DNA of 64,000 nt from an uncultured Schlesneria sp. Lineage in GTDB: Bacteria > Planctomycetota > Planctomycetia > Planctomycetales > Planctomycetaceae. Where the stretch lies: assembly GCA_903904835.1 (NCBI GenBank), contig CAIVEI010000124.1, positions 1 through 64,000 of the forward strand. The letters are read 5' to 3'. This document shows, one piece after another, positions 1 to 64,000 of the stretch. A program made the translations under genes and the position numbers. The notes under the pieces are model-generated. The model made no database searches and was not told the DNA's origin. It saw only the letters and a program-made list of their open reading frames with translations. Position 1 is the stretch's first letter, and each line of letters starts with the position of its first letter.

Positions 1-1177
1 GAAATCGACGCAACATTATCACGCAATCTCATTTATTGGCTACCCCTGCGAGTTCACGAAAATACGTAGATCCAATTATATCAATGAGTTCCGTCATCGA
101 GGCGAACTGGACATTCAGCGAAAACGAGGGTAAAGACAAGGGCTGAAGCCCATGCTACGGGTTGTGGCTCACCATTCTCAACTTATAAAAACTGACAGCC
201 TCGGAGCGATGATGGCTACTTTGGCTTGAGGTCGAACCTGCCTGGACTCTTCACTTTGCGTCTCTGCGCCTTCGCGTCTTTGCGTTAAGTTCGAATTGAA
301 TTTGCCTGATTTTGTAGGAAACCCAATCTCGAAACACCAAAGAGCGCAACTTCAAAACTTGCGCGTCGGGCTAACGAATAATCCGGGTTCGAAGCATGAT
401 GGACGGCCGTTACCGAAGAAAGCGGTCTCGTTCGCACGTTGAAGGAGTCGGGTGCGAACGAGTCTTCGAAGTCCCACCAAAACATCAAAAAACTTGATCA
501 AGTACCTTTTTTAGGCATTATTTCAGGTTTGAAGCTGGTCAAATTGATCGTCCTCATCCTTTCGATTTGTCTCATCGAACAGGGGCGAGTCTTCGAGCCC
601 AGCAGCCGAAGCGGCTTTCTCCAACCTACTCTCTCGCCGCTTCGGCGCCGCAAGCAACGAACCGCGCGGATCAGCCCGCAAAGTGAGGCCATTGCGGGGG
701 CGATCCGTTTTCAAGGAATTCCAAGATTCCAAAGATCAAATCTCGTTGTAATACATCACAGAACCAGAATGGCCTCGAAGATCGCCTCGAGGCCCTCTGG
801 TTCTGTCATCAGGGGGCGAAGTGCTATCTCAACCTGCCTTCTTCCTGGCACGAATAAAAAACATTCGGCATCGATGGGGTATCCCAACCGCCGCAAGCCA
901 CGAAAACGCGGAAAAACTCGATTGACCAAACCCGCTAACCATTGAAATCATCTCTTTGAGGCAAGATGTTACGTGTTTTAAAAAACGACATAAAAATACA
1001 AGAAATCAAGGCGTGTGTCAAGGTGAGAAATGACATCGCCGACCAGCTTTGTTCCAGATTTCGTAAAACAGGTCATCCAGACCGTAAGAAGGTGACATTG
1101 ACTCCAGTTTGGTATCTTGTGAGACTCGCCGCCACTGTCATTAGCCCGTCGAGTTGTGTCGATCAAGGCATGTCACC
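1..1177. other. Intergenic DNA, no convincing gene
   Basis: Open frames here (for example 439-945 on the plus strand) are rich in Arg, Ser and Pro, lack a convincing ribosome binding site and match no domain I recognise. Short direct repetitions such as the alternating gcgtc/tttgcg motif near 255-285 resemble planctomycete intergenic repeats. I see no RNA gene. Confidence 0.5.
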
Positions 1178-1498
1178 ATGCGAGCTTGTTTTTCGGTATT
1201 TGTGATGCTCGCCGGCCTGACGTTCCTCGGTGGCTGTGCCGGTACACGAGCTACGATCGCAGGCTTCTTCACACCGAAGGAAGAGACTCCTGCAGAGGCC
1301 CGGCAAAGGTACGAGCAAGCGAAAGCGAAATACGATCGGGACCTGCGTGAATATGAGGCCAACCAGTCCATGAATTCCGCTTGGCAGCAAGGGTATGGAT
1401 TCAATAACCCGAATTCCGACCGCATTCGCAACGGGGAAAAGCCAGTTAGTTTCTTCCCGGAAGGGCGGCGCCCCACTCCACCGATCCCGCCAAATTAG
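1178..1498 (+). CDS. Small putative lipoprotein
   Basis: A 106-residue protein of unknown function. The ATG at 1178 starts a clear type II signal peptide: Met-Arg, a hydrophobic stretch, then the lipobox LGGC at about residues 16-19. This predicts lipid modification and membrane anchoring. The reading frame also opens 24 bases earlier at a TTG, but the ATG gives the better signal peptide. The middle is a charged helical segment (about residues 35-62, rich in Glu, Ala, Arg and Lys). The tail is Pro-rich and ends in PPIPPN. No catalytic motif is visible. It ends 5 bases before the convergent gene at 1504-1812. The signal peptide is a strong call; the function is not known. Confidence 0.7.
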   Translation: MRACFSVFVMLAGLTFLGGCAGTRATIAGFFTPKEETPAEARQRYEQAKAKYDRDLREYEANQSMNSAWQQGYGFNNPNSDRIRNGEKPVSFFPEGRRPTPPIPPN

Positions 1499-1503
1499 TC
1501 GGG

Positions 1504-1812
1504 TCATACGATGACAACGGCTTCGTCGTTTAACCCGCAGCCATCGGCGCAGGCGAATCGGCGTCCAGCCGATCTCTTCGAGCGTCGCTGAGCATTCAGT
1601 CGGCGGATGTCGCCCAGCCGTTCAAACTCCATCGCCTCTTCTTCCTCGTCACTTGTTCGAGTCCCACGATTTCCTTTTTCAAGAAGTTCTTCCATCCGTC
1701 GCTTATCGAGCGACGAAAAGTCCAACTTCAAAAGGTCACGAGCACCCTCAGGCGACAAGGGCACCTCCAGTCGAGACAGGATAGCGGCTTCGTGATTAAG
1801 TGTTGTGCTCAC
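1504..1812 (-). CDS. Small conserved planctomycete-type hypothetical protein
   Basis: 102 residues, no recognised enzyme domain. The first about 75 residues (MSTTLNHEAAILSRLEVP..., then LDFSSLDKRRMEELLEKG) resemble a small, acidic, helical family I recall from planctomycete genomes, often upstream of HNH endonuclease genes; no such neighbour is here. The last about 25 residues (after RRLNAQ) are Arg/Cys-rich and read like out-of-frame sequence, so the C-terminus may be frameshifted. A degraded second copy of the first half and its upstream region lies at 3327-3543, showing a local duplication. The start is the ATG at 1812; the upstream DNA is also duplicated in front of the STAND NTPase gene. 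Confidence 0.5.
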   Translation of the reverse strand: MSTTLNHEAAILSRLEVPLSPEGARDLLKLDFSSLDKRRMEELLEKGNRGTRTSDEEEEAMEFERLGDIRRLNAQRRSKRSAGRRFACADGCGLNDEAVVIV

Positions 1813-2042
1813 GACCCCGAATTTACCGATTTGGATTTCGAATCACCAGAACCATTTATTCACAAAATCTGTGGCTGGAAAAGGTCCAGGCGAGCCGAGG
1901 TGCGTAAGCCCTCGGACCGGCACAGCCAGTTTACACGCGTCGGGTGACGGGTTCAGAATAGGGGAATCAATCGCGCGTTGACCGTTTCACCTCGTTTTTC
2001 AGATTTCGCGAGACGTCGCATAACAAGGGCATAGTTGTTCGG

Positions 2043-2162
2043 GCGTTCGACGAAAATATTCGGGGGTGAAATCGGGTTTTTCAGCCTGAAGGGCTGACGG
2101 ATATCAGCCCGGGGCAAGCTCGTCTTCGAGCGCCGCCCCGGGGATTGATTCAGACAATTCAC
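2043..2162 (-). repeat. Dispersed repeat, copy 1 (GC-rich hairpin repeat)
   Basis: The stretch around 2105-2140 contains ggggcaagctcgtcttcgag followed by a cgccgcccc arm. Its reverse complement recurs at about 8265-8305 (gcggcgctcgaagacgagct), and similarity extends into the flanking 'agccctnaaggctga' segments. The flanking ends 'cagcccgggg' and 'ccccggggattg' can pair. The surrounding 1813-2231 region otherwise holds no gene. Confidence 0.6.
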
Positions 2163-2231
2163 GATCGCCCTGAAAGGGCAAAGGAAACCCGCATGTCAAA
2201 AAAAGACGCATGAAAACCGAGACCCTTTTCG

Positions 2232-2623
2232 TCAGAAAATGACGTCACTTCCGCACTGGGTCACCCTCATGCCGCTCCATTGCGGCGACAAGACGGGCAT
2301 CGTGGGTCGGTTTACCCTTGACCCTGTTGCCTTTCACGATTGATCGCCAATGCTGGAAAATGCCTCGTTCGTCGAGTAGCAATCGAAAAGCACTTATCCA
2401 CTCGACAACAGCCTGATCGACGACTTCAACGGACATGCCGAGTCCGTTTTTTTTCCAAAGGACGAGTGGCGACGACCCAGTATTCGTAAATCACTTGTGG
2501 CACGATCACGCATTCATGGCCGCGTTCGTCGAGCAATTCAACGGCGTCGACAGCCTCTTGATGCATCACATGCGACTTGTCCGCGATCCTGAGCAAAACA
2601 TTCGTGTCAAGGAGAATCCTCAT
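2232..2623 (-). pseudogene. VapC-like PIN-domain toxin, two frameshifts
   Basis: The ATG at 2623 overlaps the antitoxin stop (ATGA). The first 50-odd residues give a PIN start (MRILLDTNVLLRIAD, then VIVPQVIYEYWVV) with the first acidic residue Asp6. The frame breaks at a run of eight T (plus strand, about 2447-2454), where RPLEK would continue as NGLGMSVEVVDQAV in another frame. That second frame continues through VKGKPTHDARLVAAMERH, which carries the conserved PIN Asp of the HDARLVA motif. It then breaks again at about 2264; removing one base restores GVTQC and a stop at 2232. The gene is probably inactive unless these are sequencing errors, and the homopolymer makes an error possible for the first break. 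The family is VapC-type ribonuclease toxin. Confidence 0.7.
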
Positions 2624-2871
2624 TCACCGCATCCGGCGTAGATCGATTCGCGGCTGTCGTCCATTTTCCCATTCGACGCACTGTGAAGAGCGATGATGCC
2701 TCGCAGCTTTGCCACGAACTCTTCGTGCGACTGAGTCCGCACGTTTTTCGTCAGCTGGTCCGACACTTCGTCGGTGAGGATTTCCCTCACGTATGTTTCG
2801 ATGTCTTTACCCACTAAAGCAGCGCGCTCCCGCAAAGCGGACTCAAGCTCGATCGGAAGAGTGATAGTCAT
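2620..2871 (-). CDS. VapB-like antitoxin
   Basis: An 83-residue protein directly upstream of, and overlapping, the PIN-domain toxin gene. The start is the ATG at 2871, with a gggag motif about ten bases upstream. The frame extends 35 codons further, but that part is not protein-like. The N-terminal MTITLPIELESALRERAALVG looks like a ribbon-helix-helix segment: alternating hydrophobic residues, then a helix with the characteristic A-x-x-x-G turn. The rest is a charged helical tail likely to bind the toxin. The arrangement antitoxin-toxin with a 4-base overlap is classic for VapBC. Such antitoxins autorepress their operon; no operator is evident to me. Confidence 0.7.
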   Translation of the reverse strand: MTITLPIELESALRERAALVGKDIETYVREILTDEVSDQLTKNVRTQSHEEFVAKLRGIIALHSASNGKMDDSRESIYAGCGE

Positions 2872-3326
2872 GAGGCAACTCCCTGAACAGAACTGCCAAA
2901 ATTGTATCACGAGAACCATGTTCTGCGAGGTCTCCTGTCGCCCAAATCGTTGTGCGAAGGTCTCCCGGCCTCGCACGAGTGATTGACCGAAGGTCTCCTC
3001 TTCGTCTTTCTTGCTTTTGAACGCAGCCCACTTGACGAAACCGAAAAGAAATCAAAAAGAAATTAAGAGAAGACTTCGGCCGGCCCCATGTGCGAGGTCA
3101 TGAGACCTTCGCACATCAATCGAGTCCAGGCGAGCCGCTTCGGCCCGCTCTCGGGTTTTTCTTTGCTTGTCTACTCTCTACTCTCTCACAACTACTGTCT
3201 GCCGCTTTGGCCCCGCTTCGGCCCTCGCCCACTCTCTGGCTCTTTCGAGAGATCATGAATCTCGACCTCAAACCGCCGAACGGAATCAGATGTGATTGTA
3301 TTCTCACCTAACGTTGCTGCGATCCG
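2872..3326. other. Non-coding stretch upstream of VapBC-like pair
   Basis: There is no gene I can support. 'aaggtctcc' or a close variant recurs three times (about 2929, 2960 and 2991), alternating with 'gttgtgcg'- and 'ttgaccg'-type segments. 'gaccttcgcaca' near 3104 is close to the inverse. The 3130-3250 segment has alternating 'gcttcggcc' and 'ctctcactctc' motifs. It probably holds the VapBC promoter and old repeat debris. Confidence 0.4.
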
Positions 3327-3475
3327 AGTCCCAGGATTTCTTTTCTCAGGAAGTTCTTTCCATCCGTCGCTGGACGATCGACGAAAAGTTCAACTTCAAA
3401 AGGTCACGAGCGACTTCTCGGGCGAATGACGCTTCCTATCGTGAGCGGGTAACAGCTTGGTTGTGAAGTGTTATG
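3327..3475 (-). pseudogene. Degraded second copy of the gene at 1504-1812
   Basis: Base-by-base reading shows strong similarity to 1655-1812. Both contain 'cgagtccca-gatttc', 'gttctt-ccatccgtcgct', 'cgacgaaaagt-caacttcaaaa' and 'ggtcacgagc' in the same order. The copy has small insertions and deletions and no continuous frame. Similarity continues upstream of the start codon: 'accgattt', 'gaatcaccag' and 'attcacaaa' at 1830-1865 match 3493-3535. So a gene 5' half with its promoter region was duplicated and one copy decayed. Confidence 0.7.
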
Positions 3476-3776
3476 AAAATGACCTGAATTAACCGATTTG
3501 AAACTGAATCACCAGGAAAAATCTATTCACAAATTCCATCGGTTTGGCATGGATCCCGTAAGCATTGCTTCGAAACGTGTTCGTCGTCGTGCCGTCAACG
3601 CACCGCATTTTTTTTTGTGTTGCGTAGGGCAATACGACACGTTGGGTTCTGATTCGTTTTCAAGCGTTGACGCGGTTTCGTCGTGGAGAATCTCTGCATT
3701 CGTCTTCGCGAGATGTCGCCTGAGCAGCGCTGTTTGTTATAACTCATCTGTACAGTTCACGATTGTGAGAGACGCG

Positions 3777-6700
3777 ATGCAAGACACAAATGAGACTATA
3801 GATGCCGATGAACCTTCGGAACCGTCCCACGATCGTCCGCAGACTGCGGAGATTTCGGCTCGCGAGGGGCAGTGGTTTGTTACGTGGTTTAAAAGCGCAA
3901 GGGCCAATGTCGTTGTTGTTACCCTGTATGTCATCTCGGTGGCTGCTTTGTTGACTGCGTCAGCGGCGTGTTTCAATTCAGGCAAATACAATGCGTCCGT
4001 TCTCCTTATGGTATTCGTTATTCCGCTTGTTCCTTTCCTACCGTTCAATCTGATTCCGTGGCTTCGCCGACGTGCAGAACGAATTGCTCGAACCGAAGGT
4101 GATGCCGCCAGGGGATACTTCACTACAGCGCCGCGCGACGACGACACGTTTGGATTATTTTCAAAAGGTTATGAGGAGTTTTTAAAATGGCTTGTTGAGA
4201 CCAGGCGACCGCTTTTGTACCTAACGGGTGTTTCAGGGGCAGGTAAGTCGTCGCTTATTGGAGCTTATCTGCGACCACAGCTTTCCAAAGGTTCACCCGA
4301 TTCGGATACTGGCGTAATCGTGTTACGGAATTACGTCGACTCGCTGTCCGAATTGAAGAACGAGTTATTACGTTTTTGGAAGAAGCGACCTGATGATTAC
4401 GAGAACCTTACCGCATTTGAGGCGCTTCAACGAGCCGCACGTCAGATGCAGTGTAAGAAGTTGCTCATCGTGTTCGATCAATTCGAGGAATTATTTCTTT
4501 TGACCGAGGTGGCACGGGATTTCAAGTCGTCAACGCGTGATCTCGAAGAAGTTGACCTGGCAACGGTCATTTCCGGTCCAGTCATAGAAATCAAAGACTT
4601 TTTAGACAATGTCGTGACCACCACCTTATCCGGTGTCACTGTATTGTTGTCATATCGGGATGATCACCACCGTTTGATATCTGAATTGAAATTACCTGCT
4701 CGCGAAGAACGCGTGAATTGGATGGTGCTCGATCCGCTCGACTTTTCAACCGCAAAGAAATTTCTGAATTCGTGCCCGGGTCTCCAGATCCCGCCAGAAA
4801 GGATGCTACTTGTGTTACGCGAGGCTGCGAGTCAAGAAGGCAGCCAGTTGGTTATGCGGCCAATTGTCGCAAATCTAATGGGTACGATACTTCAAAAGAT
4901 GTCTGACCATCCCACCCTTTGGAAACAAAAGAACGAATTGTTACAGCATTACGTAAGGAACACGATCCGTGGCCGTGGCGAATCACAGGAAGACCGTTCG
5001 GCGATCCTCCGATCACTCGTGTCTGCCTTTCACACGTCGCGTCCCTGTTCAACGAGCCAACTATCGGACGAGACCCGTTTGAAGCCGACTGCCATCGGTT
5101 CTCATTTGTCGGAACTTACCCATTTCGGTTTGGTAAGATGTCTCAATCCCTCGGAACCCGATCGAAATCGAATTTGGCAAATCCCGCATGATTTCCTCGC
5201 AAATCTTATCGAGCGTGTGCTCGATGGAATGCGCGGGTCGTTTTGGCGGATGGCCCGTCCGTTTATTGCTCCGGTGGCATTTTCGGCCGCCGTTATCGCG
5301 TCTTTTCTCTCGTTTCATTTTCGCAACACACAGCTAGAAAACATGCGGCATGTCGCCGAACAATGTCTCGCAATTGAAGGCTCGCCTTTGCCGAGTAGGG
5401 CGGAAGTTCGCAAGTGGGATCAGCTTTCTACACTTTCAGATGACGCCAGACTCCATGCGCTCGTGTTTGGGCTGAGAAACCAACCCGCAAATATCAAGCG
5501 CCGCGCCGATTGGGTCACTCATGCCGTTTTTGGATTTGATCCAGACGGTTCATTGCGGCGCTCGTTTGTCGGTTCTGCGGTAGATGAGTTACTTGGGGCC
5601 GAGCAAACCTCGTACGATACCGTTGACGCTACCTTAAACGTTATCGAATGGCTCTCCTCACGCACACCCACAAAACCTGGCGAAAAACAAAAAACAGCGA
5701 CCATTTGCAAAGCAATTAAACGATCGATCGATGCGGTTGCGCCGAGCCCTTCAAAATCAAGGCGAATCTACGAATTAGGCTACATCATATCTAACCTTGG
5801 GGATAACATAAGCGTTGCAGATTCTGAGGTGCTTGCATCGGCAATATCAAAACATATGACGGCGATACAGACGAGCGAGTATGAATCTTCTTTGATAAGC
5901 GAGCAAACTGCGGCGCTCGGGTTTGCCCTGAGTAGTATTCGTCAGGCGTTCTCTCCAAAATACAAAATAACAGCCTCCGAGCTACTTACCCGTCGCATTG
6001 AGCGTGAACAAGCATTTTTCAATCTAACGTTGCAAGAAGTCGATACTACAGATTCTACTCGCCTTTATAAGCAGCATCCCGAGTTGTTGCGCCAACATCT
6101 TAGTTATACCGTGTTGTACAAGTTGTGCACTTCGTTGGAAAGATGTACGGAATCCCTCCCTTCGAAAGAAGTTGCACCCTATTCGTTGCGGATTACTCGT
6201 CGATTGTTTGAGGAGAAAGATTTTGTGGCAATTCTGGCGCTTGCAGAATGCGTTAAGGCATTGGCAATGCGAATAGACGCTGAAGCTGCGGCGAGCGTTT
6301 TAGACACATTGAAACACGGAATATTGATCGATCGTAAATTTGAGAGCTTCCTACCTCACGCGATTCTCCTAGCGAGTTATGGTTCGCTTTATCAACAAAG
6401 CGACATCGCCGAGATCTCAGAGGCTTTTTTAAAATATTTTATAGAACAAACCGATCCTGAGTTGTGTACGATTCTCGTGAATTGTATCGAGGTATTCCAC
6501 GAGCGGCTGGGTGCCGAGTTTCTACAAAGAATCAGTCGGGCACTCTTGAGTAAAATGGAGGGTCAAAATAGCGAATACATTGCACTGTTAGCCGCAAGCG
6601 TTATGAGGATGATCGAGGAAGACCAGAGAATCGATTCAAAAGTCATTGAATCGATCTGGAGTAAGATTATCGTACAAATGGCGGGCGAAATTCGAAACGA

Positions 6701-7514
6701 GTCATTTGTTAAGTTAGTCAAAGTATTGGTTCGTTTTCCAGGCGTGAGTCGAAAAAGTGAGGTTCAGAGTGTTCTTCACAGTGTTTCTCAACGGGTTTGT
6801 GCTGCGGGCGATTCGGGCGATGTAAAAACGCTCGTTTCATCTCTGAAGGACATTTGGTTTGTTTACGAACCGACAGATGCGGAGGCCTTGGTCTTACACA
6901 TTATAAAACGAATTATGAGGGAGAAAAGAGAGCAAGATCTTCTGGAGTTGTCAGAAGCGGTACGGGTCCTTCTTGAAACTTGTCCCCAGATAGACGCGGA
7001 TCGCCTCCAATTGATCCTGTGGAGATCAAGATTAAGCGATGAAGTGGGCGACGAGGCTGAGAGCCCTGATAAGCCTTTTTCTGTTTCAAATTCGCTTTTG
7101 TACACAAAGAGAATTGCTTACGCGTTAAGTTGTTTTGGTGGTCGGTGCGATCGTAATGTAGCAGTTCAATGCGCCGAGCTAATACGTGGGAAAATGTCGA
7201 TGATGACCGACGCAGAGACATATGCCGAGTCGGTTCGCGCTTGGCTAAGGCTTGAGCCGATTGTATTCAAAGACGAGGTAGTGTCGTTAAGGATTAAGGC
7301 TTGTTTAGACATTGTGGACCGCCCCATCGGCGTGTTATCCCTACAAGATGTATTATCGCATTTGGAAAAGATTAAAGACGCTGGAATTCCGGAGATGGAA
7401 GGGGACGTTTGGCGGCTTGTTGAATGGATCTGTGCGCATGATGCCGACCAAAGCCTGCAAACGATCATGAAAGCGTACCGGCCTTCAAAAGTGTTAACGA
7501 TTACCGGTAATTGA
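3777..7514 (+). CDS. Membrane-anchored STAND-type (nSTAND1-like) P-loop NTPase
   Basis: A large signalling-type NTPase, about 1,245 residues from the ATG at 3777 (gagag motif upstream). The frame is open from 3498, but that part lies in duplicated intergenic DNA and is not protein-like. Two hydrophobic segments (about residues 44-66 and 72-95) should anchor it in the membrane. The P-loop is GVSGAGKSS at about 151-159 and the Walker B strand KLLIVFDQFEEL has its Asp at about 234. The DQFEE form is typical of nSTAND1 NTPases. A third hydrophobic segment lies near 498-518 and separates the NTPase/winged-helix part from a long alpha-helical C-terminus without recognisable enzyme motifs, presumably a sensor built of HEAT/ARM-like helices. 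Related STAND proteins act in phage sensing, so antiviral function is plausible but inferred. AT-rich codons differ from the neighbours and suggest transfer. Confidence 0.75.
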   Translation: MQDTNETIDADEPSEPSHDRPQTAEISAREGQWFVTWFKSARANVVVVTLYVISVAALLTASAACFNSGKYNASVLLMVFVIPLVPFLPFNLIPWLRRRAERIARTEGDAARGYFTTAPRDDDTFGLFSKGYEEFLKWLVETRRPLLYLTGVSGAGKSSLIGAYLRPQLSKGSPDSDTGVIVLRNYVDSLSELKNELLRFWKKRPDDYENLTAFEALQRAARQMQCKKLLIVFDQFEELFLLTEVARDFKSSTRDLEEVDLATVISGPVIEIKDFLDNVVTTTLSGVTVLLSYRDDHHRLISELKLPAREERVNWMVLDPLDFSTAKKFLNSCPGLQIPPERMLLVLREAASQEGSQLVMRPIVANLMGTILQKMSDHPTLWKQKNELLQHYVRNTIRGRGESQEDRSAILRSLVSAFHTSRPCSTSQLSDETRLKPTAIGSHLSELTHFGLVRCLNPSEPDRNRIWQIPHDFLANLIERVLDGMRGSFWRMARPFIAPVAFSAAVIASFLSFHFRNTQLENMRHVAEQCLAIEGSPLPSRAEVRKWDQLSTLSDDARLHALVFGLRNQPANIKRRADWVTHAVFGFDPDGSLRRSFVGSAVDELLGAEQTSYDTVDATLNVIEWLSSRTPTKPGEKQKTATICKAIKRSIDAVAPSPSKSRRIYELGYIISNLGDNISVADSEVLASAISKHMTAIQTSEYESSLISEQTAALGFALSSIRQAFSPKYKITASELLTRRIEREQAFFNLTLQEVDTTDSTRLYKQHPELLRQHLSYTVLYKLCTSLERCTESLPSKEVAPYSLRITRRLFEEKDFVAILALAECVKALAMRIDAEAAASVLDTLKHGILIDRKFESFLPHAILLASYGSLYQQSDIAEISEAFLKYFIEQTDPELCTILVNCIEVFHERLGAEFLQRISRALLSKMEGQNSEYIALLAASVMRMIEEDQRIDSKVIESIWSKIIVQMAGEIRNESFVKLVKVLVRFPGVSRKSEVQSVLHSVSQRVCAAGDSGDVKTLVSSLKDIWFVYEPTDAEALVLHIIKRIMREKREQDLLELSEAVRVLLETCPQIDADRLQLILWRSRLSDEVGDEAESPDKPFSVSNSLLYTKRIAYALSCFGGRCDRNVAVQCAELIRGKMSMMTDAETYAESVRAWLRLEPIVFKDEVVSLRIKACLDIVDRPIGVLSLQDVLSHLEKIKDAGIPEMEGDVWRLVEWICAHDADQSLQTIMKAYRPSKVLTITGN

Positions 7515-7926
7515 GAGCGTGTGCGACACTTTTTTGTGTCGGTGATCGTAATCGTGACGTTTTTCGCTTGGTTTCGTTCATATTCGTCGTTTCCCGCAAC
7601 GGCTCACACTTAATCTCTTAAATATTCTCTCTGGCGACCTCGCGGACACTTGCCGTTATGCGAGCGAGACGAAGGTGTAATGCGACGGTTGTCGGAAGAC
7701 TTGTTTGGATACTAATGTCTTCCTAGTGACTTACGTCGGTCTATGTCTTTGTTTTATGGGCACGAGCACAATCGAAGTTGCCGTCGGAGTGCGACTTAAA
7801 GCTAAAAAACAACGCCAGCAACGACGAACACGCTGTGGCGTTTCGCAAGCGAATCTTCGAACAGAACGGCTTTCTCGACGTTGCTGTTCCCTACTCACGT
7901 GAAACTCGGATTTGAGCCGGGTCTTC
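7515..7926. other. Spacer after STAND gene
   Basis: No gene is supportable. Short open frames on both strands (about 7705-7964) are Arg/Cys-rich shadows. The sequence leads into the repeat-rich region at 7927-8650. Confidence 0.4.
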
Positions 7927-8154
7927 GTCCCTTTGGGACGCCCGATAATAGCCCACCCTTTCAAGGGTGGGTCAGTGGCCGGTCAGCAGGTCAAGTCCCG
8001 AAAGGGACGACAGATTATCAAGAGATACGACAAATGTTGTTGAGATGATAGTCGTTGGAAAAATGTCTTTCGCCCCTTAGGGGGCTTTACTTCCGATTCT
8101 ACGTTGAATCCGACCGATAAATCGGTGGGCTATTATCGGGTGTCCCAAAGGGAC
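7927..8154. repeat. MITE-like element with 31-bp inverted ends
   Basis: The left end 7927-7957 (gtccctttgggac, gcccgataatag, cccacc) is the reverse complement of 8124-8154 (ggtggg, ctattatcggg, tgtcccaaagggac) with one mismatch. The 166-bp interior has no coding potential. It contains a further small palindrome (ccacccttt/aagggtgg, about 7953-7970) and a 'cccgaaaggga' hairpin (about 7998-8008). The size and structure fit a miniature inverted-repeat element. I did not find a clear target-site duplication. Confidence 0.65.
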
Positions 8155-8264
8155 AAAGAGCAAGAACCTGCGATGTCGCTGAAGCATGTCGTGGCGATTT
8201 GCTATTCGCAAAAAATGCTTTGCGCGTTGCCCCTTCAGGGTACCCCATATTTTTTGTGGTCGTG

Positions 8265-8340
8265 TCCCAGGGCGGCGCTCGAAGACGAGCTTGCCACTGG
8301 GCTGGTATCTGCTGCCCATTCAGGGCAAAAAGACCTTCTG
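8265..8340 (+). repeat. Dispersed repeat, copy 2
   Basis: This is the inverse of the repeat at 2043-2162: gggcggcgctcgaagacgag, then cttgccactgggctggtatc, then 'gctgcccattcaggg'. In both copies the order is GC-rich hairpin arm, 'gctcgaagacgagctt', then an 'agccct/tcagggc' motif. Non-coding. Confidence 0.6.
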
Positions 8341-8373
8341 CGGTGACGTTGATGGAACGTTTGGGGACGGGTT

Positions 8374-8650
8374 CAAGCTCTCCTCCGACCTTGCGTCGGT
8401 GGAAGCCATGACTGGTGAGCTACACGCCATCGCCATTGTTTTTTCCAAGCTCTCCACTGACCTTGTGTCAGTGGAAGCAGCGATTGGACGGCTATTGGAT
8501 TGATAAAACGGGTGGTTCCTGTGGAGGTTTTGGGTAATCAGTCGTGCTCCCACCGACGCGAGGTCGGAGGAGAGCAAGAGATTTCTCTTGAGTTTTCTCG
8601 TCGTAGCAGGCCAGTCGCTGCTTCCACCGACACGAGGTCGATGGAGAGCT
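8374..8650. repeat. Four about 32-bp repeats, two direct then two inverted
   Basis: Unit 1 is at 8374-8406 (caagctctcctccgacc, ttgcgtcggtggaagc). Unit 2 is at 8446-8478 (caagctctccactgacc, ttgtgtcagtggaagc). Unit 3, inverted, is at 8545-8574, and unit 4, inverted, is at 8620-8650. Each unit holds a short hairpin in which paired bases co-vary: ccgac/gtcgg in unit 1 against ctgac/gtcag in unit 2. That is expected of a structured element. There is no regular spacer and no cas gene, so this is not a CRISPR array. Confidence 0.7.
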
Positions 8651-8668
8651 AGGACAAAGGCCCGTTAA

Positions 8669-8689
8669 CCACCGCCGCGGGGGCGGTGG
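8669..8689 (-). terminator. Possible terminator hairpin of the DUF1501 operon
   Basis: A perfect 8-bp stem, ccaccgcc (8669-8676) with ggcggtgg (8682-8689), lies 39 bases beyond the DUF1501 stop codon. Read on the minus strand it is followed by 'ttaacgggcctttg' without a proper T run. Rho-independent function is therefore uncertain. Confidence 0.35.
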
Positions 8690-8727
8690 GGTGGGTTTAG
8701 CCTATTACTTTTGCTGCGATTCGGACT

Positions 8728-10209
8728 CTAACCAATCAATTCCGCGATCGGTTTTCCGTGGTCGACGATGGGGGTTGGTCGGCCGTTGAAGTCTCGGATC
8801 AGGGTTGTTGAGGCTTCGATCCCTAAGTGATGATAGATCGTGGCGAGGAAGTCGCCGGGGCCGCAGATTCTTTCGATGACGTCTTCGCCTCGTTTGTCTG
8901 TCGCGCCGATGAATTTGCCGTGTTGGATGCCGCCGCCGGCCCAGATATTTGAAAAAGCTCGGGGCCAGTGGTCTCGACCTGGTTGCTTGGTTCCGGCGGG
9001 GGCGCTGGCGTCTCCTGCGCCGGTGCTGGCGTCGTAATTCACCTTGGGGGTGCGACCGAATTCGCCTGTGACGACCACAAGCACTCGTTTGTCGAGGCCT
9101 CGTTCGTAGATGTCTTCGATCAGGGCTGAGACTGCTTGATCATACGCGGCGGACCGGAATCGCATGGCGTCGAAGACGTGGTGATTGACGGCGTGGTCGT
9201 CCCAGTTATGGACTCGTCCGCACAGAGGGCCACTCAGGCTGGTGGTCATCACTTCGACTCCTGCTTCCACCAGGCGTCTGGACAAGAGCAGTTGCTGGCC
9301 CCAGGAATTGCGGCCGTAACGGTCGCGGGTTCGGTTGTCTTCCTTGCTGAGATCAAACGCTTCTTTGGTGGCGGGATTGGTTAGCAGCGTCATCGCCTGT
9401 GTTTCAAATTCGTCGAGGGCCGCCAGTTCCCCTTGTTGATCGAATGCTCGTTCCAGCGTGTCGAGATTGCGACGCAGGTTGGCTCGTCGACTCAGTCGTT
9501 TGACTTCGCCGGTATTCGAAAGACCAATGTTCGGTACGGAAAAACTCGGTGAGTTCGGGTCACCTGAAACGGTGAAGGGGGAATAGGCGTCGCCCAGGTA
9601 GGCGGGGCCGTTGTATTCCAGGGGTGGATTGATGCCGCAGTAAGCGGGTAACGGATTCTGACGTGGACCGCTTTGTGACCGCAGATAGTTAGCAACGGTC
9701 ATCCAGTCGGGGAATTTCGGTTTCGGTTTGTCGCGGGTATCGGGATCGCCGGAGAGTAACTGCATTGAGCCAGCCGGATGTCCTCCCGCTGTCTGCTGCA
9801 TGGATCTCAGTACCGTGAACTTGTCGGCGATGGCCGCCTGCATCGGCAGCAGTTCGGTGAAATGCAGGCCAGGGACCTTGGTGGGGATGGTACCAAACGG
9901 ACCACGGTATTCACTCGCCGCTAAGGGCTTGGGATCGTAGGAATCGATGTGCGAACAGCCACCCGGCTGCCAGACCATGATCACGGCGGTCTTTTCACAA
10001 TTCGCTTTCGTGGCATCGTTGGCATACAGCGAACTCTGTGCTCGCAACTTCGAAAGGTGCGGCAGGCTGAGTGTCGCAAAGCCCGCAAGACCGGCTTGCA
10101 GGAACGTGCGTCGATTGCCTGAGTCATTCAGAATGGGGCCAGGGCAGACGCCGCGATTCCGATCGCGCTGAGAATTTTTCATCGTGTTCGAATTATTTAA
10201 AGAAGTCAT
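8728..10209 (-). CDS. DUF1501 family protein (exported, sulfatase/phosphatase fold-like)
   Basis: A 493-residue DUF1501 protein, about the usual length. The N-terminus carries a twin-arginine-type signal: NRRTFLQAGLAGFATLSLPH at about residues 32-51, predicting folded export. Family features include the WQPGGCSHIDSYDPKP segment after the signal, VLRSMQQTAGGHPAGSMQLLSG, and the late VLVVVTGEFGRTPKVN and GRDHWPRAFSNIWAGGGI motifs. The biochemical role of DUF1501 is not established; the fold is alkaline phosphatase/sulfatase-like. The start ATG at 10209 overlaps the stop of the PPC gene (10206) by 4 bases. It is therefore the last gene of the operon 14940-8728, a characteristic planctomycete arrangement. 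Confidence 0.9.
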   Translation of the reverse strand: MTSLNNSNTMKNSQRDRNRGVCPGPILNDSGNRRTFLQAGLAGFATLSLPHLSKLRAQSSLYANDATKANCEKTAVIMVWQPGGCSHIDSYDPKPLAASEYRGPFGTIPTKVPGLHFTELLPMQAAIADKFTVLRSMQQTAGGHPAGSMQLLSGDPDTRDKPKPKFPDWMTVANYLRSQSGPRQNPLPAYCGINPPLEYNGPAYLGDAYSPFTVSGDPNSPSFSVPNIGLSNTGEVKRLSRRANLRRNLDTLERAFDQQGELAALDEFETQAMTLLTNPATKEAFDLSKEDNRTRDRYGRNSWGQQLLLSRRLVEAGVEVMTTSLSGPLCGRVHNWDDHAVNHHVFDAMRFRSAAYDQAVSALIEDIYERGLDKRVLVVVTGEFGRTPKVNYDASTGAGDASAPAGTKQPGRDHWPRAFSNIWAGGGIQHGKFIGATDKRGEDVIERICGPGDFLATIYHHLGIEASTTLIRDFNGRPTPIVDHGKPIAELIG

Positions 10210-12665
10210 TTTTTCTCCATTGGCTTCACGCGAATGGTCATCGGCTCTGAAACCACAATGTCGACAAGATCGACGGGCTTTGCCACTTCGATCGCTTTGT
10301 TCAGTCGTTCAGTTGCCGCTGCCAGTTCTGCTTCTGCCGCTTTCTGCCTTGCCGTAACCGCCTCAATGGTCTTATCGACCTCGGCCTTGGTTTCCACGGA
10401 GGCTGCTTGTGCTTCGTCGCTCAATTTCTTGACTTCGGCGTCGAGCGATCCCTTTTCCTCCTCCGCCTTCTTCTTGGCTTCTTCGGCGGCGGTGACCGCC
10501 TGAAGATTTCGACGGTATTTCGCGACGGCACTGCCGTAAAAACCAATCACGTAGTCGCCCGGTGGTGTTTTCAAGGCTGCCGTATCGAGCACGGCGTTTG
10601 AGGTCTCCACGTTCAGCGGCATTTCAAACTGCGGCGTTTGTTCGAAGCCGGCTCCAAAGGTTCTCAATTGCATGGCAGAACCTGAGAATTCGCTGCGGCG
10701 AACCTGTACCAGCGGGATCGTCAGCTTTTCACCTGCAACGACTTCAAACACATTCGTTCCCGCAGGGGCAATCGAGATCGGGGCGAAGTCAAAACCACTC
10801 ACCGAAACCGGCACGTCTGCCAGCAATCGTGTTTTGGGAATCTCGTTCCAGGCATCGGGGATCGGCCAGGCCATTGATGCGAGACGGCAGGGGTGTGTGA
10901 CTGAAGTTCCGTTGATCTCGGCTCGGCCCGTGAATCTGGCGGAGGCCAGAGACCGAGGAGCATCCTGATGAGCGGTGATCAACATGATGCCCCGTGACTT
11001 TCCTGCAGGGATTTTCAAACCCTTGGCGGTCACTCCTTCCGGCAGGTCATCCATCGTCAGTTCAATCTCGCCGTCAAACCCGTCACGCCGGACGGCGACA
11101 ACTTCCAGGGCCATCGTGGAACCACCTCGCAAGGCGATCGGTTTCGACAGAGCGTTGCGATCACCGTTTCGAAGTTCCATATGCAATGCCCAGGCGACCA
11201 CGGCGAAGTCAGGAGCCGCCTTGCGAATCACCAGTCGGTAGACGTTGCGGGGATCTTTGCGTGTCGCGCCAAACAGGTCGGTCAGTTGCAGCCGGTGGAT
11301 GCCATCCTCTTTGATTTCCAGCTTCGCCAGAAAGTCGGCGGAACCGGCATCGAAGGGAGGCCCATCGTACGCATAGCCGTTACTGGAAACCTTGACGGGG
11401 CTGGGGATGTCACTGAATTCCGCGACATCGGTCAGCTTTTCTTTACCATCCACGACGGAGACATGCTGGACGAGAGCGGCCGGATCGGTTGGTAACCCGA
11501 AACGTTCGGAGGCGATTTCAACCCACCAGACATCTCCCTTTTTCGCTTCAAACTCATAAACGTCGACATCGGCAGCGGGGAAGAAACTGCCGGCAATATT
11601 ACAGGGGAGCGAGATCTTCTGGACTTGAGTCCCGTTGTTGTTCGGCTCGATCTCAGCCGTTTCTGCCTGATCGCGAAGACCTTCAGGTGGCCAGGAAAAC
11701 GAACTGACCTTTTTGGTTGATGGTTGCCGGACAATCGGTTCACCAGCTGGCAATTCCATTAAGGCGAGGCGGTAGAAGTAAGCGGGGCCACCTCCATAGG
11801 TGAGTTCATGGACCTTGATGACATACTTTCCATCGTCGGGAACGGTAAAGTCCAGCACGCCGCTGGTTCTTTCGACCTTCAGATCATTCCCGGCGGCGTT
11901 GGCCACGATCAGCACGGCATCCAGTTTTGAATCGATGCCGCGTGAGGCGCAATCGACAACGATTCGCTGGCCCTTACGCGCTTCGAAGATGTAGTGATCA
12001 ACGGCTCGTGCAGTCATGACAGCGTTGCAGATGGAATTCAACTTCAGTTCCATCGCATTGGCTAATGTCGTGTTGGGTTTTAAGCGAGTCACTTCGGGTA
12101 ATGTCCCGACAGTAAAAGCCCGCGATGACGAAATTCCCAATCGGGTCGCGAGTCGGGCCTCATAAAGGCCGGTGGGAATCTCTGCGGGGATCGTGACGAC
12201 ATACTGGTTCGGTTCAACCTGTCCCGCCGCATTCCGTTTCTGTCGTGCAAAGATCCGGCGATCCGAGAAGACCAGTTCTTCGATCTCATCAATGTTTTCG
12301 CCGGTGATGGTGATTTCGACCTGGGAACCGACGGTTCCTCCCATGGGCATCGTGGTGAGCAGTCGAGGAGCAGGGAGGCAGACCGATTGAGCGAATGCCA
12401 CCCGATCGGACAGGCATGTTCCGATGCAGATTGCGGCCATGAACAGAGCAACGATTTGGCGGTGGAATGTTGCCGTCTCACGTAGCGGAGGCTTCCAGCC
12501 TCCGAGGATTTCTTTTCGTAATGGAGGCTTCCAGCCTCCGCTTAAACGTTTTATCGGTGGCTGGAAGCCCCCGCTACATTCCGCATCAACGCGCGAACGA
12601 TCATCCAATTCTGAACCCGTCGTGCGACGCGAATAAACCGGCTGTGGCGGGCGAAAAATATCCAT
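10206..12665 (-). CDS. Exported PPC-domain protein (pre-peptidase C-terminal domain)
   Basis: About 819 residues from the ATG at 12665. The mature part has an IPT/Ig-like segment (GGTVGSQVEITITGENIDE), then two PPC-type beta domains marked by HYIFEARKGQRIVVDCASR (about 220-240) and DVYEFEAKKGDVWWVEIASE (about 375-395). Further beta domains follow, then a Lys/Glu/Ala-rich coiled coil (about 735-800). A signal peptide lies at about residues 72-95 (IVALFMAAICIGTCLS), so the first about 65 residues are suspicious. They encode GGFQPP and GGWKPPLR units that come from a dispersed DNA repeat at 12484-12580. The true start may be internal. The gene lies 10 bases after the DUF1549 gene and overlaps the DUF1501 gene. 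It probably acts on the cell surface or in the periplasm. Confidence 0.8.
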   Translation of the reverse strand: MDIFRPPQPVYSRRTTGSELDDRSRVDAECSGGFQPPIKRLSGGWKPPLRKEILGGWKPPLRETATFHRQIVALFMAAICIGTCLSDRVAFAQSVCLPAPRLLTTMPMGGTVGSQVEITITGENIDEIEELVFSDRRIFARQKRNAAGQVEPNQYVVTIPAEIPTGLYEARLATRLGISSSRAFTVGTLPEVTRLKPNTTLANAMELKLNSICNAVMTARAVDHYIFEARKGQRIVVDCASRGIDSKLDAVLIVANAAGNDLKVERTSGVLDFTVPDDGKYVIKVHELTYGGGPAYFYRLALMELPAGEPIVRQPSTKKVSSFSWPPEGLRDQAETAEIEPNNNGTQVQKISLPCNIAGSFFPAADVDVYEFEAKKGDVWWVEIASERFGLPTDPAALVQHVSVVDGKEKLTDVAEFSDIPSPVKVSSNGYAYDGPPFDAGSADFLAKLEIKEDGIHRLQLTDLFGATRKDPRNVYRLVIRKAAPDFAVVAWALHMELRNGDRNALSKPIALRGGSTMALEVVAVRRDGFDGEIELTMDDLPEGVTAKGLKIPAGKSRGIMLITAHQDAPRSLASARFTGRAEINGTSVTHPCRLASMAWPIPDAWNEIPKTRLLADVPVSVSGFDFAPISIAPAGTNVFEVVAGEKLTIPLVQVRRSEFSGSAMQLRTFGAGFEQTPQFEMPLNVETSNAVLDTAALKTPPGDYVIGFYGSAVAKYRRNLQAVTAAEEAKKKAEEEKGSLDAEVKKLSDEAQAASVETKAEVDKTIEAVTARQKAAEAELAAATERLNKAIEVAKPVDLVDIVVSEPMTIRVKPMEKK
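12484..12580. repeat. Three 'ggaggcttccagcctcc' palindromic repeats inside a coding frame
   Basis: Units lie at about 12484-12508 and 12522-12546 (each ggaggcttccagcctcc) and 12554-12578 (ggtggctggaagcccccg, diverged). They are near-palindromes and form hairpins. Read on the minus strand in the PPC gene they give GGWKPPLR twice and GGFQPP once. The repeat either inserted into the 5' end of the gene or lies in an untranslated leader. Confidence 0.75.
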
Positions 12666-12675
12666 CAACGTGCGC

Positions 12676-14940
12676 CTAATGATTGAATAAGAATTCTTTA
12701 GTATTAATGAGAGCCCAGATCAGGTCCTGATAACTTTCCTGATTCGGTTTCTGACCAGCAATGGGTTTGCCTTCTGTATCGACCTGCGATTCCGTCAGAA
12801 AATCGATGGCGGTTTTGCGTTCTTCTGAGCGTGGCTCGCGAGCGAATGCCGCCAGGTATAATTCGCTGACCTTCGCTTCGATCGGTCGGTCGTCTTTGGC
12901 CAGTCGATCGGCTCGTCCGTTGGGTGTCGCCAGTTTCGACTTGATGTCAGACGAATTTATCAGATGCAGGCTTTGAGCCAGGCTGGAGGATTGAACTCGT
13001 TCGCATTCACAGACGCTTTCACCTTCTGGACGACCAAAGACACGCAAGAAGGGGGACGACCTGTTGTAGCTGTTGTCGGGGAGTGCGATCGCTTTGGTGC
13101 CGGGTGGCAGATTTGCGAAATCGGTCTGGCTCCCCAGCATGCGGTCAACCGCGTCGAGCAGCACTTCGGCCTGCAAGCGTTTCGGGTAAAACCGTGAGTA
13201 GTTCTGGCGATCGACAAGGTTGTATTGGTTAGGAACTTCGCTCAGTTGATAGGCGTTCGATCGTGTGATGACGCGGACCAGTTCTTTCAGATCGAAGCCA
13301 CTGTTAATGAAGTGTTTTTCTAACGCGGACAGCAGCACGGGATTCGTGGGGGGGTTGGTGTCGCGGATATCGTCTTCGGGTTCGATCAGTCCTCGCTGGA
13401 AGAAATGCTTCCAGTAACGATTGACGAGTGCCTTGGCGAAGAACGGATTGGTTTTGGAACCCATCCAGTCGGCCAGTCTCAGGCGGGGGTCGTCGTCAGC
13501 GGTGATGGCGGGTATGGGATCGCCAAGCGCGGCGGGAACGAGAGCCGCTCCCGTCTTGACGTTGGTGGCGACCGCGAGTCCTCGCTTGTGGAAGATCATA
13601 TCTTCACCACGGGTCGATGACGGTTTTCGTCCGACCTGGCTGAAGAAGGCGGTCAAGGAGTAATAATCGTCCTGGCTCCAGCGTTCGAAAGGATGGTGAT
13701 GGCACTGGGCGCATTGCATCCGCACGCCGAGAAATAGCTGAGCAACGTCTTCGATTTGCTGCTTGGGGTCTTTGACTCGCTTGTACCAGGCGACAGGGGG
13801 ATTCCCGATCACGGTTCCGGTGGCGGCGAGAAGTTCCCGCACGAACTGATCGTAGGGTTTGTTGGCGAGCAGGCTGTCGCGGACCCAGGAATGGAAGGCA
13901 AAGTTGGAAACGATATCGCTCGTGTCATCCCGGCGATTTTTCAGCAAAGCGGTCCATTTCCCGGCAAAATAATCGGCGTAGTCCGAGCTTTGCAGCAGCA
14001 GATCAATCGTTTTGTCCCGTTTGTTTTCATCATTGCTGGAGTGGAACTGCTGGACCTCTTCTTCCGTCGGAAGCCGTCCTGCGATATCGAGGGTGACTCG
14101 ACGAAGGAACGTAGCGTCGTCGCAGAGGGGGGAAGGGGGGACACCAATTTCCTTGAGGTTCGCGAAAACAAGTTCATCGACGAATGTTTTCGCCGGAGGG
14201 AGGCTTTCGACGGGTGCTCCTAAAGGGATCGAAACGCTGAAAACAGCGACTTTCCCCTGATAGCGAACCATAATGGCGACGTTGCCCGTGATATCGAGAA
14301 CTTTGACCAGCCCGTTGCCTGAGACTTCCGCCATGGCTCGGTCATTGGATTCGTATAAGGCCAGTTCCGTGACATCGCGATCGGACCCATCGGAATAGTG
14401 TGCGATCACCGTCAACTGTTGTTCGGCATGACGCTGAATGGAACCACGATCCGGCTTCACATCGAACGAGACAAATTTCGGAGTGATTTCGGTGTCAAGG
14501 TTCGCACCTTGCCGAATCCAGTCACGCAGCAGTTCATAGCTTTTGGAACTGGGATGCAGTCGAGCTCCACCCCCGTGAGGAAGTTGGCCGGATGCCTTCA
14601 ACAGCAGCAGGCTGCGATCGGGAGCGGAGGAAAACAGTCGTCGCCCGCGAGACTCTTTCACCAGGTGCTCAAAATCCTCGCGCGGTTCAAATCCCAGCAG
14701 TGAAAGTTGAAATCCATTCTGGCCGTTTCCCGCCTTGGCATGGCAGACGCCGGCATTACAGCCCGCCTTTGTCATGACCTGAACGACATCGTTCACAAAA
14801 CTGACCGGTCGGTCGTCAGCACAAGCGGTCGGGGGTGCCGAGATCAGCCCAAGGCAAAAACAAAGAATCCCCGCGAACGAAGTGATCGTACTTCGCCGCA
14901 GAAAATCATCTCGGAAGTTGGTGTAAGCAATTAAACGCAT
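12676..14940 (-). CDS. DUF1549/DUF1553 domain protein with c-type heme-like motif
   Basis: A 754-residue exported protein; ATG at 14940. A signal peptide (about residues 17-42) is followed by GCNAGVCHAKAGNGQNGF, whose CxxxCH resembles a variant heme-attachment site of planctomycete cytochromes. A BIG2/Ig-like domain spans about 155-240 (FDVKPDRGSIQRHAEQQLTV). DUF1549 follows from about 250 (FVDELVFANLKEIGVP...RVTLDIAGRLPTEEEVQ) and includes MQCAQCHHHPFERWSQDDYY at about 410-430, another CxxCH. DUF1553 follows from about 485 (FFAKALVNRYWKHFFQRGLIEPEDD). It is first gene of the three-gene operon with the PPC and DUF1501 proteins. Role unproven; a surface redox or polymer-degradation complex has been suggested for such clusters. 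Confidence 0.9.
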   Translation of the reverse strand: MRLIAYTNFRDDFLRRSTITSFAGILCFCLGLISAPPTACADDRPVSFVNDVVQVMTKAGCNAGVCHAKAGNGQNGFQLSLLGFEPREDFEHLVKESRGRRLFSSAPDRSLLLLKASGQLPHGGGARLHPSSKSYELLRDWIRQGANLDTEITPKFVSFDVKPDRGSIQRHAEQQLTVIAHYSDGSDRDVTELALYESNDRAMAEVSGNGLVKVLDITGNVAIMVRYQGKVAVFSVSIPLGAPVESLPPAKTFVDELVFANLKEIGVPPSPLCDDATFLRRVTLDIAGRLPTEEEVQQFHSSNDENKRDKTIDLLLQSSDYADYFAGKWTALLKNRRDDTSDIVSNFAFHSWVRDSLLANKPYDQFVRELLAATGTVIGNPPVAWYKRVKDPKQQIEDVAQLFLGVRMQCAQCHHHPFERWSQDDYYSLTAFFSQVGRKPSSTRGEDMIFHKRGLAVATNVKTGAALVPAALGDPIPAITADDDPRLRLADWMGSKTNPFFAKALVNRYWKHFFQRGLIEPEDDIRDTNPPTNPVLLSALEKHFINSGFDLKELVRVITRSNAYQLSEVPNQYNLVDRQNYSRFYPKRLQAEVLLDAVDRMLGSQTDFANLPPGTKAIALPDNSYNRSSPFLRVFGRPEGESVCECERVQSSSLAQSLHLINSSDIKSKLATPNGRADRLAKDDRPIEAKVSELYLAAFAREPRSEERKTAIDFLTESQVDTEGKPIAGQKPNQESYQDLIWALINTKEFLFNH

Positions 14941-15425
14941 CAAAGAACGCTAACATGTTGGTTCAACTCAAGTCAACTTCGGCTTTGCCCGTAACTTCCC
15001 GACATACGGAAAGCCGACTTGCAACAGTCTGCGTTCACAACCTTGCGCGACATTCACGAATCACAGTGAAGACTTTGAAACAAGGCACAGAGGACACGGA
15101 GATGGAGGAGCAGGAGAAGAGATCCGAAAGGGAGCTTTTCCTCTTTGTTCCCGGTGCACTCTGTTTTAATCTCTTCGATTGCCCGGGTATTCGCACGCAA
15201 CACAGCCAATTTCAGTGAAAGAATCTGTCCGAAAGTTGTTCAGAAACGTTTCGGTCGCGCTGCGCTCAGAATTACGATGGACACCTGCAGTCATATTCTG
15301 CTGAGGATGCGGCGTGACGCAGTGGGTTAGCAGAACCTGCGCCTCAAAAAGAAGTCTGGTTGAGTTCGTTGGTTAATCGTGGGTAAAACCCCATTTCACA
15401 AACTCACAGAATCGCCATAAGTCAT
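14941..15425. other. Intergenic, promoter side of the DUF1549 operon
   Basis: About 485 bases without a gene. Short frames on the plus strand are compositionally unlike the neighbours. The operon promoter should lie in the first 150 bases, but I cannot assign a confident -35/-10 pair. Confidence 0.4.
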
Positions 15426-15484
15426 TAGCCGAGGCGGGGCTCGAACCCGCACGTCCTGTTACGGACACAGGATTTTAAGTCCTG
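15426..15484 (-). tRNA. tRNA-Leu(UAA) 3' half only (probable attachment-site remnant)
   Basis: On the minus strand there is an anticodon arm cagga-cttaaaa-tcctg (anticodon TAA), a class II variable arm (gtcc...ggac), a T arm gcggg-ttcgagc-cccgc and an acceptor 3' strand ctcggct. The matching 5' acceptor strand agccgag and a D arm are absent: the DNA upstream of the anticodon arm is unrelated. No CCA is encoded. A fragment from anticodon to 3' end is the usual duplicated segment at tRNA-integrated elements. Its orientation puts the chromosomal DUF1549 operon outside and the accessory genes (to the right) inside. Confidence 0.7.
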
Positions 15485-16139
15485 TTCCAGCCTCGTTGAC
15501 GTGGTATTGGGTTTATGTGGGAATGATGCTTAAACCCTTAAAAACAAGGTCAATCACGCGACTGACTCACCTGTGTTGCATTGTATTCGCATTGGTGTGA
15601 TACGGCCAGTGTTTGCAGAAGAATTGCAGAAGATTCCGCGATCTCGGGCCGGTATATCCTGGATCAATACATACATCTAAATAGGGTTTCGTCAAAAGAA
15701 GTATTGTTCGCGATTCTATGCGTGCCATTCGTGTTCCAAGAAATCAGGAACGCGGCCGCATTCCGGGCGGTGCATTTCACGTTTCGCGCATCAGTGTGCC
15801 GGACCGACGCAGGTCGGGCTGACCTATGCCGCGTCCTCTCACACGCGAATTTCCATCCTCGACACCGGGTTGCGACGTCTTGTGACAAGGGTCTGGAATC
15901 TTTGTGACAGCCCCGACAGCGACGTGACCCGGACGGAACGTCGCAAGTCATGGTAATTCATGGTGATAGCCAGATTTGGACATTCTTCGAATCGGATGAA
16001 TCCTTGGCCTTTCTTCTGTCGCAAGCGGCCCTCGTTGCGACACGGGGGGAAAGGTTAGAGAGACCAATCAAAATGATTGGCCTGCAAGTGGAATGCGAGC
16101 AAGTGCTCGCCCACGGACTCGTATTGAAGAGAACTCAAC
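15485..16139. other. Left end of accessory region, no clear gene
   Basis: There is no supportable gene. Open frames at 15581-15951 on both strands lack recognisable domains. Inverted motifs near 15795-15825 (accgacgcaggtcgggctgacc) could form a hairpin. The ParB-like gene starts at 16140. Confidence 0.4.
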
Positions 16140-16568
16140 ATGACGCATTCCATCCCGGCACTTGCCACAGAAATCCATCCGCTTGAATGGTTCATCTTGG
16201 ATGAGCATGAACTTGCCCGTCACGATGATCCGGAAAAGATTCGCCTTCACGGGCAGGACATGCTCGCCAAAGGCCAGCTTCAACCGGTCGGGGCAACCCA
16301 AGATCGGCGAATGATTTTCGGACACGGGCGATGGCTTTCTGCGAAATCGGCTGCGATCAAGACACTCGAAGTCAAAATCTTCCCGGCGACGCTGTCGGAG
16401 ACGCAGTTCAAGTTGATCCGTGCTTCAGAAAACCTGCACCGCAAAGAACTGACGTTTCACCGTAAATGGCAACTCGCCGTCGAGCTGATGACAGCGAATC
16501 CGACCTGGAGCCAAAAAACGCTCGCCGAACACCGTGTCGAGCGGCAGCAATCCATACAATGGCGATAA
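16140..16568 (+). CDS. ParB/Srx-like N-terminal domain protein, 3' truncated
   Basis: 142 codons. Residues about 12-110 form a ParB N-terminal-like domain: 'IHPLEWFILDEHELARH' with later GQLQPVGATQDRRMIFGHGRW, equivalent to the ParB G-x-x-QP...-I-x-GERRW pattern, and NLHRKELTFHRKWQLAVELM like the ENxxRxDLTP segment. ParB domains of this kind bind or hydrolyse CTP and serve in partition or plasmid regulation. The expected helix-turn-helix breaks off after WSQKTLAEH (about 16533), where the sequence switches to unrelated RVERQQSIQWR. That switch coincides with the truncated end of the convergent NACHT gene. The gene is therefore probably a fragment left by a rearrangement. Confidence 0.7.
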   Translation: MTHSIPALATEIHPLEWFILDEHELARHDDPEKIRLHGQDMLAKGQLQPVGATQDRRMIFGHGRWLSAKSAAIKTLEVKIFPATLSETQFKLIRASENLHRKELTFHRKWQLAVELMTANPTWSQKTLAEHRVERQQSIQWR

Positions 16569-18983
16569 CGCCAAAACCAGGGCGGTGCTCACATCGTCAT
16601 CGTGAGCACCCTCCAAGCGGTGCAACAACTGCCTCGCGATGCTCGGGTCGGGAATCAAGGCGGCTTCGTCGAGCAGACGAAACAGCTCTGCTCCAGACAG
16701 CGTAGCGTCGGACAGGCGACGCAAGATCTGGTCAATTCGCTCCTGAGGCACCGGTTCGCGTGCCCACAGCGCCAAATGTTCCCGCATGTGCTTGGGAAGT
16801 ATCGCAAACAGTCCCCCTTGCCTGATCAAATCCAGCGGCAGGAGATCGCAAATCGTTTCCCAGACGCGGCTGTCGACATGACGCCCCGTACCGGCGCGGC
16901 GAATCAATTCCTGGGGATTGAGCCCAGCGAATGCTTCCGTAAACGTGCGTGACCACCGCCAGTCGGCACCGGACGTGATATGTGCCCACAGCTTTTCATA
17001 AAGCATTTCGATTAACTCGGGACGCGTGCTTGCCCATTGCCCGGCAACCGCCAGGCGGCACAGCCGAATGAGTGTCAGGCCGAAGCGGTCCGGATGGTTG
17101 AGCCAGTATTGCGCACGTTCTTCCGAACCGGTCGATTGGCCACCCCCGATTCCGGCCAGACACTCAAGCACGACCATCCGGCTTTGCGAACAGAAGGCTC
17201 GGTCCCAGGTTGTTTGCCATTCATCATCCGGCAACCTGCCCAAATGTGTTGCCGCGAAATACTCCTCTATCGTTGCATGCAGGAAACTCCAACTATCGAT
17301 GACCTGGTCCAGCCGGTTTATGAACCGGCTGTCCACGATGGGACTCGACTCATGAGAGCCGAGCATTCCGTCGAGTTCCTGTCGGCGAAAGACATAGCGC
17401 GGGGACTCTTCCTCAAACAGCATCAGGAATGACAGGCGTTCCAAGGCGGCGAGATGGTCCCCGACAATCGGCTTTCCCTCAGGCCGGGCCGCGCGATAGT
17501 GATCGACGACCCACCCGATGATATCGCCGAACAATTGCCCGAGGGTCGGCTTCTGATGCGAATGTGACGGTTGCGATAATACCCGCACGAGCAGGCCGAG
17601 GATGAACGGGTTCGTAGCCATCCCCCGCAGGTCGGAATCGTTCTCGATCCGTTGAATCACGGACTGCGAGCATTCCGCTTGATCCAGCGAACGCAGCTTT
17701 TTTTCAACGAGCGACCGGACGGCCTTAGGCGATAGCCCAGCGATCTCATAGTAGTCGGCGCTGCCGCCGGTGAATAACTGCCCCGGCTGGCCGGAAACGC
17801 GGGACGTCACCACCATCACGAAATGCGGTCGTTCCCATTGAATGCTCTCGCGAACGGTGTCACGCTGCGCGGCAGGGACTTCATCCCAGCCATCGAGCAG
17901 CAACAGAATGCGGCGAGACCGCACCGCCGCATCGCGGAGACACTGGGCGGCTCCCTTACCGTCCGAAAGGCCGGTTTGCAGGGAGTTGAGAAAGAACTCG
18001 ACGGGCGTCAGTCCAGGTTGGTCGCGAAGGACATCGGCATAGAGACGCAATTTGACCACTATGGCGATGTCGAAATCTCGCAATTCCCCACGGTTCGTCG
18101 CCCATGCAAGCCATTGAATGAGCGTTGATTTGCCGCTGCCAGGCTCACCCACGACCACGCAGTTCTCAAGCGTGCGGGCAACCATGGCGGGTACATCGAT
18201 CGAAGGCGTATCGGAAATGGTTCCGCCCCTATGATTTCGGCGTGAACCGGGATACTGCAATTGTCCGGCCCGTTCTTCAACATCCTTCGCAAACGCGTAC
18301 AGATCGACATAGATGTCCTCGATACGCACCGGAGGATCGCCGGGGACGCCGCCAGGCAGGCACGTCCATTGCGAATCCACTTCCGATGTGAAGCGGTTCT
18401 GCCAGTTTACAAGAGCTTCGACGCACTCGCGCCGAGCCGCCATCGATACGACCTCCTTACTCGACGGGACTGGCTGCGGTTCTAAGCGAATCTGGAGGAT
18501 TGCCTGCATCCTCCGCATCTCCTCTGTGGGTTCTTGAGTACCCACGCCCGCCAGCGCATCCCGAAGGACGGCTACAGCGGCCTCGCGAAGCTCCCGAGCC
18601 GAAACGATGCCCGTCCCCGGAAATGTCAGTCGCCAACTTGCCAGCACATCGGGGAGTCGAGCGAGTTCACCGCGCGGAATGACGTTGAGCAAAATGGCCA
18701 GCGTCTCAACGCGCACTCGCAACTGGCCGATATCGTCCGGTCCCGGCCACTGCGGCATCGCATTCAGTTCAGCAGCCGCCAGCAACTGAAATCCATGCCG
18801 CAGGAGTTCAATATCCAAGGCAACGGCGGATGCTTGCTGCACGGTTTCGTCCCGGAGTCGACAACATACGAGATTCGGACCATCGGGTTCTGTCCCTGGA
18901 AAGTCCGCCCCACTCAATTCTTGTTGAATGATCCGTATCTGTGAGAAGGTGTCAATCAAGTCTGATGTTGTTTCCTTAGACAA
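16425..18983 (-). CDS. NACHT-type NTPase, probably 3' truncated
   Basis: A NACHT/STAND protein. Walker A is GEPGSGKST at about residue 278 counted from a TTG at 18983, and Walker B is RILLLLDGWDEVP at about 360, with the small residue after the first acidic position typical of NACHT. A helical NACHT-associated region follows (QRIENDSDLRGMATNPFILGLLVRVLS) and then degenerate helices. Bacterial NACHT proteins include phage-sensing defence NTPases; the ligand here is unknown. The start is uncertain: the frame opens at 19211 but overlaps the divergent gene at 19023, and no good ATG exists nearby. The last about 35 residues (after LLPLDTV) are the reverse strand of the ParB gene, so the native C-terminus has been lost at about 16535. 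Confidence 0.7.
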   Translation of the reverse strand: MSKETTSDLIDTFSQIRIIQQELSGADFPGTEPDGPNLVCCRLRDETVQQASAVALDIELLRHGFQLLAAAELNAMPQWPGPDDIGQLRVRVETLAILLNVIPRGELARLPDVLASWRLTFPGTGIVSARELREAAVAVLRDALAGVGTQEPTEEMRRMQAILQIRLEPQPVPSSKEVVSMAARRECVEALVNWQNRFTSEVDSQWTCLPGGVPGDPPVRIEDIYVDLYAFAKDVEERAGQLQYPGSRRNHRGGTISDTPSIDVPAMVARTLENCVVVGEPGSGKSTLIQWLAWATNRGELRDFDIAIVVKLRLYADVLRDQPGLTPVEFFLNSLQTGLSDGKGAAQCLRDAAVRSRRILLLLDGWDEVPAAQRDTVRESIQWERPHFVMVVTSRVSGQPGQLFTGGSADYYEIAGLSPKAVRSLVEKKLRSLDQAECSQSVIQRIENDSDLRGMATNPFILGLLVRVLSQPSHSHQKPTLGQLFGDIIGWVVDHYRAARPEGKPIVGDHLAALERLSFLMLFEEESPRYVFRRQELDGMLGSHESSPIVDSRFINRLDQVIDSWSFLHATIEEYFAATHLGRLPDDEWQTTWDRAFCSQSRMVVLECLAGIGGGQSTGSEERAQYWLNHPDRFGLTLIRLCRLAVAGQWASTRPELIEMLYEKLWAHITSGADWRWSRTFTEAFAGLNPQELIRRAGTGRHVDSRVWETICDLLPLDLIRQGGLFAILPKHMREHLALWAREPVPQERIDQILRRLSDATLSGAELFRLLDEAALIPDPSIARQLLHRLEGAHDDDVSTALVLALSPLYGLLPLDTVFGERFLAPGRIRCHQLDGELPFTVKRQFFAVQVF

Positions 18984-19022
18984 ACTCTGATACCGAAGGA
19001 ATTCATACTTCGAGTTGATGAA

Positions 19023-19457
19023 ATGACCCACCCAAGGAAACCTCCCAGTTCTAAACGAGCCAGCCTGGAAGCCGCCTTCTCCGAACCGGTCTACGAACGT
19101 CTTCGTGTATCGGACGAAGGCAAAGAGATGCAGTTGCTGGCGTTCGTCCGCCCGATTTCCCCTGAACTTCGAACCTATTTGACGAATATCGGTGCCAAGC
19201 CAAGCCAGCATTTGGAAGCGAATTGTTACAGCGAAACATGGGAACTCTCAACGGACTGGCTCGCCAAACCGCCGGTGACTTTGGCGGAATTGGATTTGTG
19301 CATCGCGAGCGGACTCAACATTCTCGGCGGGAAATTTCCCCATACTGCTGGGTATTGGTCTCACCCTATTACTTCTGGGTCAGACGACAAACCGCATTCG
19401 ACCAGCGCGTTGCTCAGAGCGTCGGAGCGACAGCAAAAAGGGCAAACACGCCGATAA
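19023..19457 (+). CDS. Hypothetical protein, divergent from NACHT gene
   Basis: 144 residues from the ATG at 19023. No known domain recognised. The first about 100 residues have balanced composition (ASLEAAFSEPVYERLRVSDEGKE, LRTYLTNIGAKPSQHLE), while the last about 35 (after HTAGYW) are polar and basic and may be out-of-frame or truncated sequence before the serine recombinase gene. It is divergently arranged from the NACHT gene with little room for a promoter, which suggests either shared regulation or that one start is misplaced. Confidence 0.45.
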   Translation: MTHPRKPPSSKRASLEAAFSEPVYERLRVSDEGKEMQLLAFVRPISPELRTYLTNIGAKPSQHLEANCYSETWELSTDWLAKPPVTLAELDLCIASGLNILGGKFPHTAGYWSHPITSGSDDKPHSTSALLRASERQQKGQTRR

Positions 19458-19485
19458 ATGCATCTCCGAAATCATCGCGAGATTG

Positions 19486-20064
19486 TTACCCTAAGAGCGT
19501 TGAAGGCGATCGCCTCAAGGCATCCACCAGCGTGGAACGCGGCACTCCGACGGCGCGTGCTACAGCGGACACGCTCTTTCCTAAAGCAAGAAGTCCTGTC
19601 ACCACATCGAGCTTCTCGGAGTCGATCCGTCTGGGCCGCCCACCTCGCCGTCCCTGCCGTTTCGCTGCTTCAAGTCCGGCTTTAATGCGTTCTTGAATCA
19701 ATGATCGCTCATACTGAGCCAATGCATCGAATAGGCGTAATTGGAATTCTCTCGTGGACGATGTCGTATCGATGTTTTCGGTCAATGACCGCAATCCGAC
19801 GTCCTTTTCCAGCAGCGTACAAATTATGCTGATCAAATCTAGAAGCGACCGGCCAAGACGATCCAGCTTCCACACAATGATTACGTCACCAGGGCGAACG
19901 AAACCAAGACACTTCGTCAGGCCAGGTCGGTCATCGACTCTGCCGGACGCTCGGTCTTCGTAAATATTGCGGTCGTCGATTCCCGCCTGCCGTAATGCGA
20001 CCAACTGCAAATCGGCATTCTGGGGGACATCCGACGGTGAAACTCTCACATATCCCACGAGCAT
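19486..20064 (-). CDS. Serine recombinase (resolvase/invertase family)
   Basis: 192 residues from the ATG at 20064 (MLVGYVRVS); five extra codons upstream are not conserved-looking. The nucleophile is the Ser of GYVRVSP (residue about 9). The other resolvase motifs follow: YEDRASGRVDDRPGL, GDVIIVWKLDRLGRSLLDLI with the catalytic Arg, and the E-helix AQYERSLIQERIKAGLEAAKRQGRRGGRP. A C-terminal helix-turn-helix follows (GKSVSAVARAVGVPRSTLVDALR). The length matches small Tn3-type resolvases and invertases. It recombines short sites through a 5'-phosphoserine intermediate with 2-bp staggered cuts. No transposase accompanies it, so it is probably a remnant of a transposon or an island-borne invertase. 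Confidence 0.9.
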   Translation of the reverse strand: MLVGYVRVSPSDVPQNADLQLVALRQAGIDDRNIYEDRASGRVDDRPGLTKCLGFVRPGDVIIVWKLDRLGRSLLDLISIICTLLEKDVGLRSLTENIDTTSSTREFQLRLFDALAQYERSLIQERIKAGLEAAKRQGRRGGRPRRIDSEKLDVVTGLLALGKSVSAVARAVGVPRSTLVDALRRSPSTLLG

Positions 20065-20282
20065 TTCACGGAAAACCATAAAAATGATGTTTTCCGTGAT
20101 AAATCACGCTTCGAACATTCCGTCAAGGGCTTTCGTGAACGCAACGTAAATCCGGAAACGCACATGTCGTACGTAATTGTCACAAATACTTCACACACAG
20201 GACAGGGCATCCGTGTTATATTGTTAATTGTTAAGCAACTTCGCCACCCATATCTTTGATGGGGAAGAAAGTAAGTCGTCAT

Positions 20283-20999
20283 ATGTCCGAAGCACTGATT
20301 ACTAGGCTCAAGAGACTAATGCAAGCCGGCGAGAAAGCTGAAGTAACGCTTCAACTTCAAATTGACAACGCCTTAAAAAACGAAAAAGGACAGCCAAACT
20401 TTTTCAAGGTTATCAACGATGCTGGTTTGTCAGAAAAAAGACTATGCACTGCATCGTTCGAAGAATTGGAAAGGGCATTCGCTGTTTTTGATGGAAACGT
20501 TTTCTCCGGAGACCTAGAAGCGGTGATTCAGGGGCGGTTTCCTGACCGGAGTGGGTGGCGCGACCAACTTTTGGAAATGTGCACTCCTGGAACAAATTTG
20601 GAAGATTATGTGACGGCCGCTCGCAGGGAATTTCAATCGGAGCAGGCGGCGACTAAAAGATTAGCTGAAAAAGCAGTAGTAGAGGCCACAGCAAGTGCAG
20701 CAAGAGATGTAACACCTATCAAAGACGCCAGATCGGTGGTAAAGCAGGTTGCCTCTAAGGTTGAGGCGATTGCCGCCGCCGAGAAGGAAATAGCAGGTGA
20801 AGTTGCGGAGGTAACGAAAGCCACGACAGGCCGGAAGGCTATACCAAACGGGGGAAAAATTGCCATTATCGGCGGTTCAGTCGCGTTGCTCGGCACATTA
20901 GGCTACTGGGCTTTTCGCGTGAAGCATTGCAAAGCTCAAGACAATCAATCGCAGTTAGCGAGTGGCGACCAGGCAGTACCGAGCACCGCACAACGTTAA
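20283..20999 (+). CDS. Hypothetical single-pass membrane protein
   Basis: About 238 residues from the ATG at 20283; an ATG at 20259 is also in frame. Residues about 1-115 form a helical, charged domain (ALITRLKRLMQAGEKAEVTL; SFEELERAFAVF). A long Ala/Lys/Glu-rich probable coiled coil spans about 120-190. A hydrophobic helix (about 193-212, IAIIGGSVALLGTLGYWAF) is followed by a short polar tail. No enzyme motif is visible. It is convergent with the HerA operon (34-base gap at 21000-21033), so co-transcription is not possible. The helical N-terminus followed by coiled coil and membrane anchor is reminiscent of adaptor-type proteins in defence islands, but this is speculation. Confidence 0.65.
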   Translation: MSEALITRLKRLMQAGEKAEVTLQLQIDNALKNEKGQPNFFKVINDAGLSEKRLCTASFEELERAFAVFDGNVFSGDLEAVIQGRFPDRSGWRDQLLEMCTPGTNLEDYVTAARREFQSEQAATKRLAEKAVVEATASAARDVTPIKDARSVVKQVASKVEAIAAAEKEIAGEVAEVTKATTGRKAIPNGGKIAIIGGSVALLGTLGYWAFRVKHCKAQDNQSQLASGDQAVPSTAQR

Positions 21000-21033
21000 T
21001 TACAAACTTCTTAGATGGTGATTTGACTTGTAA

Positions 21034-21336
21034 TTACGTGATTCTGTCGTGACCGTGTCGGATGGCACGTTCTGCTTTGTCTGGTTCGCGGAGTAGCCAA
21101 TCCAAAGTCAAAATCGCGGCAATCGGGTTCATCGCAGAATCCGCCATGAGCGACTGTACCGTGTATCCTCGAACAGAAAAGTGAATGGTCGCCCCGTCTC
21201 GCCACCAGCGCTCGACGATCTCCGCCAATTCACCATGAAGGTTAGCGAGTTTTGCTGCCACAAGCGCGGCTCCGCCGTCATTGTATCCGAATTCTGATAC
21301 CAATCGGGCCGACGTTCCAGGCGTGTCTGTAAGCAT
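21034..21336 (-). CDS. Small hypothetical protein, third gene of HerA operon
   Basis: 100 residues from the ATG at 21336, preceded by a ggag motif at good spacing. The frame is open to 21381, but the extra part overlaps the upstream gene. It is predicted mostly helical (GGAALVAAKLANLHGELAEIVERWW, MADSAMNPIAAILTLDWLL) with one central beta-type segment (ATIHFSVRGYTVQSL). I recognise no domain. It lies 16 bases after the stop of the HExx-type gene and is almost certainly co-transcribed with the HerA-like ATPase. It could be an immunity or regulatory subunit; this is inferred from size and position only. Confidence 0.65.
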   Translation of the reverse strand: MLTDTPGTSARLVSEFGYNDGGAALVAAKLANLHGELAEIVERWWRDGATIHFSVRGYTVQSLMADSAMNPIAAILTLDWLLREPDKAERAIRHGHDRIT

Positions 21337-21352
21337 GATTCTCCACTCCGGA

Positions 21353-21919
21353 TTAAGGGGTCGCTGCAAAAAGTGATGCAATTACCGAACCAGCAAAGTG
21401 CACCGCATCGGTGACCAACGGCTGAGTCTGATAGAGTTCGTAGCCAAATTGCGCCACGGATAGAAAGTCCTTGATATTCGTCCGCCAAGTTTCGACTTCG
21501 ACCTGGTTGCCGTGAACATTGGGATGATGTATTGCGTAGTCTTGATAGGCGTAGCGTCCTTCATGAGCGACCGTTTCGACGGCAGCGAATGGCTGTGAAC
21601 TATGGATAAGAGCTTCATTAATGACAATCGCCCCATTTTGCCGGTCGTAATAACCACATTCCATTTTGTTGAGTGGTTCGGTACGAACCTCCACAGTTGG
21701 CCGTCCATCAATTTCCGCCAGCCTGACTTCGAGTTCCTGAAGACCATGTAATCGCTCAATGGGGGACAATTCGGCCCATGTTTCAGGTCGAAGTTCGGCG
21801 ATCTGATGGAGGTAGTCACGCTCAACCTCTAGGAAAACATCACCGGAATGGGTGACGGATTCGATCGGCTGCAGGAGTTCGGCTGAACGAAGGGCTTCTA
21901 AATCGCTTGTCCAACTCAT
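21353..21919 (-). CDS. HExx-type (metallopeptidase-like) protein in HerA operon
   Basis: 188 residues. The core is NGAIVINEALIHSS (about 95-108), then VETVAHEGRYAYQDYAIHHP (about 114-133). It matches the layout of small zinc-peptidase-like domains in which a beta strand and helix precede HExxH, and similar proteins I recall read HExRHAYQ. Here the third position is Tyr123 instead of His, so the zinc site is altered unless H131, H132 or H136 substitutes. A candidate distal acidic ligand is Glu141 or Glu143 (QVEVETWR). The hydrophobic C-terminus (VTDAVHFAGSVIASLFAAT) could associate with membrane. The start ATG at 21919 is 2 bases from the stop of the HerA-like gene, so translation is probably coupled. 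It may be the effector of the operon. Confidence 0.65.
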   Translation of the reverse strand: MSWTSDLEALRSAELLQPIESVTHSGDVFLEVERDYLHQIAELRPETWAELSPIERLHGLQELEVRLAEIDGRPTVEVRTEPLNKMECGYYDRQNGAIVINEALIHSSQPFAAVETVAHEGRYAYQDYAIHHPNVHGNQVEVETWRTNIKDFLSVAQFGYELYQTQPLVTDAVHFAGSVIASLFAATP

Positions 21920-21921
21920 AA

Positions 21922-24165
21922 TTACATGCTCTCGCGAGGGTTAATTAGGATACGGAAGGGCGCATCGTCGCGATCTCCCATTGCAATCGCTTGACCGGGA
22001 ACTAGATGAGGGATTAACTTCGCCTGGGAGGTGTCTAGACTCATTGCTGCTGCGACGACATCTTGATCGTCGCGAGACGGCAATCGGTGGATGATTTTTA
22101 GATTAGTGTTCTTGATCGCATCGAGGATAAGACGTGTCGGATACTGGTCGACAATCATGAAACCCTGGCCCCACGCCCGCATTTCTGACAACAAATCTGC
22201 GAACATCCGCGAGACCATTCCCTTGGGGTCCATTGATTCTGCTGAAACATGCCGAACTGGCTCTAGGATGCAATGTGCTTCTTCGAGTACCATCAGATGT
22301 CTCAATTTATCAACCCCATCGTTAAAACCAGTTTCTTGTTGAAACTGCCGCCATTCGTGGAGAAAACTCATTAAAAGTCCAATAGCGAGCGACCGCGAAA
22401 ACTCGTCTCCAATGAGTGAAAGATTCACCACGGTTGGCTTGCCGAATAACTCGTCGAGTCGTGGCGGCACTGACGTATCAAAGACTTTGCTTTTCCATCC
22501 AACACGAAGTGATTCAAAGCGAGTCCGTAACGCCCCAATAAAATTCTTTGCTACACGATCCTCATAACCTTTAGAATGTACGAAGTCGTCGAGAAATCGG
22601 GGTGAAGTTTTTCGCGACGACATTGGCAAACGCTTTGGACTGCGCGGATTACACTCCTCCACTCGCGCGACCAGCAGATTAGCTAGTGTCGGAGTCCTCG
22701 GTGACATGGCGATTTGCTTGCTTCGATCGTTCAGCCACCCATTTCGTGCATATAGACTATAAATAAGTCCTTCCAGTAGCAAAGGCAGTGACTCCTGCAT
22801 TGGAAATGCCATCGTCAAGAGAGCTTTTAATCGCTCAATATGAGAGATAACCTGATCCTGAGATACCACATGAAACGGATTCAATCGCAACTCGCAATGG
22901 TCATCACCTAAAGTTGCAGGAACCGCCCCCGGCTTGAATATTCTAATTCGATTAGGACTATCTGCTGGTAGTGACGCGTTAATCCGACACGCCCATTCAA
23001 CGTATTCGTTTTTCGCGGGCTCAATCACCAGGAAAGGCGTGCCTGATTCAAGCAATTGCTTCAGGATGCTCCGGCATGTCACTGATTTACCACTCCCTGT
23101 TGACCCCGTAACCAAAGCGTTCTTGGTCAACGACTTCATAGGCAGCTTCAGCGTTACCCCAACGGGATCGTCGCTTCGCAAAATTTCTCCCAACTCAAAA
23201 GATGGCCCCTCAGACTCCGTTGGGTTTAACGCGAAAGCTGCGTAAGGGCGAGCCCGAATCCCAACAACTTCGCGGCGTGGAAACGACACCAGCAGCGAAA
23301 GTTCCTCTGAATTCAGCGGGGTCGAAAGTCCACCATACGCATCTCCAAGCGGATGCGTCACGCGTTCCCCTGTGCCACCGGCGACTACTTCAAATCGAGG
23401 TTTGCGACAGGCAGTTAGATCCTTATGAACCTTTTCTTTCCAGAACGGACTCAAATCTTGGAAGCGAATCGGCTCCTCACCATCCGCACGCGCACCGTTT
23501 AAGAGGGCAGCTAGCTGTGCCGTTGCGTCGGCTCCGTCCTCTTCAAATTCAGTCATGAGATATGTGCCAACATCCCAAATCACTCGGCCATCGATTCGTT
23601 CGACATGTCGCTTTAGCTGCGATTCAATTGCCTGCAAATGTACGTTGATGTACTCCTGCGCCATTGTTGTCCCAATTGATTCACTTTCGCTTTTTGAAAC
23701 GGTCGTGCCGTCAGTAATCGTTTGAGATGATGTTTCGCCTTTGCTCTTTGAGTAACTTTTAGACTGCGGCATCATCGCCGACGCAATACCCGCCAATGCC
23801 CCGCAGAGTGCTAATGGAGGGATCATCGGACCAAGCGAAAGTCCGCCCCACGCTACGACTTTTAATACGTCCGAAATGGTCAACTGTGATGATGTGGTTT
23901 GGTCCGTGATTGTCTGTCCTTGCGCATTAGCCACGGAGCTTGTTATTCCATGAGAAACACCCATGGTTTGACCACTGTTCCGCGACAAAGTCATCTTGCT
24001 CATTGCATGAATTGCACCGATCAAGTCGCGAGACTGAGACACAATCGCACTTTGACTTGATTGATTCAGCGGATCTGCAACAACAAGATACAAAAAACGT
24101 CGCCCCCGCAAGCGGTTACAGCCAAACTCTTCCTGCACTCTACGGCATAGCTCATACGAATCCAA
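21922..24165 (-). CDS. HerA/DUF87-family hexameric ATPase, probably 5' truncated
   Basis: 747 codons. Walker A is ALVTGSTGSGKSV at about 350-360, and Walker B is LRHLMVLEEAHCIL at about 620, the D/E-E-A-H form of HerA/DUF87 and VirB4-like ATPases. A late MIVDQYPTRLILDAIKNTNLKIIHRLPSRDDQ segment carries the conserved arginines. Residues about 60-185 are rich in Ser, Thr and Gln, with a small hydrophobic stretch (about 105-130), like the linker of DUF87 defence ATPases. Such proteins normally have a further N-terminal domain. Here the frame begins in sequence that is antisense to a sedolisin gene, so the 5' end was probably lost at about 24.1 kb. HerA ATPases work with nucleases or NADases in antiphage systems; the partners here are the two downstream genes. 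Confidence 0.8.
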   Translation of the reverse strand: MDSYELCRRVQEEFGCNRLRGRRFLYLVVADPLNQSSQSAIVSQSRDLIGAIHAMSKMTLSRNSGQTMGVSHGITSSVANAQGQTITDQTTSSQLTISDVLKVVAWGGLSLGPMIPPLALCGALAGIASAMMPQSKSYSKSKGETSSQTITDGTTVSKSESESIGTTMAQEYINVHLQAIESQLKRHVERIDGRVIWDVGTYLMTEFEEDGADATAQLAALLNGARADGEEPIRFQDLSPFWKEKVHKDLTACRKPRFEVVAGGTGERVTHPLGDAYGGLSTPLNSEELSLLVSFPRREVVGIRARPYAAFALNPTESEGPSFELGEILRSDDPVGVTLKLPMKSLTKNALVTGSTGSGKSVTCRSILKQLLESGTPFLVIEPAKNEYVEWACRINASLPADSPNRIRIFKPGAVPATLGDDHCELRLNPFHVVSQDQVISHIERLKALLTMAFPMQESLPLLLEGLIYSLYARNGWLNDRSKQIAMSPRTPTLANLLVARVEECNPRSPKRLPMSSRKTSPRFLDDFVHSKGYEDRVAKNFIGALRTRFESLRVGWKSKVFDTSVPPRLDELFGKPTVVNLSLIGDEFSRSLAIGLLMSFLHEWRQFQQETGFNDGVDKLRHLMVLEEAHCILEPVRHVSAESMDPKGMVSRMFADLLSEMRAWGQGFMIVDQYPTRLILDAIKNTNLKIIHRLPSRDDQDVVAAAMSLDTSQAKLIPHLVPGQAIAMGDRDDAPFRILINPRESM

Positions 24166-24998
24166 ATGATTTTAACGACATCAATTACAACGACACTGCT
24201 GTTACTGGGAACGGCTCCTTCGCAGCGAGCAAGGGATATGATTTAGCCACGGGCTTGGGCACGCCAGTTGCAAATCAGTTGGTTCCAGATTTGATCAACT
24301 ATCGCGCACTCACCGCATCAGGAAAGACTGTTTTTCCGACACCACTCTTTCAAGACGTCCCAACTGGTTCCGTTCTTTTGGCTACGTTTTCTCAAGGCAC
24401 AGCTACGAATTCTGCCAAAGCCTACTCGGCTACCGCCGCTTGGGGCGACGGCACCATCGAGACCACAACTCAGATCAAGTCTCCACTCAACATCGTTGTA
24501 ACCGGTCAAAGCATAGAGGTGTTCGGTACGCATACTTTCACGGTGACGGGTGAATTCGCGATCAGTGTCACCATCGACGGACCGTTCGGTGCTACGGCCA
24601 CGTCAGGCGCATCGACAGTTGTGGCCACTGACGTGACAAATGACGTCGGAATTACTCGCTCAGGTGCGATCTACAATCGTTCTACGAAACTGTTCTATGG
24701 GTCGCTCAGCATTACAAACAATACCGCTGCAAGCCTTTCAGGGTCGTTAGACATCCTTATGCAAGGGTTGACCAGTGGTGTCACACTTGCATACGCCTCA
24801 GTTTCCATTGGCTCAACCACCTACTCGCTCCCCATCAACCAGTACGGCAGTGGCGACCAAATTATTCACATTCCGCAAAACCTCGCCAGTTCCCTGTTGC
24901 CCGGAAAGACATTAACTATCGCATTGCGCTTCAGCAATCCGAGTCTTGCTCTTTTTGACTACATTCCAAAGCTATTTTCAGACCCGTTCGATAACTAA
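24100..24998 (+). pseudogene. Sedolisin (S53)-like protein, 3' fragment
   Basis: From about 24138 the frame reads LYGIAHTNPNDFNDI, then GYDLATGLGTPVANQLVPDL. That is the calcium-binding C-terminal end of sedolisin-type (S53) peptidases of large planctomycete surface proteins. After it comes an Ig/PKD-like beta region (ATFSQGTATNSAKAYSATAAWGDG...GTHTFTVTGEFAISVTI) and a last beta domain ending at 24998. The catalytic Glu, Asp and Ser region is missing. The sequence before 24135 is antisense HerA DNA without protein character, so the gene lost its 5' part at the shared junction. It is followed 18 bases later by a PEP-CTERM gene. Confidence 0.75.
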
Positions 24999-25016
24999 TT
25001 CGAGAAAGCACTTACA

Positions 25017-25715
25017 ATGAAAATTACAATTCAACGCTCACCACGATTGGTTCGGCTAATCGCCGTCTTCCTTGGTCTTGCTCTGCCCTGCTCGGCTCAA
25101 GGAAACGTCATCTACCAGATTGCTGCCGATACGACGGCCATACAAGGCACGACAGGGTACTTGGATTTGCAGTTCAATCCTGGCGGAGCTGGCACGCTGG
25201 CGAGCACTGCCACGATCTCAAGTTTTCACACTGATGCAACGGGATTGAGCCTGAGCACGACCGATGGCGATGTTTCCGGTACTCTCGTGCGTGGCCCATT
25301 GGCAATAAACAATACCTTCTTTCTCAATGACTTGCTGGAAAATATCACCTTCGGCACGAACATCGCGTTTACGTTGACCTTATCCGGGCCAGGACTAGCC
25401 TCACCTGATCCAACACTGTCTGGAAGTAGCTTTGGCTTGAGTTTGTATGACTCCAATTTCGATTCACTTTTGACCACGGACGTGGCCGGAACAGTCGTTA
25501 CCATCAACGTCAATTCTGACGGCAACACATCGCCAGAGACGTTTCCCTCCGATGGCACCGGTGGTGCGCCGGTTGGAAATGCTGCCCTACAATCCAGTGC
25601 CGTCCCTGAACCTTCGACCATCGCTCTCTTTGCCATCGCCATGTTTGGTCTCGGAGCACGCAGGGTAGCGAGCCGATGGCAACTCCGTGATATATGGTCA
25701 TCTCGTTCAAAATGA
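25017..25715 (+). CDS. PEP-CTERM sorting-signal protein
   Basis: 232 residues. The N-terminal signal peptide (about 1-29, LVRLIAVFLGLALPCSAQG) is followed by a beta-rich secreted domain starting IYQIAADTTAIQGTTGYLDLQF, similar to a planctomycete PEP-CTERM family with that opening. The C-terminus has the sorting signal VPEPSTIALFAIAMFGLGARR (about 196-216). This predicts processing by an exosortase and surface or exopolysaccharide association. The normal Arg-rich end is followed by about 15 extra residues that reach into the serpin 3' end, so the last codons may be read-through. It is preceded 18 bases upstream by the sedolisin remnant. Confidence 0.85.
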   Translation: MKITIQRSPRLVRLIAVFLGLALPCSAQGNVIYQIAADTTAIQGTTGYLDLQFNPGGAGTLASTATISSFHTDATGLSLSTTDGDVSGTLVRGPLAINNTFFLNDLLENITFGTNIAFTLTLSGPGLASPDPTLSGSSFGLSLYDSNFDSLLTTDVAGTVVTINVNSDGNTSPETFPSDGTGGAPVGNAALQSSAVPEPSTIALFAIAMFGLGARRVASRWQLRDIWSSRSK

Positions 25716-26942
25716 TGGATTCATCATCCTCCCCATAAAAAGGATGTCACCGAAACGGTTGTTGCAGATCAAGAAAAGGAATGGGTGGTCGGCGCGGAAG
25801 TCGACCGGTGGCGGGGGCTTTGGTACAATCCGCGTATGTTTTATTGTTACTGCCGACACGGCTGCCGCTTCGGTTCCCTGTTCGTTAACATCGACATAGG
25901 CTTTATGGATCATGGCACCGATGAAGAGATTGCCATACTGCATTTCTGTGCGAGGAGCCATGCCTGTGAAATCAGCCCGTTGTTCATCGAACGCCTGCCC
26001 CATGCCCATCCTCTGCAAAGTTCCTTTGAGGTCAAACCTGCCTTCCATCCTAAAGCGTGGCATCGTCACAGTGACATGCCGGGGCGACATCTCTTTCCTC
26101 GAACATGTTTTCATGTTGGTTCTCATCGATTCGTCTAACGCTGCCAGGCCGTTTGCATCCTTCGGCAAGAATATCCGCATCGACAGTTCGTTCTTTTCAT
26201 AGGGAAGCTCCAACATCTGGAACGTACCGCCATCGAAATAATTGAATACGTCGGTGAGGTGCATCAACGGAATTTTGACAATTTCCGTGGATGATAGATG
26301 GAAATCCTCAACCGTCGTATCTTCTTTAAGGAAGGACGTCATCCAGGCACCCTTGAAGAAAATGGCGTTGGTCAAAACCAACCGTGTTTCGCTGTTAAGC
26401 ACTCCCGGCATGATCAAGTCTTTGATCTTGTTTTCCGTCTGCCGCTGGACCCAACCGTTGATCTGTTGCCGCGCTGCTTCTGCCGCGTTCTTGAAATCCA
26501 CCGAATAGATGGCCGACTTGTAGTTAGCACTCTCAAGATTCATGAAGTCGTCACGCAGGTGGAAATCGCTTTGCACCCAAAGCGCATTGGCAACGGCAAG
26601 CTGATAGCCGTCGTGCGTGGCATTAAGATCGTGCAATAGTGCGCTCATTGCCGGGTGCAATATCTCCGGCAGTTGGGTGAAATGCAGTGTTTTGGCCATT
26701 TCAGCCGCAGTCTCACCGCGTGCTCCGGCGTAGGTCATCGCCAGGGCTGTCGAGATGCTCTCAGGGGAAAAAAACAGATTCCCAGGCTGGGTCTTGAGCT
26801 GTCCATAGAGATCAACGGCAAACGCATTATTGTTCTCAACCGCGATGGCCAGATCGAGCGGCGTGGTTGGTGTCGCCACTGCCTGGCCGAGGCCAATAAC
26901 AAGAATGCAGGCGATAAATACCATCAATCGTGAACGGTTCAT
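25707..26942 (-). CDS. Serpin-family protease inhibitor
   Basis: 411 residues from the ATG at 26942; a GTG at 26951 is an alternative. A signal peptide (about 1-25, LMVFIACILVIGLGQAVA) is followed by a full-length serpin: NLFFSPESISTALAMTYAGARGETAAEM near the start, NALWVQSDFHL, then LVLTNAIFFKGAWM and the breach/shutter segments. The reactive-centre hinge VDVNEQGTEAAAVSAV (about 355-370) fits the inhibitory consensus E-x-G-T-E-A-A-A. The end is FRADHPFLFLICNN...ILFMGRMMNP. Counting 17 residues from the hinge Glu puts the scissile bond in KHTRIV, so the target would be a trypsin-like or mixed-specificity protease. Inhibitory serpins are uncommon in bacteria. It is exported and overlaps the convergent PEP-CTERM gene by 9 bases. 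Confidence 0.9.
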   Translation of the reverse strand: MNRSRLMVFIACILVIGLGQAVATPTTPLDLAIAVENNNAFAVDLYGQLKTQPGNLFFSPESISTALAMTYAGARGETAAEMAKTLHFTQLPEILHPAMSALLHDLNATHDGYQLAVANALWVQSDFHLRDDFMNLESANYKSAIYSVDFKNAAEAARQQINGWVQRQTENKIKDLIMPGVLNSETRLVLTNAIFFKGAWMTSFLKEDTTVEDFHLSSTEIVKIPLMHLTDVFNYFDGGTFQMLELPYEKNELSMRIFLPKDANGLAALDESMRTNMKTCSRKEMSPRHVTVTMPRFRMEGRFDLKGTLQRMGMGQAFDEQRADFTGMAPRTEMQYGNLFIGAMIHKAYVDVNEQGTEAAAVSAVTIKHTRIVPKPPPPVDFRADHPFLFLICNNRFGDILFMGRMMNPSF

Positions 26943-27019
26943 GCTCCACACCCGTTGAAAGGCGATGCGTCAGATTAACCTAGCAGTTAAACATTAAAGA
27001 AGCGTTGACAATTGGATCG

Positions 27020-27532
27020 CTACCGCAAAAATGCCGGAGCTTTCTTGCTGAGCCATTCCTTGAGGTCGGCATGCGATTCGAACTCCGCCACCTCGATGCT
27101 GTCGATGGTAGGTTCCATCTCTCCAGCATTCCTGATTTCCTCTTCCGTCATCTCGCGGACCCAAGTCAAACGATGTCTTTGAAAACCCGCTCGCATCATC
27201 GTTACGGAACCGTCCTTAAGCGGCTTGTCGAGGTTGCTGCCTTTGATGAGCACGAGATAAACCAGATCCCCCGAGAATTTGATCAACATCCCTTCCGATG
27301 GATTGTACTTCAGTGGACCGAGCAAGCTGTAAGGGAACCAAATGCTATTGCCGTCCTTGAATCGGAATTCCACGGCGACCGAGAAATCTTTAATTCCCCG
27401 CAAATAGCCGAACGCCCGGCACGAACCTTCTTCGCCGTCGGACTCCGCCTCTTTGGCCTGCAAAATCCCGCTGAGCGTCTTCGGGGGAGTGCCATCCTGG
27501 AGGCGGTCGTTGATTGTTGTGTCATCACGCAT
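27020..27532 (-). CDS. Hypothetical protein downstream of relaxase
   Basis: 170 residues from the ATG at 27532, two bases after the relaxase stop, so translationally coupled. The central part is beta-rich (FSVAVEFRFKDGNSIWFPYSLLGPLKYNPSEGMLIKF), then LVYLVLIKGSNLDKPLKDG. The C-terminus is helical and acidic (VREMTEEEIRNAGEMEPTI...FESHADLKEWLSKKAP). I recall similar proteins as companions of MobF relaxase genes in planctomycete mobile elements, without assigned function. A role in relaxosome assembly or regulation is possible but only inferred. Confidence 0.65.
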   Translation of the reverse strand: MRDDTTINDRLQDGTPPKTLSGILQAKEAESDGEEGSCRAFGYLRGIKDFSVAVEFRFKDGNSIWFPYSLLGPLKYNPSEGMLIKFSGDLVYLVLIKGSNLDKPLKDGSVTMMRAGFQRHRLTWVREMTEEEIRNAGEMEPTIDSIEVAEFESHADLKEWLSKKAPAFLR

Positions 27533-27534
27533 GG

Positions 27535-30219
27535 TCAATGGCCCTTTTCATTGAGCGACTCAAGTGTGATCGAGGAGGCGACTAGATTCTGCAGTCTGCT
27601 CTGGCTCATTGCTCCAAAATTCATGCCGGTACGGAGTTTTCCTTGTCGAGGTAATCGCCCTTCCTTCTCACCCGACTTGGAAATATCCGTAGCCGACAAC
27701 GGCTCGTCTTCCCGATGAACGACGCGGAGAAGCTCATTACGGTCGTCGGTAAAAATCTGTGCCATTTCCCGTGCACGGGTGATAGCCACATAAGCCGTTC
27801 TTGCATAAGTTGCCGGAAACGATTCGGCAGAAATACCGATGAATACCTTGTCTACGGTCACACCTTGGCTGGCATGAGAAGTTACGCAATAGCCCTGGCT
27901 CAAATGCCCGAAATCACGGTCAATGACCCAGTCATGATCGACCACGATATCGCCTTGTTTCGTAAATCCCCTAACGGTCAGAAGAGACCCGTTGCTCAGG
28001 CGGTGCTTGCCGTCTTTGGTCTTACCACCCGCCGTGACGCGAACCCGGTCGCCCACTCCTAATGCCAACTGCGCTGGCCGGTAGATCTCGAACCGTTCGG
28101 CAAGCTCGATCGGCGGTCTGGTCCCTTCGGCCACAATCAGACGCGATCCTTTGGTGTAACCGCGCGCGTTCTGGTGAAACTGAATCAAGTCGCCGGGATC
28201 GTATTCGGTTACGTCGGCTTTCTGGGCGTCCGTCAGCCTTGATGGCACCCATACCGGGACGATGCGTTCATCGCCAAGCTCGTCTTGTGCTTTCAAGCCA
28301 TCGCGAATCGCCTGGGCGATGCGGTCGGATTCAGCGTGGCTGGGCGAGACGACGATTGCAGATTTTGGGTTGCCGTTTTTCTTCTTTTCGGCAGTGGCGG
28401 CAAGATAGGCTTCGGCGAGTTGCTGGTAACGTTCCTCATCGGGAACTTCTTTAATCCATCCTAGTTTCTCAAGTTCAGAGAACGCATGCCCGACTCTTCC
28501 TTCGCTGAGTGCCTCAGCCACTTTTTTATAGTCCCCCTTCTGGCGGAGTATTTCAGTGACCTGGGCGACCCGAAGCCCGGCGTTTTCCTCCAGCAGCTTG
28601 AGCGGTTCACCCGCCGTAACACTTCGGTGCTGGCGGCGATCCCCAACCAGAATCACCCTTGCCGAGACCTCTTTCGCCACGTCAAAAACCCGCAACATAT
28701 CCCGCGTACCGAGCTGGCTGGCCTCGTCGATCAGAATAACGCCACCCCGTGCCGATTCCTGCATCTCCTTGTCCTTCAGGAACCGGGCCACCGTATCGGC
28801 GGTCGCAAATCCCGCCTCTTCGCGCAGCACTTCCCGGCTGGCCTTTACCGACTGGGCAACGGCGACGACGGGCTTACCGGCTTCGGCCAGAGCCTCACCT
28901 ATCTCTTGTTCGAGCGTAGTTTTTCCGGTACCTGCGACACCCCTGATTATCATGATGCGATCACGAGAGCCGAGCACATGCGCCACCGCCGCCTTCTGCC
29001 CCGCGTTAAACCAATCGCGCGAACATGACCGCTCGGGATCGCCCAGAGGACGGAAGCGGCCACGACCCGAGCACGCGATGTCAACCAGCCTCGTTTCCAA
29101 TGCCAGCATCTCTTTGGTCGTCGCCATCTTGCGACCCTCGACTTCACTTCGGATGAACGGGCGATCCTGCACCTCGCGCGATACGGCCTCCACGGTCACG
29201 GTTCCCAGGCCGCGCTTCAACGCTTCCGTGGCGAGCTTGCGTTCGGGGACGACCGCTTCGCGCACAAAGCTATGCTCAATGGCATGGTCCACCGAAGCGG
29301 CTTCGCCCCGCGTCTTCCTAGCCACCGGGCGTTCACGCCGATGTACCGCCGCAATAACACGGCGTTCCTCCTGGCTCAGGCGGTTGTTCCATTCCTTGCG
29401 TAACGACTCCCAGCTCAGGGCTTTACCCTTCTTTTCGCGAGTCTCGGCCCCGAGTTCCGCTTTGCGACCCGGATCGGTGATCCCCTTTTCCCCGGCGACC
29501 TTTTCGATCAGGGCTGTACGCCGGGAGAACCGTTTCAGAATATCGGCGGGAATCCCGCCAATCTCAAAATCATCGCGTTTGCGTTCAACGCCGAATCCCT
29601 GGTCTTGAAGATTGTTGGCCAGACGCACGCGAAACGCCGCCTGGAAGTAGGGTGCGTCCCGCTTGAGTTCGCGGAACTGGCCTGCCTTCCACCGTTTCTC
29701 TTCTTCATCGTAGGTCGTGTTAAATGTAAATACATGGGCATGAAGTTGCGGATCGGGTACGCCGTCGACTGGCCGGGAAGTGGTGTGGATGAACTCAGCC
29801 CACGTCATATTGCCGGTGACGCGGTTGATGTCCTTGTGCCCTCGTCTCACACGAGTCTGCATTTCCGCTTCGATCTCGCGCATCGTCTCATCAACTGCAC
29901 GTCGGAAGGCATCCATTATGCCTTGGTCGCCGCTCAGGGCATAAAGCAGTGACACCGACTTAGGCACCGAGAACGTGAAATCGTACCCCACCGTCCGTTC
30001 GCTGCGGGTTCGCACGGTGAGTGCCTGCCCGGTTGTCGGATGGATATTGTCGCACAGCCGCTCAAAGGAGAGTTTATCGACCGTACCTTCAAGTCCGAGC
30101 CGGGCGGCACCTTTACCACCCCAGGCACCGACCAGTTCCTGTCCTTCACTGTAGTAATCCGCCGTGGCATAATATTTTTTGGCGGACCCGGCACTATTCT
30201 GTTGGGTAACGCGAATCAT
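27535..30219 (-). CDS. MobF-family conjugative relaxase/helicase (TrwC/TraI-like)
   Basis: 894 residues. The relaxase domain has paired tyrosines Y16-Y17 and Y22-Y23 (KKYYATADYYSEGQ) and the metal-binding histidines H145, H160 and H162 (FIHTTSR; PDPQLHAHVF), the three-His arrangement of MobF enzymes. LTVRTRSERTVGYDFTFSVPKSVS is the usual central motif. The helicase part has Walker A RGVAGTGKTT (about 422-431), Walker B VILIDEASQLG (about 495-505) and RecD/TraI-like motifs up to SQGYCVTSHASQGVTVDKVF and YVAITRA. The enzyme nicks oriT and unwinds the transferred strand. At 894 residues it is shorter than TraI but similar to TrwC. It is followed by a coupled hypothetical gene. The 5' stub of a related relaxase gene lies at 32889-33029. 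Confidence 0.93.
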   Translation of the reverse strand: MIRVTQQNSAGSAKKYYATADYYSEGQELVGAWGGKGAARLGLEGTVDKLSFERLCDNIHPTTGQALTVRTRSERTVGYDFTFSVPKSVSLLYALSGDQGIMDAFRRAVDETMREIEAEMQTRVRRGHKDINRVTGNMTWAEFIHTTSRPVDGVPDPQLHAHVFTFNTTYDEEEKRWKAGQFRELKRDAPYFQAAFRVRLANNLQDQGFGVERKRDDFEIGGIPADILKRFSRRTALIEKVAGEKGITDPGRKAELGAETREKKGKALSWESLRKEWNNRLSQEERRVIAAVHRRERPVARKTRGEAASVDHAIEHSFVREAVVPERKLATEALKRGLGTVTVEAVSREVQDRPFIRSEVEGRKMATTKEMLALETRLVDIACSGRGRFRPLGDPERSCSRDWFNAGQKAAVAHVLGSRDRIMIIRGVAGTGKTTLEQEIGEALAEAGKPVVAVAQSVKASREVLREEAGFATADTVARFLKDKEMQESARGGVILIDEASQLGTRDMLRVFDVAKEVSARVILVGDRRQHRSVTAGEPLKLLEENAGLRVAQVTEILRQKGDYKKVAEALSEGRVGHAFSELEKLGWIKEVPDEERYQQLAEAYLAATAEKKKNGNPKSAIVVSPSHAESDRIAQAIRDGLKAQDELGDERIVPVWVPSRLTDAQKADVTEYDPGDLIQFHQNARGYTKGSRLIVAEGTRPPIELAERFEIYRPAQLALGVGDRVRVTAGGKTKDGKHRLSNGSLLTVRGFTKQGDIVVDHDWVIDRDFGHLSQGYCVTSHASQGVTVDKVFIGISAESFPATYARTAYVAITRAREMAQIFTDDRNELLRVVHREDEPLSATDISKSGEKEGRLPRQGKLRTGMNFGAMSQSRLQNLVASSITLESLNEKGH

Positions 30220-30667
30220 GCCTTATTTTAGGCTATCACAGATTCGTTAATTTCTTCTTAACGAATCCTCTGTAACCCGCAGAATACCTACGTCTCCCGA
30301 GATTTGCTTTTTCTCAATGTCACCCGCGCGCCACTAAAACGTCACCCAATTGCTATCGCTGATTCTGTCCGCCAGAAGAATTCTCCGTGGATCGTCGCTG
30401 CCTTGGTTCATCGGACAGTTGGATAACGTATTCGTATGGAGTTTTCCCACATCACCGGATCAAGACACCAGTTGTTTCCCCGTATCGCTCGGTTTCACAG
30501 GCGGGTGCGGATTACTGAGGATCGAGCAGTTTCAGATTAGGGGGTTCACGATCCCCTAAGACGCGGAAGGCACGTGCACAGGGGGAGACGGAGGGGACGT
30601 TGAAATAGTCGTGGTTTCAATTGGATACGAAAATACCAGGCTTGCCTTCGCAGAAAGTTCCGTGATG
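30220..30667. other. Spacer upstream of relaxase
   Basis: About 450 bases without a gene. It contains 'taacgaatcctctgtaacccg' and a near-inverse 'agattcgttaatttcttcttaacgaatcct' (about 30237-30270), where 'gattcgttaa' and 'ttaacgaatc' form a perfect 10-bp inverted repeat separated by about 9 bases. Immediately upstream of a MobF relaxase this is a reasonable place for oriT or an operator, but there is no direct proof. Confidence 0.45.
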
Positions 30668-30865
30668 TCACGGTCGGCTAATGTGCAGTGCCAGGCCGGA
30701 TTCACCCAGACGCGAGAGGCTTTCGATGATCTCTTCATACGTATCGCCCAAAACCCAAGGCTGCGGGATGATAACATGATCGACGCCATCCTTTTTTGAT
30801 TGGGCGCAAAGCCGGATGAATTCCGCGTATTTGCTTTCATAGTTCTTGGGAACGGGACGAGCCAT
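30668..30865 (-). CDS. Small conserved mobile-element protein
   Basis: 65 residues from the ATG at 30865 with a gagagga ribosome binding site six bases upstream. The longer frame above it is not convincing. The sequence KNYESKYAEFIRLCAQSKKDG, VIIPQPWVLGDTYEEIIESL, SRLGESGLALHI is compact and looks like a real small alpha/beta protein. I recall near-identical proteins next to MobF relaxases in planctomycete elements; the function is unknown. It is on the same strand as the relaxase, 448 bases upstream. Confidence 0.7.
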   Translation of the reverse strand: MARPVPKNYESKYAEFIRLCAQSKKDGVDHVIIPQPWVLGDTYEEIIESLSRLGESGLALHISRP

Positions 30866-31326
30866 GACAGATCCTCTCATGTAGTTCAATACCTGACTTT
30901 CGGCACACCTGACACAATATGCCGATGGTGTCAACCACAATTTTGACCACTCGTCGCTTCAGCGCCCTGCGTATGCAGGGCCGGGTCTATTTGTGAGCAA
31001 AGAATTCATGAGCTTCACCGGACAGTTGCTTCCCATGCCTGCACATCGGTTTCTTCACATCTATATATAGTGGCCTCTGCCCAAAACAGCTACTACGATG
31101 TTGTCGAAATGCCACACATTTTACACAATCCCTTACACATACACATAAATTGCTTTAAATAAGTCTTTTATTTCAATGAGTTACAGTAGTAGCCATCAGC
31201 ACCTGAATCGAGTGATTCAAAACATCTACAAGCGAAATATAGTTCTGTAACAACCACTTATTCGTTGAACGAGCCTTCAACACGTGTTACACAGTTGTTA
31301 CACAGTTTTTCGCATGGAGGCGCATA
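30866..31326. other. AT-rich regulatory gap upstream of integrase
   Basis: 460 bases without a gene between two divergently transcribed genes, clearly more AT-rich than its surroundings. Direct repetition of 'gttacacagttgttacacag' occurs at about 31284-31303, and 'cacattttacacaatcccttacacatacacata' at 31111-31145. Such repeats could be integrase arm-type or regulator sites. No promoter can be assigned with confidence. Confidence 0.4.
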
Positions 31327-32499
31327 ATGGACGATCATCACGAATTAATGGGAGGAAAACTTCACCTATACCGCAGAGAAAACAGCCTGAACTGGCAGTG
31401 CTCAACCTTCTTGGCAGGCAAGAATTGGCGTAAATCGACCAAGGAAGACGGCTTCAGCCTCGCCAGGACAATCGCCGAGGATTGGTATCTGGAGTTGAAA
31501 GGCAAGATGCGTGGTGGAGAACTCAAGGTTGGGAAAACATTCAAGGACGCCGCCGAGAAATTCGTCCCAGAGTACAAAGTGCTGACCTACGGGGAGAGAA
31601 GTCCGCAATATGTGGAAATCATCGAACTCTTGATTCGCAGCCACCTCATCCCTTTCTTTGGAGACACGTTGCTATCGGAAATTACCCCTGGCCTCGTTCA
31701 GGATTACCGCATCCACCGGATGACATCCCGAAAAGACAAAAAAACCGGAGAACCCAAAAGACCCGCCCGGTCGACGCTACTTCACGAAATCGTCGCTTTG
31801 CGCCATGTGTTGAAGACTGCCAATCGCCGTGGCTGGTTGGCAACGCTGCCTGACCTTTCCACTCCCTACAAGATGTCCGGCAAAATCGGGCATCGAGGCT
31901 GGTTCTCACCCGTAGAATACAAGCGGCTCTATCAGGCGACTCGAGCCAGGGCCAAGAGTCCCATAAACCCACGCTGGAAGAGCGCGTGCGAGAACTTGCA
32001 CGATTACGTTCTATTTATGGCCAACACCGGCTTGAGGCCGGACGAAGCCGCCCGCCTTGAATTTCGAGACGTCGCCATCGTTACCGATGCAGCGACGGGC
32101 GAACGCATCCTCGAAATCGAAGTTCGCGGCAAGCGAGGCGTTGGTTATTGCAAAAGCATGACCGGTGCGATTATGCCATTCAACCGGTTGATGAAGCGAA
32201 ACAAAATGACACCCACAGACCGGGTATTTGGAAAGCAGAAGAGCCAGCGCGTGCTGCTCAATTCCATACTGGGAGAACTCGACTTGAAATTCGACCGAGA
32301 CGGCAATCGCCGCACGGCCTACAGCCTCAGGCACACCTATATTTGTCTCCGCCTGATGGAAGGTGCCGACATTTACCAGATCGCCAAGAATTGCCGTACG
32401 AGTGTGGAAATGATTGAGAAATACTACGCTTCGCACATCAAGAACACTCTGGACGCGGCAGCGATAAACGTTCGCAAGCCAAAGCCCCCGAACAGTTAA
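31327..32499 (+). CDS. Tyrosine recombinase / integrase
   Basis: 390 residues. The N-terminal part has a basic start and a SAM-like core-binding region (PGLVQDYRIHRMTSRKDKKTG... LLHEIVALRHVLKTANRRGW). The catalytic domain shows Arg I in NTGLRPDEAARLEF (about 237), HxxR in AYSLRHTYICLRL (about 334-337) and the Tyr nucleophile in MIEKYYASHIKN (about 367-368). The gene has a strong ggaggcgcata leader. It ends 87 bases before a complete tRNA-Leu(CAG) gene, and an integrase next to a tRNA is typical of integrative elements. It shares the region with the MobF relaxase, so this was probably an integrative and mobilisable or conjugative element. Confidence 0.92.
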   Translation: MDDHHELMGGKLHLYRRENSLNWQCSTFLAGKNWRKSTKEDGFSLARTIAEDWYLELKGKMRGGELKVGKTFKDAAEKFVPEYKVLTYGERSPQYVEIIELLIRSHLIPFFGDTLLSEITPGLVQDYRIHRMTSRKDKKTGEPKRPARSTLLHEIVALRHVLKTANRRGWLATLPDLSTPYKMSGKIGHRGWFSPVEYKRLYQATRARAKSPINPRWKSACENLHDYVLFMANTGLRPDEAARLEFRDVAIVTDAATGERILEIEVRGKRGVGYCKSMTGAIMPFNRLMKRNKMTPTDRVFGKQKSQRVLLNSILGELDLKFDRDGNRRTAYSLRHTYICLRLMEGADIYQIAKNCRTSVEMIEKYYASHIKNTLDAAAINVRKPKPPNS

Positions 32500-32586
32500 C
32501 TTATGCTGCCCATGTCAACCGAATGAGCCTGTCAAACAAAAGTTTTCGTTTGCGGAAACTCATTTGCCAGTATAGATCTTGCCTGG

Positions 32587-32671
32587 GCGGGTGTGGCGGA
32601 ATTGGCAGACGCGCGGGCTTCAGGTGTCCGTTCCAAAAAGAGTATCGGTTCAAGTCCGATCACCCGCACCA
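32587..32671 (+). tRNA. tRNA-Leu(CAG), complete with CCA
   Basis: Acceptor stem gcgggtg (32587) pairs with cacccgc, followed by an encoded ACCA end at 32671. The D arm is ggcggaattggcagacgc, the anticodon arm cgggc-ttcaggt-gtccg (anticodon CAG), the variable arm is short and the T arm tcggttcaagtccga. All stems pair. It is directly downstream of the integrase gene; its 3' end is a candidate attachment site, but I find no second copy of its 3' sequence in the window. Confidence 0.95.
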
Positions 32672-32888
32672 TCGGTTTTCAGGGTGTTTGCTGCTTACAT
32701 ATCCATCCCCCCTGATTGAGAACTCGTGGCACCTCGCCCAAAGCGGCTACCGCGTGACTCCTGGCTCCGCTATCGCTGCGGTCGCAAAGCCGACGCAAGC
32801 CCCTGCCGTCCACTGGTGCTGACAGCTTCGCCTGAATCGGACACCTGACGGTGCGGTTCTTTGTTCAGACGTTCCCCCCCAACTGACG

Positions 32889-33029
32889 TCAAGGATGAGG
32901 CCCCGCTCCTTTTGCGGCCCCCTCCCCCCGCCAGATGCCTTCGAGTTCCTGGCCTTCGGTGTAAGAGTCCGCCGTCGTGTCGTAACTCTTGGCACCGGCT
33001 GCGGAACTGTTCTGAATGATGCGTAACAT
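32889..33029 (-). pseudogene. 5' stub of a second MobF relaxase gene
   Basis: From the ATG at 33029 the frame reads MLRIIQNSSAAGAKSYDTTA, DSYTEGQELEGIWRGEGAA and then stops. This is plainly homologous to the start of the relaxase at 30219 (MIRVTQQNSAGSAKKYYATA, DYYSEGQELVGAWGGKGAA). In each Tyr pair one Tyr is retained and the other replaced (SY-D and SY instead of YY and YY). After about 40 codons the similarity ends and a stop follows at 32889. It is a truncated relic of another element of the same family, next to the tRNA gene. Confidence 0.85.
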
Positions 33030-33565
33030 GCAGATGGAATTCCCACGAAACGTGTGACGAATTTTCGCTTATTCTAGGCAACGCCAAATGTCCATTGCCG
33101 GATCAATCCGGTCACGCTTTTGCCGTTGATTGTGGTTTTCTTGTCACCGACACGGAGATGCGTCGCAGGGAGACATTCAGCAAACGCTTCACGTGCCTGT
33201 CGCATGGGGCCACTCAGGCAAGAACGATGCCATCCATACGCCTTACCCCGTCTACCGCCCGATGGTTTCGCGTGAGGTGATGTGGCTGGCTGAGATGCTT
33301 ATGTGTTGATGAGCCAGAGGCACATTCTCCCTGGATGGTTTTATCGCTCCGTCCGCCACCACGGCCTTAGTGATGTGCACGTTAAAGCCGCAGCCGATCC
33401 AGGCAAGCAAAAAATTGGCTCCCCCTAAAGGTCGCCCCCAATTTTCAGCTTGCCCGGTTCGCTTCGCTCGGAGGCTCGCTACGCCCCGGCTCTCGCGGCT
33501 TTGGATCACGTGCCATCAGGCCGCGATGGTCGCGGTCGGAAACCTAAACACCAAGGAGAACAGCC
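33030..33565. other. Region upstream of mobile-element gene cluster
   Basis: No convincing gene; open frames are low-complexity GC-rich shadows. 'ccggttcgcttcgctcggaggctcgctacgccccggctctcg' (about 33454-33497) is GC-rich with hairpin potential just before the first gene of the cluster at 33566. A transfer-origin or promoter function is possible but unproven. Confidence 0.4.
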
Positions 33566-33778
33566 ATGTCTGATACCAACACACCACAAGCATCGACCAG
33601 CAAGATCCCAACCCATACCGCGTACCAGGTGCGGGACCGCGAGGGAAAGAAGGGCTTCTGGACCCGCATCGGTTCCGCCTGGGCACATTCCGACGGCAAG
33701 GGCTTCAGCGTCCAGCTGGAATGCGTCCCCCTCGATGGCCGCATCACGCTGCGTGTCGCAAGCGACAAGAAGGAATAA
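33566..33778 (+). CDS. Small conserved mobile-element protein
   Basis: 70 residues with a good aaggaga ribosome binding site. A disordered N-terminus is followed by TAYQVRDREGKKGFWTRIG, SAWAHSDGKGFSVQLECVP and LDGRITLRVASDKKE, a compact beta-rich domain. I recall this pattern in plasmids and integrative elements of many bacteria, with no assigned function. It is the first gene of a tightly packed cluster to 36081, all in the same direction and each with its own Shine-Dalgarno sequence. Confidence 0.75.
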   Translation: MSDTNTPQASTSKIPTHTAYQVRDREGKKGFWTRIGSAWAHSDGKGFSVQLECVPLDGRITLRVASDKKE

Positions 33779-33859
33779 CCCAACCACGGGCGGGCAAGCG
33801 TGCCCGCCTCTCGCCGCCACACTCGACGCCATGCAAACCCTCATGAAAGGAGAATAACC

Positions 33860-34033
33860 ATGTACCCGAATCACATTCCCCATACCAATCCAGCCTCGCA
33901 TTACGAACTGACGCAACTGCTCGACGACGCCTATGCTGGCTGCGATCCCGACTTCGATATCGCCTTCGACGGCACGATCGAGGAACTCGATCGGCAGTTT
34001 GCCGAAATTCGCATGCAATCATTCAACAGCTGA
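33860..34033 (+). CDS. Small acidic hypothetical protein
   Basis: 57 residues from the ATG at 33860, preceded by aaaggagaataacc. An in-frame upstream region exists but overlaps poorly coding sequence. The protein is acidic (ELTQLLDDAYAGCDPDFDIA, FDGTIEELDRQFAEIRMQ) and probably helical. No domain is recognised. It lies between the 70-residue gene and the next, 12 bases downstream, so it is part of the same operon. Confidence 0.65.
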   Translation: MYPNHIPHTNPASHYELTQLLDDAYAGCDPDFDIAFDGTIEELDRQFAEIRMQSFNS

Positions 34034-34045
34034 CCGGAGGCAACC

Positions 34046-34435
34046 ATGACCAATCGCAGGCACATCCTTCGTCATATTGCCAAACGGCATTTGGCGATCC
34101 CGACGCTGAAAACCCGCAAGTCCGACAGCCTTGATTTCCACACCGTCAGTGTCTGGGGCGTTGCGGCGGCACTCGACGCCGCTTTCGACGCCGGGAGGCA
34201 ATCCCTGGATATCCATGACGTCCTCGCAGACCGCCATCAAATCGCCATCCTCTGGAGCATCGAAGACGTGCAGGAAGTACGTCCAGACCTGACCGATGAA
34301 CAGGCCTGGCAGGTACTGCAAAACGCCGATCGTCGCCACGATGCGACGGTAGGTATCAACTGGGACACGCTCGAATGTCACGCCGAAATGCTCTTCGGCG
34401 ACGCAACCGATAACCGCAACGCAAAGGAGAACTGA
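34046..34435 (+). CDS. Conserved mobile-element hypothetical protein
   Basis: 129 residues with a cggaggcaacc leader. The N-terminal RRHILRHIAKRHLAIPTLKTRKSDSLDFHTVSVW resembles proteins I recall from planctomycete mobile elements. The C-terminus (DEQAWQVLQNADRRHDATVGINWDTLECHAEMLFG) is similar to a short domain often found as a stand-alone plasmid protein. The two halves may originally be two separate small proteins. Function unknown; same operon as its neighbours, ending 1 base before the methyltransferase start. Confidence 0.65.
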   Translation: MTNRRHILRHIAKRHLAIPTLKTRKSDSLDFHTVSVWGVAAALDAAFDAGRQSLDIHDVLADRHQIAILWSIEDVQEVRPDLTDEQAWQVLQNADRRHDATVGINWDTLECHAEMLFGDATDNRNAKEN

Positions 34436-34436
34436 C

Positions 34437-35210
34437 ATGACCTATACCACAGCCATCAATCCCTTTTACGCACGCCGCATGAAACGGGACGTACCGAGGA
34501 ACGAGCCGTCAGACCGGCCTGTCTATGCGAGACTGCCTCGTGCCCCCCTTAATGCCAGCCCCGTCCCCGGACTCACCAGCCTCTACCACTTCCATCGTGC
34601 CGGTGAATATGGTGACCGCAGTTACCCCGGCAACTGCGGCGGAAACCTGATCAAGGACCTGCTCAAATATTTCCGGCCCGGCCTGGTGCTCGACCCCATG
34701 AGCGGGTCCGGCACCTGTCGGGACGTCTGCGAGGAACTGGGCATACCCAGCTTCGCATTCGATATCCATACCGGGTTCGATGCATGCAGCCCCAAGGACT
34801 TCGACTACCCCGATACGTTCGACTTCATCTGGGCACACCCGGCCTATTGGCGGCAGAAGCTCTATCTCGACGATCCCCGCGACCTGTCGCGGTCACCGAC
34901 CCTGGAGCATTTTCTCCGCCGTTACGGCCAGTTCATCCACAACTGTGCCCGTGCCCTAAAGCCCGGTGGCAAGCTCGCCATCCTCATGGGAGACTACTCC
35001 GACCGCGAAGCCGGGTTCGTCCCCCTCACCTTCCACACGAAACGGCTTGCCTTCGAAAGCGGCCTGACGCAGTGTTGCACCGACATCATCCGCTTCAGTC
35101 ACGGGGCAAGCAGTTCACGCAAAGTCTATCGGTCGTCTTTCATCCCCGGCCTGCATGACACCTGCATGGTCTTCGAAAGCCCCGTGCATCCGCAGAAAGG
35201 AGGTTTTTAA
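34437..35210 (+). CDS. DNA methyltransferase-like protein, variant catalytic motif
   Basis: 257 residues. The AdoMet-binding motif I is LVLDPMSGSGTCRDV (about 82-96), followed by an acidic motif II (FAFDIHTGFD). The catalytic region reads FIWAHPAYWRQKLY (about 135-148), then DPRDLSR. Mobile-element methyltransferases of this group that I recall have HPPYW; the second Pro is Ala here, so activity cannot be assumed. The C-terminal GKLAILMGDYSDREAGFVPL completes the Rossmann fold. It probably modifies adenine-N6 or cytosine-N4 in DNA and protects the element from host restriction. It is cotranscribed with conserved hypothetical genes of the cluster. Confidence 0.8.
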   Translation: MTYTTAINPFYARRMKRDVPRNEPSDRPVYARLPRAPLNASPVPGLTSLYHFHRAGEYGDRSYPGNCGGNLIKDLLKYFRPGLVLDPMSGSGTCRDVCEELGIPSFAFDIHTGFDACSPKDFDYPDTFDFIWAHPAYWRQKLYLDDPRDLSRSPTLEHFLRRYGQFIHNCARALKPGGKLAILMGDYSDREAGFVPLTFHTKRLAFESGLTQCCTDIIRFSHGASSSRKVYRSSFIPGLHDTCMVFESPVHPQKGGF

Positions 35211-35212
35211 CC

Positions 35213-35839
35213 ATGACCGAGACATGCATCAAACTGACCGAAGAACAGTTTGACGAGCAATATCCGCTCGTGCCAAACCATCTGAATCCGAACGCCACCT
35301 GGGGGTATGCCGACGGCAAAGGTTGCCTCTTTGAAACCTATGGCGAGGAACTGGAATTCATCAAACGCCAGAACCGACACCGGGTCTGGACCATCCTTCG
35401 CAGCGGCGGAACCAGCAACGGAACGTCGTACCAAATTTCTGGTAAGGGTGAGGCCAGCCACAGCACCTCATCGAATTGGAGCGACAACTGGGCGCAACAC
35501 GGAAGAAAGCTATTAAAGCCCGAGGAAGTGCTTGCCCTGCCGAGTCGCATGGCCATCACCTTTACTCCAGGGGTGCCGCCCGTCTGGACATCGCTCGTCC
35601 GCCATTACGAAGAATCCTTCCCACTACGGCAGGGATGGTGGGCTCGGTTCAAGACATCTGCGAGGACAGCGTGTTTCACTGCATCGCTTTTGTTCATGGC
35701 ACTCATGTTCGGCGTGGTGATAGTGGACAACAGTTTCAGGCGGATGCCGGTTGAATCGACTTCGATCCAAAATCTGCCACGGAAACATCCTACAAGAAAG
35801 GCAGGTAAGACATGGCAACACGGGACTTTTTCGAGGTGA
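35213..35839 (+). CDS. Hybrid gene: hypothetical N-terminus fused to VirD4/TraG-type coupling-protein tail
   Basis: 208 residues. Residues 1 to about 63 (TEEQFDEQYPLVPNHLNPNA, ETYGEELEFIKRQNRHRVWT) form one small conserved-looking module. From about 64 the sequence changes to GGTSNGTSYQISGKGEASHS, then QHGRKLLKPEEVLALPSRMA and ITFTPGVPPVWTSLVRHYEE. That is the C-terminal tail I associate with type IV coupling proteins of planctomycete elements (linker, then KLL-PEEV, ITF-PGVPP). A transmembrane helix (about 165-185) follows. The ATPase core of the coupling protein is missing. A deletion has therefore joined two genes; a functional coupling protein is not encoded in the window. Confidence 0.6.
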   Translation: MTETCIKLTEEQFDEQYPLVPNHLNPNATWGYADGKGCLFETYGEELEFIKRQNRHRVWTILRSGGTSNGTSYQISGKGEASHSTSSNWSDNWAQHGRKLLKPEEVLALPSRMAITFTPGVPPVWTSLVRHYEESFPLRQGWWARFKTSARTACFTASLLFMALMFGVVIVDNSFRRMPVESTSIQNLPRKHPTRKAGKTWQHGTFSR

Positions 35840-36081
35840 TGAAGGAAACCATCGATACGTTGGCTCCGGGTCTTAAAAACTTCGGGCCGGAAGTCGGGGC
35901 CGAGTTATCACGGCTCGGGACCCAAGGCGCGATGGAAATGGCCCAGGCCCTTTTCAACGGGGCCGCGTTTACTCCCTACGGTCCTGGCCAATACACGCCA
36001 ACACCGGAGATGGATAAAGGAGTACAAGAACCGGAACTTCCCAAACAGCAAGAGTACGAACACGGTGGTCGCGAGATCTAG
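35812..36081 (+). CDS. Small conserved mobile-element protein
   Basis: 89 residues; the ATG at 35812 overlaps the end of the preceding gene by 28 bases and has a gaaaggcaggtaag leader. The N-terminal half is amphipathic helix (RDFFEVMKETIDTLAPGLKN, GAELSRLGTQGAMEMAQALF), and the second half is Pro- and Gln-rich. No domain recognised. It probably belongs to the transfer region of the ancestral element, as the overlap with the coupling-protein tail suggests. Confidence 0.65.
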   Translation: MATRDFFEVMKETIDTLAPGLKNFGPEVGAELSRLGTQGAMEMAQALFNGAAFTPYGPGQYTPTPEMDKGVQEPELPKQQEYEHGGREI

Positions 36082-36272
36082 GGTACGAATTGTTAGAACT
36101 ACGCAAGAGCAAGGTCAGAAATGCGATTGGCAGGGGACTTAGAAGCGGCCCAAGTCTCCCAATAGTGTGATTTCTCTGGGCAATTTTCCGAGAAAAAACG
36201 TTGCACAGCTATTCGGGCCGATCGGCCATTAGGCCGAGCGGAAGTTTGGGCGAACTTTTTGGAGATGTAACC

Positions 36273-36674
36273 ATGAATGCTCAAGGTCGATTGCAGGGTT
36301 TCACCGCCTTGGTCAAGGATCATCAGACGTCAAGAAGTTACTTTGAAGAGCCCGATGGCAGTCTCAAGCAATGGGGAGACTTGTCGGCACAAGCAAAGCT
36401 GTCGTACGTCGCCATTGCTGCTGCAATCTATAACATTCCATTCCCGCAGTTCGCGGGAGCAGTTCGAGAGTTGATCGGCGATCCAAAAGATGCGGCGCTG
36501 CGTCTTGTACTAAATAGTCAGCGAGAGTTGCATGGATTGGCTGAATTGCTCCCGGACGACGGCAGAACTGAAGCGACGCCACTCGTCGAAAGATTCAAAG
36601 AGATTTTGAATTACGAATCAGATCGGGCCAGCGAAACTCCTGAAATCGAACGCGAACGAGGGATCGAAATGTGA
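36273..36674 (+). CDS. Hypothetical protein
   Basis: 133 residues from the ATG at 36273 with a ttggagatgtaacc leader. Predicted helical (LQGFTALVKDHQTSRSYFEE, LSYVAIAAAIYNIPFPQFAG) with an acidic C-terminus rich in Glu and Arg. No recognised domain. It is isolated from the preceding cluster by about 190 bases containing a 'cggccattaggccg' hairpin (about 36221-36234). It may be cargo rather than transfer machinery. Confidence 0.55.
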   Translation: MNAQGRLQGFTALVKDHQTSRSYFEEPDGSLKQWGDLSAQAKLSYVAIAAAIYNIPFPQFAGAVRELIGDPKDAALRLVLNSQRELHGLAELLPDDGRTEATPLVERFKEILNYESDRASETPEIERERGIEM

Positions 36675-36795
36675 GGCGGTTTGACAACGATTAAGGTGTG
36701 GTTCGCCAAGTGATAACACTGAACCCCAAAACACGATTCTTGCAATTCGCGATTGGGGTCGGGGCGATTGAATTCGGGAATGTGGAGTTCCAATT

Positions 36796-36890
36796 ATGAA
36801 CACGGTCGAAGAACGTTTGGAACGGATCGAATCGATGCTGTTGTCGTTGGTCGAGCAACAGACGGTTCGCGACTGGTACGCGCCAAGCAG
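36796..36890 (+). pseudogene. 5' fragment of a small coiled-coil/helix-turn-helix gene
   Basis: The start reads MNTVEERLERIESMLLSLVE, then QQTVRDWYAPSS. This is the typical beginning of short excisionase-like proteins, where an amphipathic helix and 'W-y-t-t-x-E-x-A' helix-turn-helix follow. The frame loses this character at about 36885, where antisense sequence of a HEAT-like gene begins. Only the first about 31 codons remain. Confidence 0.55.
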
Positions 36891-37376
36891 CGCCCGACGA
36901 TTGAAGGGATCGCTAGCAGCCTCGATTCTGGCTTCGAGCCACTCCCGGCGCACGGACACTTGCCGTTTCGCTGCCAGTTCCACCAGGAATTCAAGGACGT
37001 TTCCCGGAGGCTCGCACTCGACCGTTGCCACCGCCATTTGCACTGCCTCGCGGTCGCTTACCATGCCCAGGACGTCAATCGCTGAAATCCGAATCGGGAT
37101 CGGCAGCGTTTGATCGACGGCAATCTGCGCGATCAGGGCACCGCCGTCGCGAATAGGAAAGTCCGTCAACGATACGAGAATGGGATCGACCCTTTCATCG
37201 TCCGCAGGTATGACGGCCAGGCGGCGTAACAAACGATCGCGGCTTTCCGGCCCAAGCAGTTGGCCGCGACCTTCGGCGTGGCTCAGCGTGGCGCTGGCTA
37301 ATTGCCGAATGGTAGGCGGCAGCCGATGGTCGGAGATGAGAAGATCCAGCATCCTCGACGGTGACGACGGCGACAT
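36885..37376 (-). pseudogene. HEAT-repeat-like gene fragment
   Basis: On the minus strand about 37352 to 36890 encodes a helical repeat protein: MLDLLISDHRLPPTIRQLAS; RDRLLRRLAVIPADDERVDP; LIAQIAVDQTLPIPIRISAI; VQMAVATVECEPPGNVLEFL. Helix pairs with P-I-R-I-S-A-I-D-V-L are HEAT-like. Neither end looks native. On the right it abuts another mobile-element fragment (about 37360), and on the left it runs antisense into the excisionase-like gene. It is an insert of foreign gene sequence in the decayed transfer region. Confidence 0.55.
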
Positions 37377-37509
37377 GTACGTCGCCAGCGGTTTGCGTTT
37401 CGTCAATCGTGTCGGCTACCTCTTAAGCCGAGATCCCGTCCCGTACAACACCTTCGTCGAAGTCCATATTCCCATGCAAACCGTCAAACTCGCGGAGGAT
37501 GACCAATGA
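37360..37509 (+). pseudogene. 3' fragment of a mobile-element gene
   Basis: The plus frame ending at 37509 reads DMYVASGLRFVNRVGYLLSR, then DPVPYNTFVEVHIPMQTVKL and AEDDQ-stop. This segment looks like genuine protein and carries good codon use, while everything upstream in this frame is antisense HEAT-like sequence. The stop overlaps a following ATG (37506), a typical operon junction. It is the tail of a lost gene. Confidence 0.5.
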
Positions 37510-38130
37510 CATCCTCCGACAAGGCCCCTTTTTTCCCCGCTGGCGCATGTTCGCCTTCTGGCGATGGGTCCAACGGTACGGAGCGTTTACCGCTCTGTGG
37601 TGCCCCCTTTGGCGCATTAACAGCACCTCCTGACGCTCCAGCTATCCCAACAATACCTCACTGCTGCCGACCGGGCGTCCCGACTGTCAGCAGTCCCTGA
37701 CCTGTCCCCTCTGACATTGTTGGCTGTCGCCACCCTTTCCACGTACAAGATGCTCTTCGCTTTTCGCGTAACGTCGATTACTGACAATACCACCATCCTT
37801 GGTATCAATTCTCATCCATTCTGGTTCTCAAACTGCTCGCTGCGCCCGCCGGGCATCGCGGCGAAAACCGACCCTCATTCCGAGCCACAGAACGTCCTGA
37901 ATGGATCGGCTGCTCTATCACAAGTTCTACCCCGCAACCGCCGAGACTGGCGTCGGCGGCTTGGCCATGCCGGAAGCCCTGATTCCGGTCGTGGCTCGCG
38001 GCCCTCGCCACTCGAAAAAGCCCTCAGTTCCATGTTTTTCCAAATCACGGAGACTGAGGGTTTCTGCGGGTTATTGAAGAAGTTTCTTGTACAGGCGTCT
38101 TCCCTATGCACAGCATAGGCCGGGTTTCCC
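37510..38130. other. Decayed transfer-region DNA
   Basis: In one frame starting at about 37526 the sequence reads PFFPRWRMFAFWRWVQRYGA, then FTALWCPLWRINSTS and stop. It is aromatic-rich, like a tiny membrane protein of the ancestral element, but its start codon is out of frame. No other gene is supportable up to 38130. Confidence 0.35.
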
Positions 38131-38325
38131 GGGGAAATTCGGTTTTTTCGCCTTCGCTCAAAATCCGAATTTAGCCTCCGACGCCTGGCTCCATCCGTGG
38201 TGTTTGACGACTGTCCGTAATCGTCAAACACGGGGCGTCGCCAACCGGGCGACGTAGCCGAAACCTGTCGCCGGTCCGTGGCGACAGAAGCTAGTCCAAT
38301 GGCCTCGCCTCTCGGCAGTCCATGA
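38131..38325 (+). ncRNA. Multi-hairpin structured element, copy 1 (RNA or DNA)
   Basis: Four perfect hairpins occur in series. A: aaattcgg (38135-38142) with ccgaattt (38165-38172). B: gtgtttgacga (38200-38210) with tcgtcaaacac (38221-38231), an 11-bp stem. C: cgtcgcc (38236-38242) with ggcgacg (38248-38254). D: ctgtcgcc (38265-38272) with ggcgacag (38280-38287). A homologous but diverged copy in the same orientation lies at 61731-61924 with several stems preserved. No coding frame is conserved between copies, so structure is what has been kept. It could be a structured RNA, an origin of transfer or replication, or a leader; I do not recognise a known family. Confidence 0.55.
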
Positions 38326-38541
38326 GCACTCTGGTTCGAGATGCTGCCAATCCCGCTGACACAACGACAATCGGTAAGGCTCGAACTTGACTCAACCCGT
38401 TCAACGGGTTACGTCTGTTTACCTAACAATACCATTTTTGCCGATCATTCGATTGCAGCCTGCGACACATCGCTTGTTGCTATTTGGATGGTTTTAAGCA
38501 AGCTGTGATGCGTTTTCCCGCAATCCTAAGTTGAAGGCTCC
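38326..38541. promoter_or_regulatory. Leader region of the type I restriction operon
   Basis: About 215 bases between the structured element and hsdM. The stretch 38401-38480 includes 'caacccgttcaacgggtt' (about 38395-38410, a 6-bp palindrome-containing hairpin aacccgtt/aacgggtt) and becomes AT-richer before the start. The hsdM promoter should lie here; no confident -35/-10 pair is assigned. Confidence 0.4.
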
Positions 38542-40284
38542 ATGACCGATCCAAACCTTTCGTCCTTCATCTGGTCCGTCGCCGATTTGTTGCGGGGCGA
38601 CTACAAGCAATCCGAATATGGCAAAGTCATCCTTCCGTTTACCGTCCTACGCCGCCTTGATTGCGTTCTCGATGCCACGAAACCCGCTGTTTTGGCGGAA
38701 TTGGCCAACCGCGAAAAAGCCGGAGTGAACCCCGAACCTTTCCTGCTGCGGAAATCCAAGCAACATTTCTACAACACATCCAAGCTCGATATGAAGACGC
38801 TGATGGGGGATCAGGACCATATCAAGGAAAACCTGTTCGCCTACATGCAGGCATTCTCTCCCGCCGTCCGTGACATCTTCGAGAGTTTTGACTTCCACAC
38901 GCAAATCGAACGTCTGGCCAAGTCTGGTCTGCTGTATCTGGTTTGCGAGAAATTCGCCAATATCGACCTGCATCCCGAAACCGTAAGCAACGCCCAAATG
39001 GGCGCGGTATTTGAGGAACTGATCCGCAAATTCGCTGAAATCTCCAATGAGACCGCAGGGGAACATTTCACCCCACGTGAAGTCATTCGCCTCATGGTCA
39101 ATTTGATCTTTATCGAGGACGACGCGGCACTCAACAAGCCGGGCGTGGTTCGGTCAATTTACGATCCCACCGCCGGAACGGGTGGTATGTTGTCGGTAAG
39201 CGGTGAGCATCTTGCCAGCTACAACCCCGATGCTAGGCTCGTGATGTACGGCCAGGAGTTAAACCCTGAATCCTACGCCATCTGCAAAGCCGACATGCTG
39301 ATCAAGGGGCAAGACATCGCCAATATCATCTTCGGCAACACTCTTTCGAATGACGGGCTTCCCGGCCAACAATTCGATTACATGCTGTCCAATCCACCCT
39401 TCGGCGTCGAGTGGAAAAAGATCGAGAAGGAAATCCGTAAAGAAGCCGAGCAGCAAGGCCATAATGGGCGATTTGGCCCCGGCCTGCCGCGCGTCAGCGA
39501 CGGTTCGTTGCTGTTTTTGCTGCATCTCATTTCCAAGATGCGTCTTGCCAAAGATGGCGGCAGTCGCTTCGGTATCGTCTTAAACGGCTCGCCATTGTTC
39601 ACAGGCGGAGCCGGGTCGGGCGAAAGTGAAATTCGCCGTTACGTTCTGGAAAACGATCTGGTCGAAGCCATCATCGGCCTGCCGACGGAAATGTTTTATA
39701 ATACTGGCATCAACACCTATGTCTGGATTGTAAGCAACCGCAAGCCCGAGAATCGAAAGGGCAAGGTTCAACTCATTGATGCCAGCAGTTTCTGGCAAAA
39801 GATGCGTAAAGGCTTAGGCAGCAAACGCAAGGAAATCAGTCCCGAGCATATCGAGGAAATCACCCGCCTATTCGGCAATTGCGAGGAAGCCACCAAAAAC
39901 GGAGTACCGATCAGCCGCATTTTCAAGAACGAGGATTTCGGCTATCGCACGATCACTGTCGAACGCCCTGAACGGGACGCCGCCGGAAACATCGTCAAAG
40001 CCACCAAGGGCAAGCTGAAAGGCAAGCCCCAGCCCGATGCCAATCTGCGTGACACCGAAAACGTGCCGCTCTGCGAAGACATCGAAACGTACTTCAAACG
40101 TGAAGTTCTGCCGCATGCCCCCGATGCATGGATCGATCGCGAGAAGACGAAAGTTGGCTACGAAATCCCGTTCAACCGGCATTTTTACGTGTTTAAGCCG
40201 CCACGTGATCTGGCTGAGATTGATGCTGACTTGAAAATCGTCACCGACCGTATTCTGACGATGATCGGGGGGCTGTCGAAATGA
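38542..40284 (+). CDS. hsdM: Type I restriction-modification methyltransferase subunit
   Basis: 580 residues. An N-terminal HsdM helical domain is visible from the first residues ([34 protein letters not shown]). AdoMet motif I is [11 protein letters not shown] (Asp at about 208) and catalytic motif IV is SNPPFG (Asn at about 284), so N6-adenine methylation is expected. It forms M2S with HsdS for modification, and R2M2S with HsdR for restriction. The C-terminal part (about 470-580) is somewhat longer than in E. coli HsdM. The stop overlaps the hsdS start by four bases (ATGA), and hsdS-hsdR do the same, giving one coupled operon M-S-R. Sequence is complete and without frameshift. Confidence 0.95.
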
Positions 40285-41603
40285 GCTTTCCTAAATACCC
40301 AAAGTACAAGGACAGCGGCATCCATTGGCTCGGTGATCTGCCGGAACATTGGACATTATCCCGCACAAAGAATCTTTTTTCCCTCATGAAAAGGATTCCT
40401 GAAGAAAACGATGATATTGTGACGGCATTCCGTGATGGTGAAGTAACGCTCAGAAATAATCGACGAGCAGATGGTTTTACGAATGCAATACATGAACACG
40501 GCTACCAGAGGATTCTGAAAGGTGACCTTGTAATTCATGCAATGGATGCATTTGCAGGTGCAATCGGTGTTTCAGATTCCAATGGAAAATCAACACCCGT
40601 TTATTCAGTGTGTACACCGAAAAAGTCGTCAGTAAACTCTTACTATTACGCACGGCTAATGCGTCATATGGCACTCAGCGGATTTATTAATTCCCTTTCA
40701 AAGGGCATTCGGGAGCGCTCGACTGAGTTCCGATGGAATGAAGCGGCAAACGTGGTCTTGGCACATCCCCCTGCGGATGAGCAGGACTTAATCGTTGATT
40801 TTATTGATCGCGAAGCCGAAAAGATCGACGAACTGATTGCAGAGCAACAGAGGCTGATTGATCTGTTGAAGGAAAAACGCCAGGCTGTCATCTCTCACGC
40901 CGTCACCAAAGGACTGAACCCAAACGCTTCAATGAAGCCTTCAGGCGTAGAGTGGCTTGCCGATTTACCAGAGCATTGGAACGTGACGCGACTCAAATTT
41001 GCTACTTCGCGAATCGTTGATTGTCCTCATGATACTCCCACCTATTCAGACGATGGCGAATTTCATGTAATCAGAACTTCCGATTTAAATGATGGAGAAC
41101 TTTTCTCGACACAAATGCAGCGAGTGGACCAGGCAGAATACCTACTTCGTATTCGGCGAGAGCCACTTCTCAAAAATGACATCGTTTACAGCCGCGAAGG
41201 TGGTCGTTGGGGGCATGCAGCTATTGTAGATAGCGGTGATCGATATTGTCTGGGTCAAAGAATGATGCAATTTCGCGTCAACCAGAATTTTGATCCTCGC
41301 TACCTGATGTGGCAACTCAACACAAAAAACGTTTATCGACAGGGTGAGGTAGATACTGTCGGCGCAGCCTCCCCACACGTTAATGTTGGCACGATTTGCA
41401 ACTATCGAATCGCAAAGCCCCCACTCAGTGAGCAACGGCGCATCGTAGACGCTTTAGATTTTGAACTTGAACACTTTCGCACTCTCACCACAGAAGCTCA
41501 ACGAGGCATCGAGCTGCTACAAGAGCGGCGAGCCGCTCTCATCTCTGCGGCTGTCACCGGCAAAATCGATGTCCGTGGACTGGTAGAAGCGGAGGCTGCA
41601 TGA
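40281..41603 (+). CDS. hsdS: Type I restriction-modification specificity subunit
   Basis: 440 residues with the canonical two-half architecture. The first half starts [20 protein letters not shown] and ends in a conserved helix, [34 protein letters not shown] (about 175-215). The second half repeats it: [20 protein letters not shown] (about 220-240) and a C-terminal [20 protein letters not shown]. The target-recognition domains between them are distinctly AT-richer than hsdM and hsdR, as expected where specificity modules are exchanged. It determines the bipartite DNA target of the complex. Overlaps both neighbours by four bases. Confidence 0.95.
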
Positions 41604-44600
41604 GTCTGCACAAAGAGATCAACTTCGAATCCGAAATCTGCGAACACCTCGCCGCAAGCGATTGGCTGTACGCCGAAGGCGATGCCGCCAAGTACGACCG
41701 GGCACGGGCATTGTTCCCTGAAGATGTGCTGGCATGGGTGCAAGAAACACAACCCCAGGCTTGGGATGGGATCGTCAAAAACCACGGCACGAACGCTGCC
41801 GATACTCTACTGACTCGGCTTCGCGATCAACTCGACCAGCGCGGCACGCTCGAAGTGCTCCGGCATGGCATCGAGATGCTAGGACTAAAAGGGAAACTAC
41901 CGCTTGCACAGTTCAAACCCGCATTGGCCATAAATCCCGACATTCTGGCTCGCTACGCGGCCAATCGCCTGCGCGTTGTTCGCCAAGTGCATTATTCTCA
42001 AGCCAATGAAAATTCCATCGATCTGGTACTTTTCCTCAATGGCCTACCGGTCGCCACCGTCGAACTCAAGACCGATTTCACGCAAAGTATCGGTGATGCC
42101 ATCGACCAATATCGGTTTGACCGCAATCCAAAACCCAAAGGCCAAGCTGCCGAACCGCTGCTGTCTTTTCCCAATGGGGCACTCGTACATTTCGCGGTCA
42201 GCAACCGCGAAGTTCATATGACCACCCGGCTAAATGGCACAGCCACACAATTCCTGCCTTTCAACCAAGGAGACAATGGCGGTGCAGGCAATCCCTTAAA
42301 TCCCCAGGATGGCTATCGCACCGCTTATCTCTGGAAACAAGTCTGGGAACGCCAGAGCTGGCTCGAAATCCTTGGTCGCTACCTCGTGGCCCAAAAGGAT
42401 GAGAAGAAACAAATCAAGCGATACCTGTTTCCCCGGTATCACCAACTTGATGCCACCCGCAAACTGCAAGCCGCCGTATTGGCACAGGGGCCAGGTGGCA
42501 AATATCTGATCCAGCATTCCGCAGGTTCTGGCAAAACCAACTCCATCGCATGGTCGGCCCATTTTCTGGCGGATCTGCATGACGCCGAAAACAAAAAGCT
42601 GTTCGACTCGGTGCTCGTCGTTTCCGATCGCAATGTCATTGACACCCAATTACAGGAAGCCATCTTTGATTTCGAGCGAACCACTGGCGTCGTTGCCACC
42701 ATCAAAGGCGAAAGCAGTAGCAAGAGCGGCGAACTGGCAGCGGCATTGTCCGGTGACAAAAAGATCGTCGTCTGCACCATCCAAACCTTTCCATTTGCTC
42801 TGAAGGCTGTGCGTGACCTAGCGGCAACGCAGGGCAAGCGCTTCGCGGTCATTGCCGACGAGGCGCACAGCTCACAAACCGGCGAAGCAGCGTCCAAACT
42901 CAAGGCCGTACTTTCCGCCGAGGAACTCAAAGAACTTGGCGATGGTGGCGAAGTCAGCATGGACGACGTTCTTGCGGCTCAAATGTCCTCGCGGGCCAGC
43001 GATGCCGGAATCACCTTTGTCGCCTTCACCGCGACACCGAAAACCAAGACGATGGAACTTTTCGGCACCAGACCTGATCCGAGTAAGCCCGCAAGCAAGG
43101 ACAATCTGCCCGTTCCATTCCATGTCTATTCGATGCGCCAGGCGATCGAAGAAGGCTTCATCCTAGATGTGCTGAAGAACTACACGACCTACAAGCTGGC
43201 ATTCAAACTCGCCCATAATGGCAAAGAATGGGACGATAAGGAGGTCGAACGCAGTGCCGCCATGAAGGGAATCATGGGCTGGGTACGCCTGCATCCGTAT
43301 AATATTTCGCAGAAGGTCGAGGTCGTTGTTGAGCATTTCCGCCAGTTCGTGGCCCCGCTGTTAAGCGGCAAAGCGAAGGCGATGGTCGTCGTCGGCAGCC
43401 GCCAGGAGGCCGTTCGCTGGCAACTGGCTATCGACAAATACATCAAGGAACGAGGCTATCCAATGAAAACGCTCGTGGCGTTTTCAGGCGAAGTCAAAGA
43501 CAAGGATTCCGGCCCTGATCCGTTTACCGAAACCAGTTCAACGCTGAACCCCAATCTTCGGGGTCGTGATATCCGCGAAGCATTCAATACCGACGAATAC
43601 CAGATTCTGCTGGTGGCCAATAAATTCCAGACTGGATTCGACCAGCCGCTCTTGTGCGGCATGTATGTCGATAAACGACTGGCAGGCATCCAGGCGGTAC
43701 AAACGCTGTCACGCCTGAATCGTGCCCACCCCGGCAAAGATACGACCTATGTGCTGGATTTCGTAAACGAAACCGAGGAAGTCCTGGCCGCATTCAAAAC
43801 GTATTACACCACAGCCGAGCTGGCGGACGTCACCGACCCGAACCTCGTCTATAATCTGCGAGCCAAGCTCGACGCCGCCGGTCATTATGACGATTTCGAG
43901 GTTGAGCGTGTTGTCGCCGTTGAACTGAAGGCAAATGCCAAGCAGAGCGAATTGGCGGCAGCGGTTGAACCGGTCGTTGACCGGCTTCACAAAAAATACA
44001 AAGCGGCGCGAGACGCCCTAAAGCTCGCAATCGAAAAAAAAGACACGCCCGCTACCGAGACCGCTCAGAACGAGATCAATGCATTGCTGCTGTTTCAGTC
44101 GGACATGGCGGCATTTCAGCGACTCTATACCTATCTGTCGCAGATTTTCGATTACGGTAACACCGACATCGAGAAACGTTCGATCTTCTTTAAGCAAGTA
44201 TTGCGTTTGTTGGAATTCGGTCGTGAACGCGAAGGAATCGATCTCTCCAAGGTAGTGCTGACGCACCACAATCTGAAGAACAAAGGCAAGCAGCCAATGC
44301 CACTTGGCGAAGGTGACAACCCCAAGCTGGAGCCACTTACCGAGGTCGGTAGTGGTGGTGTGCAGGAAAAACAAAAAGCCTTCTTGAATGAAATCATCAA
44401 GAAGGTAAACGATCTCTTCGAAGGCGACCTGACCGAGCAAGACAAGCTAGTTTACGTCAACAACGTCATCATGGGAAAACTGCTGGAATCCGAAACGCTC
44501 AAGCAGCAGGCGACCAACAACACCAAAGAGCAGTTCGCCAATTCGCCAGACCTGAAAACCGAAATCCTAAATGCGGTTATGAGCGCGCTGGAAGCCCATA

Positions 44601-44722
44601 CGACGATGAGTACCCAAGCGCTCAGTTCTGAGACTGTCCGTGAAGGACTGAAGGACATCGTCCTCGGCCCGGCCCGTCTTTACGAGATGCTTCGGGAGCA
44701 ACCGAAAGACGCGGGAGCTTAG
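41600..44722 (+). CDS. hsdR: Type I restriction endonuclease subunit
   Basis: 1,040 residues. The N-terminal PD-(D/E)XK nuclease has ENSIDLVLFLNGLPVATVELK (about 135-156) with the catalytic Asp and E-x-K. The SF2 translocase has Walker A SAGSGKTNSI (about 305), DEAH at about 419, the motif III-like FTATP (about 475), the late KFQTGFDQPLL (about 675) and the arginine-finger region QTLSRLNRAHPGK (about 700). The C-terminal helical part (about 760-1040) interacts with the methyltransferase core. All motifs are intact. Length is normal for the larger HsdR family. It ends the M-S-R operon. Confidence 0.95.
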   Translation: MSLHKEINFESEICEHLAASDWLYAEGDAAKYDRARALFPEDVLAWVQETQPQAWDGIVKNHGTNAADTLLTRLRDQLDQRGTLEVLRHGIEMLGLKGKLPLAQFKPALAINPDILARYAANRLRVVRQVHYSQANENSIDLVLFLNGLPVATVELKTDFTQSIGDAIDQYRFDRNPKPKGQAAEPLLSFPNGALVHFAVSNREVHMTTRLNGTATQFLPFNQGDNGGAGNPLNPQDGYRTAYLWKQVWERQSWLEILGRYLVAQKDEKKQIKRYLFPRYHQLDATRKLQAAVLAQGPGGKYLIQHSAGSGKTNSIAWSAHFLADLHDAENKKLFDSVLVVSDRNVIDTQLQEAIFDFERTTGVVATIKGESSSKSGELAAALSGDKKIVVCTIQTFPFALKAVRDLAATQGKRFAVIADEAHSSQTGEAASKLKAVLSAEELKELGDGGEVSMDDVLAAQMSSRASDAGITFVAFTATPKTKTMELFGTRPDPSKPASKDNLPVPFHVYSMRQAIEEGFILDVLKNYTTYKLAFKLAHNGKEWDDKEVERSAAMKGIMGWVRLHPYNISQKVEVVVEHFRQFVAPLLSGKAKAMVVVGSRQEAVRWQLAIDKYIKERGYPMKTLVAFSGEVKDKDSGPDPFTETSSTLNPNLRGRDIREAFNTDEYQILLVANKFQTGFDQPLLCGMYVDKRLAGIQAVQTLSRLNRAHPGKDTTYVLDFVNETEEVLAAFKTYYTTAELADVTDPNLVYNLRAKLDAAGHYDDFEVERVVAVELKANAKQSELAAAVEPVVDRLHKKYKAARDALKLAIEKKDTPATETAQNEINALLLFQSDMAAFQRLYTYLSQIFDYGNTDIEKRSIFFKQVLRLLEFGREREGIDLSKVVLTHHNLKNKGKQPMPLGEGDNPKLEPLTEVGSGGVQEKQKAFLNEIIKKVNDLFEGDLTEQDKLVYVNNVIMGKLLESETLKQQATNNTKEQFANSPDLKTEILNAVMSALEAHTTMSTQALSSETVREGLKDIVLGPARLYEMLREQPKDAGA

Positions 44723-44842
44723 ATGGAAACCGGGTAATATTTTTTAGTACGCAGACTATTAGGATCAGCCAACCATAGCGCCGACTAATTCTTGACCGCC
44801 GCCTAAACTTACCCTAATTCAACGCCCGAAGGGATATCTGTA

Positions 44843-46834
44843 ATGTATTTGAAAAAGCTTGTAATCGAGAATGCAGGTCCAATCGCATCATTAACTCTCG
44901 AATTGCCGTTTGAAGACGAGAATCCGTTGCCGGTTGTCATTGTTGGTGCAAATGGGAGTGGAAAATCAACTCTTCTATCGTTTGTCGTCAACGCTTTAAT
45001 TGGTTTTAAACAACAGGCGTTTGAGAAGGCTGAAGTCGAGCACAATCGCGTCTACCGGGTACGTTCTGGTAGATATATTCAGAGTGGAACCCATTGGTAC
45101 CATGCTAAAGCGGAGTTTGACGGCGGGCTGTCACTGGAAGAATGGGTTCTAGATCGACCCCGGGGCATCTTTGCAACGGAGGTCTCGCCACTACCATCGG
45201 ATGAGGGATGGAAGCTCATCGAAGAAACTGAATCCGATCGATTCCTACTATTGCCGACCCCCAACCACCCCATTACGAATACTCTCTCTAAGCAAATGCA
45301 AAAGTTGTTCCAAGAGAATGTTGTTCTTTTCTTCCCATCCGATCGATTCGAATTTCCAGAATGGCTGAATGAAACTTCAGTGACTTCTGAAATTACATTC
45401 CCTGAGCCAGTCAAGTTCACCGGACAGACAGCCAGAAGAATCTTTGCTCGCTCACTTTTGAAGCCGACGCTTCAGTGGATAAAGGCATTAGCACTGGACT
45501 TCCGAATTGCTGATTATGTAATGAAACCCGTTATGCTGACCGAAAATGGTATTACCAGTAATATCGAGGCGCTGGTTTCTGTTAAAGGACGCGATAGTAA
45601 GATTATTGACGTCGTATTTAAATTCTTGGAATGCATCCTGGATGCTGAACCGGGTACCATCCAACTTCAGTTTTCAAACAGGAATACGGGCACGATCGCT
45701 GTTGGGTTTCTTCGGAACGGTTGCCGCGAGTTAATCCCAAGTCTCCTTGGATTATCCGCTGGCCAGGCGGCTTTATTCTGTATCTTTGTCAATATAATTA
45801 AAGACTTTGATCTGTCCGGATCACCATTTGTCGACATTAATGATATCCGTGGAATTGTCCTTCTTGATGAAGCAGACTTGCATTTGCACGTGGATTTGCA
45901 GTACCGCGTTCTTCCAATCCTCATGCAACTCTTCCCGCGAGTTCAGTTCATTGTCACAGCACACTCTCCTTTGTTCGTCATGGGGATGGAGAAGGCGTTT
46001 GGCAATTGTTTTCGGTGCATAGAAATGCCGAGCGGTGACGTAATCGAAACAGAGGCCTTCAGCGAATTCGACCACGCATTAGAAGCCTTCACTCGGACTC
46101 GCGCTTTCGATAAGCGGGTTGTTGATCGTATATCTGCTGAGTCAAACCCAGTCATTATTGTCGAGGGAAAATTTGATGTTCAACACCTCGAAATAGCATG
46201 GCAAAAACTGCATCCAAACAATCCGATGCCGTGGGTAGTAATTTCGTCTGACGGGTACTCATCATTGAAAGGTGGGGGCGGAGCCAAGATGCTTCGAACT
46301 CTTCTTCATGCATGTTGCCTTCATGTACAGCGTCCGGTGCTGGGGCTTTTCGACCACGACCGAGAGGGTGTCGAGCAAGTCGAGAGCCTGATCAAAGACG
46401 GGTTTCAATCTGTTGATGGGCGGGCGCATCTAAAGCATTCGACGAAGCCAGTCCAATCGCTACTCTTGCCGGTCCCGCCGAACCGGGCGAATTTCATTGC
46501 TCAGAACGCCAAATCATGTTTTCTCGCAATTGAACACTTCTATTCCGATATTCTGCTCGACCATTATGATTTAAAAGATGATCCCGTAGCGGTCGACTCG
46601 CAGGTATTCACAATCACGTCAGAATCGAAAAAGAAGCTTAAATTTGCTGAAGTGTTACCAACGCTAGACATGGCTGAATTTGCTAACTTTGAAATCCTTT
46701 TTGAACGTCTTGCGCAGGCATTTGAAATAACGCTGCTACCAGATGTGACTCGAACACCTTCATCGTCAGAGTCGCCTCAAATGCTCGTCACTCAAACGGC
46801 AACCACAATTTTGACACCGACTGAGACGCTTTGA
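44843..46834 (+). CDS. AAA ATPase with TOPRIM domain (OLD-family-like nuclease)
   Basis: 663 residues. The ABC-type ATPase has Walker A GANGSGKST (35-43), a signature-like LLGLSAGQAALF (about 308-319) and Walker B GIVLLDEADLHLH (about 335-347) followed by FIVTAHSPLFV, as in OLD/RecF-like ATPases. A TOPRIM-type region follows: PVIIVEGKFDVQHLEIAW (about 436-453) with catalytic Glu and VLGLFDHDREGVEQV (about 508-522) with the Asp-x-Asp pair. OLD and GajA-type nucleases in antiphage defence have this order. No UvrD-like GajB partner is adjacent, so a stand-alone OLD-like system is more likely than Gabija. It lies 120 bases after hsdR on the same strand, but with its own AT-rich leader. Confidence 0.82.
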   Translation: MYLKKLVIENAGPIASLTLELPFEDENPLPVVIVGANGSGKSTLLSFVVNALIGFKQQAFEKAEVEHNRVYRVRSGRYIQSGTHWYHAKAEFDGGLSLEEWVLDRPRGIFATEVSPLPSDEGWKLIEETESDRFLLLPTPNHPITNTLSKQMQKLFQENVVLFFPSDRFEFPEWLNETSVTSEITFPEPVKFTGQTARRIFARSLLKPTLQWIKALALDFRIADYVMKPVMLTENGITSNIEALVSVKGRDSKIIDVVFKFLECILDAEPGTIQLQFSNRNTGTIAVGFLRNGCRELIPSLLGLSAGQAALFCIFVNIIKDFDLSGSPFVDINDIRGIVLLDEADLHLHVDLQYRVLPILMQLFPRVQFIVTAHSPLFVMGMEKAFGNCFRCIEMPSGDVIETEAFSEFDHALEAFTRTRAFDKRVVDRISAESNPVIIVEGKFDVQHLEIAWQKLHPNNPMPWVVISSDGYSSLKGGGGAKMLRTLLHACCLHVQRPVLGLFDHDREGVEQVESLIKDGFQSVDGRAHLKHSTKPVQSLLLPVPPNRANFIAQNAKSCFLAIEHFYSDILLDHYDLKDDPVAVDSQVFTITSESKKKLKFAEVLPTLDMAEFANFEILFERLAQAFEITLLPDVTRTPSSSESPQMLVTQTATTILTPTETL

Positions 46835-46990
46835 AATAGAGTCTACGCGTGGTTTTTTGAACGAACTTCATGCGCCACGCTTCGGGGAAAAGTTCGGGAA
46901 AAACTTCGGGGAAAATAGCCTTTAACAACCGCTCATCATCCGAAAAACAGCTCGATGATGTAAGAAAACTAGGGTATTATTCCTTTCATC

Positions 46991-47614
46991 ATGGTTGCCA
47001 AGAAGAACCCACAAAGCATTGATTCAATTGTCCTTACGAAGATTCAACATCGTGGGCGAAGTTCCGTATTTGTTCCGGCAGACTTCCTGAACATCGGGAG
47101 CCGCGAGGCCGTAGACATCGTGCTTCACCGCCTCGCCAAGAAAGGCACCATTCGCCGCCTTGCTCGGGGAATATACGATTTTCCCAAGGAACACCCCGCT
47201 CTTGGTCCACTCCAGCCATCACCGGAAGCAGTGGCCAAAGCACTTGCTGGCCGTGACCGCACTCGACTACAGCCAGCAGGAGCGTACGCCGCTAATCTCC
47301 TTGGGCTCTCTGAACAGGTGCCCGCCAAGGCGGTTTTCCTGACCGACGGTCCAACCAGAACGGTGAAGATCGGTCCAACCACCATTCAACTCAGGCAGAC
47401 CACACCTCGTAACATGGCAGCAGCCGGGCGACTGATCGGACTCATCATCCAGGCGTTCCGCGAACTTGGAAAAGACCACATCACACAACAACGGCTCGAA
47501 CATCTTAAGCGAACCATTCCAGCGAATGAGCGACGAGACCTACTCAAAGATATCAGACTGGCACCAGCATGGATGCATCCGATTATCAGGGAAATTGCTG
47601 AGGTCGACGTATGA
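46991..47614 (+). CDS. AbiEi-like (DUF6088) antitoxin, partner missing
   Basis: 207 residues. The N-terminal winged-helix is readable as TKIQHRGRSSVFVPADFLNI, then AVDIVLHRLAKKGTIRRLAR, GIYDFP, the characteristic beginning of AbiEi/DUF6088 antitoxins. The remainder (LQPAGAYAANLLGLSEQVPAKAVFLTDG) matches the family's C-terminal domain. These proteins repress their own promoter and neutralise an AbiEii nucleotidyltransferase encoded immediately downstream. Here an ATG overlaps the stop (47611), but that downstream frame ends after eleven codons, and an IS66 element begins about 300 bases later. The toxin has been lost. Confidence 0.8.
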   Translation: MVAKKNPQSIDSIVLTKIQHRGRSSVFVPADFLNIGSREAVDIVLHRLAKKGTIRRLARGIYDFPKEHPALGPLQPSPEAVAKALAGRDRTRLQPAGAYAANLLGLSEQVPAKAVFLTDGPTRTVKIGPTTIQLRQTTPRNMAAAGRLIGLIIQAFRELGKDHITQQRLEHLKRTIPANERRDLLKDIRLAPAWMHPIIREIAEVDV

Positions 47615-47908
47615 AACTCGGGTGTCTATCGCTGCCGCAGGACTAACGCCGCTTGTATATCGAGCAAGCGACAAAAGAAACGGCCGTCGAGAGGACAGGA
47701 CGCCTATTCTACGTGTGTTGCACACGCGCCAGGAAAGAATAATCGTCGTCCTCTTTACGAATGAAATGGCGACTGCCAAGCATCAAGTGGTATCACTGAG
47801 ATTGTTTCCCGAAGAATCTATCCACTTGAAAGACGAGATCGCATTTTTGTAACCTTTTGCAGGAAAGTTGGACTAGTCGTTTTTATCGTCCGCTACGCCG
47901 GCATGTCT
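47615..47908. other. Remnant sequence between AbiEi and IS66
   Basis: The plus frame ending at 47852 reads RTPILRVLHTRQERIIVVLF, then TNEMATAKHQVVSLRLFPEE, which looks like the end of a real protein but has no start. It may be an old gene tail. The IS66 left end follows at 47909. Confidence 0.35.
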
Positions 47909-47991
47909 GTAAGCGTCCGGTGACGCTCGCCTGTTCAGGATAGTCGAGATGTGTATTGTGTCCATAGATAGAAACTGTGGACACACTTTTT

Positions 47992-48459
47992 ATGAGTGAG
48001 CATAATAACCGCAAGAAGGGCGTTCGACGCCTGAAGCGCTGGCCGGTGGAACTGAAGCGCCGGATCGTGGAAGAAACGTTTGTGCCGGGAGCATCGGTAT
48101 CAATTGTGGCGCGTCGGCATAATGCGAACGCCAACCAGGTGTTCGAGTGGCGCAACAAGTACCGGCAAGGGACACTGGTGAACAAGAGAGCGGCGAAGAA
48201 AGCAGCCTCTAGCCATGACCTGATCCCGGTCGGCGTGATAGGGCGCGGTGCCGCCATGCCTCTGTTGCCGGACATGCGGGAATCTTCCGTCCTGCATCAG
48301 ACCTCACCACGCACAACGCGCCGGAAGGAAACAGCACCGCCTAAACCATCCGGCGTCATCGAGATTACGTTGCGCGACGGAACCAAGCTGCGTGTCGATG
48401 CCGGCATTGACGAGTATGCGCTGCGGCGTGTGCTGGCGGCGGTCAGAGAATCCGCATGA
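47992..48459 (+). CDS. tnpA: IS66-family accessory protein TnpA
   Basis: 155 residues from the ATG at 47992; a GTG at 47977 is also in frame. The N-terminal helix-turn-helix reads KRRIVEETFVPGASVSIVAR, then RHNANANQVFEWRNKYRQG, typical of IS3/IS66 TnpA DNA-binding proteins. The C-terminal part (VIEITLRDGTKLRVDAGIDEYALRRVLAAVR) is the conserved IS66 tail. It overlaps tnpB by four bases. It is required with TnpB for IS66 transposition in studied members. Confidence 0.9.
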   Translation: MSEHNNRKKGVRRLKRWPVELKRRIVEETFVPGASVSIVARRHNANANQVFEWRNKYRQGTLVNKRAAKKAASSHDLIPVGVIGRGAAMPLLPDMRESSVLHQTSPRTTRRKETAPPKPSGVIEITLRDGTKLRVDAGIDEYALRRVLAAVRESA

Positions 48460-48809
48460 TGCAACCGACAACCGGCACCCAAGTTTGGCTATCGTGCAGA
48501 CCGACAGATATGCGTAAGGGATTTAACGGCCTGACTGCGCTGGTAACAGAGGTGCTGCGGGGTGATCCGTTCTCGGGACATGTGTTTGTGTTCCGTGGCA
48601 AGCGCGGCGACCGGATGAAGATATTGCACTGGGATGGATCAGGACTTTGCCTGTTCGCAAAACGATTGGAGAAGAGCCGTTTCGTCTGGCCGCCGATTGT
48701 TGACGAGAGGCTTCGTCTGACACCGGCGCAACTTCAGTTGCTGATCGAAGGAATGGATTGGCGCAGGACGGTGGCGATAGAGGTGGAGCAGCGGCCGTCG
48801 GCGGCATGA
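48456..48809 (+). CDS. tnpB: IS66-family accessory protein TnpB
   Basis: 117 residues; the typical TnpB (Orf2-like) signature is clear: TQVWLSCRPTDMRKGFNGLT, VLRGDPFSGHVFVFRGKRGD, RMKILHWDGSGLCLFAKRLE. This family is small and highly conserved; it is unrelated to the IS200/IS605 TnpB nuclease of the same name. Its start overlaps the end of tnpA, and tnpC starts 64 bases later. Full length and without frameshift. Confidence 0.93.
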   Translation: MMQPTTGTQVWLSCRPTDMRKGFNGLTALVTEVLRGDPFSGHVFVFRGKRGDRMKILHWDGSGLCLFAKRLEKSRFVWPPIVDERLRLTPAQLQLLIEGMDWRRTVAIEVEQRPSAA

Positions 48810-48872
48810 ACAAAATGCGGTAAAACACGAGTAAACGCTGGTGTTTCCTGTAGGATTGTGCTAGACAAAATC

Positions 48873-50459
48873 ATGTCAATTGCTACTGCTCCATTGCCAT
48901 CTGATATTACCGCATTGCGTGCGTTTGCCGCGTCGCTGCAAGCAAATTACCAGGCTCTGGAAACAACGCTGCAAACACGTGACGCCGAACTTTACGCCAA
49001 GACATTGCATATCGAGAAGCTGAAGATGCAGCTGGCGGTGTTGCGGCGTGACCGCTTCGGTCGCTCCTCCGAGAAACTGGATAACGATATTGAGCAGCTT
49101 GAGCTGCTGATCGGCGATCTTGAGGAAGGCCAGGCGAAGAGTAATGAACGCACAGCAACAGTAACGACTGAGTCATCACCACAGCAGGAAAAGCTCCAGC
49201 CGGTGCGCAAGCCCCTGCCGGATCATCTGCCGCGTGAACGGGTAGAGCATGAAGCAGCCTGTATCTGCCCTGCCTGCGGCAGCACACGCCTGACCCGTAT
49301 TGGTACCGATGAGCGCGAAGTTCTGGAATATGTCCCCTCCCACTTCAAGGTTATTGTCCATGCCCGTCCCAAGATGAGCTGCCGGGACTGTGAGACCATC
49401 ACTCAACCGCCGATGCCGGAGCTTCCCATTGAACGCGGTCGCCCCGGCCCTGCACTACTGGCGCATGTGCTGGTAGCCAAATATTGCGATCACCTGCCAC
49501 TACACCGGCAATCAGCTATCTATGCCCGCGAGGGGGTAGATCTTGACCGCTCGACCTTATGTGACTGGGTGGGGCGCATGGCCTATCATCTTACCCCCAT
49601 AGCAGAGGCAATTGCCCGCCACGTGCGGCAGGGAGAAGCATTGCACGCCGACGATACGCCGGTGCCGGTGCTTGATCCCGGACGCGGTAAGACCAAGACC
49701 GGGCGATTATGGGTAGCAGTGCGTGATGAACGGCCATGGGGTTCCATCATACCACCCGCCGTATTTTACCGTTATGCCCCTAACCGCAAATCTGAGCAGG
49801 CGGAAGCATTGCTTGCTGGTTGCAGTGGCTTCCTGCACGCTGATGCGTATGCCGGGTTCAATAACCTGTACCGGACTGATCCGCTGAACGGGCACCCCAG
49901 ACTAATCGAGGTCGCCTGCTGGGCACATGCCCGCCGCAAGCTCTACGAGGTGCATGCGGCCACGAAATCACCGGCGGCACAGGAACTGCTGGAGCATATA
50001 GGTGATTTGTTCGCCATCGAAGCCACCATCCGTGGCCAGTTGCCACAGGAGCGTGAGGCAACACGCGCCGAGCAATCACTGCCACTGTTGGCGCAAATGA
50101 AGATTAAGTTCGAGACTACCCTGAGCAAAATCAGCGGCAAGAGTTCGCTGGCACAGGCCATTCGTTATTCCCTCTCGCGCTGGGATGCACTAACGCGCTA
50201 TACCACTGACGGTCGCCTCGACATCTGCAACAATGCCGCCGAACGTGCCATCCGCCCTCTGGCCATTGGACGCAAGAACTGGACCTTCGCCGGTTCCGAC
50301 ACCGGCGGTGAACGTGCCGCCACTCTCTACACCATCATCGAGACCGCCAAGCTCAGCGGCATCGATCCTGAGGCGTATCTCCGTGCCCTCATCACCCGCT
50401 TCGCCAGCCACCCAGCCAAGCGTATCAATGAGCTATTGCCTTGGAATATAACTCTGTGA
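48873..50459 (+). CDS. tnpC: IS66-family DDE transposase TnpC
   Basis: 528 residues from the ATG at 48873. The N-terminal coiled coil (YQALETTLQTRDAELYAKTL) and zinc-finger-like CICPACGSTRL...CRDC region (about 130-175) precede the IS66 catalytic core. In the core, LHADDTPVPVLDPGRGKTKT contains the first Asp, GFLHADAYAGFNNLY the second, and NAAERAIRPLAIGRKNWTFA includes the Glu. The C-terminus matches the IS66 C-terminal domain (AATLYTIIETAKLSGIDPEAYL). Complete and probably capable of catalysis if the element ends are present. It is followed after seven bases by a passenger gene. Confidence 0.95.
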   Translation: MSIATAPLPSDITALRAFAASLQANYQALETTLQTRDAELYAKTLHIEKLKMQLAVLRRDRFGRSSEKLDNDIEQLELLIGDLEEGQAKSNERTATVTTESSPQQEKLQPVRKPLPDHLPRERVEHEAACICPACGSTRLTRIGTDEREVLEYVPSHFKVIVHARPKMSCRDCETITQPPMPELPIERGRPGPALLAHVLVAKYCDHLPLHRQSAIYAREGVDLDRSTLCDWVGRMAYHLTPIAEAIARHVRQGEALHADDTPVPVLDPGRGKTKTGRLWVAVRDERPWGSIIPPAVFYRYAPNRKSEQAEALLAGCSGFLHADAYAGFNNLYRTDPLNGHPRLIEVACWAHARRKLYEVHAATKSPAAQELLEHIGDLFAIEATIRGQLPQEREATRAEQSLPLLAQMKIKFETTLSKISGKSSLAQAIRYSLSRWDALTRYTTDGRLDICNNAAERAIRPLAIGRKNWTFAGSDTGGERAATLYTIIETAKLSGIDPEAYLRALITRFASHPAKRINELLPWNITL

Positions 50460-50466
50460 GGAACAA

Positions 50467-50952
50467 ATGAGCGAGTGCCCTAACGTTTTAGCAGAGGCTG
50501 ACCGGATTGAAACACGGGCAACCCGACTTCGTTTTTTTCTAAGCAGTCTGCGTGATACTGGAGATCAAAGCGCTGAGGAGCTACGGCTGATAGCAAAAGC
50601 AACTGCTTCACGTGCGAGAAAGATTATCTCAGAGCACTATGAGCTGGAAGACCTAAGAAATATGATGAACCACATCATTTTAAGAGAGCCTAGCTTGCAA
50701 TCTGGAGAGGCTTTGGTGGAAGCTATCGTGAATAAGGATGGGATTTGCGATACAAAAAATGGTAAAATAAGTGTGCGTAATACATACGCTAACAATGATG
50801 TCCTTAAAATGCTCGCGTCGTGCTTGAGAGCTTTGGGCGTGCCTTGTAAGGAACGTCAAAACACTGCAATTATTAATTGCAGTGTAAGTGCCGCAGATTT
50901 AGATGCCGTTGTGGCGCCTCTTTTTAAGGGTAACAGGGTTGCCAATTTATAG
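50467..50952 (+). CDS. Hypothetical passenger gene of the IS66 element
   Basis: 161 residues; the ATG lies 7 bases after the tnpC stop with a gagga motif, so it is translated with the transposase. Mostly helical: RATRLRFFLSSLRDTGDQSA, LRLIAKATASRARKIISEHY. It then has a short beta region ending FKGNRVANL. I recognise no domain. Its codon use is AT-richer than tnpC. It could be a regulator, or an unrelated cargo gene caught between IS66 and the IS630-type element. Confidence 0.55.
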   Translation: MSECPNVLAEADRIETRATRLRFFLSSLRDTGDQSAEELRLIAKATASRARKIISEHYELEDLRNMMNHIILREPSLQSGEALVEAIVNKDGICDTKNGKISVRNTYANNDVLKMLASCLRALGVPCKERQNTAIINCSVSAADLDAVVAPLFKGNRVANL

Positions 50953-50961
50953 TCATTCCAA

Positions 50962-51643
50962 TTAATAATTACACATAAGTAGTTTTTCGATTGGGGTTCC
51001 CACCGGCGCGAATTGCCTTCGTTTTTTGATGACGGCGAAGGATTGCTCGATGGGGTTTAAATCTGGGCTGTAGCGTGGAAGCGGCAGCAATACGTGGCCA
51101 GCTTTTTCAATGATGGCCTGAATCTGCTCTTTGTTATGAAAGCGGGCATTGTCCATGACGATAACGCTGGGCACTTTGAGTTCCGGCAACAGCATATGCT
51201 CGATCCATTGGTTGACCGTTTCGGTATGGCAACTTCCGGTGAATAACATCGGCGCCAACCATTCTTTGCCGCGTTGTGCCATGATCAGGTTGGTGGCTTT
51301 GCGATTGTTGCCGCTGATAAGACCAAACACTTTCTGTCCGATGCGCGCCCAGCCGTGCGGCCGGTAGCTTTCCGCAGCGAATCCGCTTTCATCGAAATAC
51401 ACAATATTCTGTGAGCCATATTTATGCATCATCTGTCGTAGATTCTGCAAAAAATACATTCTTTCTGTGTGATTTATCTCAGAATATTTAGTCGTTTTTT
51501 TTAGTGATCCGCAATGTTTGCAGGGCTGTCCAGACGGAGTTGATGTGAACCCCAAAATGTTCTGCGCGTTCACGCAATACCCAATCGGGATAGTCGTGGA
51601 CATGCGCTGCAAGTGCAGCTTTATCCAACTTGCGCTTACGCAT
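50962..51643 (-). mobile_element. IS630-family transposase in two overlapping frames
   Basis: The first frame starts at the ATG at 51643: MRKRKLDKAALAAHVHDYPD, then WVLRERAEHFGVHINSVWTA, a helix-turn-helix, ending at 51488. The second frame carries the DDE catalytic domain: NIVYFDESGFAAESYRPHGW with the first Asp, SVIVMDNARFHN with the second, and LPRYSPDLNPIEQSFAVIKK with the Glu. The frames meet at a run of eight A (minus strand, about 51492-51499). A shift there joins LRIT to KKTTKYSEI. Such slippery runs are used by IS630-type elements to make the fused transposase. Only three bases separate the first ATG from the Shedu stop codon, so the terminal inverted repeat on that side seems missing. 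Confidence 0.85.
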
Positions 51644-51646
51644 GTC

Positions 51647-53101
51647 TTAGTCGCAGTGAACCTGTTCCGAAGCGTATTTGATCTCACCAGTATTTGCAGA
51701 AACAACTTGTTCCGCAATTCTTACAAGCTCGTCGTATGTGAGTACTCGTATTCGATGCAGATGCGAATTATACATACGAAGAGCCACCCGCTTCTCAGCC
51801 ACATCTGGATCATTATCTTCCAAATAACCAATAATGACAAATCCTTGTAGCTTGAAAATATCAATCACGAGTCGACGATTAATACTGTCACGCAGCGCCT
51901 CGATTTCGGAAATATAATGAGCTGTCTGGTTGACTGCTCTGTTCACGCCAGACGAAACAATCCATTTTCCGTGATCCTCTACAAACAGCTCGGCGTGTGC
52001 TCTCTTCAACTCAATAATATCAAAGAAACCGTCTGCGCTGCGTAGGAGTATGTCGTATTTTTCCTCCATTGTAAGCTGTCTCTTTTCGACCCGTTCGACA
52101 TACTGTGTTCCCAGCATCCACCAATTCGCGTCAAGTAAATCTTGAAACTTATTTTCGACTTCGTTCGCGTCGATGTATTGCCTGAGCAGTTTAATCTCAT
52201 CTGCCCTTTGAGAAGCTCGGAGTGCGGCAGCAACCATCCGTCGGCCATCATCTTTCTCCAATTTCGGCAGCGCACACAACTCGCTCACTCGATCTGCAAG
52301 TGCCGAAATCAAACACGCTAAACCGGAATTGTCCGCTACTGCATGGACGATCGACGTTACCTCTGGCGCTGGAATCGCCCCCACCGACCATCTTTTAAGG
52401 AGTTCATCAAAGGCGAATCTACTAGCGTCCCCAGGACTCTGGTTCGCCGTAATAATGGTCCGAAGCGTATCTAGCCGCGATGCGTCTTCGTCGATCCAAG
52501 TCTGAATTGCTGCGTCGTCGATATGCCTTTTCACAATCTGCCGCAACACCTCCGGGTTGTTCTCGATTTGCTGGAGAGTTTCGAGACTCGTTGTCAGATT
52601 TGAGAAGAAATAAGTCGTCGCTGGGCTCGTTTTACATTTTAAATACGTGTCCAAGTGAACGATCGCAATATAGTGCGTGTCAGTCACTCTGAGGCCAGGT
52701 TTAACATCGGTTCTCAATGTGAGTAACAGCGCGGCCTCTTTGGTCGCGGGGCAATTGCTTTTCACGAATGCCGCGAGTTGTTGGCCATCTGTGAATGTCC
52801 TTCTTCGATGAGAGAACTTAGCCTTCCAAACGAAGTCGTAATAAACGGCGATACCGCAGAGGCGCACTGCCGATCCCTTGAAATGGCAAAGACCGTTGGG
52901 CCAGTCTTCGGGAAGCGGGTTATGGTCACAGATTTTGTCGGTGCATAAGATGGCTGCGGTTGCGGTGGAGTTGCGCTCGCTCAGATCGATGTCTGGAAGA
53001 TTGAGCGTTAATTCCAAATCGTCGTCAAAACCATTAAATAGGAGTGTGAGATCATCATCGCTCGGCGATGTTGCTGCTTCAAGCCCATCGATATTGGACA
53101 T
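51647..53101 (-). CDS. Shedu-type antiphage nuclease (DUF4263)
   Basis: 484 residues. The C-terminal PD-(D/E)XK-like domain is the hallmark: ENKFQDLLDANWWMLGTQYV (about 322-341), KYDILLRSADGFFDIIELKR (about 352-371, Asp followed by E-L-K), and GVNRAVNQTAHYISEIEALR (about 390-409), as in DUF4263/Shedu proteins. VIDIFKLQGFVIIGYLEDND continues the fold. The N-terminal about 300 residues (beta region, then helices such as TSLETLQQIENNPEVLRQIV) probably form the sensing part. Single-gene Shedu defence nicks or cleaves phage DNA, probably as an oligomer. The 3' end lies directly against an IS630-type element; the last residues still look native. It may have come with the surrounding defence block. 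Confidence 0.85.
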   Translation of the reverse strand: MSNIDGLEAATSPSDDDLTLLFNGFDDDLELTLNLPDIDLSERNSTATAAILCTDKICDHNPLPEDWPNGLCHFKGSAVRLCGIAVYYDFVWKAKFSHRRRTFTDGQQLAAFVKSNCPATKEAALLLTLRTDVKPGLRVTDTHYIAIVHLDTYLKCKTSPATTYFFSNLTTSLETLQQIENNPEVLRQIVKRHIDDAAIQTWIDEDASRLDTLRTIITANQSPGDASRFAFDELLKRWSVGAIPAPEVTSIVHAVADNSGLACLISALADRVSELCALPKLEKDDGRRMVAAALRASQRADEIKLLRQYIDANEVENKFQDLLDANWWMLGTQYVERVEKRQLTMEEKYDILLRSADGFFDIIELKRAHAELFVEDHGKWIVSSGVNRAVNQTAHYISEIEALRDSINRRLVIDIFKLQGFVIIGYLEDNDPDVAEKRVALRMYNSHLHRIRVLTYDELVRIAEQVVSANTGEIKYASEQVHCD

Positions 53102-53469
53102 TGCTCCGGCCCTGAATGACTGTCGAAATATGTAGCGGTCATTTCACAGCCATCAATTACGGCTTGCAAGGTTGAAGCTGCCAATTCCGATTGAAATCTC
53201 AAAACATGCCTCATATTTCTCGATAGGATCACCGGCTTGTTTCGGGGGCACCCATCACTCATCCAGTGCCGGATTCCGTGTCGTGAAACGCCTGACATCA
53301 AAACCCCTTCCCCAAAAGACTCGTTTTATCTCTCTAGATACACAGCAACGTGCGTATTTCACTTAAATAGCGAACTATTCGCATTTTGGTGTACTTCGAC
53401 GCAGATGCGTGATACAATGCCAATTGAGTAAATCACTTTTTTGATGAAGTACAAACGGTTGGATGCACC
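53102..53469. other. Divergent promoter region between Shedu and AbiE
   Basis: 368 bases without a gene between divergent operons. AT-rich stretches near 53340-53460, including 'gcgtatttcacttaaatagcgaactattcgcattttggtg', contain short inverted motifs ('aatagcgaactattcg') suitable as an AbiEi operator. No -35/-10 can be fixed. Confidence 0.4.
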
Positions 53470-54285
53470 ATGTCGGAAGGAACCAGAAGCTCCCGGTCAC
53501 GCGAACGCCTCGGCAAACTCGTCCGCGAAGGCGGCGAGGTATTGACCGTCAGCGGCGCGGCACGAATCCTGGGGGGCGACAATGGCGAGATCGCCAAGAC
53601 CTTGGCACGCTGGTGCAGCCAGGGTTGGCTTTCACGCATCAAGCGTGGTGTCTACGTTTCCGTGCCGGTAGAAGCCACCAGTACTGATCGCGCGATCGAA
53701 GATGCGTGGGTACTCGTGCCGGAGCTTTTCGGTCCTGCATATATCGGTGGATGGTCGGCGGCAGAACATTGGGACCTCACCGAGCAGATATTTCGGGACA
53801 TTTGCGTATTTAGCGCAAGGCCCGTTCCGAAACGAAATACAGTGATACACAACATACCGTTTGTCGTAACACACGCCCCAACAGAACAGCATTTTGGCAC
53901 CAAGTCGATTTGGAAAAAGGAAACCAAAATACTTGTTTCCGATCCCGTGAAAACGATTGTGGACATGCTGGCGAACCCGTGGACCGGTGGCGGCATCCAA
54001 CACGTCACCGATTGCTTGAACGAGTTCTTCAAAAGCACCCATTTCAATCCTGATCGGTTGGTTGAATATGCAGATAGACTCGGCAACGGCGCAGTGTTTA
54101 AACGGCTTGGTTTCCTTGCCTCGCAAAACCTTGGCGAAAGCCATCCATTGATTGATGCCTGCAAATCAAGGCTGTCCAAAGGCAATGCACAGCTTGATCC
54201 ATCGCTCAAGGGTAACAGGCTGATTACACGCTGGCGGCTTTTCGTTCCCGCAAAACTGCCCATCGAAACCAGGATGGCAGAATGA
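53470..54285 (+). CDS. AbiEi-type antitoxin of type IV toxin-antitoxin system
   Basis: 271 residues. The winged-helix N-terminus is LGKLVREGGEVLTVSGAARI, then CSQGWLSRIKRGVYVSVPVE, the classic AbiEi/'AbiEi_4' start. The middle reads ELFGPAYIGGWSAAEHWDLT, typical of the antitoxin domain, and includes 'SDPVKTIVDMLANP'. It represses its own promoter and counters the AbiEii toxin encoded immediately downstream (four-base overlap, ATGA). Full-length. This is a second AbiE locus in the window, distinct from the orphan at 46991. Confidence 0.9.
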   Translation: MSEGTRSSRSRERLGKLVREGGEVLTVSGAARILGGDNGEIAKTLARWCSQGWLSRIKRGVYVSVPVEATSTDRAIEDAWVLVPELFGPAYIGGWSAAEHWDLTEQIFRDICVFSARPVPKRNTVIHNIPFVVTHAPTEQHFGTKSIWKKETKILVSDPVKTIVDMLANPWTGGGIQHVTDCLNEFFKSTHFNPDRLVEYADRLGNGAVFKRLGFLASQNLGESHPLIDACKSRLSKGNAQLDPSLKGNRLITRWRLFVPAKLPIETRMAE

Positions 54286-55088
54286 TATCGAAAAACGAAA
54301 TTCTTGAACTGGCGACAGAGGCCAACCTCCTGCCCAACGTCATCGAAAAAGACTATGTGTTGGGATGGCTGCTCGCAGGTATCAACCATCATCCGACGTT
54401 GCGGGAAAGCTGGGTATTCAAGGGCGGCACATGCCTCAAAAAATGCTATTTTGAGACCTACCGCTTCTCAGAGGATCTTGACTTCACCTTACGCGACCAA
54501 AGCCAGATCGATCCAGATTTTTTACATGGCATCTTCACTGAAATCGCGGAATGGGTTTATGAGCAGAGTGGTATCGAAATACCCGCCGATCGCATGAAAT
54601 TTGATATCTACCCGAACCCACGCGGCGTTGATGGCTGTCAGGGGCGCGTCTATTACGGCGGCCCGATGGGATTCGGCAGCAAGCATTCCATGCCGAAAAT
54701 CAAACTCGACCTGACAGCCGATGAAGTCCTCGTCGAAGACCCCGTCATGACTCAGGTACGTCATGAATACAGCGATCTTCCTAACGGTGGGATCGAAATC
54801 CAAAGCTACTCATATGCCGAAGTCTTCGCCGAGAAAATCCGCGCATTGAAAGAACGCACCCGACCACGCGACCTCTACGATGTCATCAACTTCTTCCGCC
54901 GACCGGAGTCCGGCGACGTCGCACCGCAGGTCAAGGCTGTGCTGACCAAGAAATGTGCGTTCAAGAATATCATCTTTCCCACCCTGGCTGATCTCGACAG
55001 CCACAAAGACCACTGTGCGACAGGATGGAAAGATCAGCTTGCACACCAACTCCAGGCGTTACCGCCAGTTCCTTGCTCTTCTCGGTGA
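54282..55088 (+). CDS. AbiEii-type nucleotidyltransferase toxin, 3' end lost
   Basis: 268 codons. The nucleotidyltransferase fold is clear: IEKDYVLGWLLAGI (about 20-33), then WVFKGGTCLKKCYFETYRFS (about 45-64) and EDLDFTL with the G-G-T...D-L-D catalytic pattern. SYAEVFAEKIRALKERTRPR and DLYDVINFFRR (about 180-212) give the conserved second half. AbiEii toxins transfer nucleotides to tRNA or other targets and cause abortive infection. Around 55060 the sequence WKDQLAHQLQALPPV switches to PCSSR and stops; family members normally carry about 30 more residues. The switch coincides with the truncated 3' end of the convergent ATPase gene, so both were cut in one event. Confidence 0.85.
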   Translation: MISKNEILELATEANLLPNVIEKDYVLGWLLAGINHHPTLRESWVFKGGTCLKKCYFETYRFSEDLDFTLRDQSQIDPDFLHGIFTEIAEWVYEQSGIEIPADRMKFDIYPNPRGVDGCQGRVYYGGPMGFGSKHSMPKIKLDLTADEVLVEDPVMTQVRHEYSDLPNGGIEIQSYSYAEVFAEKIRALKERTRPRDLYDVINFFRRPESGDVAPQVKAVLTKKCAFKNIIFPTLADLDSHKDHCATGWKDQLAHQLQALPPVPCSSR

Positions 55089-56781
55089 TTGGCCGTGATT
55101 TGATATAGTCATTACATAGTTCGAGTGACGCACGAAGATTAAGCTTATCGATGGTATCGAGTAGAAGTTGCTTTCGTGGTGCCAGCTTGGCTTGTGCGTC
55201 GAGTTCATCAAATTCGTTTTGCATCTTTTGACGCGTATCCTCGTTCGACGCGAGATCATGCGTCATTGCCTGATCAGCAAGCGTTTGGACCAGTTTTACG
55301 ATCTCGCTACGTGGGTCGGGATCGATAATGGGGCTCTCCGTCCACTTATGCGTGTCCATTGCCGACAACATCCAGTTTCGCCTTTCTTCCAGTCGCGTTT
55401 CAAAGCCGAGAATCGAGGTGCATAACGTGTCGTCATACTGCCTAATTTCTTCGATGAGTGAAGTATCGGCTCCGAAATTTATTGGTTCTTTTACCAATAC
55501 CGCCTTGGCTTGCGCATATTCCGCGCGCTTTTGCATAGCAATTCTAGCCGTATCATTCTTGATGAAGTCATCAAACCGGACGAGCCGCGACGAGCCATCA
55601 GTCAGCTCTTGTTGGCAAAGCAGACATCGAGATTCGCTTGAACTGATCGGAAAGGCTTTGTCTTGGTGTGCCACAGACGCGAATCGTCGTGCAGACTCGA
55701 ATAATGACTGCCATTCGGGTCCACCCGTTCCAAGTAGCATGTCCTCACCGGCTCGAAACTGGTTCGCTGCGATACCTTCCGCTGCGATAGCTGCTTGAGT
55801 TGCCTCATCCAGTGTACTTAACTTATCTCTCGCGACATCGCTCACCAGATTGACGCTTGACGTTATCTTCTGAAGTACGGCCTTCAGTCGATCATGCACA
55901 CGGCGAATGGATGCGGCTTTCGCCCTTGGGTCCATTTCTTGGAGAGTGGCGAGAAGCGAAGCTCGGCGTTTTGTCTCTTCCTCGTCAAGCGTGGCAAGTG
56001 ATTCAACAAGCGACTTTTCTGTCTTGGCGGATAGAGTTGCAATCATTTTGCCGACCGCAGTTGGGCCAGCCAAATCTTGAAATAATGAGGGTTCTACAGC
56101 GCATAAGGCCAATTCTGCCTTCAGGCGGTTAGCCAATTCAGGAATCACAATCTGTGCAAGGTTTTCGACAAGATCAAGTCCATATGGAAGATAAGCGACA
56201 TCCTGTTCCGCATCGAGATATGCTCGCGCACAACTAGCATCGAATACAGACAGCGCCGACAGATCTATATGCATTGGAGAGCCAAGCTGCCATTTTAAGA
56301 TTGTCTCTTTGCCATCGGACTCAACTACGAATTTTGCTTCAGGAGTGCCTTGTTGGTTCTTCGGCAAATGTGCGTTTGGCAGAACGGTAGCCTTTTGGTC
56401 CCTCGCTCGACATGCGAGCTTGAGCACTCGTGAATACCCAGATTTTCCTGTCCCGTTGTCACCGTAAATGACAGTGAGGCCAAGTGGAACGAATTCGAGT
56501 TTCTGATTTTCCGCGATTCGGTTCACATTCTTGAAGTTCTTCAAACTGAGAAGTCGAATAGTCATGCCTTGTGCCGATGTTGATGGGAGATGGCTAATGT
56601 CCAGAGGCTCAGGCACGCGATTGTTTGGGTCCGGGATACCAACCTCAAGCTTCAATAATGCAAAAAGATCGTCGTGGTCAGACGCGGTCAAAGAGGTGTT
56701 TTGTAAAAGCCGCCGAAGCGCATCGCTCAAAAACGGCTTCAATCCGGTCGACCATGTGTGTATCTCGTTTAGCAAGCTCAT
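54970..56781 (-). CDS. SMC-like AAA ATPase (AAA_13-type), 3' truncated
   Basis: About 603 codons from the ATG at 56781 (gagga upstream); 17 further upstream codons in frame are unlikely. A short helical N-terminal domain is followed by a P-loop ATPase: LKNFKNVNRIAENQKLEFVP and TVIYGDNGTGKSGYSRVLKL (Walker A about 118-126). A CLLC pair in SESRCLLCQQELTDG (about 385-399) sits between coiled-coil segments and resembles a Rad50-type zinc hook. The C-terminal ATPase half with signature, Walker B and His switch is missing. After ITEKSKEL (about 55080) the frame runs into antisense AbiEii DNA. Family members take part in defence (for example PrrC-like or retron ATPases); this copy is probably inactive. 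Confidence 0.75.
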   Translation of the reverse strand: MSLLNEIHTWSTGLKPFLSDALRRLLQNTSLTASDHDDLFALLKLEVGIPDPNNRVPEPLDISHLPSTSAQGMTIRLLSLKNFKNVNRIAENQKLEFVPLGLTVIYGDNGTGKSGYSRVLKLACRARDQKATVLPNAHLPKNQQGTPEAKFVVESDGKETILKWQLGSPMHIDLSALSVFDASCARAYLDAEQDVAYLPYGLDLVENLAQIVIPELANRLKAELALCAVEPSLFQDLAGPTAVGKMIATLSAKTEKSLVESLATLDEEETKRRASLLATLQEMDPRAKAASIRRVHDRLKAVLQKITSSVNLVSDVARDKLSTLDEATQAAIAAEGIAANQFRAGEDMLLGTGGPEWQSLFESARRFASVAHQDKAFPISSSESRCLLCQQELTDGSSRLVRFDDFIKNDTARIAMQKRAEYAQAKAVLVKEPINFGADTSLIEEIRQYDDTLCTSILGFETRLEERRNWMLSAMDTHKWTESPIIDPDPRSEIVKLVQTLADQAMTHDLASNEDTRQKMQNEFDELDAQAKLAPRKQLLLDTIDKLNLRASLELCNDYIKSRPITEKSKELAVTPGVGVQADLSILSHSGLCGCRDQPGWER

Positions 56782-56955
56782 ACTCTTCCTCGGTGTCGAG
56801 AGGCCCAAGACGAAAGCGGTGATTTGTCGCAAGGTTTTATCTTGAATGCAGTTTGAATTCGACCATCATGCAAAAACAATCCCCTCACGCCTACACCTTT
56901 TCCGATAAAGAAGGCCAAAGCCGTCGTATCTGGTACGTTGTCCAACTCATCCTGA

Positions 56956-58092
56956 TTGATCGTACAATGGCTTGAGCGGGGGCTATCGTCAACATTTTTG
57001 CCCCAAGACCTCACCACACCGAAACCTTCGGCAGCGAGTTTTTTGATGCACGTGAACAATCTGCGCAAATATTTCCTCGAAACATTAGTCGAGCTACTCG
57101 GTATTAAAACTGGGCTTGCGATCTCAATCGAGAAAGCGGTGACGCTTCTCACTGGCGAAAATAAGAAAGACGCCTGGTGGGAAGGGCCTTTCGAACAACC
57201 GCTCATGCTGGAAGCAGGTGAAGTCGAACGCGTTTTTGTTCTTCTGTTGCACGCCGTGGGGAAAATCGGCGATGCCGTCGGACGATCACAACTTGTTTTT
57301 TATTTCTGCCGAGACCACAAAATTGAGTTTTCAGATGCATGGCTCGAAATGTTAACTGATCCTGAGGACTCTGGTTGGCCATTCGAAGAACCATTTCAAG
57401 GCTTGATGAATTCAATAAGTTTTGTGCAAGCGAGCATTCACGCGCACCTCGATGATGGCAAGCCGCTGCCCGACGTTTTGGTTAGGCTCGAAGGCTTTAG
57501 CGAACTCGTTGAACAGTTTTCGCTTCGGTCAATCATGCACCGAAACATGCCAGTCAATCGGACTTGGGACGGGATCGTTCCGCTCGATCATTTGTTCGCA
57601 AGTGAGGATGGTCCTGCGGATACGAATACCTTTTTTGATCAAAGATTCATCGATTACCTCAGTGTTCAACATTCCGATCTTTCAAGTATTCACTGGCGAC
57701 AATTTGAGTATCTGACCGGCGAGTATTTCCGCCGCAATGGCTATGAAGTGAAGATTGGGCCGGGACGGGCAGACGGCGGGGTAGATGTGACCGCAATAAA
57801 GAAATCGACGGCGGTCGGTCCAGAAATGATTGTAATACAATGTAAGCGCTACGCTGAAAACAACTTGGTTAAAATCACTGACGTACAAGCGTTTTGGACG
57901 GTCGCTACTGATCTAAATGCCACCAAGGCTTTGATTGCAACCACTAGCCATTATCCTGCTGGTGTGACGAAGTGGTGTGAAGCAAAGCAATATCGGCTGA
58001 CTCCAGTCGAGGGGGACAACGTGCGAAACTGGATCGACGAAATGAAATCGACTGCTCGTGCGACCGGAACTCCAGCATCTTCGGTCCAGTAG
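56956..58092 (+). CDS. Mrr-like restriction endonuclease
   Basis: 378 codons from a TTG at 56956; an ATG at 57046 is an alternative start with little Shine-Dalgarno support for either. The C-terminal about 130 residues form the nuclease: FEYLTGEYFRRNGYEVKIGP (about 255-274), then GGVDVTAIKK and MIVIQCKRYAENNLVKITDV (about 291-310). The G-G-x-D...Q-x-K pattern is the PD-(D/E)XK signature of the Mrr/restriction endonuclease type. The N-terminal about 240 residues are helical and not recognised; they could be a regulatory or recognition domain. Mrr proteins cut modified DNA. It is in the defence block but transcribed away from the neighbouring ATPase. Confidence 0.82.
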   Translation: MIVQWLERGLSSTFLPQDLTTPKPSAASFLMHVNNLRKYFLETLVELLGIKTGLAISIEKAVTLLTGENKKDAWWEGPFEQPLMLEAGEVERVFVLLLHAVGKIGDAVGRSQLVFYFCRDHKIEFSDAWLEMLTDPEDSGWPFEEPFQGLMNSISFVQASIHAHLDDGKPLPDVLVRLEGFSELVEQFSLRSIMHRNMPVNRTWDGIVPLDHLFASEDGPADTNTFFDQRFIDYLSVQHSDLSSIHWRQFEYLTGEYFRRNGYEVKIGPGRADGGVDVTAIKKSTAVGPEMIVIQCKRYAENNLVKITDVQAFWTVATDLNATKALIATTSHYPAGVTKWCEAKQYRLTPVEGDNVRNWIDEMKSTARATGTPASSVQ

Positions 58093-58568
58093 GTTCTGCA
58101 ACTGACGCTGGAAAAGCACGGTTTGCATATTGCGGTTTTCAACGTGAAATGGTGAATTGATACGGAGATCTCATCAAAGACTCCGCAGATTTCCGCCAAC
58201 GTTTCCACCCTTTTTCCGCCAACGTTTGTTGAAGGCAAATTGCGGGCGATCATTGCAATTGCGTAACTGCTCATTACGTTTAAGTGTGGGCATACCGCGT
58301 AGGGTCAAATTCTTCGCTGAAAGTGCGGTGCCTCGCGAAACCTGTCTCTGGTCCGACCGTTGCGCTCGCTGACGCGAAAGAAACTCTAAATCGAATGATG
58401 CGGCCTGACAGTTCTTGTCCGCCGTGGCCAAGGAATCACCTCTTTGCGCCCTCAGTCAGCAGCAAACGCAGGTGACCCCGAAATTTGTCCAAAATCGTGA
58501 TCCGCTATTGGGTAAAATGCGTTCGACTTCACAGTCGCGGCGTTTTTCCTACAAAGGAGTGCATCTTA
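58093..58568. other. Spacer after Mrr-like gene
   Basis: No gene is supportable. A direct repetition 'ttccgccaacgtttccaccctttttccgccaacgttt' lies at about 58191-58227: the unit 'ttccgccaacgttt' occurs twice, 23 bases apart. Function unknown. Confidence 0.45.
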
Positions 58569-59034
58569 ATGTCTGACGATCTTGAAGCCTTGGACAAGCG
58601 AAAGCGTGAACTGGAAATTCAATTCCTCGAAAAAGGACTGGCGAACCCGCTCCCGCCGTGGTGGAAACCAGAATTGGCGAAGATTGTTACGATACTCCTT
58701 GGCGTGACGGTCACAGGTTGGTTCGGTTGGTGTTTTGAGGGTCAGCGGCAGCAACTTCAAAAGCTGAGCAACCAGATGGGAAGTCTGACTACGGAATTGA
58801 ACAATCGGAAACTTGCCGTCGAAGTGCGTAAGCTGGAGTCCGAATCACTGTCATTCGAGTGCAACATCTACAATCCCGACATTTCCGTTGGCGACAGCAC
58901 GGGAGTAATTTCGCTTCGACCTTTGGTCTGTACTATTACAAATGAGGGGGAGACCCCGATCCACTTGAAGAGCTTGGAATATCGAATCTACACCGCTTCG
59001 TTGGAGCAAATCGTGACTACGGAACCGGTGGATT
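58569..59034 (+). pseudogene. Membrane protein gene, 5' part (interrupted)
   Basis: The ATG at 58569 with an aaggag leader starts a protein with a charged N-terminus, one membrane helix (IVTILLGVTVTGWFGWCFEG, about residues 39-58), a coiled coil (about 60-95: QQLQKLSNQMGSLTTELNN) and a beta-rich domain. The frame is cut at 59034 by the permuted helicase insert. Joining base 59034 to 61080 restores EPVD-SPKGDLELISG in frame and gives an intact 262-residue protein ending at 61402. The function is unknown; it may have belonged to the defence block. Confidence 0.85.
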
Positions 59035-61079
59035 TCCAGGGGGCATCGAGGTGATGGAGTGCCACAAGACGTTTCTGGACGTTGGTGCCGGTACCCATTT
59101 TCTGGGTACTGCCGATCAGCACGCGTACCGAGCCGTTGCGGACTTTCTCGAAGAGTGCCTGTTTTTTGGCATCGGATTCGGCATCCCCGATGGCGGCAAT
59201 CTGCTCGCGGGGAATGCCGTGGTCGATGAGTTTGGTGATGATCTCCTCATAGGGCGAATATCCCCAGGTGGTAGGATTCACGCCCATGTCGGCAAATATC
59301 ATTTGGGCGCCACGAGTTGTTGCCGTCCGCTCCCAGGTAGCAAAAACATTTTCAACCAGCCGGTTAATCTTCGTTTCCGGGAAATCCAGGGCCGTGGCCG
59401 ATAACATCCTCGCATCGGTCGCCAGTTTACGTCCGTCAGTGGTAATGGCTAGAGCATTGTCGACACGCGGGTCGACCCTTTGCGTACGAAGCCTGTCGTA
59501 TCGCTCGACCAGCTCCTGTTGTAATTCGTACTGCTCATCAGACATCGGGCATGCAACGACGATGGGCTTGCCGCCTTGCAGTCGCGGACGCGGCAGGTTC
59601 AGCATGTCCGCCGTTTGCACATCGGAGAATGCTCTGAACATCTGTTGTAGTTCGGGCAGATTGGTGAACCTAGCAAAGCGGCTACGGGGACGCAGTCCTG
59701 CACCATCGGGGGATAGTTCCATCGTGTCGACGACTTCACCGAACGTGGCCGCCCATGCGTCGAAATGTTCCAGGCCACGGCTGCGCAATCCTTCCGGATC
59801 GAGGAAGCGCTGCATCGTGTACATCTCGACCATCGTGTTGGAAATCGGCGTGCCAGTGGCAAAGGTCACCCCGTGACCGGTATGTTGTTCATCGAGGTAG
59901 CGGGCTTTCATATAGACATCGAATGCCCGTTCGGAACCGCCCGTCTGGATACCGGCAACGCGGTCCATCTTGGTCGGTGTTTCCAGATTCTTGAAATAAT
60001 GCGCCTCGTCGATGAATACGTGATCAACGCCGAGTTCGTCGAATACCAACCCGTCATCCTTCTTTTTCTCCGCCAGCAGGTTTTTGAGGCGTTCCGCCCG
60101 TGCTGCTTTTTGTTTTTCAATGGTTTTGATGAGATTGCGGTTGGCTCCCTTGGCACCTGCATGCTCGCGGAGTAATTCGTCATATTCCATGATTTGTTCG
60201 AGCAGGAATTTTTCCTGGTAGTCGCGTGACATACCGATCCGCTCGAAACTGCTGTGGGTTACGATGATGCCGTCCCATTCACCGCTGGCGATTTTGGCGG
60301 TTAAAAATTTGCGACGGTCTTTCGTCAGGTCTTCCTTGGCGGCAACCAGCAGCTTGGCATTGGGATAAAGCTGCATGAACTCGCGGGAAAACTGCTCCAG
60401 CAGATGGTTGGGCACAACGTACATCGGCTTTTTGATGAGACTGGCCTGCTTCATCTTCATTCCGGTTGCGGCCATCGTGAAGGTTTTTCCTGCTCCTACC
60501 ACATGGGCCAGCAGGGTATTGCCGGAACTCATGCCGCGCCACACCGCGTCGTTCTGGTGCGGACGAAGGGTGAGCGCCTGATTCATCCCCGGAAAATCCA
60601 GGTGCGAGCCGTCAAACAGACGGGGTCGCAGATTGTTGTAGGTATCGTTATAGATCCGCACCAACCGCTCGGTACGGTCGGGATCGGTGAATACCCAGTT
60701 ACGGAATTGTTCCTTGATGAGCTTTTGTTTTTCTCGTGCGGCCAGCGTCGCTTCCTGGTTCACCACACGTTCTTCGCGATCACCTTTATCGACCGTGTCG
60801 TAAATGGTCGGTGATTTCATATTAAGGGCAAGTTCCAACAGCCAGGTGCCGTTGGCTCTCGGTGTGCCAAAGTCCGACGTTGCCGCAACCGATGCTTCGG
60901 CGGCGTAATCGGGTTGTCGCCCGTGATCACCTGGCTGATAAACCGGGCCTTGGTTTCGAGAGCCTGCCACATATAGGCGTCGAACGACCCTTGCGTGACA
61001 TAGCGATAAATGGCGACTTGTTCGTTTTCATTACCCTGGCGAAGGATACGGCCATCGCGTTGTTCTACCTCGGCGGGTT
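59035..61079 (-). pseudogene. Circularly permuted fragment of a giant SNF2-type helicase gene, inserted in another gene
   Basis: On the minus strand, from 61077 to about 60912, the frame reads PAEVEQRDGRILRQGNENEQ and continues to KARFISQVITGDN, the C-terminal part of a SNF2-type helicase core. A junction then leads into FGTPRANGTWLLELALN, which belongs before the helicase core. From about 60880 to 59035 come LRPHQNDAVWRGMSSGNT, Walker A HVVGAGKTFT, DHVFIDEAHYFKNL and so on to VALHHLDAPWK. The two outer ends (DAPWK and PAEVEQ) are adjacent in intact helicases. The segment is therefore a circular permutation. It is homologous to the C-terminal part expected for the gene starting at 62909. No transposase or terminal repeats. 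Confidence 0.85.
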
Positions 61080-61402
61080 CACCCAAGGGCGATTTGGAAT
61101 TGATATCAGGAACGAAGAGTGATTCCGAATTGAAACTGTCTCAGAAAATTGGATTCATTGATTACGACTCGATGGCCTGGACCCTGAAAGCCACTTTTCC
61201 CAAGACGCCGACACGTACTATGCTTCCATCGCGCGTCATTCATTCGGAGCGGTTTCATCCGCTGCTGAGTGAACAGATGCCGTGGATTGTGACCAAAATT
61301 GAAGTCACGCTGAAAACCGAGAAGTCTGAGTATCACTGGACTGGTTTCTCAGATCGGATGATGTGCGGTCCCGCCCAAACCGTTTCTGTCGAGGCGAATT
61401 GA
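61080..61402 (+). pseudogene. Membrane protein gene, 3' part (interrupted)
   Basis: From 61082 the frame reads PKGDLELISGTKSDSELKLS, then GFIDYDSMAWTLKATFPKTP and ends ...GPAQTVSVEAN at 61402. It has no start codon of its own that makes sense; sequence before 61080 in this frame is antisense helicase. It continues the 58569-59034 gene exactly in frame. Confidence 0.85.
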
Positions 61403-61730
61403 CCAGACTGCCACATTCACTTCAGAACTGTAAATTGGGAGTCGCGGGACTAGCGAAATCAATGGCGTGCCCCTCTGGGTCGGGCTCTTCGCTGCAAGTA
61501 CGCACCTCTTCGAGAACTCACCCTTCGAGCCCTAAGAATGTCACATGAAATCGTGGCGAAATCTGGTAACAATTTGGTAACAACATTGGCAATGCGAGTA
61601 CCATGCGAGTACAATGCAAACGGCGTCAGGCAATAGCGTAAAAGCCTGTAAAACAGCACATTTAAACGTTATTGCAACGTGTTTCCAATGTCACCCAGAG
61701 ATAGTACACAGTAGGTTGAGGGACTAGTCG
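61403..61730. other. Spacer with short direct repeats
   Basis: No gene. 'atgcgagtaccatgcgagtacaatgc' (about 61591-61616) has two tandem units of 'atgcgagtac', separated by one or two bases. 'ggtaacaatttggtaacaac' (about 61564-61583) is another tandem pair. Both lie before the second structured element and could be regulatory iterons, but number too few to call an origin. Confidence 0.4.
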
Positions 61731-61924
61731 CGGCAATTCCCATTCTTTCTACGGTAACTCGGCCAGTTGCCGGAATTTAAGCCTCGACGCCTATCCCCAC
61801 CCATACATTTGACGATCGTCCGCAATCATCAATTGCCCGAAGTCGCCATCCCGGCGACGGAGTGTAAACCTGTCACCTATCCGGCGCGGCAGATGCCAAA
61901 ATTCCGCCGTCAATAAATCGAGGC
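61731..61924 (+). ncRNA. Multi-hairpin structured element, copy 2 (RNA or DNA)
   Basis: Diverged copy of 38131-38325 in the same orientation. Shared landmarks in order are 'ggaattta-gcct-cgacgcct', 'ttgacgat...cgtccg-aatc', 'gtcgcc...ggcgac', 'aaacctgtc...cc' and 'cag--gc'. Stems seen here are cggcaa (61731-61736) with ttgccg (61767-61772); ttgacgat (61809-61816) with atcatcaa (61825-61832), one mismatch; and gtcgcc (61842-61847) with ggcgac (61853-61858). In addition, gcctcga (61781-61787) pairs perfectly with tcgaggc (61918-61924) and would enclose the middle hairpins. It precedes the mobile-element gene at 62095 by 170 bases, so it may be a leader or origin of that module. Confidence 0.5.
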
Positions 61925-62094
61925 ATAATGCGGCCTTGCACACTAATAACTTAGCTAAATCCTTGCTGACTGCGGGTTCTGCCTATGTCAACACGCTGTA
62001 ACCCGCTCTCAGCCTATTGCGCAGCGAATTAATATATGTTAATATAATTACTATGGGTTAAGGACTAGCCCACATATCATTCAGGGAGGACACC

Positions 62095-62535
62095 ATGTCA
62101 CGCAAACGCAAATCGGATCAACCAACTACGGATACGGAAGCAGCTATCAACACGGTCACGGCGGAAATAGCACCGGCAGAGAATGACCGGGAAACTCCGA
62201 CCTTCGTGGAACGGGTCGGAGGAAAAACGGAACGTGTGCTCACGCCCGATCCGTACGAGATCGCTGGTGACTATGCAGCCGGTGTCCGTCTCTTTGAGAG
62301 CAAACGTGACCAGCAGGTGGCGATCAAGTTTGACTCGAAACCCGGCCAGAAGGTGATCGACCGATTGAACGACGCGGGCTATCGCTGGAACCCAAGCCAC
62401 CAGATCTGGGTACATCCGGTTCGCCGCGAAACGGCAATGGGGACCCGCATTGACGCCGAACGCCTCTACCAAGAGGTTCGCCAGATGGTCCGCCAGGATA
62501 AAGGAGTCGAGGCTGAGCAGAAAACCCCCTTCTAA
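62095..62535 (+). CDS. Conserved mobile-element hypothetical protein
   Basis: 146 residues with a strong agggagga ribosome binding site. A disordered N-terminus is followed by a compact domain: YAAGVRLFESKRDQQVAIKF, DSKPGQKVIDRLNDAGYRWN, PSHQIWVHPV. I recall this domain from plasmids and integrative elements that also encode the giant methyltransferase/helicase, with which it is associated here. The function is unknown; a DNA-binding or anti-restriction role is a guess from context. First gene of the right-hand module. Confidence 0.75.
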   Translation: MSRKRKSDQPTTDTEAAINTVTAEIAPAENDRETPTFVERVGGKTERVLTPDPYEIAGDYAAGVRLFESKRDQQVAIKFDSKPGQKVIDRLNDAGYRWNPSHQIWVHPVRRETAMGTRIDAERLYQEVRQMVRQDKGVEAEQKTPF

Positions 62536-62758
62536 CCGACGCTGGAACGGGTCCGCGATGTACGCTCCTCCAAACTACTTCTTTTTTGCGTTAGATTCCC
62601 AGGCTCGGCAGATATCGGGCAACTGCAAGGACGAGCAGTTGGCGGTGTTCCTGAAAAACGTAGCTCTCGGTTCGCTGACACTCATAACCAGTCTTTCTTC
62701 AAGTAAGGTCTTAAAAGACCTTCCCGGATCACCCGATCGAGATCGGACGAGGTGACAC
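62536..62758. other. Short spacer
   Basis: About 220 bases. The 62704-62724 segment 'taaggtcttaaaagaccttcc' contains the perfect hairpin aaggtctt/aaagacctt, a possible terminator or attenuator in front of the next gene, though without a T run. Confidence 0.4.
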
Positions 62759-62905
62759 ATGCCTTGCAACCCCCGCACGGACCAACCAGTTCAGTCGCCA
62801 CGGGATGCAGGGCAAAGAAGACCGGATTCCCTTATTGCTGGAGGTAAACCGCACCCTTCCAGCCAAGCAATTGGCCGGGAACACCTAACCGAGTTACGCA
62901 AATGA
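62759..62905 (+). CDS. Small leader-like gene coupled to the methyltransferase/helicase gene
   Basis: 48 residues; the ATG at 62759 follows a cgaggtgacac leader. Polar and basic: CNPRTDQPVQSPRDAGQRRP, SSQAIGREHLTELRK. It has no recognised domain. Its stop TGA (62903-62905) lies three bases before the ATG of the giant gene at 62909, whose own ribosome binding site is weak. Translational coupling is therefore likely. Short length leaves the coding status open. Confidence 0.45.
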   Translation: MPCNPRTDQPVQSPRDAGQRRPDSLIAGGKPHPSSQAIGREHLTELRK

Positions 62906-62908
62906 CCT

Positions 62909-64000
62909 ATGCGTAAGAAACCACCCTTCTGGCGACAGCCATCACTTTTCCCACCGGATCTTGACGATTCACCTGAACCGAATAACCAGCTACCATCATC
63001 CACCGAAGGAGAGACACATGCAGTACAAGACCATCGTTCTTCAGCTTCTAGAACAACACCCGGAACTGTACCAACAACTCCGCAAGCGGCGGCAACTGCT
63101 TCCAGCACTGGAGACCTATTCCGAGCAATTGAAGGCGTTCCACCAGGACGAGATGGAATCCCTGTTACAGGCAATGCCGGGCAGCGACCCCATACAGATC
63201 AAAAGCGAAGCGCTGGAGATAGCCCTGAAAACATTCGAGGATCGTTTACCGATCAGTACCCATCGGGACGAGAACGAGACACTCTCCCTCGACCAGGCAA
63301 TGGCGTTCGTCCGAAATCGTTCGTCTCGCGACTAACCTCGTCGCGTAAACAACCGGGCCTGTTTGACTCACTTTCCGATGACCCGTTCGCGCCAGTTCCA
63401 CCACGCTCGAAGATACCCGAGCCGGGTATAGTAGATACCCCCAAGGGGATACCGTCGACTCCAGCGGTTGCAGATGTTCCGCCTTCCGATGCTCCAGAAC
63501 CGACGACATCCGCTTCCATTGCTAGCGGCGAAAAAGGCAAAGCCCGCGACATCATCGCCGCCATCCGCACGCTGAAGAAGATAGAGCAATCGGGCCGCAA
63601 GGCCACTGCTGATGAACGGCAGATACTCGCCCGCTTTGCCGGGTTCGGTCCGGTGGCTCTCTCGATATTCCCCGATCCGGTCAGGGGAACCTATAAGGAT
63701 TCTGGGTGGCAGGCACTGGGTGAAGAACTCAAATCCCTGCTGACACTTGCCGAATATGAAAGTGCCAAACGCACCACCTTCAATGCGTTCTACACGTCCC
63801 CAACGGTCATCACCGCGATCCATGAGGCCATCGCCCGCTTAGGCGTACCGGCCAACGCCACCATCCTGGAACCAGGATGCGGTACGGGCAATTTCATGGG
63901 GTACGGGAATAGGGAGGCACGATTTATTGGAATTGAGATGGATTTCCTATCGGGGCGGATTGCGAGAGCCATCCACCCCGGCCAGGACATCCGCATTGAA
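62909..64000 (+). CDS. Giant N6-methyltransferase/helicase-type protein, N-terminal part (runs off the window)
   Basis: The frame is open from the ATG at 62909 to the end of the window (364 codons so far). Residues 1 to about 205 are a low-complexity linker rich in Pro, Ser, Thr and Arg with two Q-x-x-L-F pentapeptides (QPSLF about 12-16, QPGLF about 148-152) of the sliding-clamp-binding type. From about 206 comes DIIAAIRTLKKIEQSGRKAT and ADERQILARFAGFGPVALSI, then FNAFYTSPTVITAIHEAI and the AdoMet motif LEPGCGTGNFMG (about 325). This is the N-terminus of DarB-like anti-restriction proteins, in which a methyltransferase is followed by a SNF2-type helicase. The helicase should follow beyond 64000. 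A complete 105-codon gene lies in another frame inside the linker. Confidence 0.8.
   Translation, partial: MRKKPPFWRQPSLFPPDLDDSPEPNNQLPSSTEGETHAVQDHRSSASRTTPGTVPTTPQAAATASSTGDLFRAIEGVPPGRDGIPVTGNAGQRPHTDQKRSAGDSPENIRGSFTDQYPSGRERDTLPRPGNGVRPKSFVSRLTSSRKQPGLFDSLSDDPFAPVPPRSKIPEPGIVDTPKGIPSTPAVADVPPSDAPEPTTSASIASGEKGKARDIIAAIRTLKKIEQSGRKATADERQILARFAGFGPVALSIFPDPVRGTYKDSGWQALGEELKSLLTLAEYESAKRTTFNAFYTSPTVITAIHEAIARLGVPANATILEPGCGTGNFMGYGNREARFIGIEMDFLSGRIARAIHPGQDIRIE
63018..63335 (+). CDS. Small conserved mobile-element protein, nested in the linker of the giant gene
   Basis: 105 residues from the ATG at 63018, with a strong gaaggagagacac ribosome binding site six bases upstream. It has good protein character: YKTIVLQLLEQHPELYQQLR, KRRQLLPALETYSEQLKAFH, IQIKSEALEIALKTFEDRLP, LSLDQAMAFVRNR. 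I recall this family as a stand-alone gene in plasmids and mobile elements encoding the same giant helicase; the function is unknown. It lies entirely within the 62909 gene in the +1-type alternative frame. Both frames stay open over the whole 318 bases. Confidence 0.75.
   Translation: MQYKTIVLQLLEQHPELYQQLRKRRQLLPALETYSEQLKAFHQDEMESLLQAMPGSDPIQIKSEALEIALKTFEDRLPISTHRDENETLSLDQAMAFVRNRSSRD

Follow-up and report, generated by a model that had tools for sequence, protein, structure and literature searches.

A conserved gene nested in the linker of a DarB-like methylase-helicase gene in Planctomycetes: evidence for same-strand double coding

On a contig from an uncultured Schlesneria sp., a short gene lies entirely within a much longer one, on the same strand and in another frame. 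Are both frames used, and if so, what keeps them together? We analysed the first 64,000 nucleotides of contig CAIVEI010000124.1 (hereafter the window) and compared the locus with its relatives. As an earlier note on this DNA had claimed, the giant frame that opens at ATG 62909 passes through 63018-63335 without a stop into methyltransferase sequence; it stays open to position 65554 of the 72016-base contig. The same note had found no ATG, GTG or TTG in the giant frame between 63182 and the methyltransferase part; the statement can be strengthened, as 62909 is the sole such codon of the giant frame upstream of that part in the window. The strong Shine-Dalgarno sequence attributed to the nested frame is indeed there, an AAGGAG six bases 5' of ATG 63018. 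The giant frame is in the +2 position of the small ATG, i.e. in the -1 frame relative to the small gene.

Table 1. Features of the locus (window positions unless stated otherwise).
Feature	Position	Strand	Remarks
Detached helicase half of giant	59033..61079	-	Match to residues 951-1633 of intact relative
146-aa upstream gene, same cassette	62095..62535	+	Contains TFVERV; conserved in 7 loci
65-aa upstream ORF, same cassette	62558..62755	+	Related ORF in 8 loci
48-codon ORF	62759..62905	+	Ends just ahead of giant ATG; similar ORF in 4 loci
Giant DarB-like gene: N-terminal linker and methyltransferase part	62909..64000, on to 65554 of contig	+	881 aa, broken past methyltransferase half
Giant-only N-terminus ahead of overlap	62909..63017	+	Conserved start, M.KKPP.WRQPSLF; dN/dS 0.33-0.46
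QPSLF motif of giant	62936..62950	+	Resembles beta sliding clamp-binding consensus
AAGGAG Shine-Dalgarno of nested gene	63006..63011	+	Sits inside giant frame
Nested small gene	63018..63335	+	105 aa, complete, predicted mostly helical, pI about 5.4
SFAxRV site, giant frame inside overlap	63242..63259	+	Reads SFTDQY in window, diverged in broken copy
Second SFAxRV-like peptide of giant, SFVSRL	63317..63334	+	End of overlap
QPGLF motif of giant	63350..63364	+	Past overlap
Start of folded region: LPD36-like, then methyltransferase	63521..64000	+	Match found; predicted helices from giant residue 206

The giant belongs with the DarB-like proteins. An intact relative of at least 1813 residues (L033 protein P0001) matches the PHROGs family phrog_10089, 'DarB-like antirestriction', with E=0, and also Pfam SNF2, ResIII and Helicase_C; such intact relatives unite an LPD36-like region, a methyltransferase and an SF2/SNF2 helicase in one protein. 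In the window, the methyltransferase/helicase gene described by the earlier note is present in its methyltransferase part only, the helicase half being detached and inverted. The methyltransferase half stops after 881 codons, with the break at residue 951 of the intact relative. On the minus strand, 60910-59033 matches residues 951-1576 of that relative, directly preceded on that strand by 61080-60907, which matches residues 1576-1633. The order of the helicase is thus permuted (1576-1633, then 951-1576); excision and reinsertion of a circle could give such an order, as could misassembly. The window's own genome holds no intact methylase-helicase dyad, and its giant is apparently a rearranged remnant, or a misassembly; its SFAxRV peptide, discussed below, has drifted to SFTDQY. 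The case for double coding is therefore built on relatives of this broken giant.

The small protein has no acceptable match in Pfam, NCBIfam, PADLOC or PHROGs, and no sequence relatives of its planctomycete form were found in IMG/VR, plasmids or phages. AlphaFold2 predicts helices at residues 3-12, 15-23, 27-52, 58-76 and 91-102 (mean pLDDT 78.5), in keeping with the structured helical product anticipated from the sequence. Comparison of this predicted fold with solved and viral structures gave no match with E below 0.5.

Searches recovered the small gene from 20 of 198 relatives, from 15 loci of a genome-contig search set and, as a family, from 37 of the 397 class genomes. A 392-genome draw from the phylum returned it only in the window's genome and in one genome of the same family. 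Named carriers are mostly Planctomycetota, with one MAG labelled Bacteroidales and one labelled 'bacterium' only. We retained the 54 distinct loci with a readable downstream methyltransferase. In all of them the methyltransferase has the identical phase (+2 of the small ATG), over distances from the small gene of about 320 to 740 bases. The giant start mostly lies at -97 to -139 from the small ATG, usually at -109, and is in a few cases GTG or TTG.

We then fixed each small protein, permuted its synonymous codons and counted stops in the giant frame. None is seen inside the small gene, against 109 expected (53 loci; as these are related, P values and probability products overstate their independence). 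The divergence of the small proteins, which are 25-60% identical to that of the window, should nonetheless still mean many independent substitutions. For the window's small gene alone, synonymous shuffles contain on average 4.4 giant-frame stops, and zero in 0.05% of cases. The reverse test, with the giant protein fixed, gives 0 small-frame stops against 44 expected; the third forward frame contains 3.3 stops per locus. The second frame is therefore open throughout and conserved in relatives, and no homologue has the 62909 frame interrupted inside the nested gene. We consider it very probable that this is a conserved same-strand nested gene, coding doubly with the giant DarB-like frame.

Nested genes reappear outside Planctomycetes. 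DarB-like plasmid genes of Pseudomonas, Xanthomonas, Burkholderia, Paraburkholderia and Stutzerimonas contain a 101-aa nested gene of another sequence family, about 130 bases past the giant start, in the same phase and usually with its own Shine-Dalgarno (e.g. L192:1154-1459 and L194-L201); the giant frame has 0 stops against 13.6 expected (9 loci). This form is matched by 62 plasmid records and is carried by the Pseudomonas putida DOT-T1E plasmid. In some plasmid records the small gene is annotated together with a truncated giant; in others only the giant is. Enterobacterial (Enterobacter, Citrobacter, Salmonella) and Campylobacter plasmids have nested relatives in the same phase, the Campylobacter form occurring in 212 records, six of which are Helicobacter. 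Five loci of the enterobacterial/Campylobacter type, including a Helicobacter copy whose giant frame ends shortly afterwards, show 0 stops against 22 expected. A nested gene also occurs in seven phages (L188:3540-3869, L209-L214), immediately 5' of the methyltransferase region and again in the same phase, with 0 stops against 7.5 expected. The phage small gene (MNLxNWI...HWKE) is mostly unannotated. By profile comparison, the phage and plasmid nested families match with P 1.9e-5 and a probability of 78%; with hhalign, the planctomycete family matches the phage one weakly (P 0.014 over 26 columns) and the plasmid set not at all. In those alphaproteobacterial DarBs that were examined, the linkers span 58-79 residues, and a nested gene with a Shine-Dalgarno is absent.

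How did the overlap arise? The earlier note had raised the alternative that the two genes were once consecutive and that the giant extended backwards over its neighbour. A nested frame that is now the more constrained of the two would fit such a history, as would two cases outside Planctomycetes: the small gene of phage PBC5 (L212), which unlike those of the other six phages is not inside a long frame but forms the tail of an upstream ORF, and the gene at L208:1501-1812, which is related to the proteobacterial nested gene but sits by itself on a Pseudomonas syringae plasmid that has no DarB-like gene. Among the planctomycete loci, however, none has the two genes consecutive. Backward extension is also made unlikely by giants that lack the nested gene but retain the N-terminal motifs on a short linker. 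This is seen in a Methylocella plasmid relative (MKSKPAQYTLPF) and in the same class, where 26 DarB-like giants lack the small gene and have short linkers, many with QxSLF-like and SFAxRV peptides. On the methyltransferase tree, whose backbone is not resolved and whose root is not placed, the small gene appears or disappears in 8 changes, against a shuffled mean of 21, at least three of the changes falling on well-supported branches. Since all small proteins of the planctomycete set are homologous, one origin followed by losses, or exchange of N-termini, appears more likely than repeated birth of the gene. It is possible, though on balance doubtful, that all these nested genes descend from a single ancient component of DarB-type methylase-helicases and have kept its phase in planctomycete elements, in proteobacterial and Campylobacter plasmids and in several phages. 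If so, a same-strand overprint would have been kept across phyla, hidden since gene callers annotate one frame.

Both frames bear marks of selection on their proteins. The comparison of synonymous and non-synonymous change proposed in the earlier note gives, for close pairs, dN/dS of 0.35-0.39 in the small frame and, just outside the overlap, of 0.33-0.46 in the giant stretch ahead of it and 0.42-0.48 past it; the methyltransferase has 0.10-0.12. A naive giant-frame value of 1.5 within the overlap was set aside, the measure being invalid for overlapping codons. Divergence there follows p3 > p1 > p2 of the small frame, as it does in the plasmid and phage sets. Because the least changed position, the second of the small codon, is the third of the giant codon, the small protein is the more constrained in the overlap. 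Over the whole overlap, the fourfold sites of the small gene show no excess conservation relative to the methyltransferase body (0.576 vs 0.548, P 0.2), so that most giant residues in the overlap are free to vary, and overall giant constraint inside it is weak.

One site stands out. A conservation peak (observed/expected 1.77) covers ELEDRL of the small protein, where the giant frame spells GGSFAxRV; the column z-scores from synonymous permutation are inflated by relatedness and served only for locating such peaks. Leu78 of the small protein is encoded by TTR in 37 of 46 cases vs 96 of 807 elsewhere (P 4e-24), and Arg77 by CGT in 24 of 31 vs 24 of 394 (P 6e-20). These rare codons yield the Phe of SFAxRV in the giant, a peptide found inside the overlap in 18 of 54 loci (0.6 by permutation) and in 16 of the 26 giants without the small gene. 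No other observation points as clearly to reading of the giant frame at this site. The view that the nested gene is constrained while the linker tolerates any sequence thus stands in its first part only, as the linker carries SFAxRV and QxSLF-like peptides.

Could the small gene alone be translated, with the giant starting past it and the upstream open frame a by-product of GC-rich codons? The freedom of the fourfold sites, and a giant start without Shine-Dalgarno, would agree with this. We nevertheless consider it very improbable, given the 109 stops missing when small proteins are fixed, a phase that is invariant though linker lengths differ greatly, the dN/dS of the giant stretch ahead of the overlap and the rare small-gene codons that encode a giant motif. 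Nor does the giant frame of the window offer a start codon between 62909 and the methyltransferase, and in the homologues there is no conserved start after the nested gene, i.e. past 63335.

At least five bases matching the Shine-Dalgarno sequence precede 72% of small starts and 6% of giant starts, compared with 2.7% of random positions (54 loci). An upstream ORF of 35 codons or more terminates beside the giant start in 25 of 53 loci, vs 10% at random upstream positions; the 48-codon ORF at 62759..62905 is a possible coupling leader of the giant. In several giants (L030, L032, L147-L149) a peptide MxQYCLxFPPIxxT lies in frame 5' of the QPSLF start, some with their own Shine-Dalgarno, and may be an alternative start or a leader.

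Because a programmed -1 shift out of the small gene would lead into the giant frame, a single fusion protein rather than two independent ones might be envisaged. The conserved upstream start and coding N-terminus of the giant make this highly improbable. A search for a slippery heptamer conserved in register found none, only 3 isolated matches. The converse idea, that only the giant is translated and the small ORF is one of the long chance frames common in GC-rich DNA, is extremely improbable in view of the p3 > p1 > p2 divergence that leaves the small frame more constrained, the strong conserved Shine-Dalgarno at the small start, the invariant M.Y.T of the small protein and its predicted helices. 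Overprinting as the earlier note described it is upheld by several findings: the phase is fixed, stops are absent, an upstream start is conserved, both flanks of the overlap evolve as coding sequence, and codon choice in the small gene serves the giant. At the level of sequence comparison, both frames have been kept open and constrained, with conserved starts.

The giant linker is predicted to be disordered over most of residues 20-204. It contains QxSLF-type peptides ahead of the overlap in 29 of 54 loci and past it in 25 of 54, vs 0.8 and 1.8 in shuffled linkers. These resemble in sequence the peptide QLxLF that is the consensus of beta sliding clamp-binding proteins (PMC4549789). The 146-aa gene at 62095-62535 has TFVERVG, of the SFAxRV type found in the giant linker; peptides of this type are possibly a docking or targeting signal shared within the element.

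Under double coding, both products would be made in the cell from one mRNA. Translation of the giant would begin at 62909, a start that lacks a Shine-Dalgarno and that in roughly half of the loci sits beside the stop of an upstream ORF, and would proceed along a disordered linker some 200 residues long before reaching LPD36, the methyltransferase and, where the copy is intact, the SNF2 helicase. A second set of ribosomes would initiate at 63018 from the strong internal Shine-Dalgarno and produce the small helical protein from the same bases. With few giant and many small initiations, the small protein would likely be in excess and could act on or with the giant enzyme, as a dedicated loading factor, stabiliser or inhibitor of it while the DNA of the element is protected on entry. 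The linker would serve as a tether with docking peptides. A role for the small protein as a partner of the DarB-like enzyme, made together with it, is quite possible, if short of probable: the constant association of the two genes in Planctomycetes, where the small gene was never met away from a giant on any contig long enough to tell, supports partnership, and the lone proteobacterial copy L208, without a giant, weakens the case for strict dependence.

Convincing long-lived nested genes are rare in bacteria, with only a handful in E. coli (PMC4683798, PMC9927249); here, double coding can be tested by sequence alone, in 54 planctomycete loci, and it reappears in other groups. The finding suggests that genes may hide in the disordered linkers of polyvalent proteins. 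It also hints that a widespread antirestriction system has a partner so far overlooked. Public records often annotate such loci wrongly, by omitting the small gene or by truncating the giant at its start. We found no report in the open-licence literature of overprinting in Planctomycetes, of nested genes in DarB or of overlaps in polyvalent proteins. No nested gene of the DarB family is described in the literature searched, and a paper on a DarB-carrying phage (PMC9144972) mentions none.

DarB of phage P1 is the archetype of the polyvalent 'DNA methylase-helicase dyad' (PMC5512222). The planctomycete giants share with it an LPD36-like region, an N6 methyltransferase and an SNF2 helicase in one polypeptide, and differ in their long overprinted linker. 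Among bacterial overlapping genes studied experimentally, nog1/citC and the E. coli O157:H7 set (PMC4683798, PMC9927249) likewise have a protein gene embedded in another in a different frame. Those are antisense, whereas the planctomycete gene is on the same strand; and nog1 is recent (Escherichia/Shigella/Salmonella clade), whereas the gene described here is conserved across a bacterial class and has its own strong Shine-Dalgarno. Rz1 inside Rz (PMC9144972) is also a same-strand gene wholly within another, in a different frame. Rz1 and Rz form a lysis pair; the planctomycete gene is instead nested in an antirestriction polyvalent protein gene, where the overlap falls in a linker predicted to be disordered.
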